Source of the DNA: Bdellovibrionales bacterium GWB1_55_8 | GTDB lineage: Bacteria > Bdellovibrionota > UBA1018 | DNA length: 37,600 nt | Direction of reading: 5' to 3' | Assembly (NCBI GenBank): GCA_001769835.1 | Contig: MEPR01000044.1 | Location: 40,143-77,742 of the forward strand | Shown here: positions 1-37,600 of the stretch, one piece after another | Layout: every line of letters starts with the position of its first letter | Position numbering within the stretch: the first letter of the stretch is position 1 | Program-made: the position numbers and the translations under genes | Notes under the pieces: model-generated | What the model saw: only the letters and a program-made list of their open reading frames with translations | Databases searched by the model: none | Told to the model about the DNA's origin: nothing

Positions 1-296
1 GCAGTGCCACCTGGGAAAGGAAGCAAAGGAACCCCGGTTCGCGCAAGGCCCCGAATAGCGTGATTAATGGTCCCGTCGCCTCCGATCACCACAGCGGCCT
101 CATACTTGTCCTGAGACAAGCCCGCGCATACATTCCGGAGCTCCTCGCTGCTATCGGGCGAGATGAATTCCATCGGCCAGCCCCAGAGAACGCGCCTCGC
201 GTGCTGAAGAGCTTCAATCGCTTTGCCCTTGCCGGCATGACGATTCACGATCACCGCAATTTTCCGAAGACGTGCCTGTGGAGAGCCAGAACGCAT
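1..296 (-). CDS. Diacylglycerol kinase-family lipid kinase (N-terminal part, cut by window edge)
   Basis: The reading frame starts with ATG at 296 and runs off the left edge. The 98 visible residues begin with a basic stretch followed by IVNRHAGKGKA, the usual first strand and loop of the DAGK catalytic domain. Further on come VVIGGDGTINHAIRGL (the nucleotide-binding GGDGT motif) and PLLPFPGGTA, which precedes the conserved N/D-rich segment lost beyond the edge. Enzymes of this family (DgkB/YegS/BmrU type) phosphorylate diacylglycerol or related lipids at the inner face of the membrane. An in-frame TGA lies a short way upstream, and a purine-rich stretch precedes the ATG. It lies 109 bp downstream of the monoacylglycerol-lipase-like gene on the same strand, so both may serve acylglycerol turnover. 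The family call is firm; the substrate is not determined. Confidence 0.85.
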   Translation of the reverse strand, partial: MRSGSPQARLRKIAVIVNRHAGKGKAIEALQHARRVLWGWPMEFISPDSSEELRNVCAGLSQDKYEAAVVIGGDGTINHAIRGLARTGVPLLPFPGGT

Positions 297-405
297 AGTG
301 ACCTGTGATACCTTCTTTGTCGCACTGCGTCAACAGCCCTTAGGACTGCTTTTCCACTTCAATTACGGAACTTTACAACAGCTTTTAAAGCCGCACGCTG
401 AGCAA

Positions 406-1329
406 TCAGTGACTTTGTATCCAAGCAGCAATATCGGCAAAAACCTGTTCTTTCCCAAGCTCATTCAGCGATTCATGAAAAAAACCGGGATAGGTTTTCA
501 ACAGTTTATCCCGATGCTCGAGCGCGTGAAAAAACAACGTGGTCTTTTCTCCATTCACCACCTGATCTCCGGTGGGCAAAAGAATCAGAAGCGGCACATG
601 GAGACCGGCACGATTATTCATCGTATCGTCAAACGCCGCGAGGAGTTCACGAAAAAATCGAGGAGTCATCTTACCGTGGTTCATCGGGTCATCGCTGTAA
701 TGCTTCACCACTGCAGGATCTCGCGACAACTTCTCGACCGCGAGCCCCGTATCGAGCGGCAGACTGCCCCAGACACGGGAAAGCGCCAACGCGGCCGCTT
801 TCTTCACCGCAGGAACGTCCCTGAGACCGAGAAAGGGTGCCGAGACCGTCAAAGATCGGATCGGAAGGTCCGGGTATTTGCGAGCCATCCGAATCGCGAC
901 ATGCCCCCCGAGGCTGTGTCCAAGAACATGAATTTCAGACGTCCCGAATTGTTTCATCAGCCGCTCATGGAGGCGCCTGACCGCGAGGGCCGCATCATCC
1001 GCGAGGTCGTCGAAATTTCGAACATGGCCGCGTACGCCTGTCGAGCGTCCATGACCCTGCTTGTCCGGACAGAAAACAGCGGAAACCTGAGATTGGAGGA
1101 AATGCGGCACATGCAAGTACCGTCCGCCATGCTCACCCATTCCGTGCAGGATCACGAGTGCACGCGAGTTACTCCAGTTTTCGCGCCGGAAAAGCAGCGC
1201 TCCGATCGAATGAGCGCCGGTTGAACAGCTGTAATTCTCCTGCTCGGTAATCCAGCCGGAGGGAAGTCCGGGGAATCCGTTCGGCTGAGAAATGGGAAGC
1301 GGGGAATTTTCAATTTTTGATTGTTGCAT
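406..1329 (-). CDS. Monoacylglycerol lipase-like alpha/beta hydrolase (serine aminopeptidase S33 type)
   Basis: This predicted 307-residue hydrolase would cleave mono- or lysoacyl lipids. Visible features are the oxyanion-hole segment HGMGEHGGR (residues 62-70), the family hallmark DKQGHGRSTG (79-88), the nucleophile elbow GHSLGG (Ser129), a likely catalytic Asp in LPTGDQVV (Asp245) and His in GFFHES (His275). This order and spacing match the monoglyceride lipase/lysophospholipase family. I chose ATG 1329 because GAGGAG sits about 5 nt upstream; the longer frame back to 1446 has no such site and overlaps the divergent gene. No signal peptide is seen, so it is probably cytoplasmic. The partially visible lipid kinase gene lies downstream on the same strand. 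Confidence 0.85.
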   Translation of the reverse strand: MQQSKIENSPLPISQPNGFPGLPSGWITEQENYSCSTGAHSIGALLFRRENWSNSRALVILHGMGEHGGRYLHVPHFLQSQVSAVFCPDKQGHGRSTGVRGHVRNFDDLADDAALAVRRLHERLMKQFGTSEIHVLGHSLGGHVAIRMARKYPDLPIRSLTVSAPFLGLRDVPAVKKAAALALSRVWGSLPLDTGLAVEKLSRDPAVVKHYSDDPMNHGKMTPRFFRELLAAFDDTMNNRAGLHVPLLILLPTGDQVVNGEKTTLFFHALEHRDKLLKTYPGFFHESLNELGKEQVFADIAAWIQSH

Positions 1330-1397
1330 AAGCTCCTCGATATTCAGGGATTTCAGGTGAAAACACAAGCAGCGCCGATCGCCCTCTGGTAAACTCA

Positions 1398-2270
1398 ATG
1401 TGCATGAATCGGATTTTCCTGAGCTCATTCGCATCCGCCTTCGCACTCATCGCGAGTTCGTCTTACCCTGCTCAGGCGGCGCCGGTAATTCCCGATCTAC
1501 CGGAAGTGGACATTGCCGCGATTATTCCTCAGTCAGCCGTAGCCGAGATAGTGAAGACTTTGGGAATTTTAACCAAACATCGCCCCTATCAAGGCGGAGC
1601 TCCGCTGGGCTCCGGGTTTGATTTCGGAATCGAGGCCAGCCTGGTTCATATGCCGGAAAGTTTCGGACCGACGCTCTCCGATCTCGGCATGGGCGATGTA
1701 TCGGGCCTTGAAAATGGCTCATTGCCGATGACCAAGATTCATCTGCACAAAGGAATGGGGCCAAAGGCGGACCTTGGGATTTCGGGAATTTACTATCCTG
1801 GCAATTTCGTCTGGGGACTGGATCTGAAATTCGTGCTGGTGCAACCGGAAGAAGGCCCGCTTTGGGCATTCAGAATCGGGTACTCAGAAACGAGACTGGA
1901 TCTATCGAAGTTCGGATTAAGCGGGCTGCCAATCACGGTGAACAGCATCGAGCTGGGTCAGGGCAACCTCAAGATGGCGACAAGGACCATCACCCCGGAA
2001 CTCCTGCTCTCCAAACGCCTGGAATTCGCAGAGCCGTACATGGGTGCGGGAGTCGAATTCACCTCAGGTCAGATTGAGGTTCCAGTGACATTGAACATTT
2101 TGGATGAAGAACAGGTTCTGCGTAGCGGCGCCACCCGCTCCACCCAATTCACACTCTTTTCGGGAATCTCTCTTCGACTTCCACATATCGGCATCCGCCT
2201 GGCACTCGAGGGCGCTTACGGCAGCCTCGGGATGCATCGGCTGGGGGCGGTCGTTGGGTTTGGCATCTGA
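1398..2270 (+). CDS. Secreted outer-membrane beta-barrel-like protein
   Basis: A 290-residue protein with a signal peptide: a short polar start (MCMNR or MNR), a hydrophobic stretch and a likely cleavage after AQA near residue 27. The mature part is rich in alternating polar/hydrophobic strands separated by glycine turns (FVWGLDLKF, LWAFRIGYSE, ISLRLPHIGIRL, IRLALEGAY) and ends VVGFGI, which fits a 10-14-stranded barrel or an outer-membrane-associated beta protein. I do not recognise a named family with certainty. ATG 1398 and ATG 1404 are both possible and neither has a strong ribosome site. The gene is divergent from the lipase-like gene, with 68 bp between starts. Confidence 0.7.
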   Translation: MCMNRIFLSSFASAFALIASSSYPAQAAPVIPDLPEVDIAAIIPQSAVAEIVKTLGILTKHRPYQGGAPLGSGFDFGIEASLVHMPESFGPTLSDLGMGDVSGLENGSLPMTKIHLHKGMGPKADLGISGIYYPGNFVWGLDLKFVLVQPEEGPLWAFRIGYSETRLDLSKFGLSGLPITVNSIELGQGNLKMATRTITPELLLSKRLEFAEPYMGAGVEFTSGQIEVPVTLNILDEEQVLRSGATRSTQFTLFSGISLRLPHIGIRLALEGAYGSLGMHRLGAVVGFGI

Positions 2271-2325
2271 TCGAACACCTGGAATAGACGATTGTTTTTC
2301 CAACAAACCCTATTTCTTACATTAC

Positions 2326-2354
2326 TTGACTAAATATGTCTATATCGCGATAAT
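2326..2354 (+). promoter_or_regulatory. Sigma70-like promoter for the lipoprotein gene at 2392
   Basis: TTGACT (2326-2331) and GATAAT (2349-2354) are separated by exactly 17 bp in an AT-rich stretch that stands out from the GC-rich surroundings. Each hexamer is one base away from consensus. Transcription would start near 2361, giving a leader of about 30 nt before the GTG at 2392. Confidence 0.6.
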
Positions 2355-2391
2355 TTAGGTCTCTAAACCTTCACGCGGAAAGGCGTGCGTT

Positions 2392-2844
2392 GTGAAATTT
2401 GCGCTTTTATTTGCCGTGAGCACTCTCCCACTCCTAAGCGGCTGCTATCGCGAACAGCCCGCGTCCGGTTCGATCCACCTGGATGAAATACCGGAAAAAG
2501 TGGCGGTCCTCACGATCCAGGAAGGCTTCGCGATCGACTTCGGCTCGGTGCCGCCGGGCGAAACAGGTGAAGCGATACTCACCATTGAAAATACAGGTCC
2601 TTACCCGGCAACAGAATTCAAACAAACCACCGAACCGGAAACTCCATTCTCATTCAAAGACGGGTCATTTCCAGGGACCGGGGGTTCGTGTACCGATCGA
2701 ATTGAACCAGACGCGACGTGCACCCTCGTGATTACCTACGAGCCCGATCAGCTCGGATCGAGCGAAAAGACCATCGAAATGAGTTACGTGAACGGCGTAC
2801 TGGAGTTTCCGCTCCATTTCGTCGTTCTCGGAACCAGCGAGTAA
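2392..2844 (+). CDS. Small lipoprotein with an ASH/MSP-like immunoglobulin-fold domain
   Basis: A 150-residue protein starting with GTG. The N-terminus has a hydrophobic core ending in the lipobox LLSGC (lipidated Cys18). The rest, about residues 45-148, reads like one beta-sandwich repeat of the ASH/HYDIN or choice-of-anchor type: IDFGSVPPGETGEAILTIENTG followed by CTLVITYEPDQLGSSEKTIEMSY. Such domains are usually protein-protein interaction modules on the cell surface. GGAAAGG lies upstream of the GTG and a good promoter precedes it at 2326-2354. The gene is convergent with the Cys-rich lipoprotein gene. The specific role is unknown. Confidence 0.75.
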   Translation: MKFALLFAVSTLPLLSGCYREQPASGSIHLDEIPEKVAVLTIQEGFAIDFGSVPPGETGEAILTIENTGPYPATEFKQTTEPETPFSFKDGSFPGTGGSCTDRIEPDATCTLVITYEPDQLGSSEKTIEMSYVNGVLEFPLHFVVLGTSE

Positions 2845-2857
2845 CACAGACGCGCTC

Positions 2858-2878
2858 GCAGGTCGTACTAGACCTTGC
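2858..2878. terminator. Short hairpin between convergent lipoprotein genes
   Basis: GC-AGGTC (2858-2864) pairs with GACCT-TGC (2871-2878) around a 6-nt loop, with one bulged T. It sits in the 40-bp gap between two convergent stop codons, where a bidirectional terminator is expected, but there is no T-tract on either side. Confidence 0.25.
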
Positions 2879-2884
2879 TGAACT

Positions 2885-4042
2885 CTACTGATTATCTCCT
2901 GGATAGGTATTCAGGAAATCCTCCCAGACCGAACGATCATGAAGCGCGGTATCGAACTGACCCTCGTTGCCGGCGGAATAGGGATTACTCTGGGCCGTGA
3001 AATTATCCACTCGGTCCCAGGAACGCACCAGGAGGCGAATTCGCGCGACATATTCCCAGGCAGAATTCAAGCAACCGAACTGATAAAAAGGCTTCAGCAG
3101 CGCAGTGGGCTTGACACCGGCTGCCTGCGGAAACGTAGAACCGACTCCACCAAAGCTAGTCGGATTAAAATAATTCGCCACATAAACAGTGCTCGCCATG
3201 TCTTTCTCAATTGACGATGGAATCTCAAAGAGCCCGTTCACGCCCTCCACTTCAGCCTTGGTAAGCAGATCACGCGGATAACCGGACTTGGCATCCTTCG
3301 GAAAAATATCCAAAGTTCCAGGGCCGTTCAAACAAGCGGAGCGCTTTCCACCGAGAGACGTCGAAGCGCCGGGCTGGGACACGGGAGCAGGAATCACAGT
3401 CGTGTCGGGTGTAGCAGGGTCGTCATCGTGATCGCCCGTTACGGGTGAAAAGGTATAGGTCGAATCGATCGTAACCAGTCCTTCACAGCAATTAGGCCCG
3501 CTGTCGGAGGTATAATCGTACGTACACGTCAATGCATTCGTACTCACGTCCAGACTCACTGCCGCATTATCGGATGACGCTGCTGTCAAAGATCCATCCA
3601 AATAGGTAGCGCTGATCGTGACATCAAGACCTGGGGGTGATGGCTCGTAAGCGTAATAGGAATAACCCACAAGCTCTGTATATTTGCACATGCCGGGCGG
3701 CGCGTTGTAATTCAGGCCGAATTTGTTGTAATAAAGATCGAGCTCAGCCACATCGAGAATGCAGAAGATGTCTGTCTTCGCGGCTACGGTTTCGCCTTGA
3801 ATGACCTTACACGGGTTGTTTTCAAAGGCGCTCTGCTCATGAAAGTAATAATCGACCCCGTCAGCTACAATAGCGTCCACATAAAACCCGCCAGTGGGAT
3901 TAACCACCCCAATTTCCTTCGGGGGGTCAGCTTGAGGTTCAGGCGATATCTCGGCGGCAGGCTTACAAGACGCAAACGCTACCAGGATGCCAGCCAGGGC
4001 AGCCGACCGTAAACCAAAACATCTGTTATGAATACGCAACAT
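2885..4042 (-). CDS. Cysteine-rich lipoprotein of unknown function
   Basis: A 385-residue protein with a basic start, a hydrophobic run and the lipobox FASC (lipidated Cys26) followed by KPAAEISPEPQADPP, a flexible proline-rich linker. The mature part has about nine further cysteines, including a CC pair in PNCCEG, and Asp/Thr-rich beta-like stretches. This suggests a disulphide-stabilised, surface-exposed or periplasmic protein. I recognise no catalytic motif. The start is well supported: GGAGGAG lies just upstream of ATG 4042. It stands alone on the minus strand, with a 222-bp gap before the tRNA gene. Confidence 0.75.
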   Translation of the reverse strand: MLRIHNRCFGLRSAALAGILVAFASCKPAAEISPEPQADPPKEIGVVNPTGGFYVDAIVADGVDYYFHEQSAFENNPCKVIQGETVAAKTDIFCILDVAELDLYYNKFGLNYNAPPGMCKYTELVGYSYYAYEPSPPGLDVTISATYLDGSLTAASSDNAAVSLDVSTNALTCTYDYTSDSGPNCCEGLVTIDSTYTFSPVTGDHDDDPATPDTTVIPAPVSQPGASTSLGGKRSACLNGPGTLDIFPKDAKSGYPRDLLTKAEVEGVNGLFEIPSSIEKDMASTVYVANYFNPTSFGGVGSTFPQAAGVKPTALLKPFYQFGCLNSAWEYVARIRLLVRSWDRVDNFTAQSNPYSAGNEGQFDTALHDRSVWEDFLNTYPGDNQ

Positions 4043-4225
4043 AGGCTCCTCCGAACAGAACCTTCATGGCCCTGACTCTCTCCTCTTTAGTTTGAGGGAG
4101 ACTTGAATTCTTGACAAATGAAATATTTTATCGATTTGAAACCTAAATTCGGTCGGAACTTCAGGCTGTTAAGCCTCAAGCCAATAGCTCGTTCCAAACA
4201 AAAATACAGGTTGCGCGATATGGTT

Positions 4226-4253
4226 TTGACAGAAGCACAGGTTCTCGGATAAC
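4226..4253 (+). promoter_or_regulatory. Promoter of the tRNA-Pro gene
   Basis: TTGACA (4226-4231, perfect consensus) and GATAAC (4248-4253) are separated by 16 bp. A transcript would start near 4260, a few bases before the mature tRNA 5' end at 4265. No other gene follows closely enough to explain it. Confidence 0.6.
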
Positions 4254-4264
4254 CCATTAAACGT

Positions 4265-4342
4265 CGGGGCGTGGCGCAGCCTGGCTAGCGCACTTGCTTT
4301 GGGAGCAAGGGGTCGTGGGTTCGAATCCCGCCGCCCCGACCA
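4265..4342 (+). tRNA. tRNA-Pro (anticodon TGG)
   Basis: A complete cloverleaf can be drawn: acceptor stem CGGGGCG (4265-4271) pairing with CGCCCCG (4332-4338), a D-arm, an anticodon stem CTTGC/GCAAG around loop TTTGGGA (4298-4304) with anticodon TGG at 4300-4302, and a T-arm with GGTTCGAATCC. The discriminator is A4339 and the 3' CCA is encoded (4340-4342). It reads CCN proline codons. The antisense strand gives a spurious DSNPRP-type reading frame, a well-known artefact of tRNA-Pro genes. Confidence 0.97.
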
Positions 4343-4389
4343 TTCTTCTACTTGAGCCATCAGCTAAATACGAGTAATGCTAGAACTCT

Positions 4390-4614
4390 ATGCACATCCC
4401 ATTTGATCGCGAAAAATACCTGGCCATTCTACGCAAAGACGGTGCACCTGCGGCTCTCACAGTGCTCCAGCAAGACACGCAGCGCTGGGAGTACCAGGCG
4501 TTTGAAGGATCACAGGGCTGGCAGCCCGAGATGTGGAAAGAACTGGACGAAGTCCGTGCGTTCTCACGCGAGATCTGGAATTTCGCGATGGCGCATCCTG
4601 AAAAATCAGGCTGA
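4390..4614 (+). CDS. Small protein of unknown function (74 aa)
   Basis: A short soluble-looking protein, rich in Trp, Glu and Ala, with no signal peptide or membrane segment. It includes RKDGAPAALTVLQQDTQRWEY and a helical second half ending EIWNFAMAHPEKSG. The ribosome site is weak. Support comes from the amino-acid balance, which resembles a real globular protein, and from its neat fit between the tRNA and the convergent FliG-like gene (stop codons 7 bp apart). I do not recognise a family. Confidence 0.5.
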   Translation: MHIPFDREKYLAILRKDGAPAALTVLQQDTQRWEYQAFEGSQGWQPEMWKELDEVRAFSREIWNFAMAHPEKSG

Positions 4615-4621
4615 TCCGTTC

Positions 4622-5053
4622 CTAGGGAATCTTTTTAATCCGCACAAGGCCGCGCCGCTCCAGAGTGCGTGCTGTTTCGACCAGCTTCAACTGGGCTCCG
4701 GCGATTTCACGCGGGCCGACTGCCACTTCTAAATACTCTTTTATCTCCGCCCTGACTCGAGGCTGTGAATTCAGGAGGAGTCTCGTTTTCTGGTCCTCTG
4801 ACACCTCATGAAACGCAAAGGCGGTGGTCCGCGGCGGCGCAAGAGCCGCCACTTCCGCAAGCTGGAGATCCGGCAGCTCCACAATGTCCTCAAACGTCAT
4901 TACGTACTGGAGTGCTTTTTCCGTGTACTCCGCGTCCTCCTGCATGCCCACATCGATCATCTTCTGACGGCGCGAGAGCGGCGTGGACTCCAGCAGCTCC
5001 ACCAATGCGCGGAACCCTTCAGGCGAACGCTTGAAACGGGCATAGACGCTCAC
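4622..5053 (-). CDS. FliG-like protein consisting only of middle/C-terminal-type domain
   Basis: A 143-residue protein whose second half resembles the C-terminal domain of the flagellar rotor protein FliG: FEDIVELPD (residues about 53-61), then AFAFHEVSEDQKTRLLL, RAEIKEYLE, VGPREIAGAQLKLVETAR and LERRGLVRI, in the same order and spacing as FliG's FEDL, ALKG, LREDL, GP and I..ARRL segments. The first 50 residues resemble the end of the FliG middle domain. The N-terminal domain that binds FliF is absent. It starts with GTG overlapping the TGA of the upstream RDD gene (GTGA), so it is translationally coupled to a membrane protein. It could be a torque-interface decoy, a motor modulator or a domain reused elsewhere. 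No other flagellar gene is present here. Confidence 0.7.
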   Translation of the reverse strand: MSVYARFKRSPEGFRALVELLESTPLSRRQKMIDVGMQEDAEYTEKALQYVMTFEDIVELPDLQLAEVAALAPPRTTAFAFHEVSEDQKTRLLLNSQPRVRAEIKEYLEVAVGPREIAGAQLKLVETARTLERRGLVRIKKIP

Positions 5054-5568
5054 AGAATATCCTCGTCGCCCAGCTTCCTCACTGGAAGTGACTGGGAACG
5101 ACGGATCGAGACCGTACCCGCGATCAGATCATGCAATGCGCGCTTTTCCGGATGAAAAGCAGCCATCAGGTATCCGATCAAAAACGGCAGATAGGAAAGG
5201 ATGTATCCGAAGGTGCGCACGACGGATTGCTTCAAGGAAATCCATTCCAGGGTTTCGTGATTCACCACGTAGATGCCGAGCGGTTTCTTACCCAGGGTCG
5301 TGCCGTACCGGTAATGAGCAATCGTGTAATAAACCGCAGCAAGTATCGTATAAATCACCGCATTGATCAGCTGAAGCACGAAGGCTCCCCGCGGCGTCGA
5401 AAAAGGAAACTCCACGCCATCACCCGCGAGTTTCCGAACCCAGGAATATATCCCGACGACAAGAAGCTGCAGTAACCAGGCTGCAAGCGTCAGAATGAGA
5501 CTGTCGATTACCTCAGCAACAAAACGAATCCAAAACCCGGCATAGCGCACGGAAGCATTCTCGTTCAT
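5050..5568 (-). CDS. RDD family membrane protein
   Basis: From ATG 5568 the product is 172 residues. RYAGFWIRFVAEVIDSLIL is the family signature at the first membrane segment (the R and D of RDD). A second hydrophobic segment (LINAVIYTILAAVYYTIAHY) and a third (FGYILSYLPFLIGYLMAAF) follow, then HPEKRALHDLIAGT, the typical RDD C-terminal motif. RDD proteins are small inner-membrane proteins, some implicated in ion transport or as accessory factors. A longer frame starts at 5625, but the RDD domain normally begins near the N-terminus, so I prefer 5568. Its stop overlaps the GTG of the FliG-like gene, forming a two-gene operon. Confidence 0.85.
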   Translation of the reverse strand: MNENASVRYAGFWIRFVAEVIDSLILTLAAWLLQLLVVGIYSWVRKLAGDGVEFPFSTPRGAFVLQLINAVIYTILAAVYYTIAHYRYGTTLGKKPLGIYVVNHETLEWISLKQSVVRTFGYILSYLPFLIGYLMAAFHPEKRALHDLIAGTVSIRRSQSLPVRKLGDEDIL

Positions 5569-5660
5569 CTCTTCTAAGTATGTAAGCCTCAGCCACTCCG
5601 TCAAGCTCCGAAAGTTTCCGGGCATGGAGATTGCTGTTCATCGTGCGGCTGGGAGGACGC

Positions 5661-6452
5661 ATGTCATTCATTCGTAACCCGTTTCTGATCGTCTGTGGAT
5701 TGAGCCTGCTCTCATTTTCTGCTGAGTCAGCAGGACCGCTGAAACCCGAAGACTACGAGAAAGCATTGCAAATCGCTCAGAGGAAAGTGCAGCGAGAGCG
5801 CTCTCTCATGCAGTCCGGCGCGCTCTCCGCGTCTCCTGCGAGTCGCCTCTTCGGCAGATTCTACGAAGAGGGAGACACATGGGACGTCGCAGTCTGGCGC
5901 CTGCAACCAACGCAGATGCGCCGAACCTCGGAACCGCACCACCTGAGTCACCCGGTTCGTGCACCACTGCTTTTCCGCTATAAGGTGATCGAGGTGAAAA
6001 CAGGGAGCGCTGCCCGCGTCGTGATTCAGGTTAAAGAATTAAACAGCGTAAGGGCGGATGCTTCCATTGAATTTCTCCGGATTGAACTTACCGGGCAGCT
6101 TCTGCAGAGCAGAAAAAGTTATAAATTCCTAGCTCATGATGCCCCTGTGCCAGTAGCACCGGATGGCATCCGGTCCGCGATGACCGAATTGGAAATGCTG
6201 CCTCTCGACTTCCCGAACGTTCTCACGGCGGAGCAGCGCGAGCCCTCCGCGCTTCCAAGACTCCCCGAGGATATTGCAAAGGCAGCCCTTGAATTCGGTT
6301 ACCAGCCGGATCTCTCAAAAACTGTCTGGCTGGAACAGGATGATTTCTTCGGCAGACCCGTGCAGGCGCTCTGGCAGCATGGCGAACCATGGCCGAGCTA
6401 TTTGAGGACCTCTCACGGCATCGCGATCCTGATCCATCGGGGGAACTCATGA
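5661..6452 (+). CDS. Exported protein of unknown function
   Basis: A 263-residue protein with a signal peptide (MSFIRNPFLIVCGLSLLSFS, cleavage probably near SAESAG around residue 24). The mature part has an alpha-helical beginning rich in Lys/Arg/Gln followed by beta-rich sequence (DTWDVAVWRL, LLFRYKVIEV, ARVVIQVKEL, IEFLRIELTGQLL). I recognise no family or active-site motif. The start was set at ATG 5661 because GGGAGGA lies directly upstream; the frame extends to 5631 without a ribosome site. Its stop codon overlaps the start of the transglutaminase-like gene (ATGA), so the two proteins are probably made together. Confidence 0.75.
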   Translation: MSFIRNPFLIVCGLSLLSFSAESAGPLKPEDYEKALQIAQRKVQRERSLMQSGALSASPASRLFGRFYEEGDTWDVAVWRLQPTQMRRTSEPHHLSHPVRAPLLFRYKVIEVKTGSAARVVIQVKELNSVRADASIEFLRIELTGQLLQSRKSYKFLAHDAPVPVAPDGIRSAMTELEMLPLDFPNVLTAEQREPSALPRLPEDIAKAALEFGYQPDLSKTVWLEQDDFFGRPVQALWQHGEPWPSYLRTSHGIAILIHRGNS

Positions 6453-7843
6453 AAATCAAGACGCGGTCGTCAGGCATAATCGCAGCAGTCACCGTCATCG
6501 CAAGCCTCAGTGCCACTCTCCTGGTGCTGAACTCATGCGGAAAACCGGCCGGGCTGGACGATGACGAAGCAGGAACCGAGAGCCCCGTTCCTTATCCGGG
6601 CATTCATGGACAAGAGTTCAGCGGCGAGAAAAATTTTGCTCGCCTGATCAATTCCAATCTTGAAAGCAAGGCGAGTCCGCAACCGTGGGCCGGATTCTGG
6701 TGGCCGTATGCCTCAAACGGCATCGCCTCTGGAACCTACGGTGGGTCCAGTCCTGCCGGTAAATACGATGCTGCGCGCGGCGGACAGACCAACGCACAGA
6801 TGTGGGAAGTGAAAAACCACGGTTCAAAAGTGCCAAAACTTCAGGGCTGGTGGGGGCACTGCAACGGCTGGACTGCTGCGGCCGGGTTGTTTGCGGAGCC
6901 TCGAGAATCAGCCCGGGTGAATGGGATCACGTTTGAGGTCGCTGATATCAAGGCTCTGCTCACGGAAGCCGCGATGGAAGTGAATGCCGATTTCTTTGGC
7001 GAGCGTGTGGACTGGGGTCACGATTATTCTCTGCCGAAATTCGGAGATACCGTTGCCGATCAGTTCTTTCTCGTCCTGACAAACTACATGGGTCGTCTCA
7101 AAAAAGCCGTACTCATGGACCGCTACACCGGCGACCAGGTCTGGAATCATCCGATAGTCGCCTACCGGTTCGAGTATCCAAAACCGGCTGACTATCTGGG
7201 CGCCTCGCCCACCGCTCCAGGGGTCTTCCGGATCCTTCTGACCGGCTCGATCTGGTGGGCTCGCGACGACGTGACACCAGGAACTCTTACCGCTCCTTTC
7301 AATCACGAAGTGACTGACCATTTCGATTCACGAGAACTGAAGATGGAAATCTGGGTGGACGCGCCTGTGACGTTCGATGCCAATGGCAAGGTCCAGTCCA
7401 GCGGGGATGTCATCGTATCCCGGGAAGGGGATTATTTTGCCGGTGGCGCCTGGCGCATGGGAGAAGGGTATTACAACGACGCCTGGCCGGATTACATGTG
7501 GGTCCCCTACTCTGTGACGAAGCCCACGGATTACGCCAACGTGGATGTCGATATCGAATGGATCCGAAAACATTTACTTGTTCCAGGCGGCTTGGACGAT
7601 CCGACGGCCAGCCCGCGTCCGGTGAACCCTGCGCCATCACCTCAGCCGACCCCCTCCACCTTCCCGTCGGGATGGCCGACAAACTGGCCGCTTCCGCCAT
7701 CAAATCCGGATCCAGAGCCCACAAATCCCTGGCCGAGACCGACAAGAACGGTGACCCCGATCCCGGTTCCGACCGGCACAACGATTCCCGCGCCCCGTCC
7801 CAGGCCCGACCCTGATGATCCGCTCCCACCTCCGCGGCGTTAG
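6449..7843 (+). CDS. Lipoprotein of the transglutaminase-elicitor (oomycete GP42/Pep-13) family
   Basis: A 464-residue protein. Residues 1-30 form a lipoprotein signal ending LVLNSC (Cys30). The core carries LQGWWGHCNGW (131-141), in which Cys138 is the likely nucleophile of a papain/transglutaminase-like fold. VWNHPIVAYRFEY (231-243) matches the Pep-13 fragment of the Phytophthora cell-wall transglutaminase GP42 (VWNQPVRGFKVYE) at most positions. Members of this family crosslink proteins through Gln and Lys. The last 80 residues are a proline-rich tail (SPRPVNPAPSPQP, ending PPPRR), perhaps spanning peptidoglycan or binding another surface protein. ATG 6449 is supported by GGGGGAA upstream and a 4-bp overlap with the preceding stop. 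The final codon overlaps the convergent methyltransferase gene. The family call is confident; activity and substrate are inferred. Confidence 0.8.
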   Translation: MKIKTRSSGIIAAVTVIASLSATLLVLNSCGKPAGLDDDEAGTESPVPYPGIHGQEFSGEKNFARLINSNLESKASPQPWAGFWWPYASNGIASGTYGGSSPAGKYDAARGGQTNAQMWEVKNHGSKVPKLQGWWGHCNGWTAAAGLFAEPRESARVNGITFEVADIKALLTEAAMEVNADFFGERVDWGHDYSLPKFGDTVADQFFLVLTNYMGRLKKAVLMDRYTGDQVWNHPIVAYRFEYPKPADYLGASPTAPGVFRILLTGSIWWARDDVTPGTLTAPFNHEVTDHFDSRELKMEIWVDAPVTFDANGKVQSSGDVIVSREGDYFAGGAWRMGEGYYNDAWPDYMWVPYSVTKPTDYANVDVDIEWIRKHLLVPGGLDDPTASPRPVNPAPSPQPTPSTFPSGWPTNWPLPPSNPDPEPTNPWPRPTRTVTPIPVPTGTTIPAPRPRPDPDDPLPPPRR

Positions 7844-8502
7844 GGCTTCCGTGCGATCAAGCTGGCGCGGGCGTCCTTCCCATCGTTTTCCTCGCGATAG
7901 ACGATGATTTCAAAATCCGCGAACAAGGTCCGAAGCTCGCCCTTTTCCAGCAGGAAATCCCGGCGCATTACCGAACCGGATGCATTCTTGAGCTGTTCGG
8001 CGGTGTGATTTTCGTAAACCACGTAGCCGCCTCGCTTCAGACCGCGTTTGATTTGAGAGACGAACCCACGGTTTAAAAAGTCGATATTCACAATTACATC
8101 GTAAAATTCCGGTTTTATGGAATAGCCGGTGATATCGGCGTAGATGGCATTAATGGTGACTCCGTTCTCACGAGCAAGTCTCTTGGCTTTCCTCATCGCG
8201 ACTTCTGAAATGTCGATGCCGTCCACTCTGAAGCCTTTTTTCGCAAGGTAAACCGCGTTTCGCCCTTCGCCCATCGCTATATCGAACGCGCGACCGACTG
8301 GAAGAAGACCTATTTGCTCTGAAAGAAACGAGGCAGGCTCTTTACCGAAAACGTAGTTTTGAGTGCTGAACAGGTCATCCCACCTCCGCCGGTCGTCCTC
8401 AGGGTCGTCCCCTGTGACCATTTGATAAGCGTTGCTGCCGGCTGGCTCCAAAGGATCCTTTCGGCAGGCTGAAAATGGGGTAGCCAGGAGCAAAATGAGC
8501 AT
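7840..8502 (-). CDS. Class I SAM-dependent methyltransferase (TehB-like) with lipoprotein-like N-terminus
   Basis: From ATG 8502 the product is 220 residues. A methyltransferase core begins at RRRWDDLFSTQNYVFGKEP (about 38-56). SAM-binding motif I is FDIAMGEGRNAVYLAKKG (73-90), followed by VDGIDISE (93-100), whose Asp contacts the ribose. This resembles TehB/thiopurine-type small-molecule methyltransferases. Unusually, the frame begins MLILLLATPFSAC (Cys13), which reads like a short lipoprotein signal followed by a low-complexity linker. If real, the enzyme would be exported away from its SAM supply. If not, translation may start at ATG 8421 (MVTGDDPEDD), which leaves the enzyme core intact. 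Neither start has a good ribosome site. It is divergent from tatA and convergent with the transglutaminase-like gene. Confidence 0.75.
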   Translation of the reverse strand: MLILLLATPFSACRKDPLEPAGSNAYQMVTGDDPEDDRRRWDDLFSTQNYVFGKEPASFLSEQIGLLPVGRAFDIAMGEGRNAVYLAKKGFRVDGIDISEVAMRKAKRLARENGVTINAIYADITGYSIKPEFYDVIVNIDFLNRGFVSQIKRGLKRGGYVVYENHTAEQLKNASGSVMRRDFLLEKGELRTLFADFEIIVYREENDGKDARASLIARKP

Positions 8503-8504
8503 GA

Positions 8505-8533
8505 TTGACACCCATCGGGTGTCCCGGTATACC
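8505..8533 (+). promoter_or_regulatory. Strong sigma70-like promoter for tatA, placing the transcript start at the ATG
   Basis: TTGACA (8505-8510, perfect) and TATACC (8528-8533) are 17 bp apart. The usual 7-nt distance puts the first transcribed base at 8540, which is the A of the tatA ATG. There is no Shine-Dalgarno sequence next to that ATG, as expected for a leaderless transcript. The spacer is filled by a perfect palindrome (8507-8523). Confidence 0.55.
8507..8523. repeat. Perfect palindrome GACACCC-ATC-GGGTGTC, candidate operator
   Basis: Seven-base arms around a 3-bp centre overlap the -35 box and spacer of the tatA promoter and lie 4 bp from the divergent methyltransferase start. A dimeric regulator bound here would block both genes. 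A second small palindrome, GGTATACC (8526-8533), contains the -10 box. Confidence 0.5.
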
Positions 8534-8539
8534 CAGCAT

Positions 8540-8806
8540 ATGTTTGGAATTTCCGGCGAACATATTATCATTCTTGGAATCGTGCTCCTGATTTTCGGAC
8601 CTCGGCGGCTGCCGGAACTCGGCAATACCATGGGCAAGGCCATCCGTAATTTCAAGGATGCCATAAACGGCGTGGAAGAAGCAAAGTTCAGAAGACTTGA
8701 AGAAGAACGCGCCCAAAAAAACGCTCAACCAGGCACCCCTTCTCCGGTGAAAACCGCGGAGAATTCCACTCAAGAATCCGTACGCACCCCATCTACCGAG
8801 TCCTGA
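8540..8806 (+). CDS. tatA: Twin-arginine translocase subunit TatA/E
   Basis: An 88-residue protein with the standard TatA plan: a short N-terminus (MFGISGEH), one transmembrane helix (IIILGIVLLIF), the FGPRRLPELG hinge at about residues 20-29, an amphipathic helix (NTMGKAIRNFKDAINGVEE) and a polar, disordered tail. TatA oligomers form the protein-conducting element that exports folded proteins carrying RR signal peptides. The frame extends upstream to 8432, and ATG 8495 has AGGAG before it, but the conserved protein begins at 8540 and the promoter at 8505-8533 would not transcribe the upstream ATGs. A Glu sits at position 7 near the polar residue typical of TatA/B. tatC and tatB are not in the window. 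Confidence 0.88.
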   Translation: MFGISGEHIIILGIVLLIFGPRRLPELGNTMGKAIRNFKDAINGVEEAKFRRLEEERAQKNAQPGTPSPVKTAENSTQESVRTPSTES

Positions 8807-8844
8807 CGCTTGCAAATCCCGGCTGAGCGCGGCAAATTGCTGGA

Positions 8845-9336
8845 ATGAGTACTCAAGAGGCTTCTGAATTCCTTCAGCCCTTCCGTGCCTATTTTGACCG
8901 GGAAGTCGCACAGAAAGCCGCCAAGCCGCTGAGCAACGGTTGCGAAATTGAAATTCGAATTCGAAAAGGATCCGCTGAACCTGAGATCTTCGTTTTCACG
9001 AAAATAGCCGGTCGTAATCAATTTCTTGAAAAAACAGCAGCCGACCCTCAGGTGATTTTCACACTCACCCCTGCCGCGGCTCACGCCATCTTGAATGATC
9101 CTTCCGACGACATCGGAACCATCGGCATCGCAATCTCGAAATTGATTATTTCGACGGACCCGGAGAGCCGGATCTCCGTGAAACTGCATGCGGGAATCCT
9201 GACATTTTTTTCGATGGGTTATTTCGGAGTCATTACCGCCGGAGGCTCGCGGTTTGCCGGTTATCTGGCATCCCGCGGCCTGAGCGGTATCGCTTCGATC
9301 AAAGCGGCACTTCAGAAACTGCGAAACAGCAACTGA
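8845..9336 (+). CDS. Conserved-looking protein of unknown function (163 aa), possibly SCP2-like
   Basis: A soluble protein with an N-terminal helix (SEFLQPFRAYFDREV), beta-rich middle segments (CEIEIRIRKG, EIFVFTKI, PQVIFTLTPAAAHAIL, IGIAISKLIIS, RISVKLHAG) and a Gly/Ala-rich C-terminal helix region (YFGVITAGGSRFAGYLASRGL). The strand-helix pattern and phrases such as PQVIFTLTPAAAHAILND recall SCP2/sterol-carrier-like lipid-binding domains, but this is a weak resemblance. There is no Shine-Dalgarno sequence at ATG 8845. A poor promoter-like pair, TTGCAA-N17-CAAATT (8810-8838), would again start transcription at the ATG. It sits between tatA and hpt on the same strand. Confidence 0.65.
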   Translation: MSTQEASEFLQPFRAYFDREVAQKAAKPLSNGCEIEIRIRKGSAEPEIFVFTKIAGRNQFLEKTAADPQVIFTLTPAAAHAILNDPSDDIGTIGIAISKLIISTDPESRISVKLHAGILTFFSMGYFGVITAGGSRFAGYLASRGLSGIASIKAALQKLRNSN

Positions 9337-9363
9337 CTTGAGACTTACAAAGAAGGGGAAGCC

Positions 9364-9897
9364 ATGTTCGACGACAAGAATTTCACAAAATACCTGAACC
9401 GCCACGAAATCGATGCAGCCGTCCAGTCCATCGCCAATCGCGTGAACGCCGACTATGAAGGCCGACAGGTTCTTCTTGTCGGGGTGCTCAAAGGCGCCAT
9501 CGTGTTCATGGCCGATCTGGTTCGGCATCTCAAAATTGAACATGAGGTCGAATTCGTCAGGCTTTCAAGCTACGGAAAAGCACGTACGTCGAGTGGTACG
9601 GTCACCATTCTGAAGGATATCCAAGCTGATATTCGCGACAAGCACGTGATCATCGTCGAGGAGATCATCGACAGCGGGCGCACGTTGAAGTTCCTTTATG
9701 AAAGAATCAAGGCCGCCGGACCGGCTTCCGTCGAGATCGTCACCTTGCTCGACAAAGCTGCGAAACGTGTAGTCGATACTCCGGTGAAATACGTCGGCCG
9801 AGTGATCGACGATCAGTTCCTGATCGGCTACGGCCTGGACCTGGAAGAACACTGCCGCAACCTGCCGGATATCTATTATCTCAAATACCCGAACTGA
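9364..9897 (+). CDS. hpt: Hypoxanthine phosphoribosyltransferase
   Basis: A 177-residue purine-salvage enzyme that converts hypoxanthine (and probably guanine) plus PRPP to IMP/GMP in the cytoplasm. Visible motifs are LVGVLKGAIVFMADL (residues 38-52), the flexible-loop region VRLSSYGKARTSSG (65-78), the PRPP-binding signature VIIVEEIIDSGRTL (95-108) and the C-terminal YVGRVIDDQFLIGYGLD. A Glu replaces the first Asp of the usual VEDIIDTG, a conservative change. The length is typical. GGGGAA precedes ATG 9364. It is convergent with gpsA, only 16 bp separating the stops. Confidence 0.93.
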   Translation: MFDDKNFTKYLNRHEIDAAVQSIANRVNADYEGRQVLLVGVLKGAIVFMADLVRHLKIEHEVEFVRLSSYGKARTSSGTVTILKDIQADIRDKHVIIVEEIIDSGRTLKFLYERIKAAGPASVEIVTLLDKAAKRVVDTPVKYVGRVIDDQFLIGYGLDLEEHCRNLPDIYYLKYPN

Positions 9898-9913
9898 TCT
9901 TTTCCGGAACGAC

Positions 9914-10939
9914 TCAGGTCGACCACTCAGACTTGAGCGGTCTTGTCATGAGCACCCGAATGGCCTCACCCACCTGCACATTGCCTTGCAGAAGTTGATA
10001 TACGCCTTCCGTAATCGGCATCGGAATGCCTCGAGCGACGGCGAACTCACGCACCGTCGTAGCCGTCTTCACCCCTTCAGCTGTGCCACCCAGCCTTGAA
10101 AGGATATCCGGGAGCTTTTCGCCCTTCGCGATCGCCATGCCGACACGGTAGTTACGGCTGAGCGTACTGTTGCTCGTGGCGAGAAGATCACCGAGACCGG
10201 CAAGGCCGAGAAAAGTAGGTTCTTTCCCCCCCATGGCCATTCCAAATCGCGCGAGTTCAACGAGACCTCGCGTAATCAGGAGCGCCTTCGCGTTCCAACC
10301 CAATCCCAGCGACTCAAGAGCTCCGGAGGCGATGGCGAGTACATTTTTCAAGGCCCCGGCCCACTCCACCCCGATCACATCATAAGAGCCGTAGACACGG
10401 AAGTTGTCGTTGGTGAAAAGCACCTGGCCACATTCGATCACCTCATCAAATCGCGAAGCGACCACCGCCGCGGAAGGATCCCCGCGTGCGACTTCTTGAG
10501 CCAGATTCGGGCCACTGATGACGCCAATTCGTGCGCAAGGAAGCTCTTCCTTGAGTATTTCGGAAACGCGTTTCAGCGTCACGGGTTCCACGCCCTTGGT
10601 CGCGTGAATCACTATTTCATCGCCCGTGAGATACCTGGCAAACTGCTTCGCCTGTTCCCGACAAGCACTCGAAGGCAACGCCCAGATCACGACGCGCACG
10701 CCACCTTCAAACAATCTGTCCAGCGAATGCACCACCTGAATGCGCTCATGCAGAGGCGTGTTCGGAAGATATTTCGCATTGACGCGAGTCGCATTCATCG
10801 CGCGCACCTGTTCTTCGTCACGACTCCAGAGTCGTGTCTCGACAGAGTTGCGCGCAACGAGGTTGGCCAGAACGGTTCCCCAACTCCCCGAACCGATCAC
10901 TACGACCTTTGAATTATGCCAGAAATCCTTTTTCATCAT
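9914..10939 (-). CDS. gpsA: Glycerol-3-phosphate dehydrogenase [NAD(P)+]
   Basis: A 341-residue cytoplasmic enzyme that reduces dihydroxyacetone phosphate to sn-glycerol 3-phosphate, the backbone of phospholipids. The N-terminal Rossmann motif is VVVIGSGSWGTVLA (residues 12-25). HATKGVEP, the substrate-domain segment ALKNVLAIASGALESLG and LGLAGLGDLLATSNSTLSRNYRVG follow in family order. I chose ATG 10939 because GGGGAG lies immediately upstream. The frame overlaps the end of the plsB-like gene by 26 bp, so its product may be handed directly to the acyltransferase encoded upstream. It ends the valS - TPK - plsB-like - gpsA operon. Confidence 0.93.
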   Translation of the reverse strand: MMKKDFWHNSKVVVIGSGSWGTVLANLVARNSVETRLWSRDEEQVRAMNATRVNAKYLPNTPLHERIQVVHSLDRLFEGGVRVVIWALPSSACREQAKQFARYLTGDEIVIHATKGVEPVTLKRVSEILKEELPCARIGVISGPNLAQEVARGDPSAAVVASRFDEVIECGQVLFTNDNFRVYGSYDVIGVEWAGALKNVLAIASGALESLGLGWNAKALLITRGLVELARFGMAMGGKEPTFLGLAGLGDLLATSNSTLSRNYRVGMAIAKGEKLPDILSRLGGTAEGVKTATTVREFAVARGIPMPITEGVYQLLQGNVQVGEAIRVLMTRPLKSEWST

Positions 10940-12644
10940 GCTCCCCTGGCGACTTCCGCGGCCCACCCGTTTCTGCGAGGATCGAAAGCCCGTAGCCGCT
11001 CAGACGGTTCCGGTAGTAATAAAGCAGGTTCATGTCCACAGCTGAAATAATGTCTTCGGAGACTTCAAGAACCGGAGACTCATGCAGCAACCCGAGCTGC
11101 GCCATGCCATCCGCGATCCATGCCGGCAGCGGGCTCGGTCCGGACATGGCTCCCGAACCCGATCGCAACTCATCACTCAACTTCAAATCCCCGCGTTTTT
11201 CAGCATCAATCAACCTCTGGCGCAAGCCCTCCGCATAAGACAGGAAATCGTCCGTTGGTCGGGATCGTTGAGCGTGGGAGAGACGGAGGATCCTATAAAG
11301 ATCGAAATCCGGGTACTTCTGCCGAATCATCTCGAAAAACGCGAACGCGACGGCATGTGAGGTAAGGACCACGTTTTCGCGGTGAAACCGATCGACGATC
11401 TTGCGTCCAAGTTCACGGGTGTACTCGCGGTCACGTTGCTCGTCGGCGCAAAGCTCACCGCGCGTCATCAGCCATCGTTTCGGGTCAATGAGGGTCCCAT
11501 TCGGACCGATCGACCTGCCTTCTTCGTCAACGAAATTTCCGAAAACATCCAGAGGCCGTCCGATGGACACGTGCAGCCCTGCCTGAGACGAAAAGAATTT
11601 CCAGAAAAAGCGCGCCACTTTGCTCACCTGCCAGGACTCGTCACCCGCGAGAATGAACCGATGCCCCCCGGATTCAGCCAGGTACGCCTCGATCAGTGAA
11701 GCCGCTTCGAGTACGAAGTGGTAGCTCATCACCATCGGCACGACGTAGACATTCGGATTAGGCTTTCCCGCCTGATACCCCTGAATTTGCGCCTGTAACC
11801 CAGTGCCCAACAGGCCAAGCTTCAACTTGCTTTCAACCGCTCCGCTCCGGGACCTGCCCCCTCCGGGGAAGAAGATGGAGTGAATCCCCTCCTGCAGAAG
11901 GGCGATGCTGTAGTTCTTGAGTGTCGACTTATAGATCTCGTTCGTCTTGGCGCGATCCACCGTGTACGCGCCCAGATTGCTCATGAAAAAGTTCAAAACA
12001 GGGTTTGAGTAGAGATTCAGGCCGGCTCCGTAAGCGAATGGCGGGAGCCCGAGAAGATAGATTATGTAACCAATCAACACGCTATCGATGTTGCTCTGGT
12101 GCGTCGGAACGAGCAAAATCGTCCCGCGGCGCGAAAGTGCCCGCAGGCTGTCAATCTCGCCGTGAACATTGATGCGGGACTCAAGGGATTCCGTCAGCCC
12201 CCAAGGCAAAAAACGGCGGACGCTTGCCGCATTCAGAAGCCAGTTAAACCCCCATGGCACCGCGTGAGAAGCGATCCGATAAATCGCCGGGTCGAAATGT
12301 CCGCCTATTTCCTCAGCAAAGTGACGCGTAACGCGCTCGAGCATGGCTCCGCGATCCGCTTCCCCGGGCGACCGCAAAAGCCCTTTCTGAAGATCGTTAT
12401 AGAGACGGAGATCCCGATCTTTCCGGCCTTTGGTAAAAACAGTCGGATGAAAGTTCCGGAGCCTTCGGCGCTCCAGATAAAGCGTCTCACTCAGCTGATT
12501 TTCAGCGGGCTTGCCCGCGAACTCTGCAGTAGTGCGCGCGACGACATCGTCGATGAGATTGGGACGAACCGCGTTGAGGCGAAAAATGCCTCGGTCGCGC
12601 AGCTCCGGTTCCATCGGCATGGGTAATTGTTTCTCAGGAGGCAT
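10914..12644 (-). CDS. Glycerol-3-phosphate acyltransferase (PlsB-like)
   Basis: A 576-residue acyltransferase of the PlsB/LPLAT family, shorter than E. coli PlsB (about 807 residues). Motif I is PTHQSNIDSVLIG (catalytic His182 and Asp187 in this numbering). Motif II includes YGAGLNLYSNP, and motif III is FFPGGGRSRSG, with Gly where PlsB enzymes have Glu (EGGRSRTG). It is expected to transfer an acyl chain to glycerol 3-phosphate at the inner membrane, making lysophosphatidate, which fits the overlap with gpsA downstream. The frame is open to TTG 12692, which overlaps the stop of the preceding gene. A promoter at 12692-12663 suggests instead ATG 12644, 12620 or 12614; none has a ribosome site. 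The precise acyl acceptor is inferred. Confidence 0.82.
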   Translation of the reverse strand: MPPEKQLPMPMEPELRDRGIFRLNAVRPNLIDDVVARTTAEFAGKPAENQLSETLYLERRRLRNFHPTVFTKGRKDRDLRLYNDLQKGLLRSPGEADRGAMLERVTRHFAEEIGGHFDPAIYRIASHAVPWGFNWLLNAASVRRFLPWGLTESLESRINVHGEIDSLRALSRRGTILLVPTHQSNIDSVLIGYIIYLLGLPPFAYGAGLNLYSNPVLNFFMSNLGAYTVDRAKTNEIYKSTLKNYSIALLQEGIHSIFFPGGGRSRSGAVESKLKLGLLGTGLQAQIQGYQAGKPNPNVYVVPMVMSYHFVLEAASLIEAYLAESGGHRFILAGDESWQVSKVARFFWKFFSSQAGLHVSIGRPLDVFGNFVDEEGRSIGPNGTLIDPKRWLMTRGELCADEQRDREYTRELGRKIVDRFHRENVVLTSHAVAFAFFEMIRQKYPDFDLYRILRLSHAQRSRPTDDFLSYAEGLRQRLIDAEKRGDLKLSDELRSGSGAMSGPSPLPAWIADGMAQLGLLHESPVLEVSEDIISAVDMNLLYYYRNRLSGYGLSILAETGGPRKSPGEHDEKGFLA

Positions 12645-12662
12645 GGGTTTGAGCACGTGCTT

Positions 12663-12692
12663 ATTATGCGAGGGCACCCGGCAGCTTGTCAA
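12663..12692 (-). promoter_or_regulatory. Internal promoter before the plsB-like gene
   Basis: On the minus strand TTGACA (12692-12687, perfect) and CATAAT (12668-12663) are separated by 18 bp. Transcription would begin near 12656, about 12 nt before ATG 12644. It overlaps the stop codon of the thiamine pyrophosphokinase gene, so the plsB-like gene and gpsA could be expressed independently of valS. Confidence 0.5.
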
Positions 12693-13399
12693 AGTGCGCT
12701 TTTTCGGGTTGGAACTCGATAGGCGATTACGAGGAGCCCCCCTTTCTGGACACTCACCTCGCAGGAGCGCGTCTCGACAACGTTACTCAGTCCTTGCGAG
12801 GACGGTTCCATCACGCCTGAACGCAACGGATACCTGAACCCCTTCAGGCGGACCCCCTCTGCTGGCCCCGCAAGCGCGAATATGGATACCACCTGGCCCT
12901 GACGGAAAGCGAATCGACGCCGAGATGTCACAACCGCGCACTCATAAGACTCCGAGCACATGACAATTTCAGAATGCATCGAAGAAGCCGAGGAGGCCAC
13001 CGAGAGCATATCGAGGCAATTGGCAAGCTCGTGATCGAGCCTTCCCCCTGAGAAGCCACCCAGGTAGATACGCCTTACACCGGTTCCAATTGCTGCCTCG
13101 AGAGCGAAACACAGATCACTGCGATCCTTGTCGCGAGGCAATGTGATATGGTGAACGCTTTTCAGCAGCGTCCTCTTTTTCAGACTGTCCCAATCACCAA
13201 GTGCCAAGCTTACCGGCAGACCGGCGTGATCGCAAAAATCAAGCCCGCCATCGACTGCGATAATCAAATCGCCAGACCCATAGCCGGGAATCGGCCTCAG
13301 GCCTCTGAAGGCGGCAGCAAGCCGTACGCGGGCCTTTGCACGAGGTCCCTGAGCAAGCATCGGCCCGATCAGGAATACCCGCCTTGAATCGACTTTCAT
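12689..13399 (-). CDS. Thiamine pyrophosphokinase
   Basis: A 236-residue enzyme predicted to pyrophosphorylate thiamine with ATP to give the cofactor ThDP. Motifs typical of the family appear in order: IIAVDGGLDFCDHAGLP and LALGDWDSL (active-site Asp residues), LPRDKDRSDLCFALEAAI (the K-D-x-x-D catalytic segment), YLGGFSGGRLDHELANC and, near the end, a beta-sandwich part containing LKGFRYPL and GLSN. Its ATG overlaps the TGA of valS (ATGA) and AAGGGG precedes it, so it is translationally coupled to valS. The region around the DHA/LP motif is complete. A gene symbol such as thiN is plausible but not needed to support the call. Confidence 0.85.
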   Translation of the reverse strand: MKVDSRRVFLIGPMLAQGPRAKARVRLAAAFRGLRPIPGYGSGDLIIAVDGGLDFCDHAGLPVSLALGDWDSLKKRTLLKSVHHITLPRDKDRSDLCFALEAAIGTGVRRIYLGGFSGGRLDHELANCLDMLSVASSASSMHSEIVMCSESYECAVVTSRRRFAFRQGQVVSIFALAGPAEGVRLKGFRYPLRSGVMEPSSQGLSNVVETRSCEVSVQKGGLLVIAYRVPTRKSAL

Positions 13400-16257
13400 G
13401 CCCCTTTGGGCCCTGTGCTCCGTGTTGTGATCCGTTCCGCCGCTGCCGTCAATTCCTGGAGCTTTGATTTCAGAGCAGCTTCCTTCTGGCGTTCCGAGGC
13501 GACGAGTTCAGCAGGCGCGCGCGAAAGGAACTTCTCCTGGGAGAGCTTCCCTTGAACGTGCTCAAGATCTGACCGGACCTTCTCGATTTCCTTCTGAAGT
13601 CGCTTTCGCTCTTCTTCATGATCCACCAATCCCTCGAGCGAAACTCTCAGTTCAACGGGAGGATTTGTAAGGGGGATCACCGCTTCGGAACCGTCATCAG
13701 CGACAGAGGCTCCCGTCGATCTGCGATCCAATGAGGAAATTCTCGTCAGTGCATTTATTTCATTGGCGAACATTCGGATGAAAGCATCGGCCGCGGGTGA
13801 TGCTGGCGTATACCTGACGACGAACGATACCTTCGGAGAAATGTTGTTCTCGCCCCGGAAATTCCGAATTGCCTCAACAACAGCCCGAATTGCGTCAATG
13901 GTTCTCTCCGCTTCGGAGTCATGCAGGTTCGTTTGAACTTTTGGAAACTCCTGAAACATCAACGTGACGATTTGCGGCTTGCCGTCACGATCACGCGCGC
14001 GAGTGTTCGCCGGTTTCTTCCAGGGAAGCGTCTGCCACAGCTCTTCCGTAAGGAAAGGCATGAAGGGATGGAGCAGCCGGAGCAGTGTCTCGAGAGTGTA
14101 ATGGAGCGTGATCAGCGTCTGTTGGCGCGCCGGCCCCGCCTCCTTCAAGGGGAGCTTTGAAAGCTCGATATACCAGTCGCAGAGTTCATGCCAGGAAAAG
14201 TCATAAAGAGCCTGCGCGGCGTCATTGAGCTCGAAATCCGCAAGGCCCTTGTCCACGCGTTGAATAGCGACCTGAAGCCGTGAAAGAATCCAGCGATTCG
14301 GCGCAAGTAGTTCCGCGCGGTGCTCAAAGAGCCAGTGTTCCGCGCCGCCGACTGGCTCGGCGACAGTTCCTGCCTCGAGCTGGAGGTGGAAGAATTTCGT
14401 CGCATTCCAGATCTTGTTACAGAAAGCCCGGTAGCCCTCGACCCGATCTTCGGAAAGTTTGATATCCCTGCCCTGGCCCGCCATGGCTGCGAGAGTGAAC
14501 CGAAGCGGATCGGCGCCATGGCGTTCCACCAGCACCAATGGGTCAATAACGTTCCCCTTGGATTTGGACATCTTCTCGCCTTTTTCGTCACGAACCATGG
14601 CATGAAGGTAGACCTTGTGGAAGGGAACATCGTCCATGAAATGGAGCCCCATCATGATCATCCGGGCAACCCAGAAGAAGATGATGTCAAAGCCGGTCTC
14701 AAGGATTGAAGTGGGATAAAACGTGCTCAGGGCCTTCGTTTTTTCAGGCCAGCCGAGCGTCGAAAAGGGCCAAAGAGCGGAGCTGAACCAGGTATCGAGA
14801 ACGTCCTCATCCTGCTTCAGCTCTGAAGCCGGAGCGTGGCAATGGGCACACTGATCAGGGCTTTGCCGGGCCACGGTCGTTTCCTGGCAGCGACCGCAAT
14901 ACCAGGCCGGAATCTGATGCCCCCACCAAAGCTGGCGAGAGATGCACCAGTCACGAATATTGTACATCCACTCGAAGTAGGTCTTTTCCCAGCTTTTAGG
15001 CGAAAAGACGATCCTGCCCTTTTCTACGGCTTCAATCGCCGGGCGTGCGAGCGGCTCAATTTTCACGAACCATTGCTTGGAGATAATCGGTTCCGCAACG
15101 TGCTCACATCTCTGGCATAGGCCGACCTTGTGCTGATGGTCCTCGATCTTCACCAGCAGGCCCGCTTCGCGCAGGTCCTGCACCACACGTTCCCGGGCTT
15201 CCGAGAATTTCAGACCGGAATAAGGGCCCCCGGCCGGCGTAATTCGGCCATCCTTCCCCATGACGGAGATTGTCGGCAGCTGATGCTTGCGCCCGAGCTC
15301 GTAGTCGTTGAAGTCATGTGCCGGCGTCACTTTCAAGGCGCCACTGCCGAACTCGCGGTCCACATAGGCATCCGTGATCACCGGTATCTTCCGACCGAGA
15401 AGAGGAAGAATCGCGTATTTTCCATGGAGATCCGCGTAGCGCTCGTCTTCCGGATGGACGGCGACAGCCGTATCGCCGAGCAACGTCTCAGGTCGTGTTG
15501 TCGCTATCACCAGTTCACGCCGCTGACCATCCGTCCCCAGGACAGGGTCGCCTTTTTCGTCCACGATCCGATAGACGAGATGCCAGAAATTGCCCTTGCG
15601 ATCGGTGGGCACGACTTCGAGATCAGAAAGCGCAGTCTGGCAGCGAGGGCACCAGTTGATGATTCGCTCACCACGATAAATCAGCCCCTCGTCATAAAGC
15701 TTGACGAAAACCTCGCGAACCGCCGCGGAAAGTCCTTCGTCCATCGTGAAGCGCTCGCGCTTCCAATCCAACGAAGAACCGAGCCGTTTCAGCTGATTCG
15801 TGATCTGATCCTTGTGATCTTCCTTCCACTTCCATGTGCGCTTGAGAAACGCCTCCCGTCCCAGGTCGTGACGGGTCAGAGGCTTCCCGCTCGGGCCTTT
15901 GCCTTCCTTCATGATGGCTTTTTCCACCTGTGCCTGCGTCGCAATTCCCGCATGATCGGTGCCCGGCAACCAGAGGGTGTTGTCTCCCTTCATGCGATGC
16001 CAGCGAATAAGAATGTCCTGAATCGTATTCGTCAGCGCATGGCCCATATGAAGAACGCCGGTGACATTGGGCGGCGGAATCACGATCGAAAAAGCCGCCT
16101 GGCCGGGTTCATTCTCATCGGACGCTTCAAAGCATCCATGTTCTTCCCAGAATCGATAGAGCGGTGCCTCAAAAAGGGAAGGCTCGTAATTTTTCGTGAA
16201 TTCTCGGGGAGCAGGGGCGATGGGTCCTTTGGCGCACATAGCCCCGAAGATTACCAT
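13396..16257 (-). CDS. valS: Valyl-tRNA synthetase
   Basis: A 953-residue class I aminoacyl-tRNA synthetase that charges tRNA-Val. PPPNVTGVLHMGHALT contains the HIGH-type motif HMGH (residues 70-73). DHAGIATQ follows, then a CP1 editing domain with TTRPETLLGDTAVAVHP. The zinc-ribbon-like Cys pairs CPRC, CQRC and CGRC and the KMSKS loop GEKMSKSKGNVIDP are present. The anticodon-binding domain and a C-terminal coiled coil (HEEERKRLQKEIEKVRSDLEHV) complete a full-length ValRS. Starts at ATG 16257 or ATG 16239 are both possible and neither has a clear ribosome site. It heads the operon running through TPK, the plsB-like gene and gpsA. Confidence 0.97.
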   Translation of the reverse strand: MVIFGAMCAKGPIAPAPREFTKNYEPSLFEAPLYRFWEEHGCFEASDENEPGQAAFSIVIPPPNVTGVLHMGHALTNTIQDILIRWHRMKGDNTLWLPGTDHAGIATQAQVEKAIMKEGKGPSGKPLTRHDLGREAFLKRTWKWKEDHKDQITNQLKRLGSSLDWKRERFTMDEGLSAAVREVFVKLYDEGLIYRGERIINWCPRCQTALSDLEVVPTDRKGNFWHLVYRIVDEKGDPVLGTDGQRRELVIATTRPETLLGDTAVAVHPEDERYADLHGKYAILPLLGRKIPVITDAYVDREFGSGALKVTPAHDFNDYELGRKHQLPTISVMGKDGRITPAGGPYSGLKFSEARERVVQDLREAGLLVKIEDHQHKVGLCQRCEHVAEPIISKQWFVKIEPLARPAIEAVEKGRIVFSPKSWEKTYFEWMYNIRDWCISRQLWWGHQIPAWYCGRCQETTVARQSPDQCAHCHAPASELKQDEDVLDTWFSSALWPFSTLGWPEKTKALSTFYPTSILETGFDIIFFWVARMIMMGLHFMDDVPFHKVYLHAMVRDEKGEKMSKSKGNVIDPLVLVERHGADPLRFTLAAMAGQGRDIKLSEDRVEGYRAFCNKIWNATKFFHLQLEAGTVAEPVGGAEHWLFEHRAELLAPNRWILSRLQVAIQRVDKGLADFELNDAAQALYDFSWHELCDWYIELSKLPLKEAGPARQQTLITLHYTLETLLRLLHPFMPFLTEELWQTLPWKKPANTRARDRDGKPQIVTLMFQEFPKVQTNLHDSEAERTIDAIRAVVEAIRNFRGENNISPKVSFVVRYTPASPAADAFIRMFANEINALTRISSLDRRSTGASVADDGSEAVIPLTNPPVELRVSLEGLVDHEEERKRLQKEIEKVRSDLEHVQGKLSQEKFLSRAPAELVASERQKEAALKSKLQELTAAAERITTRSTGPKGA

Positions 16258-16276
16258 GACTCAGCAAATCGCGAAA

Positions 16277-16293
16277 GCTATCCGCTAGATAGC
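16277..16293. other. Small hairpin in the valS leader
   Basis: GCTATC (16277-16282) and GATAGC (16288-16293) form a 6-bp stem with a 5-nt loop, flanked by AAA/TTT that can extend it past one bulge. It lies 20 bp before the valS ATG on the transcribed strand. No T-box landmarks (specifier loop, TGGN-type antiterminator, T-tract terminator) accompany it, so its role is open. Confidence 0.3.
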
Positions 16294-16337
16294 CTTTCCA
16301 AAAACCCCTATCAATCGGTTTACCTGACCTGCGAAGT

Positions 16338-16375
16338 ACCCTGCTCAGCCACTTGACCGAGCAGAACAGCAGGGT
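16338..16375. repeat. Inverted repeat with two alternative pairings at the HD-GYP promoter
   Basis: ACCCTGCT (16338-16345) is perfectly complementary to AGCAGGGT (16368-16375). Within it, CTGCTC (16341-16346) can instead pair with GAGCAG (16359-16364). The two hairpins are mutually exclusive. The repeat covers the -35 and spacer of the promoter at 16353-16381, so an operator is as likely as an RNA structure. Confidence 0.45.
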
Positions 16376-16381
16376 GACAAT
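16353..16381 (+). promoter_or_regulatory. Putative promoter for the HD-GYP gene, start point next to the ATG
   Basis: TTGACC (16353-16358) and GACAAT (16376-16381) are 17 bp apart. A transcript would begin around 16388, 3 nt before ATG 16391, which has no ribosome site. The -10 box matches only 4 of 6 consensus bases. Confidence 0.4.
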
Positions 16382-16390
16382 CTGCGAATA

Positions 16391-17716
16391 ATGATTGAAC
16401 CGCCGGAGAGCCACGCAATCGATAGTTTCTTCTCGATTTCCTTTGAGCTCGTCGCAACCGACCAAGCCCTCCCCTACGATCTTTTCATCAATTCATCGAG
16501 CCTTGAAAACCGCGAGAAGTTCGTCAAATTGCTTCGAGCCGGGGATGCCCTGACGAAGGAAGACCTGAAACTATTCCGAACGAAGTACCACCAGATCTAT
16601 GTCCGCGAGACCCAAAGATCCTTTTTTCTGAAATCCCTGGTCCTTCTGAAAGATGACACAACACCTGTTCAGCAACCCGGCTCACCCGAACGCCCCAGTG
16701 ATCTTGAGATTCAGAAAACAAGCGTTCTCAAAGAATCAGCCATCCACCATCTGGCCCATCTTTTCGAGGATGAACCATCCACCGAGGTTCTTGGCCAAAC
16801 CATCTCGGGATTCAGAGATGTCGTCGAAAACATGATCGATGTCCTCCAGGATTACAGCATCGACAAGCTTCGGGAGCTGATTGGAAGCTTGAGTTTTCAT
16901 GACTTTTACACCTACGACCATTCGGTCAACGTTTCGATGTACTGCATTCTGATCTACAAGACTCTGAAGCCCAACGCGACGCAAGCCGAGGTGATCCAGG
17001 CAGGGATGGCCGGACTTCTTCATGACCTCGGAAAGATCAAAATTCCCACACACATCATCAATAATGCAGGAAAGCTTTCGGAAGAGGAGTTCAAGGAGAT
17101 CCAGAAACACCCGGGCTTCGGAAACGAGCTTCTGAATCAAAATGACCTCAAACTGCCTGGTGATCTGGATCCGAAACAGCTCGGAGAGATCGTCATGGCC
17201 CATCACGAAAACTTCGATGGGACCGGCTATCCGAGAAAACTTGCCGGAAATCAGATCCACGTGATGGCCCGCATCACGGCGATCGCGGATTTCTTCGATG
17301 CCATCACGACGAAGCGCTCTTACCAGGACCCGCTTTCGATTGAAGAGGCGATTTCACTGATGCGGAAATTCGAGGGAAAGAAGCTGGATCCGAAGCTTTT
17401 CGAACTTTTCCTGGTCCATGCGGAAAAGATGATGGGAAAGACCGAAAGCCCGCTCGAGTTCCTGACCGAAGAGTTCGATCCTTGCCAGCCTCATGATCAT
17501 CTGCCGCTGGGAGTGACGGCGCAGCCCAAGCCCAAACCGAGTGAAAAACCGAATGCCGGAAGCATCCTCGTTGAACAACAGCCGGCGGCGGATTTCGGCA
17601 AGGTGAAGGTAATCGTACCTCCGCCCGTGCTGAAACGGGATCCCCTCGCCTTCGGGCAAATCAAGGTGATTGGCGGGCAAAAAGATCCGCCAAAACCCTT
17701 CCGCAAGAAAAAATAG
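16391..17716 (+). CDS. HD-GYP domain protein, predicted cyclic-di-GMP phosphodiesterase
   Basis: A 441-residue cytoplasmic protein. Residues 1-90 form an N-terminal module (LPYDLFINSSSLENREKF, then KYHQIYVRETQRSFF) seen before HD-GYP domains in related proteins. The catalytic domain spans about 130-350, with YDHSVNVS (His177), the metal-binding pair HDLGK (His211, Asp212), HPGFGNELL, and HHENFDGTGYP (271-281), which contains the GYP triplet. All metal and active-site residues are intact, so it should hydrolyse c-di-GMP to pGpG or GMP. The C-terminal 80 residues are a Pro/Lys-rich, probably disordered tail ending in KKK. It is convergent with a PilZ gene (11 bp between stops), the receptor side of the same messenger. 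Confidence 0.9.
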   Translation: MIEPPESHAIDSFFSISFELVATDQALPYDLFINSSSLENREKFVKLLRAGDALTKEDLKLFRTKYHQIYVRETQRSFFLKSLVLLKDDTTPVQQPGSPERPSDLEIQKTSVLKESAIHHLAHLFEDEPSTEVLGQTISGFRDVVENMIDVLQDYSIDKLRELIGSLSFHDFYTYDHSVNVSMYCILIYKTLKPNATQAEVIQAGMAGLLHDLGKIKIPTHIINNAGKLSEEEFKEIQKHPGFGNELLNQNDLKLPGDLDPKQLGEIVMAHHENFDGTGYPRKLAGNQIHVMARITAIADFFDAITTKRSYQDPLSIEEAISLMRKFEGKKLDPKLFELFLVHAEKMMGKTESPLEFLTEEFDPCQPHDHLPLGVTAQPKPKPSEKPNAGSILVEQQPAADFGKVKVIVPPPVLKRDPLAFGQIKVIGGQKDPPKPFRKKK

Positions 17717-17727
17717 GCCAACCGGAC

Positions 17728-18540
17728 TTAGCTTGTAGGGGGTTTGGGCACGTCAGGTACAAAGCCTTTCCCCGTTTTGACCAGCGTGATCACCCAACCG
17801 CGCAGGCTATCCCACCACGGAGGATTGACGGTGCGAGGCCGCAAGCCGAGAAGTTTCAGCGCTTTCACGGCCCTTTTCATTTTCCGTTCAGTTTCAGCTG
17901 TGTGATGAAACTGCAACCCATAACACCAGGCTGTTCCTGGTTGTGAATGGACCACCTTGGCGGTGATGTGTAAGCGTTGTTCCAGGATGATCAGCTCGAA
18001 ATCCACCAGGGCACCGAGAATGAAGGAGCGCTCAGCTGTGATAAAAGACCCGCCTTCCGAAATATTCTGGACCGTGCACGGTGTGACGGTTTCCCCCAGC
18101 TTCAAGGATCCGCTCAGCTGAACCGGGTAGCGGGGTTTGGATTCCCACCACCTGAGACGCTTATTGAAATAGGCGGCGCGCACGGCTGGAATCAGGAAAT
18201 AGCCAACCAGAAGTGCATTCAGAGCAATCGTCCCGAGGAACATGGGTAACGTGAACAGTCTCGAAAAATGCCGCCAGTCCTGAAACTTCTGGAAGGAATC
18301 CAAACCCAGGATCAGAAGATAAACAGGATAGCTCCAGCCCTTGACCGAGTAGATGGCGAACGCGGCCAGTGGATACAGCGAAAGCTCGGCCAGAGTTTTC
18401 CATGGAGCATGGGTCATCAAAAACGATAAATAACGGAAATAAGGCGTATCGAGCACCTGTGCTCCACTCCAGGTGTTATAAATCGGGCCAAGAAGATAAA
18501 TGAAAGCGAGCAGCACGATAGGCCAGGGTCTGGTTTTCAT
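17728..18540 (-). CDS. Inner-membrane protein with C-terminal PilZ domain
   Basis: A 270-residue protein. The first 120 residues contain about four hydrophobic helices (around 6-24, 46-66, 71-84 and 96-120), followed by a PilZ domain from about 125 to 230: KPRYPVQLSG (Arg137), the switch motif NISEGGSF (149-156), FELIILEQRLHITAKVVHS and WCYGLQFHH. PilZ domains normally bind c-di-GMP through RxxxR and [DN]xSxxG. The second motif is intact, but the first Arg of RxxxR appears to be Glu133, so binding may be weak or lost. AGGAG precedes ATG 18540. Its convergent neighbour is an HD-GYP phosphodiesterase, linking both to c-di-GMP signalling. Confidence 0.75.
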   Translation of the reverse strand: MKTRPWPIVLLAFIYLLGPIYNTWSGAQVLDTPYFRYLSFLMTHAPWKTLAELSLYPLAAFAIYSVKGWSYPVYLLILGLDSFQKFQDWRHFSRLFTLPMFLGTIALNALLVGYFLIPAVRAAYFNKRLRWWESKPRYPVQLSGSLKLGETVTPCTVQNISEGGSFITAERSFILGALVDFELIILEQRLHITAKVVHSQPGTAWCYGLQFHHTAETERKMKRAVKALKLLGLRPRTVNPPWWDSLRGWVITLVKTGKGFVPDVPKPPTS

Positions 18541-18668
18541 TTCTTTCTCCTGAACACGGGGAACACGGGGCGCCCATGATCTTGCCAGTATATCGGGAAA
18601 TTCGGAACAGTCACCCGCAACAACCTGGTGAACTGCTGAAAAGATACACCGCTGGAGATTGATCGGAG

Positions 18669-18698
18669 GAGGGTGAAGGAGACAAAGCCTTCACCCTC
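18669..18698. terminator. Hairpin downstream of the large protease gene
   Basis: GAGGGTGAAGG (18669-18679) and CCTTCACCCTC (18688-18698) form a perfect 11-bp stem with an 8-nt loop, starting 10 nt after the protease stop codon on the minus strand. No T-tract follows, so it may protect the 3' end or terminate weakly. Confidence 0.45.
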
Positions 18699-18707
18699 GC
18701 CTAATCG

Positions 18708-21700
18708 TCACTCGGCCCGGATTCGCACGGGAATTGATCCGAGAACCATTTTATCCGGCGTCCGAAGCACAATGCTGCCGACGGCATCATATTTCTTGCC
18801 CAAGAAGAGTTCACTGTGAAGCACGCCTTTTGTCAGCTGCTCTTCAGGCATGGAGTGATGAACCGAGACATCCTGCCCGGCAGTCACGATCTCGATTTTA
18901 CCCGCTTGGTCGTCGAAGCCGAGCGTTTCAGTCGTCGTGAACTTGCCGTTATCCTTCACGGTGAATCCATCCACGCGCGCTGCATATTTCATCCCTGCTT
19001 TCGGGACGAACTTCGCGGCTTCCTGATCCGTGGGACCGGCGCTTGACGCAACGGGCTTGCACGCATCAGCGGCTGCGAGGGTGGGATCACACTCGAAGAT
19101 CATCAGATCGAGGTCATTCCCCGTCGATCCGCCGGTCGTGATCGTGACACTTTTCACATCCGTCGGATACTCTCTTAACTCGCCGAGAGGCCCTGGGGCG
19201 ATGACAAACTCCCCATTCGCCACAGCGGCTTCGGCAGAGGCAAACAGTCCGTTCAGAACGAAACCACTCGTTCCGCCATCAGGAACTGACGGAATCGACG
19301 CGGACTTCACTATCCACTGGAAGTTCCCGTTCAATGCCTGCAACCCACCCTCGACCTTGCCTACACTCGTATCGGCGGTGACATAGTCGACACGTAATTC
19401 GAAATGCGACAAGGCGTATTTGTAGACACCGAAAAGGTGCATATCCCATGTTCCGGCTTTGGGAGAGGTCGTCGAAAAAACCACCTTTCGCGCCTTGAGG
19501 TCGTTTATCGGCCGCCCCTGCGCATCGCAATTGGTCGCGCGCGCCGCCACTCGTGAAGGAAAGAGCCCCCCGATGTTCGAACCCTGAAGACCCATGAGTT
19601 CCACACCCGAGCACTGCTCGCCTGCCAGCAGATTTCCATTCGAATCCGTTTTCAGCGCGGGCACTTCAAGGGTCACGCGCACAACACTGGTTCCGCCGGG
19701 AATCGTCACGTAATTGCGACTTACACCGAAACTCCGGATGGAACCGGATACGACGTAAGAGGTGGAATCATTCAGCGTCTTATGAGGAACCGCGAGATAA
19801 ACAGGAACTTCAAAGGATGGCGCTGCTGCTTTCCGGCCCCCGACCACGCGGTATGCCGAAATAATCGCACCGTGATCGCCTGGCTTCAGAGTCTCTGAAA
19901 CCATTTTTCGATCAATGCACAACTGAAGCGTGCTCGCGACGGAAGGAACAACCGTGCCCTTCCCTTCGGGACTTACGCTGACTTCCACACCTCGTCCGAG
20001 GACCATGAGGTTTGCGGCTTCCTGAGCAGCGCAGCCACCGTCCTGACTTCCCAGGCGATCCAGTACTCCGGCTTTGAGCCATTGCTGGTCTGAACCGTAG
20101 ATCGTCGTGTCGAGCACGAACTCATCCCCAGTGGTCAAGAGCTGCATCGTCAGATGACCAGCATCCGGAGCTCCCATTTCGTGGAAAGGAAGCTTTCGGG
20201 CGACATGGACCTGGCGCAAAGTTTCGTTTCCGTAGAAGTCGAGGTACACGCCTGTCCCGAATGCAGGAACATCAGGCATTGCAGGCCGGCTTCCGTCGTA
20301 AGGCACGCCCGCGGGCGAAACCATCGGAACAATGATTTCGTAATCGAGCTGAACCGGTTTCCCGTTTCTTGCGACCGGAGACTGAACCGGATCGTTGCGC
20401 ATTTCAAATAATTTGCTCCAGGCCGCAGGCAGATTGACCATGCCCTTGCCCTGGTCAATCCAGGTATATTGGCCTTTCGTTTTCTTTCCGCTTTCGGGCG
20501 AGAAAGATTCGACGTCAAACGGACGCGCTGTTTCGATCAGCACACGGCGAAGCGTCACGGAATCCGCGGCAAGCGGTTCACCCGGATGCTTCAGATTGAA
20601 TTTCTTTACCGCATCAAGAAGAAGCGCGTAGGCTCCTGTTGCCGCGGGAGCAGACATCGAGGTACCCCAGTAGACATCAAGACCGCCGCGAGCTCCCGGA
20701 GCCGTGTTGAGCTGAATCGCGCTCAGCTCCGTTCCAGGTGCGACGACATTGGGCTTGAATCCGCCGGATGCGCTCGGACCCCGGCTGGTGAAGAATAGAA
20801 GGAAATCGTCATTTGCAGACGAGCCCGCTTGTCCTCCAAGGCCCGGCCAGCCATATTGCCGTTCAATCAGTGCGCGCGAGGCTGAAGCGCCGACGCTCAA
20901 TGACATCCGGGCCACGGAAGGACTTCCCACCGTCTGCCGTCCCGGTCCGGAGTTGCCGGCGGAGATGACGAAAAGTGTGTTTTTCAGGAACGTGAGCCGA
21001 TTGATCAGCACTTCCTGAACGCCATAACCGTCGTTGAAGGGGTTGAGACCGCCGAGTGACATGTTGATCACTTCAGCACCACCGCGAACAGCCATATCGA
21101 CAAGTGCCTCGACCGCGTTGCAGCCGAAATTATTCGAGCACACGCGGTTCATGAGAATTTCTGCATCAGGAGCAGTCCCCCGCGCAAGCGTCTCATCCAC
21201 ATCATTCGCGATCGTTTTTCGGCCTGCAGCGATCCCCGCCACGTGCGATCCGTGATTTCCAGGATCATAGCCTACGATCGAAGCACCCCGAACCTGCACC
21301 TTTGCGGAGCCATCTTCGGTTGGCAGCTCATAGTTATCGAAATCAAATCCCGCGCGTTCAGCGAAAAGCTCTATACTGGCCTGAGTGTTGTTCCAGTTAC
21401 CCAATGCCTTTGAATTGCGGAAGTCGCCAGTGCCCGACGGATCCACATAAGCGACGTCCTGATCCGGAGTTGCTCCTGGAATCAGTATGACCAGAATCTT
21501 ATCGTCAAGCTTCCCGTTGTTATTGAGGTCAGCAAGTTCTCCACCAGCCTGATTCTGAAACACATCCTCAATGAGCACACCGAGCTTCGCGCCATTTCCA
21601 GGCTTCGTCAGAATCGCCTTCAGCTCCGAGGATACCTTCGCCCGAAACTGTGGAATACTGATCAGCCTGTCTCCGGCCGGAAGCGCCGGGAGTTTCGGAG

Positions 21701-22586
21701 TCGCGATCACCTGTGCCGTGATCAGGAGATCGTCAGGAGCGCCATTCACAGGCACCTCAACGTCGAACTTGGCCGCAGGGTGAAAATACATGCGGCCCTC
21801 GGCCGTGAAATCCCGAAGGTACTTGATCCGGCTCTTTCCGGATGAATCGGTATACGAGGGATGATTCAGGGTGATTCCAGTGTCAGTGATCCCAAGCCGC
21901 ACTGAACTTCCATTCACGCGTGTGCCGTCACCGATATCTTTTTCCGCTTTGCTGATGAACTCCGGAATCCCCATCCGCTCAAGGCCACTGTAGTGCTCAG
22001 TGGAATCGCGTGGCGAGGAAGAAGCGCGTCCTTCGTTTTGCGCCGCCCGCAAACGGTAAACAGCATCACGGTCAGTGATCATCGGGTTGAAAATAACGGA
22101 ATTACCAAGGTCGATGCTTTTTAAAGCTCCCAAAATATCAACAACCTGGCCATCAGCAGAAGCCTCAGGGTAGGGTAAAATGGCCGTAAAATATCCCACC
22201 TCGGGATAACGGCTCAGGCCCACGGCGCGGGCCTTCTTCAGCTTGCGAAACACCGATTGTATCTCGTCGTCCAGCCGCGCTGCTCTTTCAGCTCGAGGAA
22301 TCGACCCGGTTGAACTCATCAGGCTGCCGAATTTTTCATCGGTGAAAGTCGCCTCGACTCTGAAGAAATGAACCCCACCGCGGTTCTCAACCACAATCTC
22401 AGCGCCGTTCGGAAGAGTGACGATCTGGCTTTCGCCCTTAGGAATGCTACCAGCAGGAATCACGGGGCCTTGCACCACCGGAGTGTGATTCACACCTGTT
22501 TCCGACTTCTGGTCGGAAGAACATGCGGAAAAAACCGCGATGAAAGCTGCTGTGACGCATGACCGTTGAAAAAATTTTCCGTTCAT
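18708..22586 (-). CDS. Very large subtilisin-family (S8) lipoprotein protease, tripeptidyl-peptidase II-like
   Basis: A 1292-residue protein with a lipoprotein signal ending VFSAC (Cys22). The catalytic triad of the S8 family is visible: Asp235 in LGITDTGITLNHP, His445 in GNHGSHVAGIAAG and Ser643 in WGTSMSAPAATG, with the oxyanion Asn545 in SAGNSGPG. About 210 residues separate Asp from His. Such a long insert is characteristic of tripeptidyl peptidase II and relatives, as is the total length. The insert holds a calcium-loop-like DLNNNGKLDD (353-362). Residues 90-200 resemble a propeptide. The C-terminal 600 residues are beta-rich, with jelly-roll/pre-peptidase-like segments. It is likely anchored in the outer membrane and may degrade external protein. 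GGGGG precedes ATG 22586. Confidence 0.9.
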   Translation of the reverse strand: MNGKFFQRSCVTAAFIAVFSACSSDQKSETGVNHTPVVQGPVIPAGSIPKGESQIVTLPNGAEIVVENRGGVHFFRVEATFTDEKFGSLMSSTGSIPRAERAARLDDEIQSVFRKLKKARAVGLSRYPEVGYFTAILPYPEASADGQVVDILGALKSIDLGNSVIFNPMITDRDAVYRLRAAQNEGRASSSPRDSTEHYSGLERMGIPEFISKAEKDIGDGTRVNGSSVRLGITDTGITLNHPSYTDSSGKSRIKYLRDFTAEGRMYFHPAAKFDVEVPVNGAPDDLLITAQVIATPKLPALPAGDRLISIPQFRAKVSSELKAILTKPGNGAKLGVLIEDVFQNQAGGELADLNNNGKLDDKILVILIPGATPDQDVAYVDPSGTGDFRNSKALGNWNNTQASIELFAERAGFDFDNYELPTEDGSAKVQVRGASIVGYDPGNHGSHVAGIAAGRKTIANDVDETLARGTAPDAEILMNRVCSNNFGCNAVEALVDMAVRGGAEVINMSLGGLNPFNDGYGVQEVLINRLTFLKNTLFVISAGNSGPGRQTVGSPSVARMSLSVGASASRALIERQYGWPGLGGQAGSSANDDFLLFFTSRGPSASGGFKPNVVAPGTELSAIQLNTAPGARGGLDVYWGTSMSAPAATGAYALLLDAVKKFNLKHPGEPLAADSVTLRRVLIETARPFDVESFSPESGKKTKGQYTWIDQGKGMVNLPAAWSKLFEMRNDPVQSPVARNGKPVQLDYEIIVPMVSPAGVPYDGSRPAMPDVPAFGTGVYLDFYGNETLRQVHVARKLPFHEMGAPDAGHLTMQLLTTGDEFVLDTTIYGSDQQWLKAGVLDRLGSQDGGCAAQEAANLMVLGRGVEVSVSPEGKGTVVPSVASTLQLCIDRKMVSETLKPGDHGAIISAYRVVGGRKAAAPSFEVPVYLAVPHKTLNDSTSYVVSGSIRSFGVSRNYVTIPGGTSVVRVTLEVPALKTDSNGNLLAGEQCSGVELMGLQGSNIGGLFPSRVAARATNCDAQGRPINDLKARKVVFSTTSPKAGTWDMHLFGVYKYALSHFELRVDYVTADTSVGKVEGGLQALNGNFQWIVKSASIPSVPDGGTSGFVLNGLFASAEAAVANGEFVIAPGPLGELREYPTDVKSVTITTGGSTGNDLDLMIFECDPTLAAADACKPVASSAGPTDQEAAKFVPKAGMKYAARVDGFTVKDNGKFTTTETLGFDDQAGKIEIVTAGQDVSVHHSMPEEQLTKGVLHSELFLGKKYDAVGSIVLRTPDKMVLGSIPVRIRAE

Positions 22587-22656
22587 CGAGCCCCCTTAAA
22601 TCGACGCCCGAATACCGAGCGCCTTGCGGACGCGAATGAACCACTTTTGACTCGCC

Positions 22657-22674
22657 TTGTCAATTATTTGACAA
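22657..22674. repeat. Perfect inverted repeat TTGTCAA-TTAT-TTGACAA, candidate operator
   Basis: Seven-base arms around a 4-bp AT centre lie between the divergent protease gene and the gene at 22704. Each arm also reads as a -35-like TTGACA/TTGTCA on one strand. A TATGAT (22687-22692) follows on the plus strand but with only 13 bp spacing, so an operator is more convincing than a simple promoter. Confidence 0.45.
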
Positions 22675-22703
22675 CGAGCCGCTCCCTATGATGGACTCAC
22701 CTC

Positions 22704-23075
22704 ATGGAAAATGCGTCACTCGTCATTGAGTTTGCTCCAGGTAGCCGGGTTCAACCCACCACGGAACCCCTTCACGTCTGCATGTCGATGGGGATCGTAC
22801 TCTCGGATGGTCAGCAGATCCTACTTCCCGCTGACCAGGTGGTTTTCCATGAAGATTCCAATGGTTCCGCGCGTGTAGGGCTCGGCGGGATGAGCTTCGA
22901 AGGCATTCAGGAAAAGCAGCTGGTATTCTGGCGAGTCCGAGACCTACTCCCGGATGAGCACCTGTCGCCTCAACGGGAACTCAGGGTTACCCTCGTGCCC
23001 GAGACAGTCAAAAGCATCCATGTGCGCGGAAACCGAGTCTGGCCAAGCCGCGAGCCCGCCAATCCCCTGCACTGA
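22704..23075 (+). CDS. Protein of unknown function (123 aa)
   Basis: A soluble, beta-rich protein: ASLVIEFAPGSRVQP, CMSMGIVLSDGQQILLPADQVVFHED, ARVGLGGMSFEGI, KQLVFWRVRDLLPDEHLS and RELRVTLVPETVKSIHVRG. There is no signal peptide, membrane segment or recognised motif. It has no ribosome site (CTCACCTC before the ATG). The gene is divergent from the protease gene, sharing the inverted repeat at 22657-22674, and nearly touches the convergent outer-membrane protein gene (6 bp). Balanced composition and the good fit into the gap support it as a real gene. Confidence 0.6.
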   Translation: MENASLVIEFAPGSRVQPTTEPLHVCMSMGIVLSDGQQILLPADQVVFHEDSNGSARVGLGGMSFEGIQEKQLVFWRVRDLLPDEHLSPQRELRVTLVPETVKSIHVRGNRVWPSREPANPLH

Positions 23076-23081
23076 TTCAAA

Positions 23082-23612
23082 TTAGAACCAAAGCTTCAGG
23101 ACGCCTTGTAAATTCACGGCTGTATAACCGCCGATGGCCTCTTTTGATCCCTGCGTAAGAAGACTTCCTTCAAACCCCGCGGAAAAACTCGAAGTGAGTC
23201 GATGGTCGAAAGCCAGCCGAGGCCCAAATGAGACCGAACTCGATTTACGACTCCCTGAGGGGTTCAGCGTCGCAAGCCCGAATTTCACGCCTAAAACCAT
23301 CCCGTCCATATCGCCTGTGAAGTAATAATTTCCCTCTACTCCGTAAAGATCCATTCTTGTGCTGCTGGCGCCCAGGGAGTCGTCGTGATTCGAGGTCTGG
23401 TAATAGGCACCGATTCCGAAATCGGGCGTTAGACGGCGCCCCGTTTGCGCTCCAAATCCCGATGTTGCTTGGGCTCCACTGAAACCTGGAGAAACCACAC
23501 CGCCATTAACCCCAAAGTAGCTCATTCCCATTTCCCTGGCCAAAGCGGAGGTCGATCCAAAAACCAGAACGGATGACAAAAACGCCAGAAACCAGAGCTT
23601 GATATTTTTCAT
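23082..23612 (-). CDS. Small outer-membrane beta-barrel protein
   Basis: A 176-residue protein with a clear signal peptide (MKNIKLWFLAFLSSVLVFG, cleavage after ALA near residue 25). The mature chain is a series of amphipathic strands with Gly/Ser loops (YFGVNGGVVSPGFSG, FGIGAYYQTS, MDLYGVEGNYYFTG, MVLGVKFGLATL, SVSFGPRLAFDHRL, SFSAGFEGSLL) and ends in AVNLQGVLKLWF. The terminal Phe is the Bam recognition signal. This fits an eight-stranded OmpA/opacity-type barrel. The ribosome site is poor. The 5' leader contains a GC-rich hairpin (23633-23676). Confidence 0.8.
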   Translation of the reverse strand: MKNIKLWFLAFLSSVLVFGSTSALAREMGMSYFGVNGGVVSPGFSGAQATSGFGAQTGRRLTPDFGIGAYYQTSNHDDSLGASSTRMDLYGVEGNYYFTGDMDGMVLGVKFGLATLNPSGSRKSSSVSFGPRLAFDHRLTSSFSAGFEGSLLTQGSKEAIGGYTAVNLQGVLKLWF

Positions 23613-23632
23613 TATGAAATCGCACCACGTTT

Positions 23633-23676
23633 CCGGCCTGGCGGCAAGCGGGGATGCAGCAGCGGCTTTGCCGGCC
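23633..23676. repeat. GC-rich imperfect hairpin, REP-like
   Basis: GGCC-TGGC-GGCAAGCG (23635-23650) can fold with CGGCTTTGCCGGCC (23663-23676), with bulges, around a 12-nt loop. Its GC content contrasts sharply with the AT-rich flank. It resembles short dispersed palindromic repeats. I see no second copy in this window. Confidence 0.35.
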
Positions 23677-23743
23677 GACGCGAAAACCTCTTAAAGTCAT
23701 ATTTTAAGTAACAAAAACAAGGACATACTCTCGTAGTTTTAAC

Positions 23744-23772
23744 TTGTCCGAGCGACCTATCTCCTCTAAGAT
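23744..23772 (+). promoter_or_regulatory. Sigma70-like promoter for the lipoprotein gene at 23793
   Basis: TTGTCC (23744-23749) and TAAGAT (23767-23772) are separated by 17 bp. Transcription would start near 23779, leaving room for the AGGGGAA ribosome site before ATG 23793. Confidence 0.5.
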
Positions 23773-23792
23773 CCGAGTTTCAGGGGAAGTTA

Positions 23793-24539
23793 ATGATCGA
23801 TTCACCAGCTCCCGGGCTGAAGCCCGCTGTCACGCTGCTGCGCATGACGTTTGCCCTCGGCATTTCGATGGGAGCAAGTCTTGCGGGATGTGGCCCAGCA
23901 CCTGAGCCCGCTAAGGACAACCAGTCGTTAACCACGGAAGCTGAATCCAGTTTTCTTTTTTCCTATCGAATTTACCGTTCACGAACACGGAATCCCAAGA
24001 AGTTCGAAGATCTGATACCAACAAGTTATTTCAAAGACATCTCGCGACAGAATGAAGACGATTATCACTTCGATATTCTCCAAAACACGTCTGTAAGTCC
24101 GCCCAGGCTGTCCTTCTCCCTTTTCAAGTGGCCCACACCGAACGAAGACGACGTGTACGCCGAAATGCATTTCCGGATGCCTGCATCTTACCTTGAGCCC
24201 GGCAAGACTTTCGAATGTGCTTTCAATCCGTCAGACACCAGCAAGGACTGCACTGTTTCGGCTGAGATCAGCTCTCTTTCCCGTCATGAGAGGCTTTTCC
24301 TGCCATCCGCGGTTCGTTCCCCTTTGATCTGCCGATTCCAGCTTTCAGATTCGACCCTTCCCGTCGGAGCCGATGGCTTGCTTACAAAACCAAACCCCCG
24401 ATTTCCTTCCAAGCCGGGAACGCCGGAAGCTCGTGAACGACTGGGTTTTGGTTTTCATTGCGAAGACAAAAAGCACAAGGTGGTCGCGCTCCATGGCTAT
24501 TTCCTTCAGAACAGCCGCGAAATTCCACAGTTTCCCTGA
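23793..24539 (+). CDS. Lipoprotein of unknown function
   Basis: A 248-residue protein. The N-terminal 33 residues (with a rather long n-region, MIDSPAPGLKPAV) lead to a hydrophobic stretch and the lipobox SLAGC (Cys33), followed by a flexible GPAPEPAKDN linker. The mature domain is beta-rich and has cysteines in FECAFNPSD, KDCTVS, LICRF and FHCEDKK that could form two disulphides. I recognise no family. AGGGGAA is well placed before ATG 23793, with a promoter upstream. It is convergent with the LolC/E-like gene (12 bp between stops). Confidence 0.75.
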   Translation: MIDSPAPGLKPAVTLLRMTFALGISMGASLAGCGPAPEPAKDNQSLTTEAESSFLFSYRIYRSRTRNPKKFEDLIPTSYFKDISRQNEDDYHFDILQNTSVSPPRLSFSLFKWPTPNEDDVYAEMHFRMPASYLEPGKTFECAFNPSDTSKDCTVSAEISSLSRHERLFLPSAVRSPLICRFQLSDSTLPVGADGLLTKPNPRFPSKPGTPEARERLGFGFHCEDKKHKVVALHGYFLQNSREIPQFP

Positions 24540-24551
24540 TTAAATCGCCTT

Positions 24552-25877
24552 TCAAGAGCCGAACCGGATGCCATCCAAAGGAGCGAGGCGCGCCGCGCGC
24601 TGACTGGGATAAAGGCACGCAATCAGCACAATCACGAGTGCTGCGATCCCGATGGCTGCGTAGTACCAGGGATCAAAAGTCACCGGCAAGGTCCGGTCGT
24701 AGTAAATCTCCGGCAGCTGAATGAATTCGTAGCGCCTGAGCACCAGAGAAACGATGAACCCCAGCCCAAGGCCACCGGCTATTCCGATGCCTCCGATCAG
24801 CAGTCCTTCGGCAAGGAAAATTGCCGCCACCTGCCCGTGGCGTGCCCCCATGGCTTTCAAAATGGAAATTTCCCGCTTTTTCTCCAGGACCATCAGCGTA
24901 AGGGTCGTCACGATGTTGAATGAAGCGACAATCACGATGAACGCCAAAGCGATGGACATCGCAATGCGCTCCAGACGAAGCGAGGCGAACAAATGCGAAT
25001 TCAGCTCGTTCCAGTCCTGTACACGAAAGGCCGGCGCAGCAAGCTGAATTTCACGTGCTGTTTTCGCCGCCTTATCAAAGTCTCGCAAAGTCACTTCCCA
25101 GTAACTCACCACGTCCGAACGACGAAGGAACGATCGTGCCGCCTGAGCACGCATAAAAACAGTGTGCAATTCCTGCTCGGGGATACCAGAACGGTATATT
25201 CCTTCCACGACAAAGCGCTTCATTCTCGGAACTGACCCCATCGGGCCTTCTGTTTCAGTGGGTGAAATCAATGTGACCTGATCGCCTGGAATCAACCCCA
25301 TTTCAAAGGCGAGCTCCTGCCCGACGATGACACCGGGCAAGCGGATATTCTCTCCTCGTTCCCGATGAACCAGCATCTGCGGATCAGCGGTTTCTATCAT
25401 TTGAGCCTGCAAGCGCGCCAGGCGCTCGTCAGTGACGCCTTTCACCACCGCGCCTGTCACCTTCTTTCCGGCTTTCAGAATGGCTTCAGTGCCCACGATC
25501 GGCCAGAAACTCGATACCTGTGCCGGGTCTTTTAGGTTCGAGATAATCTGTTTTTCGTTCACCGCGGATTGGGAAACAAAACCTCTGTCAAAACCCGGGA
25601 CCTTCGACGTTGGCGTGATCAGCACGTGAAGATCAGAAGCTATCAAACGCTTTTTGAGTTCCGCCTCAAACCCGTCCATCACCGAAAGCACGACGATCAT
25701 TGACGTCACACCCAGCATGACCCCGCAAATCGACAAAATGGTGATAAAACTCAGAAAGCGGGAATTCTTCTTGGATTTGAGATAGCGCATTCCCACCCAG
25801 CTGGCCCAAGGGCTCAGCCAAAGATGCCGAACGGCTCCTTCATCCGTAGAACTCCTAACGGGAGTGGAATTTTTCAC
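24552..25877 (-). CDS. Lipoprotein-releasing ABC transporter permease (LolC/LolE family)
   Basis: A 441-residue inner-membrane protein of the MacB/FtsX type. An N-terminal RYLKSKKNSRFLSFITILSI segment leads into TM1 (about 42-66, VMLGVTSMIVVLSV), followed by a large periplasmic domain (about 70-300). Three C-terminal helices follow, including SIALAFIVIVASFNIVTTLTLMVLEKKREISILKAMGA, the usual FtsX signature, and a final helix near 405-425. LolCDE extracts outer-membrane lipoproteins from the inner membrane and hands them to LolA, consistent with the many lipoproteins nearby. The GTG start at 25877 lies inside the fad gene (23-bp overlap) and lacks a ribosome site. An internal start is possible. 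The LolD ATPase is not in the window. Confidence 0.88.
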   Translation of the reverse strand: MKNSTPVRSSTDEGAVRHLWLSPWASWVGMRYLKSKKNSRFLSFITILSICGVMLGVTSMIVVLSVMDGFEAELKKRLIASDLHVLITPTSKVPGFDRGFVSQSAVNEKQIISNLKDPAQVSSFWPIVGTEAILKAGKKVTGAVVKGVTDERLARLQAQMIETADPQMLVHRERGENIRLPGVIVGQELAFEMGLIPGDQVTLISPTETEGPMGSVPRMKRFVVEGIYRSGIPEQELHTVFMRAQAARSFLRRSDVVSYWEVTLRDFDKAAKTAREIQLAAPAFRVQDWNELNSHLFASLRLERIAMSIALAFIVIVASFNIVTTLTLMVLEKKREISILKAMGARHGQVAAIFLAEGLLIGGIGIAGGLGLGFIVSLVLRRYEFIQLPEIYYDRTLPVTFDPWYYAAIGIAALVIVLIACLYPSQRAARLAPLDGIRFGS

Positions 25878-28107
25878 TGGCGTCCGCCCGTCTGATCATT
25901 CCAGGAGCCGGTTCAAATCGCGCTCCGAACCGCTCCTGATAGAACCTCAACCGCTCCACCACTTGACGGGCACCCAACGAATCCGCATACCGCAACAAGC
26001 CGCCTCGAAATGGCGGAAAACCGGTCCCCATGATCATCCCAAGATCTACGTCAGATGCTGTTGCCACCACGCCCTCATCCAGACACCGTGATGCTTCGTT
26101 GATCATTGGGAGCACGCAACGTTCAAGAACTTCCTGATCTGAATGGGCATGAGGCCGCGGAGTGACGCCGATCACTTCGTAAAGCTTCGGGTCGAATTCC
26201 TTTTTCTTGCCGGCATACACGTAAAATCCCCGGCCGTTCTTTTTTCCAAGCATCCCGGCGCCCAGAACCTTGGCGTTCAGCGTACTCGGCTCCGCTCTCG
26301 GCCCAAACGCATCGTGCAGAATGTGCGCGACTTTTTCCCCGACATCCACGCCGACCTCATCGATCAATTCCATCGGACCCATAGGCATCCCGAAACCAAG
26401 AAGAACACGGTCGATCTCCTGAACAGGAACTCCTTCGGACAAGAGATAAGTGGCCTCATTCAGGTAAGGAAGCAAAAGCCGGTTCACAAGGAAGCCTGGC
26501 GCGTCTTTCACCACAATGGGCATTTTGCCGATCTTCTTGCTGAACTCAAAAAGCGAGGCTACGGCCTCGTCCGCGGTCTTGTCCCCTCGAATGACTTCAA
26601 TAAGTGGCATTCGATGAACCGGGTTGAAAAAATGCATCCCGACAAATCGCTCAGGTTTCTTCATCACACTCTGCATCTTGCTTACGGAGAGCGAAGAGGT
26701 GTTTGTTGCGATCAGGCAATCAGGCTTCACGTGATCTTCGAGCTCACGGAAAACCTTCTGCTTGATCTCCATGTTTTCGATCACGGCCTCCACGACGATA
26801 TCGCCCGTTTCAAACCCGCTGTAATCCAGAACGGGGGCGATGCGATTCAGCTTCTGGAGAAATTGTCGTTTCGTGATTTTCCGCTTTTTGACCTGTTTCT
26901 GAAAAATCTTGCTGGCGGCTTCGACGCCCAGGGAAAGAGCCTTCGTGTTCAGATCCTTCATCCGAGTGGGAATTTCCTTTTCGGCAAAGAGCTGGGCGAT
27001 TCCGCCCCCCATTACACCCGCTCCAAGCACGGCTGCGGAATGCACCTCCGAAACCTTCACGTCGCGTCCAGGGGGAAGACCGTTGCTCTTTTTCAGTCCT
27101 TCCGTGAGAAAAAACAGGCGAATCAGATTTTTCGATACTTCTGTAACCGCGAGCTTCCCAAAACCTTCGGCCTCACGATTCATCGCTTTCTCACGCTCGG
27201 CTCCACGGAACCGGGCACCGTATCCGGTCCCAGTCCCTTGAATCACGGCGAGCGCTTCAAGCGGCGCCGGGTAGTGCCCTTTCGTTTGCGACAGGACCCC
27301 TTCCCTCGCTTTCCTGAAGATGAGAGCACGGCCAAGAGGAGTTTTTTCCATCATTGTACCCACCGCGCCGCCCATGCCGCCCAATTTCGGTTCTTTTGCC
27401 AGACGCTTGCCATCGCCCAATGCTTTGAGATTCGCTTTGACCCAGGACAATGCAGACGTCTCGAACTCCTCGCGTGGCAACGCAGCTTCGATCAGTCCAC
27501 CTTTGAAAGCCCGTTCGGCATTCAGATTTTTTCCGGTGAGAATCATATCCAGGGCCGTCGCAAGCCCCACTTTTCTGGGAAGCCGAATGCAGCCGCCCAT
27601 TCCCGGAATCAGTCCAAGCATCACCTCGGGCAGGCCGATTTTCGCAGCGGGGTTATTCGACATCACGATCGCTGAACAAGCCAGCGCCATTTCGCAGCCA
27701 CCACCCAGGGTAGCGCCGTCAATGGCAGCGATCGTCGGGAACGGCAGGTCTTCCCAGCGGTTCAGGAGCGCGTGACCCGACTTCGACAGCGAAACACCTT
27801 CCTGCGCGGTTTCCACCGCGCGTATCATTTCGATATCCGCGCCAGCGATGAAATTTCCGGGTTTTCCGGAAACAACCATCAAGGCGTCGATGCTGCCTGC
27901 TTTTCCAGCTGCTTCGAGTTCAGCCACGATAGGCTCGAAGTCCGTCATCACTTTCTTGCTGAACTTGTTCACCTTCTCGCCGACGAGATCAAAGACCAAA
28001 GTCCAGATTCTGACTCCACCTGCTGCCGAAGAGCGATCCTCCAAACGAAATGTTTCGTTTTGCCGGATCGTTGTAAATCCAGGTGTGGCACCTGCCGCGA
28101 AACTCAT
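25855..28107 (-). CDS. Multifunctional fatty-acid oxidation protein (enoyl-CoA hydratase / 3-hydroxyacyl-CoA dehydrogenase), FadJ/FadB-like
   Basis: A 750-residue two-enzyme fusion for beta-oxidation. The crotonase half (about 1-330) has IAGADIEMI (oxyanion hole), DGATLGGGCEMALACS and KIGLPEVMLGLIPGMGG, each with its catalytic Glu. The dehydrogenase half starts with VLGAGVMGGGIAQLFAEKEIP (NAD-binding Rossmann motif), then NTSSLSVSKM and GMHFFNPVHRMPLIEVI with the catalytic His, and ends with two C-terminal helical domains (PGFLVNRLLLPYLNEA, GTGFPPFRGGLLRYAD). Length and order match FadJ/FadB. AGGGG precedes ATG 28107. The thiolase partner is not in the window. The downstream permease overlaps it. 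Confidence 0.92.
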   Translation of the reverse strand: MSFAAGATPGFTTIRQNETFRLEDRSSAAGGVRIWTLVFDLVGEKVNKFSKKVMTDFEPIVAELEAAGKAGSIDALMVVSGKPGNFIAGADIEMIRAVETAQEGVSLSKSGHALLNRWEDLPFPTIAAIDGATLGGGCEMALACSAIVMSNNPAAKIGLPEVMLGLIPGMGGCIRLPRKVGLATALDMILTGKNLNAERAFKGGLIEAALPREEFETSALSWVKANLKALGDGKRLAKEPKLGGMGGAVGTMMEKTPLGRALIFRKAREGVLSQTKGHYPAPLEALAVIQGTGTGYGARFRGAEREKAMNREAEGFGKLAVTEVSKNLIRLFFLTEGLKKSNGLPPGRDVKVSEVHSAAVLGAGVMGGGIAQLFAEKEIPTRMKDLNTKALSLGVEAASKIFQKQVKKRKITKRQFLQKLNRIAPVLDYSGFETGDIVVEAVIENMEIKQKVFRELEDHVKPDCLIATNTSSLSVSKMQSVMKKPERFVGMHFFNPVHRMPLIEVIRGDKTADEAVASLFEFSKKIGKMPIVVKDAPGFLVNRLLLPYLNEATYLLSEGVPVQEIDRVLLGFGMPMGPMELIDEVGVDVGEKVAHILHDAFGPRAEPSTLNAKVLGAGMLGKKNGRGFYVYAGKKKEFDPKLYEVIGVTPRPHAHSDQEVLERCVLPMINEASRCLDEGVVATASDVDLGMIMGTGFPPFRGGLLRYADSLGARQVVERLRFYQERFGARFEPAPGMIRRADASEKFHSR

Positions 28108-28184
28108 AAGGATCCCCTTTGAAAAATGAAAGTGGTTAAAGCCCGGCCATCATAGCAATGGCGCTTTGCGCACTCAATACAAAC

Positions 28185-28219
28185 AAGCGGGCCTCCGGGG
28201 GGAAACCGGAAGCCCGCTT
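28185..28219 (-). terminator. Terminator of the outer-membrane protein gene
   Basis: On the minus strand AAGCGGGC (28219-28212) pairs with GCCCGCTT (28192-28185) and the inner CCGG pairs with CCGG across a 2x2 mismatch. The strand continues TGTTTGT. It lies 48 nt beyond the stop of the outer-membrane gene at 28268 and about 80 bp before the fad gene start. Confidence 0.6.
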
Positions 28220-28267
28220 TCAGGAGTTAGGGGCAAATCAGATGACAGGACAGACCAGAACGCGCAA

Positions 28268-29584
28268 TCAGAACACGAAGGTTGCGCCAGCAGCTATCGA
28301 ATAGAAAGCCGCCTTCGCAACCGTCCCGCCGACCATCTGCTTATCGGCGTCATACGCGGAATATCCGTACGGATTACTATAGCCATACGGGTTAGTGTAT
28401 CCGTAGTAGGGGGTGCTTCCGTACATTGCATTGTTATTGATGCTCGAGTTCTCGCGGGCGGAAAGGACGTTATAATACTTGAACGTCGCACCCACTGAGA
28501 TCGACTTGTTGACGCGAATGTCAAATCCCGTCGACAAGAAACCCAGGAACTGCGTCAGATTATAATCCTGTCCATAATACAGCCGACTCTGAGCATCGAG
28601 ACGATCCAGAATGGCCTGATCATAGTTGATGAAGCTCTTGGCATAGGCGCCGCCCCCTCCGAGAAAGGGACGAATTCTGGCATCCGGCCCGAGGAAATGA
28701 AGCTTCAGACCGATGTCGCCCACGTTCTGCTTCATCGCAACAGTTTCAAAGTTGCCAAGATAGCCGGAGTTGACCATCGAATTCTGGTAGACGTTGTTCA
28801 GCGCGACACCGAATTCACTGAACGTGTAACCCAGCTCAAAACTCAGGTTCGGCGATACCGCAACACCTAAGTCCACGCCCACCGAAAAGCGCGGGTTCAT
28901 CTCATAATAGGATTCTGAAGCCATGTTCGCCACACCACCGCGCGACCGCACATAGACCAGAGAAAGATCCGACGGTTCCTCAACCGCGACCACGCTCGAA
29001 CCCGTCAAAGCAGGAACAGACTGCTCAGGTGTGATCGAGGCAACAACTGTCTGCTGAGCCACAGCGCCAACCGGCTCTTCTTTCAACACAGGCATAGCAA
29101 CAGGGACCGCGAGAGCCGGGGTACTCCCGAAGAGTTCCTGAGTGCGCCTATTTTCATCTCTTAGACGAAGCTCTTCGAGCCTTTCCTGAAGAATGTCCTC
29201 GTTTTTCAATTCAGCGCGGGTCCGTTCACGACGCATTAATTCGGTTTTCGTGAACGACTGGGGTTCTTCAGCAACTTGGGCCGCCTGCATGGGCATGCTC
29301 TGAATGATCGGGAGCGCCTGTGCAACCGGAGCCTCGATGACCTGCGTTTGAGGAACCAGGGTCTGTGGTACTGGATCAGCTTGAACACGCTCAACCACGC
29401 CCAATGTCTGACGATTCAATTCACGATCAGCAACTCGCTGCGCGCCTTGATCGGCGGCCGGAGCTTGTGCCTGAGCCTCACTTTCATAAACCAATTCACC
29501 GCGTGCCTGAGGCAAGAGCGCTATGGAAGCCATAATTCCGGCTCCCAGCGCCGCACCCAGGGTTCTTGTTCTCATGATTTTCAT
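28268..29584 (-). CDS. Outer-membrane beta-barrel protein with N-terminal coiled-coil/Gln-rich region
   Basis: A 438-residue protein starting at ATG 29584 (AGGAG nine bases upstream; the longer frame to 29707 has no signal peptide). The signal peptide is MKIMRTRTLGAALGAGIMAS..., with cleavage likely near QARG around residue 30. A Gln/Ala/Val-rich segment and a charged coiled coil (ELMRRERTRAELKNED, then LQERLEELRLRDENRR) follow. The second half is a barrel: FSVGVDLGVAVSPNLSFELGYTF, IGLKLHF, FLGFLSTGFDIRV, ISVGATFKYYNV, ending AAGATFVF. A long Tyr/Gly loop contains three NPYGY-like repeats. The N-terminal part could reach peptidoglycan. The promoter is not obvious; a 600-bp structured upstream region precedes it. 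Confidence 0.78.
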   Translation of the reverse strand: MKIMRTRTLGAALGAGIMASIALLPQARGELVYESEAQAQAPAADQGAQRVADRELNRQTLGVVERVQADPVPQTLVPQTQVIEAPVAQALPIIQSMPMQAAQVAEEPQSFTKTELMRRERTRAELKNEDILQERLEELRLRDENRRTQELFGSTPALAVPVAMPVLKEEPVGAVAQQTVVASITPEQSVPALTGSSVVAVEEPSDLSLVYVRSRGGVANMASESYYEMNPRFSVGVDLGVAVSPNLSFELGYTFSEFGVALNNVYQNSMVNSGYLGNFETVAMKQNVGDIGLKLHFLGPDARIRPFLGGGGAYAKSFINYDQAILDRLDAQSRLYYGQDYNLTQFLGFLSTGFDIRVNKSISVGATFKYYNVLSARENSSINNNAMYGSTPYYGYTNPYGYSNPYGYSAYDADKQMVGGTVAKAAFYSIAAGATFVF

Positions 29585-29838
29585 TGCCTTTACTCCTTTG
29601 GTTACATTCCGCGACACCCCCTCTTTGGGAGGGACTATCTGCCGCATAACTGATCTGCCGCGTGGCGTCATAGCAATAGCCGTGCCCCGCGTTACAAAAG
29701 GATTCAAACCTCCAATTCCGCGAATTCATGCCTTTTTTTAAAAATGAGCAGTCCCAAATCTCTCGAGTCGATGACGGATCTGCGAAGCCAATATGGCCCC
29801 AAATCAATGGCCCTTCGGCGGGCACGGAATCGCCTCGC

Positions 29839-29883
29839 AAAAAAGATCCCTGACAGTTCGCCGGCTTAGGCGCGAATCTCAGG
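29839..29883 (-). terminator. Intrinsic terminator-like hairpin upstream of the outer-membrane protein gene
   Basis: Reading the minus strand, CCTGA-GA-TTCGCGCC pairs with GGCGAA-CTG-TCAGG (29883-29849) around a 6-nt loop and, after GATC, TTTTTT follows (29844-29839). It lies 255 bp before the start codon of the gene at 29584. It may end an upstream transcript, or act as an attenuator if the promoter lies further right. Confidence 0.45.
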
Positions 29884-29952
29884 ACCCTGTTTCCAAGGCG
29901 TGATTAGAGCCAAAGAGGCCACTTTGAAATTTTTACTCGGTCGGAAGAAGAG

Positions 29953-29971
29953 GTTGACAAAATACGTCAAC
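29953..29971. repeat. Inverted repeat GTTGAC-AAAATAC-GTCAAC, candidate operator
   Basis: Six-base perfect arms with a 7-bp AT-rich centre. The arm core TTGAC is shared with the repeat at 22657-22674, but the spacing differs (7 versus 4 bp), so a common regulator is only a possibility. Confidence 0.4.
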
Positions 29972-30120
29972 ATTATTGATTCCAACTGAAACTGAAACGA
30001 AACTGTCACTGGGCTGACACAGGTGACTAATAGTTAGACACTCTTGGAACTGCATCTGCTCGATTTCACATGGACATCATGAAAACGCATTGCGGCATCA
30101 CTATTGCTCTATATCCAGGT

Positions 30121-30194
30121 AACAAACGGATTGGCTAGCAGCTAGCCCCCCCTAGCTCCCCCTTTATCCCCCTCAGTTAGCCAATCCGTTTGTT
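30121..30194. repeat. Large perfect inverted repeat (17-bp arms) with phased C5/G5 tracts in the loop
   Basis: AACAAACGGATTGGCTA (30121-30137) is exactly repeated in inverse orientation at 30178-30194. The 40-bp loop contains C tracts at 30146-30152 (seven), 30158-30162 and 30168-30172; the last five of the first tract and the other two start exactly 10 bp apart. A fourth C5 lies just outside, at 30195-30199. The minus strand therefore carries four G runs (G-quadruplex potential). An alternative small hairpin GGCTA/TAGCC (30133-30137 with 30143-30147) competes with the long stem. It begins 11 bp downstream of the Flp-like gene stop. Confidence 0.8.
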
Positions 30195-30205
30195 CCCCCT
30201 AAAGA

Positions 30206-30412
30206 TCAGCGTCTCAGTGGAAAATGGTGAAGGTTTCCAAAAAAACCGCGCTCCATTTTTTCGACCAAACTGCTCGTCATACGCTCGAGCACAGGTTTGA
30301 TGAATTCCCGAATCACCATAAGCGCGAGAGTCACGGCAAGCGCAACCATGAGAATATATTCGGTCGTCGCCTGTCCAGATTCGTCCGCCCAGATTCTCCG
30401 GGATACTGTCAT
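30206..30412 (-). CDS. Flp-type (type IVb) prepilin-like small protein
   Basis: A 68-residue protein: a short basic leader (MTVSRRIWADESG), then QATTEYILMVALAVTLALMV, a hydrophobic helix beginning at the class III prepilin cleavage motif G-QATT-EY (Gly13, with Glu18 and Tyr19 at +5 and +6), and an amphipathic C-terminal helix. This fits Flp/TadE-like pilins processed by a TadV-type peptidase and assembled by a Tad system in the envelope. Its ATG overlaps the TGA of purB (ATGA), with AAGGA upstream, so it is co-translated with purB. No tad genes are nearby. A membrane protein with a chance GxxxxEY match is the alternative. Confidence 0.7.
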   Translation of the reverse strand: MTVSRRIWADESGQATTEYILMVALAVTLALMVIREFIKPVLERMTSSLVEKMERGFFGNLHHFPLRR

Positions 30413-31761
30413 TTCCGCTTCCTTATGGATTTGGAACGCCCTCCGCGTTCTCTGCGAACGCGTTGATAGATCGCGCGCACGTTTCGAAGTTGATATTTCA
30501 GCGAACCCAGTTGCCGAATTTTCGCGGATGGCAGAAATTCAGCAATCCCGGGATGAGATTGCAAAAGATCAATGAACGTTCTCTCTCCATCAAAACTTGC
30601 CAGCGCGCATTCTTGAACCCAAGCATAAGCCTGTTCGCGACTCACGCCCGCCTTCACAAGCTCCAGCAAATAATGCCCGGAAAATACGGTTGCTCCGGCC
30701 TTTTCCAGATTCTCAACGACCCGCCGATCGTCCACTTCAAGCCCCTCGAGAACCGAGCGCATTCGGGCCAACGCGTAATCGAGCACCAGAAAAGAGTCAG
30801 GGAACACCACCCTCTCCACAGAAGAATGAGAGATATCCCTTTCGTGCCAGAGCGGAACGTTTTCCAGGGCCGCTTGCGAATAAGAGCGTAGCAGTCGCGC
30901 AAGGCCGCTGATATTTTCCGAAGAGATCGGGTTGCGCTTGTGAGGCATGGCGCTTGACCCCTTCTGACCTCTAGAGAATCCTTCGCGCACCTCGGAAACT
31001 TCTGAACGTTGTAGATGCCTAAGCTCCACGGCCATTCGTTCTAGTGACGAGCCACAAACAGCGAATGCCATCAGCAGCCCGGCATGCCGATCCCGTGGAA
31101 TCACCTGGGTGCTCACCGGTTCTCGCAAAAGATCCAGCCGCGCAAGTACCCGCTCTTCAAATCCAGGATCCCAATGAGCGTTCACGCCGACCGCGCCCGA
31201 AAGCTTTCCAAACCGCAGCTGGCGAATCGCCTGGTCGACCCGCTCCAGATTCCGCCGCCATTCGGCTTCCCATCCCAGAAACTTAAGGCCAAAACTCGTA
31301 GGCTCCGCGGATATGCCATGCGACCGACCGATCGTGGGCAAGTCCCGGTATCGATCAGCAAGCCGCCCGAGAGAAGACAGTAACTCAAGAATATCATTCC
31401 TGACGATCGCACCCGCCTCCTGGATCATCAGCGAGAGTGCGGTATCGACAACGTCCGAAGACGTCAGGCCAAAGTGAATGAACCGGGCCGAAGGACCGAC
31501 CTTTTCCGCAACCGCAGTCGTGAACGCGATCACATCGTGACGAGTAATTGATTCGAAATGATCCACTCGTTTCGGATCAACACCGCCCGTTTCGAGAAGT
31601 GCCGAAACCTTCTTGTTCAGCAGTTGCCAGTCCTTACGAGGAATCATGCCCGCGCGCGCAAGCTCCGCACAAACCGCAAGCTCCACCCGTAACCACGCTG
31701 CGTAGCGATGCTGGTCACTCCATATGCTTGCCATCTCTGGGCGCGAATACCGTGAAATCAT
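30409..31761 (-). CDS. purB: Adenylosuccinate lyase
   Basis: A 450-residue enzyme of purine synthesis that cleaves SAICAR and adenylosuccinate, releasing fumarate. Typical features are MISRYSRPEMASIWS at the start, HFGLTSSDVVDTALS, GRSHGISAEPTSFG with an active-site His, and the superfamily signature GSSAMPHKRNPISSENI containing the flexible catalytic-Ser loop. Length and domain order match short bacterial PurB. AAGGAG is well placed before ATG 31761. The gene is followed by the overlapping Flp-like gene and is divergent from a glycosyltransferase gene. Confidence 0.95.
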   Translation of the reverse strand: MISRYSRPEMASIWSDQHRYAAWLRVELAVCAELARAGMIPRKDWQLLNKKVSALLETGGVDPKRVDHFESITRHDVIAFTTAVAEKVGPSARFIHFGLTSSDVVDTALSLMIQEAGAIVRNDILELLSSLGRLADRYRDLPTIGRSHGISAEPTSFGLKFLGWEAEWRRNLERVDQAIRQLRFGKLSGAVGVNAHWDPGFEERVLARLDLLREPVSTQVIPRDRHAGLLMAFAVCGSSLERMAVELRHLQRSEVSEVREGFSRGQKGSSAMPHKRNPISSENISGLARLLRSYSQAALENVPLWHERDISHSSVERVVFPDSFLVLDYALARMRSVLEGLEVDDRRVVENLEKAGATVFSGHYLLELVKAGVSREQAYAWVQECALASFDGERTFIDLLQSHPGIAEFLPSAKIRQLGSLKYQLRNVRAIYQRVRRERGGRSKSIRKRK

Positions 31762-31855
31762 GCAGATCTCCTTGCTTCTGAGATCTTAATCCCCGTTGTT
31801 ACCGAATCAAAGATTGATTTCCGTGAGTTGGCGCAATACAGCTGGTTTTCGACCT

Positions 31856-32833
31856 ATGCATATTGTCCTCTACCATGACGCCATTATTCCTCCGCCAAAA
31901 TACGGGGGGACCGAACGAGTACTGTACTGGCTCACGCGTGCGTTGGCGTCTTTGTCACACGAAGTGACCCTGATCGCGCGCGAAGGCTCGCACGTCGAAG
32001 GCGCAGAAGTGATCGGGCTGAAGCCTGATGAGCACGCCACTTGGTGGAATTATATTCCGAAGAGCGCTGATATCGTTCACCTGAACGGCACTCCACACAG
32101 GCATCTGGGTTTCCCTCTCCTCGTCACCATTCATGGCAACGGACAGCCAGGTGAAGTTTTTCATCCAAATACGGTATTCGTCTCCAGGCGCCACGCCGAA
32201 ATTCACGGCAGCACGCATTACGTACATAATGGAATTGATCCGGATGACTACTTCGTCGCCGACGACCGCGATGAATATCTGGTGTTTCTTGCAAAAGCCT
32301 CATGGAGCGTGAAAAACCTGGCGGGCGCCATCGAGGTTGCACGAGCCGCAAGAATGCCTCTGGAGGTGATGGGCAACCGTGACTGGCCGCTTGGACTTAG
32401 GCGGCCTGGTTTTCATGGCATCAGATATCACGGAATGGTGGGCAACGAGGAGAAACGGCGCATATTAAGTCGCGCAAAGGGTCTTTTGTTTCCAGTCAGA
32501 TGGGACGAACCGTTCGGACTTGCCGTAGTCGAAGCATTGGCCAGCGGTTGCCCGGTATTCGCAACGCCATACGGGTCTCTCCCGGAGATTGTCACTCCTG
32601 ATTGCGGATTCCTTAGCAATCACGTTTCCGAACACGTCTCCGCAATCCAAAAAAACGCCTTCAGCCCCCTTCAGTGTCGTGAGCGCGTCCTGCACCACTT
32701 CAGTCACATGGACATGGCGAAACGATATGTTCGCTATTACGAGCAAGTGCTGACGCAAGGAGGTCTTCAAACACCCGCTCCACGGCGCATAAGCAGTACA
32801 AGTCCCAAAGAGCTCCTGCCCTGGACTGATTAG
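31856..32833 (+). CDS. Glycosyltransferase family 4 (GT-B fold)
   Basis: From ATG 31856 the product is 325 residues. It begins directly with the first Rossmann strand MHIVLYHD, then PPPKYGGTERVLYWLTRAL (glycine-rich acceptor loop), LLVTIHGNGQ, YVHNGIDPDDY, and the donor-binding region RWDEPFGLAVVEALASGCPVFAT, which contains the E-x7-E motif and is followed by LPEI. These are standard GT4 features of retaining nucleotide-sugar transferases. The frame is open upstream to TTG 31796, but the fold begins at 31856. No strong ribosome site is visible. Next to waaA and a GT9 gene, a role in surface polysaccharide is likely. Its stop overlaps that of the convergent FAD protein. Confidence 0.85.
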   Translation: MHIVLYHDAIIPPPKYGGTERVLYWLTRALASLSHEVTLIAREGSHVEGAEVIGLKPDEHATWWNYIPKSADIVHLNGTPHRHLGFPLLVTIHGNGQPGEVFHPNTVFVSRRHAEIHGSTHYVHNGIDPDDYFVADDRDEYLVFLAKASWSVKNLAGAIEVARAARMPLEVMGNRDWPLGLRRPGFHGIRYHGMVGNEEKRRILSRAKGLLFPVRWDEPFGLAVVEALASGCPVFATPYGSLPEIVTPDCGFLSNHVSEHVSAIQKNAFSPLQCRERVLHHFSHMDMAKRYVRYYEQVLTQGGLQTPAPRRISSTSPKELLPWTD

Positions 32834-34470
32834 ACCAGGGGGCCGGCAAGACCAGAGCGGTGAGCCATCCAAGCCACAGCTTCGATTGCCGACACTGTGC
32901 CGCCCAGCGAGCCAAGCTGCGGATAGGCCTCGTCTGATGTAACAAAAAGGCCTTCCACACCGGAGCGTGAACCCACCCCCTTGCCCGAATAGCATCTCAA
33001 GTTCATGGGAATATCAGCCAAAGTCGAGAACGGATAAGCTTCCTTTAGCTCGGCAACGGCCGTCTGGTATTCAGCCGATTCCGTGCGTTTCGAATCGATC
33101 TGCGAATCCAGAGACGGATGCGCCTTACGAAAGTCGGGATAAATCCGCGTCACATGATATTCAATGAACGGAACAACAGCCAGGACCTGCCTCAGCATCC
33201 GGGTGGCTATCATGATCTGATAAGCTGGATTCAAAGTTTCATCTTTGAATGGCAGAACCGTCCTCAGGTGAATTAGCTTGGTCTCAAACTCTCGTATGCC
33301 ATAATCGCCATGAGCGGCGACTTCAATCTCGAGCGGCGGAGCACCCCGCTCCTGCCAGATCATGCGATCAGACATTCCCGGCGGTATTGCCTCTGAGTGA
33401 ACGCTGAGGGCGATTGAAAATTTCCATCCCGAAGGCTCCGGCGAATTCTTGAGTTTCTTTGAAACCTGTCGGCCATCCACCACTATCTGTTCACCAGCGG
33501 TGTTCAGTAGACATCCGAATGCACCCGCTCCCGCGCCAATCATCGTTCCGTATTGAGCGACCTGGACACCTACGAAGCGCCCCCTCTCCACGAAAATGCG
33601 ACGACACTCCGACTGCGCGACGTGAACTCCGCAGCGTCTGGCGATTCGAATCAGGAACTCCCGATAAGCATGCATTCCCCCTTTAAAAGAGGCTCCGGTT
33701 CTGGCTATTGCAAGAGCGTGCAGTAGGTCAGACAATGTAGGCTCCCCCGCAAACTCTCCGGTAGTCCCGTACCAAAGACCGGAACAAAGCTCATCAAACT
33801 CACCATTACCTGCAGCGGTTGGCATGTAACCAGAGGCTTTGATACCACTTACGAACCAGCTCTCCTTGAGATCGGCACTGATCACGGAACTCTTGCGCAA
33901 TCTCGAGAGCAGATTCTCGATGTCAAACGCATCAGCCGTTTTGATGCTGAAATTCGACGCATTCTTGGATGCTTTGGTTGACTTGACTGAGGTCCAGGTC
34001 AGTCGCTCCGGCAGCGCACTCCAGTACTTCAGGAACTCCTGTTCTGATTCACGAAGAACATGAGCCATCCCGAAACGGTTTGCTCCGCTCTTGCCCAACT
34101 CCCGCTCGCATTCGAACTCAAGAGTTCTGTCGTCCAGGGCTAACTCGATACGCGCGTCGGGAGTAAGGATCTGAGGGAGAACACCTTGCTTTCGGATCGA
34201 TTGCTCTTCGGCAGAGGTGATACCAGCTCGCGCGAGACAATCCGCGAGCAGACCTTTGGAGTGGACCAGGTTCCGCAATCCTGTAAGAAAATTCGACTCC
34301 GGATCGAAACATTGGCCGGAATCAGAGATCCGGCGCGCCAAGGAGGGACCGAGCGGAACAATGAGAGCCGACAAACCCAACTTTGCGGCAAGGCTGGCGC
34401 TCAGCAAAGCCCCGGGGTGATCCCCGAGCACCACCCAATCATAATAATCCCTAAATCGCGGCATCGGCAT
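32830..34470 (-). CDS. FAD/NAD(P)-binding oxidoreductase, phytoene-desaturase/amine-oxidase-like
   Basis: A 546-residue protein. The N-terminal strand-turn-helix DWVVLGDHPGALLSASLAAKLG (about 11-32) replaces the usual GxGxxG with GDHPGA. The middle contains LARTGASFKGGMHAYREFLIRIARRCGVHV, the typical second FAD-fold segment of CrtI-like proteins (GG followed by a helix and a strand). The C-terminus has GVEGLFVTSDEAYPQLGSLGGTVSAIEAVAWM, the FAD-closing motif. The overall plan is that of carotenoid desaturase or flavin amine oxidase relatives; the substrate is unknown. It starts 12 nt after the Kal-like gene, so it is probably the last gene of the GT9-waaA-kal-like operon. Confidence 0.65.
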   Translation of the reverse strand: MPMPRFRDYYDWVVLGDHPGALLSASLAAKLGLSALIVPLGPSLARRISDSGQCFDPESNFLTGLRNLVHSKGLLADCLARAGITSAEEQSIRKQGVLPQILTPDARIELALDDRTLEFECERELGKSGANRFGMAHVLRESEQEFLKYWSALPERLTWTSVKSTKASKNASNFSIKTADAFDIENLLSRLRKSSVISADLKESWFVSGIKASGYMPTAAGNGEFDELCSGLWYGTTGEFAGEPTLSDLLHALAIARTGASFKGGMHAYREFLIRIARRCGVHVAQSECRRIFVERGRFVGVQVAQYGTMIGAGAGAFGCLLNTAGEQIVVDGRQVSKKLKNSPEPSGWKFSIALSVHSEAIPPGMSDRMIWQERGAPPLEIEVAAHGDYGIREFETKLIHLRTVLPFKDETLNPAYQIMIATRMLRQVLAVVPFIEYHVTRIYPDFRKAHPSLDSQIDSKRTESAEYQTAVAELKEAYPFSTLADIPMNLRCYSGKGVGSRSGVEGLFVTSDEAYPQLGSLGGTVSAIEAVAWMAHRSGLAGPLV

Positions 34471-34482
34471 CCGTATAGGCCC

Positions 34483-34911
34483 TCAGGCGTTCAGTTTATG
34501 CTTGAAGCGCTGGAGCTCAACAGGCGTGACACAAGTTCCTTTCGCCCGGCAGACAACAATCGGCTTATTCAGGAACTCCGCTGAAGAAACGGCCAGCCCA
34601 CCTTTATCCATCGGCAATGGCTGCACGACTTTCCGGGCTTCGAACTCCATGCTTCTGGAACTTTTGCCGGCGCGAACGAGCTTGCCGTAAGCTTCGATGT
34701 AATCACCAGCAAAGACAGGAGCCAAGAATTCGATGCTCTCGTACGCGCGAAAAAGGCCCTCATCACCGTCAAACCGAATGAGCAATTCGGTTGCGACATC
34801 ACCAAACAGCGCCAGCATTCGTGCACCGTCAACGAGGTTGCCAGCGTAATGGGCATCATGAGAGCCCATTCGAAGCCTCAGCGTCACTTCTGGAAATTCA
34901 GCATCTGACAT
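34483..34911 (-). CDS. Hotdog-fold enzyme resembling 3-aminobutyryl-CoA ammonia-lyase (Kal)
   Basis: A 142-residue protein. [63 protein letters not shown] and [11 protein letters not shown] follow closely the Kal family of lysine-fermenting bacteria, which removes ammonia from 3-aminobutyryl-CoA to give crotonyl-CoA. The fold is a single hotdog domain like acyl-CoA thioesterases. The Asp-His pair in SHDAHY and the LAPV loop are conserved. AAGG precedes ATG 34911. It lies in an apparent operon with waaA, without other lysine-fermentation genes in the window, so the physiological substrate could be different. Confidence 0.7.
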
Positions 34912-34953
34912 AAAAACCTTTCTTTGGATACCAGTACAATAGCATGTGCCTGA

Positions 34954-36231
34954 TCAGGGACCAAAACTCTCCAAAATCCTGATCACCTTCTCGGTGGCTC
35001 CCAATCTCGCCTGCGCCTGGGATTTCCACAACTCAACGCTGGGATGAGGAAAGGTGGTCAGATCCCCCGCCCATACGGAAAGAGCCTCACGATCTTCAAG
35101 AACCTTCAGCTGACCGGTTCTCTGCAATTCCCTGATTTCAGGAAACTGACCAGAGCCTTTCGGTCCGATCCCGATGGGAATACCATGCAAGGCGGGCTCG
35201 ATCGTACTGTGAACCCCTTTCCCATACCCGCCGCCGACAAAGGCCCAGTCTGCCTTTGAGTAGAGTTCCAGAAGAAATCCCATTTCATCGACAAGGAGGC
35301 AGATCCCACTTTTCCCATTCAGGGCCAATTCTTGCGTCAACGCCGAAGTCCGCACGGGTTCAAGTCCGGCGGACTTCAGAAGCTCGGAGATTTTCCGAAC
35401 GTGTTCTGAATCCACCTTGTGGGGAACGATCCAAACCGTGCCGGCCGAGGCACCCAATGTCCTGCCCCAGAACATGATATCTTCTTCCCAGGCGCTGCCG
35501 AAAATACCCCACGGACGAGGAGCAGAGGCGACATATTCCACCAACTCTCGCGCACGTGAATTGCCGTCTGCCGACCGCGCCTGAACACGGTCCCATCGAG
35601 GCTCACCGCACGGAAAAACACTTGCCGAAGGGAATGAGGCCTCGAGATCCGGAACCGATGAATCATCCGCGGGAAGCAAAACGAGCTTCGGAAGCTCTTC
35701 GCCAAGAATACGGCAGACACTCCTCACCACGCTCAGAGACTTCCTGACAGTCGCTCCTATTATAAAAAGAGGAACATTCTCCCTGCGCAATGCCGACCAA
35801 AGTTCCGGCCATGCCTCGTACTTCGCCGTGACCAGAAAATCAGGTCTCAAGGTGCGAATCGACGTTTGCCAATTGCCCTCCCATGGCGAAAAGCCGCAAA
35901 AACTCACAGTGACCCCTTTGGCAATCAGGTCGTCTGAAAGTCGTTTCACAGCTCTTTCCGCCGAGGCACTGAAGATTGTCAGCACAACTTCACGCTGACT
36001 TTTTGCGAGAGCCCATTTTTCGACGACAGGCCAGAGCACCTCGAGCTCGCCAACGCTGGAGGCATGAAACCATCCACGTTCATTCGACTTTGATTTAGGA
36101 CAACTCAGCGTCGCCATGTACGGCAGATCCAGACAACGAAGCAGGCCAGTCGCCGAGGAAAGGCGCCTGATCGTAACCGGCCTTTCAAGAACTTGCATCA
36201 ACCGCTTGTATAGTTCGAACCGCGCACTCAC
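34954..36231 (-). CDS. waaA: 3-deoxy-D-manno-octulosonic acid (Kdo) transferase
   Basis: A 425-residue GT-B enzyme (GT30) that attaches Kdo to lipid A precursor in LPS assembly at the inner membrane. WFHASSVGELE carries the catalytic Glu (Glu62). AKYEAWPELW and ECGEP-like FPCGEPRWDRV (the family GNxK region), FGSAWEEDIMFW, WIVPHKVDSEHV and VGGGYGKGVHSTIEPALHGIPIGIGP follow in order. The N-terminal membrane anchor seen in E. coli is weak here. I place the start at GTG 36231, which gives a GTGA overlap with the upstream gene's stop and has AGGTGG at good distance; GTG 36240 is the alternative. It is coupled to the GT9 gene. Confidence 0.92.
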   Translation of the reverse strand: MSARFELYKRLMQVLERPVTIRRLSSATGLLRCLDLPYMATLSCPKSKSNERGWFHASSVGELEVLWPVVEKWALAKSQREVVLTIFSASAERAVKRLSDDLIAKGVTVSFCGFSPWEGNWQTSIRTLRPDFLVTAKYEAWPELWSALRRENVPLFIIGATVRKSLSVVRSVCRILGEELPKLVLLPADDSSVPDLEASFPSASVFPCGEPRWDRVQARSADGNSRARELVEYVASAPRPWGIFGSAWEEDIMFWGRTLGASAGTVWIVPHKVDSEHVRKISELLKSAGLEPVRTSALTQELALNGKSGICLLVDEMGFLLELYSKADWAFVGGGYGKGVHSTIEPALHGIPIGIGPKGSGQFPEIRELQRTGQLKVLEDREALSVWAGDLTTFPHPSVELWKSQAQARLGATEKVIRILESFGP

Positions 36232-37331
36232 GTAAGCCACCTTTTACGAAAAACCTCAATCACCCGATTCGCGGTCAGTCCTCGAAGGCAATGATGTTTT
36301 CGCGACATGCGATAGCAGCGATTTCCGATTTTGCCGCAGGGGCGGCACCAGAGATCGAGCCCAGCAGTCCTGCTTCCGGAGCGCCAGGGCTCAAACCCCA
36401 AACCGGGTGCTGTCGGCCCATAAATAACCAGAATATCAGTTCCAACGGCCTCCGAAAGGAGCGCCAGACCGGTGTCGCTACCGACCGTCAACACGGCACC
36501 AGCCAGCACAGACGCCACCTCAGGCAAGGTCCATTTCCCCACGCCTGAATAGTGCGGCAGTTCAGCAGTTTGAAGAAGGTTCACCAACTTCCTGCTTTCC
36601 GGATCGGCGGCTGTTCCCATCACGACCGGAAAAAATCCGATCTCCTGAATCAAAGCCAAGTACTTTTCGGCAGCCCAGGTCTTTCCGGGCCAGTTTGAGC
36701 CAGGCATGACACAAACGTACTGGCCATCCAGGAGTTCCTCGGGCACCTGAAACTCAGCGCTCAACAGATGAGATAGATCCGGACGTTCCGACCCTGTCCC
36801 GCCGACGGTACGCGCGAAAACTTCCACCTGGAGTCTGGAAAGCCAGCGTTTTGGCCAAAGCTTCTTGAATAAAATGAAGCCCCATGACCGCAACCGCTGT
36901 TTGCTCGCAGTTTTCCAGATCAACTTTTTTTTAATCTCAGAAGAGCCGACGGAAGCATCTGATTTCTTTTTCAGATTCCACAGCGCGAATAAAATCCGAA
37001 GGGTCCGCGTGCGAAGGCTCCCGTGAAGATCGTAAACTTCATCGTAACCCTCAAGCCAGAGCGTTCTCGCAAAGCGATACCAGCTAAGAAATCCACCACC
37101 TGCGCGCCGCCTGTATTCCCATAGTTTCCCGATCCGCGGATGGCCGCGCAATACGGCTGCGTACTCTTCGGCGACTACCCAATCGACACATTCCGCCAAA
37201 TTCGCCGTCTGCAACGAGGCGCTCGACAAAATCACGTCCCCCAAGCTGCTGAGTCGAAGTACTAGCCGCTTTGTTGAGGAGGTCGACGTTTTCACCCGCC
37301 GATTATGCACGCGGTTTAACTGCGGATTCAA
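36228..37331 (-). CDS. Glycosyltransferase family 9 (ADP-heptose:LPS heptosyltransferase-like)
   Basis: A protein of up to 367 residues. KRLVLRLSSLGDVILSSASL (about 21-40) is the N-terminal GT9 signature with its catalytic Asp, then DEVYDLHGSLRTR, YVCVMPGSNWPGKTW, FFPVVMGTAADPE and LTVGSDTGLALLSEAVGTDILVIYGPT, the donor-binding segment. Cys/His residues near the end (CRPCGKIGNRCYR) are also seen in some family members. Enzymes of this type add heptose to the LPS inner core, which fits the overlap with waaA. Start codons are uncertain: TTG 37331 (open frame limit), GTG 37310 or GTG 37295. None has a strong ribosome site. Confidence 0.85.
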   Translation of the reverse strand: MNPQLNRVHNRRVKTSTSSTKRLVLRLSSLGDVILSSASLQTANLAECVDWVVAEEYAAVLRGHPRIGKLWEYRRRAGGGFLSWYRFARTLWLEGYDEVYDLHGSLRTRTLRILFALWNLKKKSDASVGSSEIKKKLIWKTASKQRLRSWGFILFKKLWPKRWLSRLQVEVFARTVGGTGSERPDLSHLLSAEFQVPEELLDGQYVCVMPGSNWPGKTWAAEKYLALIQEIGFFPVVMGTAADPESRKLVNLLQTAELPHYSGVGKWTLPEVASVLAGAVLTVGSDTGLALLSEAVGTDILVIYGPTAPGLGFEPWRSGSRTAGLDLWCRPCGKIGNRCYRMSRKHHCLRGLTANRVIEVFRKRWLT

Positions 37332-37497
37332 GGATCAACTCGCGTTGAAACGAACAAACCGCGCACCGCAAATCGAGTTTTTGTTGCAGACCGCTTGTCC
37401 GTATCCGTTGAGCGAGCGTTTCACCTAAACCTACGCGCAACCACCTCGTCACGCAGCAGTCCGATGGGAAATCCCCGAGGGCGACATTTCACCACAA
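37332..37497. other. Gap upstream of the GT9 gene, no feature recognised
   Basis: No reading frame or convincing promoter was found in this stretch. It should contain the promoter of the LPS operon, but I could not find a good -35/-10 pair. The terminator at 37498-37535 follows it. Confidence 0.3.
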
Positions 37498-37535
37498 AAA
37501 AAGCCCCTGAAGAATTTCTTCTTCAGGGGCTTTTT
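37498..37535. terminator. Perfect bidirectional rho-independent terminator
   Basis: AAAAAGCCCCTGAAGAA (37498-37514) is exactly complementary to TTCTTCAGGGGCTTTTT (37519-37535) around the 4-nt loop TTTC. The stem is GC-rich at its base and flanked by an A run on the left and a T run on the right, so it works in both directions. No gene end is visible on either side inside the window. It most likely ends a gene lying to the right on the minus strand. Confidence 0.9.
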
Positions 37536-37600
37536 ATTTGATTCGCTTGTGACAGGCCGAAGGCCGTAGGCATAAGCTTCTAAAGAGATGGGGGCATCGA

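Follow-up and report, generated by a model that had tools for sequence, protein, structure and literature searches.

The window (the whole 37,600-nucleotide stretch of DNA analyzed here, from a 3.78 Mb source genome in 96 contigs) carries a pair of overlapping genes that, on balance, probably specify one exported, membrane-anchored two-component thiol acyltransferase: the second gene encodes an enzyme of the PF16683 (GP42-type) family and the first a partner, which would act as its chaperone or inhibitor in trans. The observed basis of this mechanism comprises the family of the enzyme, the position of its nucleophile, the residues of its active-site class, the linkage of the two genes, their fusions and the exchange of the lipobox between the subunits. 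PF16683 proteins fall into two classes, HC (His before Cys) and CH (His after Cys), and the less expected part of the finding is the HC class with its dedicated partner.

The gene pair and its genomic context

The partner gene (5661..6452, forward strand) codes for a protein of 263 amino acids without a Pfam family, showing a signal peptide recognized by eye, a predicted LolA-like half-barrel and a C-terminal DDFFGRPxxxxWxxGxPWP motif. The enzyme gene (6449..7843, forward strand) codes for 464 amino acids and was identified by profile, PDB and fold matches; both this reading frame and the location of Cys138 in WWGHCNGW are exactly as claimed in the original prediction. The junction (6439..6452, forward strand), read directly from the sequence, consists of a GGGGGA ribosome-binding-like site at 6439-6444 followed by an ATGA overlap at 6449-6452, in which the partner stop TGA (6450-6452) overlaps the enzyme ATG (6449-6451): an arrangement that bears out the translational coupling proposed earlier for the two genes. 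The genes flanking the pair, one for an RDD protein upstream on the opposite strand and a convergent methyltransferase gene downstream, look unrelated to it.

The catalytic subunit is a GP42-type protein

The enzyme matches PF16683 (TGase_elicitor) at E 1.3e-18 (67.3 bits against a gathering cut-off of 25) and the GP42 chain 3TW5 at 2.4e-10 with phmmer, and a profile of its orthologs retrieves 3TW5 from the PDB at 5.6e-27 as the sole match up to E 1. These profile matches exclude a chance resemblance and place the protein in the transglutaminase-elicitor family, as had been predicted, on grounds reaching well beyond the short motifs. Its AlphaFold2 model (mean pLDDT 79.1, pTM 0.74, with the tail mostly disordered) recovers 3TW5 with a Foldseek E-value of 1.3e-14 and superimposes on that crystal structure with Z 25.1 and an rmsd of 3.0 over 278 residues (model residues 52-381 onto chain residues 168-528), the next structural match being the papain-like peptidase Mac-1 at Z 6.9. 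Hence, the catalytic subunit is predicted by this model to adopt the GP42/papain-like fold, in agreement with the earlier suggestion.

Cys138 aligns with the Ser of 3TW5, which we take to be the C290S mutant of GP42, and with the Cys of L218, a close GP42 relative. It thus occupies the nucleophile position that had been assigned to it, and in the model the helix 137-147 begins in its vicinity, as expected of a papain-like nucleophile.

The original prediction had also drawn attention to a stretch resembling the Pep-13 elicitor of GP42 in most positions. This stretch, VWNHPIVAYRFEY, is located at residues 231-243 (bases 7139-7177) and the resemblance is real, but only 4 of the 13 positions are identical by hand count, with a further 4 conservative, so that "most positions" applies only when conservative changes are included and the match is weak taken alone. 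In many orthologs the segment reads VWNQPLAGYRF, and a predicted strand (233-241) falls within it; Asp224 and this Pep-13-like strand with its conserved Asn233 lie at 7118..7177 (forward strand). The Pep-13 segment here is a conserved core strand with no sign of plant interaction, and the context gives no reason to expect elicitation of plant immunity by the window protein.

The window enzyme resembles GP42 of Phytophthora sojae (3TW5; PF16683) in its predicted fold, nucleophile Cys and Pep-13 strand, and probably in its conserved Asp and Asn, but differs from it in having a His before the Cys, His124, Glu173, a lipobox-like site, a proline-rich tail and a partner encoded by a separate gene. 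Protein crosslinking by this putative enzyme is plausible.

Two active-site classes in PF16683

According to the portion of PMC10318531 that deals with GP42, this protein has no His at the canonical place; instead, its His directly follows the Cys, and its interaction partner is either an Asn of strand 2 or an Asp located on a helix outside the core. In the window enzyme, Asn139 follows the Cys and His137 precedes it (His137-Cys138-Asn139; 6857..6865, forward strand, from the alignment and lying at the start of the model helix 137-147). Of the Cys-His-Asp site anticipated near Cys138, therefore, a His adjacent to the Cys is indeed present, but its arrangement is not that of GP42. Further positions of note emerge from the alignment: a WExxxH signature at residues 119-124 (Glu120 and His124; 6803..6820), Asp166, common to both classes, together with Glu173 on one predicted helix (6944..6967), and WPD at residues 346-348 (7484..7492), which is HPD in most relatives, all on the forward strand.

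This alignment comprised 139 distinct relatives and the window enzyme, of which four rows were dropped (the two halves of the split L076 gene, the L084 fragment, and L174, which repeats L218 in truncated form). The 136 rows kept divide into 84 of the HC class, defined by His137, 42 of the CH class, defined by His at position 139, and 10 that are neither. The HC rows are marked by a set of near-invariant residues, namely E120 (83/84), H124 (81/84), H137 (84/84), N139 (84/84) and E173 (83/84), whereas H137, N139, H124 and E173 each occur in none of the 42 CH rows: there, I, L, Y or V occupies position 137, the usual residue at position 124 is Tyr, and position 173 is in most cases L or Y. E120 does occur in 13 of the 42 CH rows and is thus enriched in, but not exclusive to, the HC class. 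Other residues unite the two: Asp224 and Asn233 are each present in 42/42 CH rows and in 80/84 and 81/84 HC rows, respectively, and Asp166 is conserved in both classes. As the model places Asp166 on a helix and Asn233 on a strand, these may be the Asp and the Asn described for GP42. His137 or His124 would take over the role of the GP42 His.

The composition of the alignment bears on these frequencies. Loci L094-L173 (the best 80 of 207) were found with seeds including GHCNGW, so the HC frequencies derived from them are biased; however, in the 27 HC rows found without the GHCNGW seed, E120, H124, N139 and E173 are each present in 27/27. Most of the CH rows are from 40 stretches picked among the better-scoring PF16683 matches listed. 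On a quick tree of the 136 rows, computed with columns 124, 137 and 139 left out and columns 120 and 173 kept, a single change suffices to separate HC from CH; inclusion of the "other" rows gives 7 changes among the three states.

The CH-class proteins of the phylum (e.g. L218, from genome G260) share with the window enzyme the Pfam family, Asp166, Asp224 and Asn233, but have a GP42-like C-H motif and lack a detectable partner in all 42 rows. L218 itself (L218:357-3962, G260:C42) is a 1201-residue protein with matches to collagenase-type accessory domains; the match of its GP42 domain to 3TW5 (E 1.8e-83) covers almost the entire chain, and against PF16683 it scores 345 bits, the next among the matches listed scoring 166 bits. 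Its gene is thus a candidate for the bacterial sister of that in oomycetes. The genome of the window encodes three further PF16683 proteins, L058, L059 and L060 (G000 contigs C58, C79 and C9), in which neither neighbor of the Cys is a His (R-C-D, I-C-E and K-C-I) and with no partner detected beside them.

We also considered the His of the HPD motif as a universal catalytic base; this was rejected, since it is replaced across both classes, by Trp (7), Asn (6), Arg (3) or Pro (2) in the 84 HC rows and by Arg, Gln or Tyr in 12 of the 42 CH rows. The 7 rows with WPD instead of HPD all belong to the clade of the window. Together with a partner-linked relative in genome G159 that is devoid of the GHCN motif, these might be taken to mean that catalysis is feeble or lost in this clade and that a structural role is what remains. 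We consider this unlikely: C138, H137, H124, E120, E173, D224 and N233 are all retained in the clade, and the His of GP42, going by the part of the literature cited above for it, sits elsewhere than HPD.

The distinct placement of the His beside the Cys raises another prospect, that the enzyme is a papain-like peptidase, amidase or deamidase built on the same fold and not a transglutaminase, as the structural matches next after GP42 are papain-like peptidases, Mac-1 among them. To this we accord a real, if minority, chance: GP42 far outscores every other structure (Z 25.1, the next being 6.9), and the enzyme retains the Pep-13 strand as well as Asp166, Asp224 and Asn233.

A dedicated partner gene accompanies many HC-class enzymes

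Among the 24 window-clade loci readable upstream (the window and 23 others, with L084, at a contig end, set aside), the partner is present in 21, encoded directly upstream of the enzyme in 19 and fused to it in two, and in 12 of the 19 the two genes overlap by exactly 4 bases. Each of the three loci without it (L074, L075 and L081) is a second copy, the genome concerned carrying a paired one as well; in one such case (G030) the enzyme of the pair is broken into two ORFs (L076). In a survey of 290 genomes of the phylum using a partner profile made from the window and Halobacteriovorax types only (A5; E 1e-4), matches were recovered in 30 genomes. In 29 of these the partner lies directly 5' of, or is fused to, a PF16683-type gene, the one in G169 being cut by a contig end. 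The thirtieth, G159, has an overlapping downstream ORF with segments that look enzyme-like by eye; at a threshold of 1e-3 the enzyme profile does not match it, and the GHCN motif is absent. This locus (L228:1898-4047, G159:C40) might thus encode a dead subunit that has kept its partner. As to whether the upstream gene is always the neighbor of the enzyme, it nearly is: it lies upstream of the enzyme or is fused to it in 21/24 window-clade loci and, from the side of the partner, adjoins the enzyme or a degenerate relative in 30/30 genomes, but 3/24 window-clade loci are without it.

Viewed from the side of the enzyme, a profile match at E 1e-30 or better was recorded in 36 genomes; 28 of them have the partner and 8 lack it, though G022, among these 8, is cut at a contig end. 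With partner labels entered on the tree by locus, the partner is detected with 56 of 82 HC rows (the 84 minus 2 cut by contig ends), 0 of 42 CH rows and 0 of 10 other rows. These counts treat as lacking the partner L185 (CH), which has a contig end upstream, L170 (HC), with only 314 upstream bases, and L162 and L168, whose upstream ORFs show a similar end motif by eye and no partner profile match. Thus, the upstream gene is a dedicated partner of the enzyme, but one not needed by all, given the 3/24 window-clade enzymes, 26/82 HC rows and 8/36 genomes in which it was not detected.

Several loci depart from the simple pair. Next to its pair, G021 has an additional divergent copy of the partner, and such a copy adjoins a complete pair at L111:3806-4576. 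At L077:4694-7754, one partner precedes two enzymes in tandem whose ends overlap. L164 (Syntrophomonadaceae) shows a possible reversed order of the two genes, with a weak match (E 6e-4) to the Riflebacteria-type partner profile at 6402-7022 directly downstream of an HC enzyme.

Partner types, fusions and predicted fold

Three partner types are discernible, namely A1 (window), A4 (Halobacteriovorax) and A3 (Riflebacteria). Profile A1 matches A4 at 97.6% (E 3.9e-12) and A3, more moderately, at 84.9% (E 6.5e-6). The A3-A4 match is weak (16.7%), so the unity of the types rests on A1, the common position and the C-terminal W-G-PW motif. As labelled, their carriers are Bdellovibrionota, Riflebacteria/Ozemobacteraceae, one Muiribacteriota, Desulfosarcina and a few others; the partner family thereby accompanies the enzyme in at least three phyla as labelled. 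Relatives of the window family (L094 and L095 among them) come from metagenome genomes whose labels include Bdellovibrionales, Oligoflexia and Bacteriovoracaceae, and Halobacteriovorax marinus (G190) lies within the phylum set, its NCBI phylum being Bdellovibrionota.

Fusions of the two components were found on three occasions, always with the partner N-terminal. In L078 and L083, from two genomes of one genus, the N-terminal part matches A1 at 99.6% (E 1.8e-24), and in L149, from the complete genome of Desulfosarcina alkanivorans, it matches A3 at 95.9% (E 6.2e-9); as controls, four proteins of the window with no relation to the pair reached at most 2.8%.

Equivalents of the partner were sought at two further sites and rejected at both. 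The N-terminal extensions of CH-class enzymes (the 21 of 100-300 residues out of 43 examined) are unrelated to the partner, scoring at most 3.1% against four partner profiles; designation of the partner as a "trans prodomain" is consequently an analogy. Six N-termini of the Pseudobdellovibrionaceae type likewise gave no more than 1.8% against three profiles and do not harbor a hidden partner.

The model of the partner (pLDDT 84.8, pTM 0.78) shows a long N-terminal helix and a mainly β-strand body. Foldseek returned no matches for it at E 0.001 or below; in a second structure search, 30 of the 50 entries listed were by title LolA, LolB, RseB or MucB, with Z from 5.4 to 8.4, the top entry being a lipid transfer protein at Z 9.9. 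As best Z-scores of 7 to 8 are common with this tool, the LolA-like call for the predicted fold is of moderate strength. At the sequence level, the window partner matches no Pfam family, the best match to the LolA_like family is at E 0.093 and occurs in 2 of 21 Riflebacteria-type partners, and a PDB profile search gave three matches with a best E of 0.91. The fold search found no solved structure for the partner family, which is not evidence of a new fold. The partner may share its predicted fold with the periplasmic half-barrel proteins LolA, LolB, RseB and MucB, but differs from them in having neither an above-threshold sequence match nor a significant Foldseek match, and its C-terminal WxxGxPWP motif and linkage to the enzyme are its own.

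What might such a partner do? The earlier suggestion was that it is a substrate or chaperone of the enzyme. As a substrate, it would be crosslinked or aminated by the enzyme to build a surface layer, which would suit the co-export and tight linkage of the two and the fact that the one characterized member of the family joins Gln and Lys side chains. Among 19 aligned partners, there is no invariant Gln or Lys column: at 60% conservation or more there are only one Gln (12/19; Glu126 in the window) and Lys152 (15/19). This counts only weakly against such a role, as substrate residues need not be conserved; the N-terminal position of the partner in all three fusions, itself weak evidence, is better suited to a binding subunit. 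We hence regard the substrate half of that suggestion as unlikely, the evidence leaning to a binding partner, i.e. a chaperone or inhibitor.

Lipid anchor and proline-rich tail

A lipobox-like LNSC with Cys30 (6527..6538, forward strand) is present near the N-terminus of the window enzyme. The Cys column is invariant in 21/21 aligned window-clade proteins and a PROSITE-like lipobox pattern fits 20 of these 21; the sole exception is the window's own LNSC, which falls outside the pattern due to Asn at -2. The lipid anchor originally proposed is thus likely for the enzyme, even with its own sequence off-pattern. Its placement varies with the type of pair: in the window clade the pattern fits 20/21 enzymes and 1/19 partners, while in the Halobacteriovorax type it fits 0/7 enzymes and 6/7 partners, the seventh partner having a short n-region. 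The Riflebacteria type has as a rule no lipobox on either subunit (enzymes 0/20, partners 2/21): these pairs, going by this pattern, seem to be without a lipid anchor, and the anchor is therefore not general. If the two form a complex, a single anchor could sit on one subunit or the other.

The same distribution speaks to the idea that the partner is a LolA-like carrier delivering a lipoprotein enzyme to the outer membrane, which would be in keeping with its predicted fold and with the likely lipoprotein nature of the enzyme in the window clade. We hold this to be decidedly unlikely: the enzyme has a lipobox in neither the Halobacteriovorax type, where the partner bears it, nor the Riflebacteria type, and the partner is retained even in pairs whose enzyme would offer it no lipid cargo.

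At its other end, the window enzyme has a proline-rich tail (7577..7840, forward strand), starting after residue 376, in which residues 402-454 and 457-464 have a pLDDT under 50. At 88 residues, with 36% Pro, one Gln and no Lys, it is close to the roughly 80 residues previously estimated. Of the 21 enzymes measured, 7 extend for at most 10 residues past the domain.

A proposed mechanism and its wider implications

Taking the pair as a two-component thiol acyltransferase, we propose that the partner would be made first and exported by means of a cleavable signal peptide, as read from its sequence. Its predicted LolA-like half-barrel and conserved C-terminal WxxGxPWP hairpin may then bind the GP42-type catalytic subunit, guarding or folding it and keeping Cys138 inactive until both subunits have reached their site, in the manner of a prodomain in trans. 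Cys138 would form a thioester with a Gln side chain, helped by a His that precedes it (His137 or His124) and by Glu120, Glu173 and Asp166, in place of the Cys-His pair of GP42, and the acyl group would be handed on to an amine or water. In the window clade the lipid anchor would keep the pair at the envelope surface, and the proline-rich tail may serve as a flexible spacer.

The microbial transglutaminase of Streptomyces mobaraensis carries an N-terminal propeptide. The likeness is to a thiol acyltransferase restrained by an N-terminal segment; however, the window enzyme is of a different family and catalytic order, and its segment is mostly a separate protein. The catalytic order of the Streptomyces enzyme is given as C-D-H in the relevant part of PMC10318531.

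Extending this to the family, we tentatively advance, with less confidence than for the pair itself, that PF16683 is of ancient bacterial standing and comprises two principal types of active site: the CH design, including oomycete GP42, and the HC design. The latter would be a secreted system of two components: the catalytic His would have moved before the Cys, a LolA-like partner would act as a trans prodomain, the lipid anchor would be free to reside on either subunit, and the two components would have been repeatedly fused into one chain. If true, the second active-site design with its dedicated partner would redefine this papain-like branch, and the HC pair could yield a controllable secreted crosslinking enzyme; the pair also gives the unnamed partner family a testable role.

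A 2016 review, in the part bearing on this point, places GP42 homologs only in oomycetes and some marine Vibrio (PMC4915311). In our survey, PF16683 is over its cut-off in 162 of the 290 genomes sampled from the phylum of the window, and the presence of the family in bacteria is thus broad. Among the open-licence papers retrieved, as judged by title and the start of the abstract, none dealt with a partner protein in bacteria or with PF16683 in Bdellovibrionota; a secreted GP42-type enzyme in two parts thus seems to be undescribed in the literature searched.

An NCBIfam search gave no matches for the enzyme, the partner or a nearby lipoprotein-like ORF of 385 residues (window 2885-4042), which also matches no Pfam family. 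Elsewhere in the window are a 150-residue protein with a HYDIN/ASH-type Ig domain (2392-2844; E 2.3e-8) and a 143-residue protein resembling a stand-alone FliG C-terminal domain (4622-5053; E 1.6e-10).

Follow-up and report, generated by a model that had tools for sequence, protein, structure and literature searches.

What does a perfect inverted repeat with cytosine tracts in its loop do at positions 30121-30194 of the window, the whole 37,600-nucleotide stretch of Bdellovibrionales bacterium GWB1_55_8 analysed here? An earlier note had seen in it a plus-strand structured RNA whose C-rich loops could pair with Shine-Dalgarno sequences, together with a possible structural switch and a potential minus-strand G-quadruplex. 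The reading that we favor, and hold to have a good chance of being right as a whole, is a sigma-54-activated, trans-acting RNA whose C tracts would block G-rich ribosome-binding sites. Its parts are of unequal strength: (i) we predict with high confidence that the locus is a genuine gene for a small RNA, conserved and preceded by a sigma-54 promoter, and we infer its transcription, (ii) the predicted RNA is probably switched on by the sigma-54 system, and (iii) it probably acts in trans on G-rich ribosome-binding sites, for which our confidence is moderate. Four features go beyond the earlier description, namely the promoter, an upstream dyad, a divergently oriented gene for an outer-membrane protein, and the occurrence across the phylum.

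Structure, promoter and conservation of the predicted RNA

The two arms (30121-30137 and 30178-30194, plus strand) form a perfect 17-bp inverted repeat around a 40-nt loop, in agreement with the earlier description. The 5' arm reads AACAAACGGATTGGCTA, the 3' arm is its exact complement with the U-rich end GUUUGUU, and the repeat reaches 20 nt at 95%. This inverted repeat is far beyond chance; the predicted fold of the plus strand has an energy of -38 kcal/mol, compared with -12.9 +/- 2.4 for shuffled sequences (z = -10.5). An inner hairpin, AGCTAG-CCCCCC-CTAGCT (30140-30157), had been taken for a competitor of the long stem and thus for a switch; on the plus strand it is predicted to be nested at the apex of that stem. 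The apical hairpin is GGATTA..TAATCC instead in three relatives (G022, G009 and G014).

Two C5 tracts lie in the loop at 30158-30162 and 30168-30172, and another, retained in several of the relatives compared, directly follows the stem at 30195-30199, all as previously located. The first loop tract is a C7 (30146-30152), not the C5 at 30148 that had been reported, and an exact 10-bp phasing is obtained only if the last five of its seven cytosines are counted. This phasing is not conserved, as the tracts of relatives are mostly spaced 6-16 nt apart and show no preference for 10 bp. Copies in the order always have at least two C tracts in the loop, ranging from C4 to C11.

The -24/-12 signature of sigma-54 is a site of the GGCA-N8-GC type. 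The top sigma-54-like site within the window, CGGCATCACTATTGCTC at 30093-30109 on the plus strand, has its -24 GG at 30094-30095 and its -12 GC at 30106-30107. The stem begins approximately at the expected sigma-54 transcription start, and the predicted RNA would extend from about 12 nt past the -12 element to the C5 tract behind the stem (30119-30199, plus strand). Since the window copy has no long T run, the 3' end, somewhere past the stem, is uncertain. Each hairpin is directly preceded, on its C-rich strand, by the element GGCA-N8-GC (GG-N10-GC), and every copy on the plus strand begins about 12 nt past its sigma-54 promoter. The rpoN gene was found in 54 of 58 genomes of relatives.

When the region was used as a blastn query, matches were obtained in nine other genomes of the same family. 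We then built a covariance model, R1, comprising the promoter and the hairpin, and applied it to 55 genomes of the order with a cut-off of E <= 0.001. It has matches in 24 of them, 21 of which are strong (22 copies, G018 having a second copy at a different place) and three weak. The promoter is contained in R1, so that its matches are no independent evidence for the promoter; such evidence comes from a stem search downstream of purB that was blind to the promoter, recovered the same hairpin in most relatives, and again found GG-N10-GC preceding it. Most of the 22 strong copies adjoin the same purB and flp-like genes, and those of G020, G005, G031 and G019 are located away from purB. Two of the weak matches (L060 and L061) resemble differently shaped sigma-54 C-rich RNAs. 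In the third (L062, G049), no promoter or C tracts were recognisable in the stretch inspected; the promoter-plus-C-tract pattern described below does match its contig.

Covariation in the stem is strong. In an unguided MAFFT alignment, 15 of 19 stem pairs were changed on both sides and 95.8% of the cells pair, values of covariation that were reached by none of 500 shuffles. In the model-fitted alignment of 22 sequences, which leans to the structure, compensatory change is seen in all 19 pairs. The arm sequences vary among genera (for example, CTGACGGACTAGCTGGTT, ATCAGACGGGCTGGTGAG and ACAAGCGGATTAGCGGGC), and the C tracts of the loop are found on one strand only. A stem of 17-19 bp is maintained by compensatory changes, which is the mark of a structured RNA. 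Both checks proposed earlier, for copies in relatives and for covariation, turned out positive, the element being conserved and syntenic, and they bear out the proposal that the plus strand encodes a structured RNA, the C-rich loops of which are complementary to G-rich Shine-Dalgarno sequences and would pair with them. Searching Rfam 15 with the window and 26 related loci yielded nothing relevant among matches up to E = 1.

Upstream dyad and neighboring genes

A dyad of the form TGTC-TAA-N3-TTA-GACA, TGACTAATAGTTAGACA, is located at 30024-30040 on the plus strand, approximately 70 nt upstream of the promoter. The same distance (69-72 nt) is kept in at least 11 relatives, and four loci of f11, a distant family, have the dyad at -69. 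The TGTC-N9-GACA dyad is probably an activator site, that is, a candidate enhancer site for a sigma-54 activator. There are 23 such dyads in the GWB1_55_8 genome (G000), compared with four matches to the reversed pattern. Among 15 dyads inspected (L082-L096), ten are followed 45-150 nt downstream by a sigma-54 site pointing away from them, whereas the background for a stretch of this kind is about 0.01. Many genes following these combined sites encode proteins with signal-peptide-like starts. The genome-wide dyads thus form an apparent regulon of a candidate enhancer-binding protein, and the same activator appears to control genes of surface or secreted proteins, including the divergent outer-membrane protein. 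Because the dyads and sigma-54 sites recur, and because the divergent gene is likewise of the sigma-54 type, we infer that the RNA gene belongs to a sigma-54 regulon run by this candidate protein.

The divergent neighbor (28268-29584, minus strand) is predicted to encode an outer-membrane beta-barrel-like protein on the basis of a weak match to PF13505, below the curated cut-off. By its pattern, GGGCACGGCTATTGCTA (29671-29687, minus strand) is the sigma-54 promoter of this gene, and most of its orthologues likewise carry a sigma-54 promoter of their own. The gene is syntenic with the RNA in most relatives. The leader of the window gene includes AGGGGGTGT. We considered this leader as a conserved neighboring target and rejected it, as G5 is found in the window gene and two g16 genomes and is not general.

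Downstream, a small Flp-pilin-like gene (30206-30412, minus strand), recognized as an open reading frame with no Pfam match, is convergent with the RNA. It overlaps purB by 4 nt and stays beside the RNA in several genomes, even at positions away from purB (G031 and G019).

Candidate targets and competing explanations

The proposed mechanism is as follows. An enhancer-binding protein at the TGTC-N9-GACA dyad would activate the sigma-54 holoenzyme, and transcription would begin at the foot of the long hairpin. The RNA would expose several C5-C7 tracts, either single-stranded or in the small apical loop, and these would pair with AGGGGG near a start codon and block translation.

A C5 tract ending in U is complementary to AGGGGG. 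In three genomes, AGGGGG-N5-8-ATG was counted 69, 73 and 57 times, compared with 28, 31 and 15 times for the reversed control, an excess of 2.4-3.8 times. The lists of open reading frames with G5 sites from two of these genomes, and from ten loci of the third, have a single orthologous group in common, a cold-shock protein. In all 30 genomes examined (L300-L329), its best orthologue carries A-GGGGG as the Shine-Dalgarno sequence, with never more or fewer than five G's, whereas the remainder of the leader is variable. With the orthologues of G037, G028 and G015, which also have A-GGGGG, the count becomes 33 of 33 over three families. In family f5, the usual form at the cold-shock gene is AAAGGGG; among paralogous cold-shock genes, GGAGG prevails, and a few have G5 or G6. 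The longest perfect complement between the RNA and the cold-shock leader is 6-9 nt, compared with 5-7 nt for the leaders of paralogues, whereas the full-length duplex energies of the RNA and the cold-shock mRNA leader did not separate from those of shuffled sequences. Genomes in which our searches did not recover such an RNA (G017, G004, G042, G023, G035 and G011) have the cold-shock AGGGGG as well, so its G5 site may have another reason. The cold-shock protein mRNA is the best candidate target, and we propose it as the leading one with modest confidence. The G5 sites and their complements support, and do not prove, pairing of the kind described for alphaproteobacterial anti-Shine-Dalgarno RNAs (PMC10746234).

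Secreted proteins seemed conspicuously frequent among genes with G5 sites on visual inspection, but were not significantly enriched relative to other types of Shine-Dalgarno sequences. In L258 (G003), AGGGGG precedes the ATG of an open reading frame resembling AAA+ sigma-54 activators; this ATG could be an internal start.

Rho prefers C-rich RNA, and homopolymeric C suits it. The C tracts might accordingly sequester an RNA-binding protein such as Rho or a cold-shock protein, with pairing to mRNA being secondary; the variable number and length of the tracts and the shortness of the pairing are in line with such titration. We consider it rather unlikely, because every cold-shock orthologue examined in three families retains A-GGGGG, G5 Shine-Dalgarno sites exceed the control, and flanking U or A residues frequently lengthen the match to AGGGGGU.

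A much smaller probability is given to the view that the element terminates transcription in both directions for the convergent purB-flp operon and that the C tracts are a by-product. In its favor, convergent transcripts flank the site, GUUUGUU closes the stem, and T runs follow the stem in some relatives. Against it are the sigma-54 promoter and the upstream dyad in fixed register and the C tracts retained on one strand; copies occur away from purB, forms elsewhere have a terminator of their own, and none was called at the RNA locus in the window. The promoter, the dyad and the one-strand tracts agree with the earlier impression that the element is more than a terminator. Even less probable is a G-quadruplex on the minus strand with an effect at the level of DNA or of the flp-like transcript. 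The window has four G5-G7 tracts on that strand, whereas some relatives have just two tracts of at least four C's (G021), and the promoter, the dyad, the covariation of the stem and the one-strand geometry would be left unexplained; the quadruplex was set aside as not needed to account for the element. A miniature mobile element or repeat, named in advance as an outcome that would overturn the RNA, is suggested by the inverted repeat and the second copy in G018, and can practically be dismissed, as the many dispersed copies expected of it were not found and the element is conserved, covarying, syntenic, and single in its own and nearly all other genomes.

Known regulatory RNAs and related forms in the phylum

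The trans-acting RNA proposed here can be compared with several known systems. In alphaproteobacteria, the 'cuckoo' RNAs alpha-r14 and NfeR1 have several hairpins that each expose the same single-stranded anti-Shine-Dalgarno motif, so that translation starts are blocked redundantly, and their stems diverge while the motifs stay (PMC10746234). Unpaired motifs complementary to Shine-Dalgarno sequences, on diverging stems, are common to these RNAs and the one predicted here. Their motif is CCUCCUCCC, present in three hairpins, whereas the loops here lack this motif and hold C4-C11 tracts of nothing but cytosine, for the most part within a single long hairpin. Activation of NfeR1 is by LsrB and its repression by NtrC (PMC10746234), and it is not started by sigma-54, in contrast to the sigma-54 promoter of the present RNA. 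The trans-acting Qrr RNAs of Vibrio owe their transcription to sigma-54 and to an enhancer-binding protein that occupies sites upstream (PMC10162802). The features of Qrr-like regulation that are readable from sequence, a promoter at the RNA start, an upstream dyad and rpoN in the genome, are all found here, and the likeness consists in the sigma-54 promoter and the candidate activator site upstream; the neighbors are different, and there is no match to Qrr in Rfam. To our knowledge, Qrr RNAs have no C5 tracts. The predicted RNA would work like a cross of Qrr regulation and cuckoo-RNA targeting and belongs to neither family.

RepG of Helicobacter pylori acts on G-repeats in mRNA leaders, the length of which varies by phase variation (PMC8295292), whereas the candidate target here has exactly five G's; Rfam gave no match to RepG. 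Expression of CJnc230/FlmE of Campylobacter jejuni requires RpoN, and this RNA is mainly processed from the flgE mRNA (PMC11187230), in contrast to the promoter directly before the RNA here. For Bdellovibrio bacteriovorus, possibly of the same phylum, eight attack-phase sRNAs of 98-655 nt, three of them with FliA promoters, are described in the portion of the source available to us, which mentions no sigma-54 C-rich RNA of 55-80 nt among them; the comparison is one of descriptions (PMC3627812).

The distribution in the phylum was assessed with a pattern that required a sigma-54 promoter and, behind it, two C5 tracts, and nothing more, the reversed pattern serving as the control. Of 369 genomes of the phylum, 79 contain the pattern and none contains its reverse. 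Matches in families f11, f10, f13, f15, f16, f18 and f20 look like short RNA genes. The f11-type plan begins with a promoter; as a rule, a C5-C9 tract is found close to the predicted start, and a stem, in many cases with GCGGCC, and a C-rich loop come next. A T run ends the plan in the loci inspected. In families other than that of the window, the general plan is thus closed by a perfect terminator. Family f5 has a pair of hairpins, each with a C-rich loop, together with a terminator. The forms of different families share the promoter type and the C tracts and, in some, the position of the dyad; they may be homologous or partly convergent.

Perhaps, then, these loci represent a phylum-wide, uncatalogued class of sigma-54-dependent C5-C11 RNAs joining a surface-protein regulon of an enhancer-binding protein to translational silencing of mRNAs that carry a dedicated 'G5' Shine-Dalgarno code, with the cold-shock protein as the conserved core target, an extension that we put forward tentatively. 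The favored model itself, if right, would provide these poorly studied bacteria with their first regulatory RNA under sigma-54 control for which a targeting rule (C5 versus G5) can be read; candidates for its regulon and for its core target would come with it, and a simple homopolymer seed would be kept while the carrier structure changes between families. Because the promoter, the dyad and the target sites can be read from the genome, this model can be put to a direct test in any member of the phylum that is in culture.

At the purB locus of G055 (L097), which belongs to a different family of the class, there is a hairpin with a C-rich loop and a perfect dyad, TGTCTAAAATATAGACA, behind a poor sigma-54 match. 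Several f11-type copies adjoin an N-acetylmuramoyl-alanine amidase-like gene; among the loci L101-L128 of family f11, the C-rich RNA is often beside this amidase-like gene and a gene for a coiled-coil protein (SQIEAEEATADAEAAKAEA).
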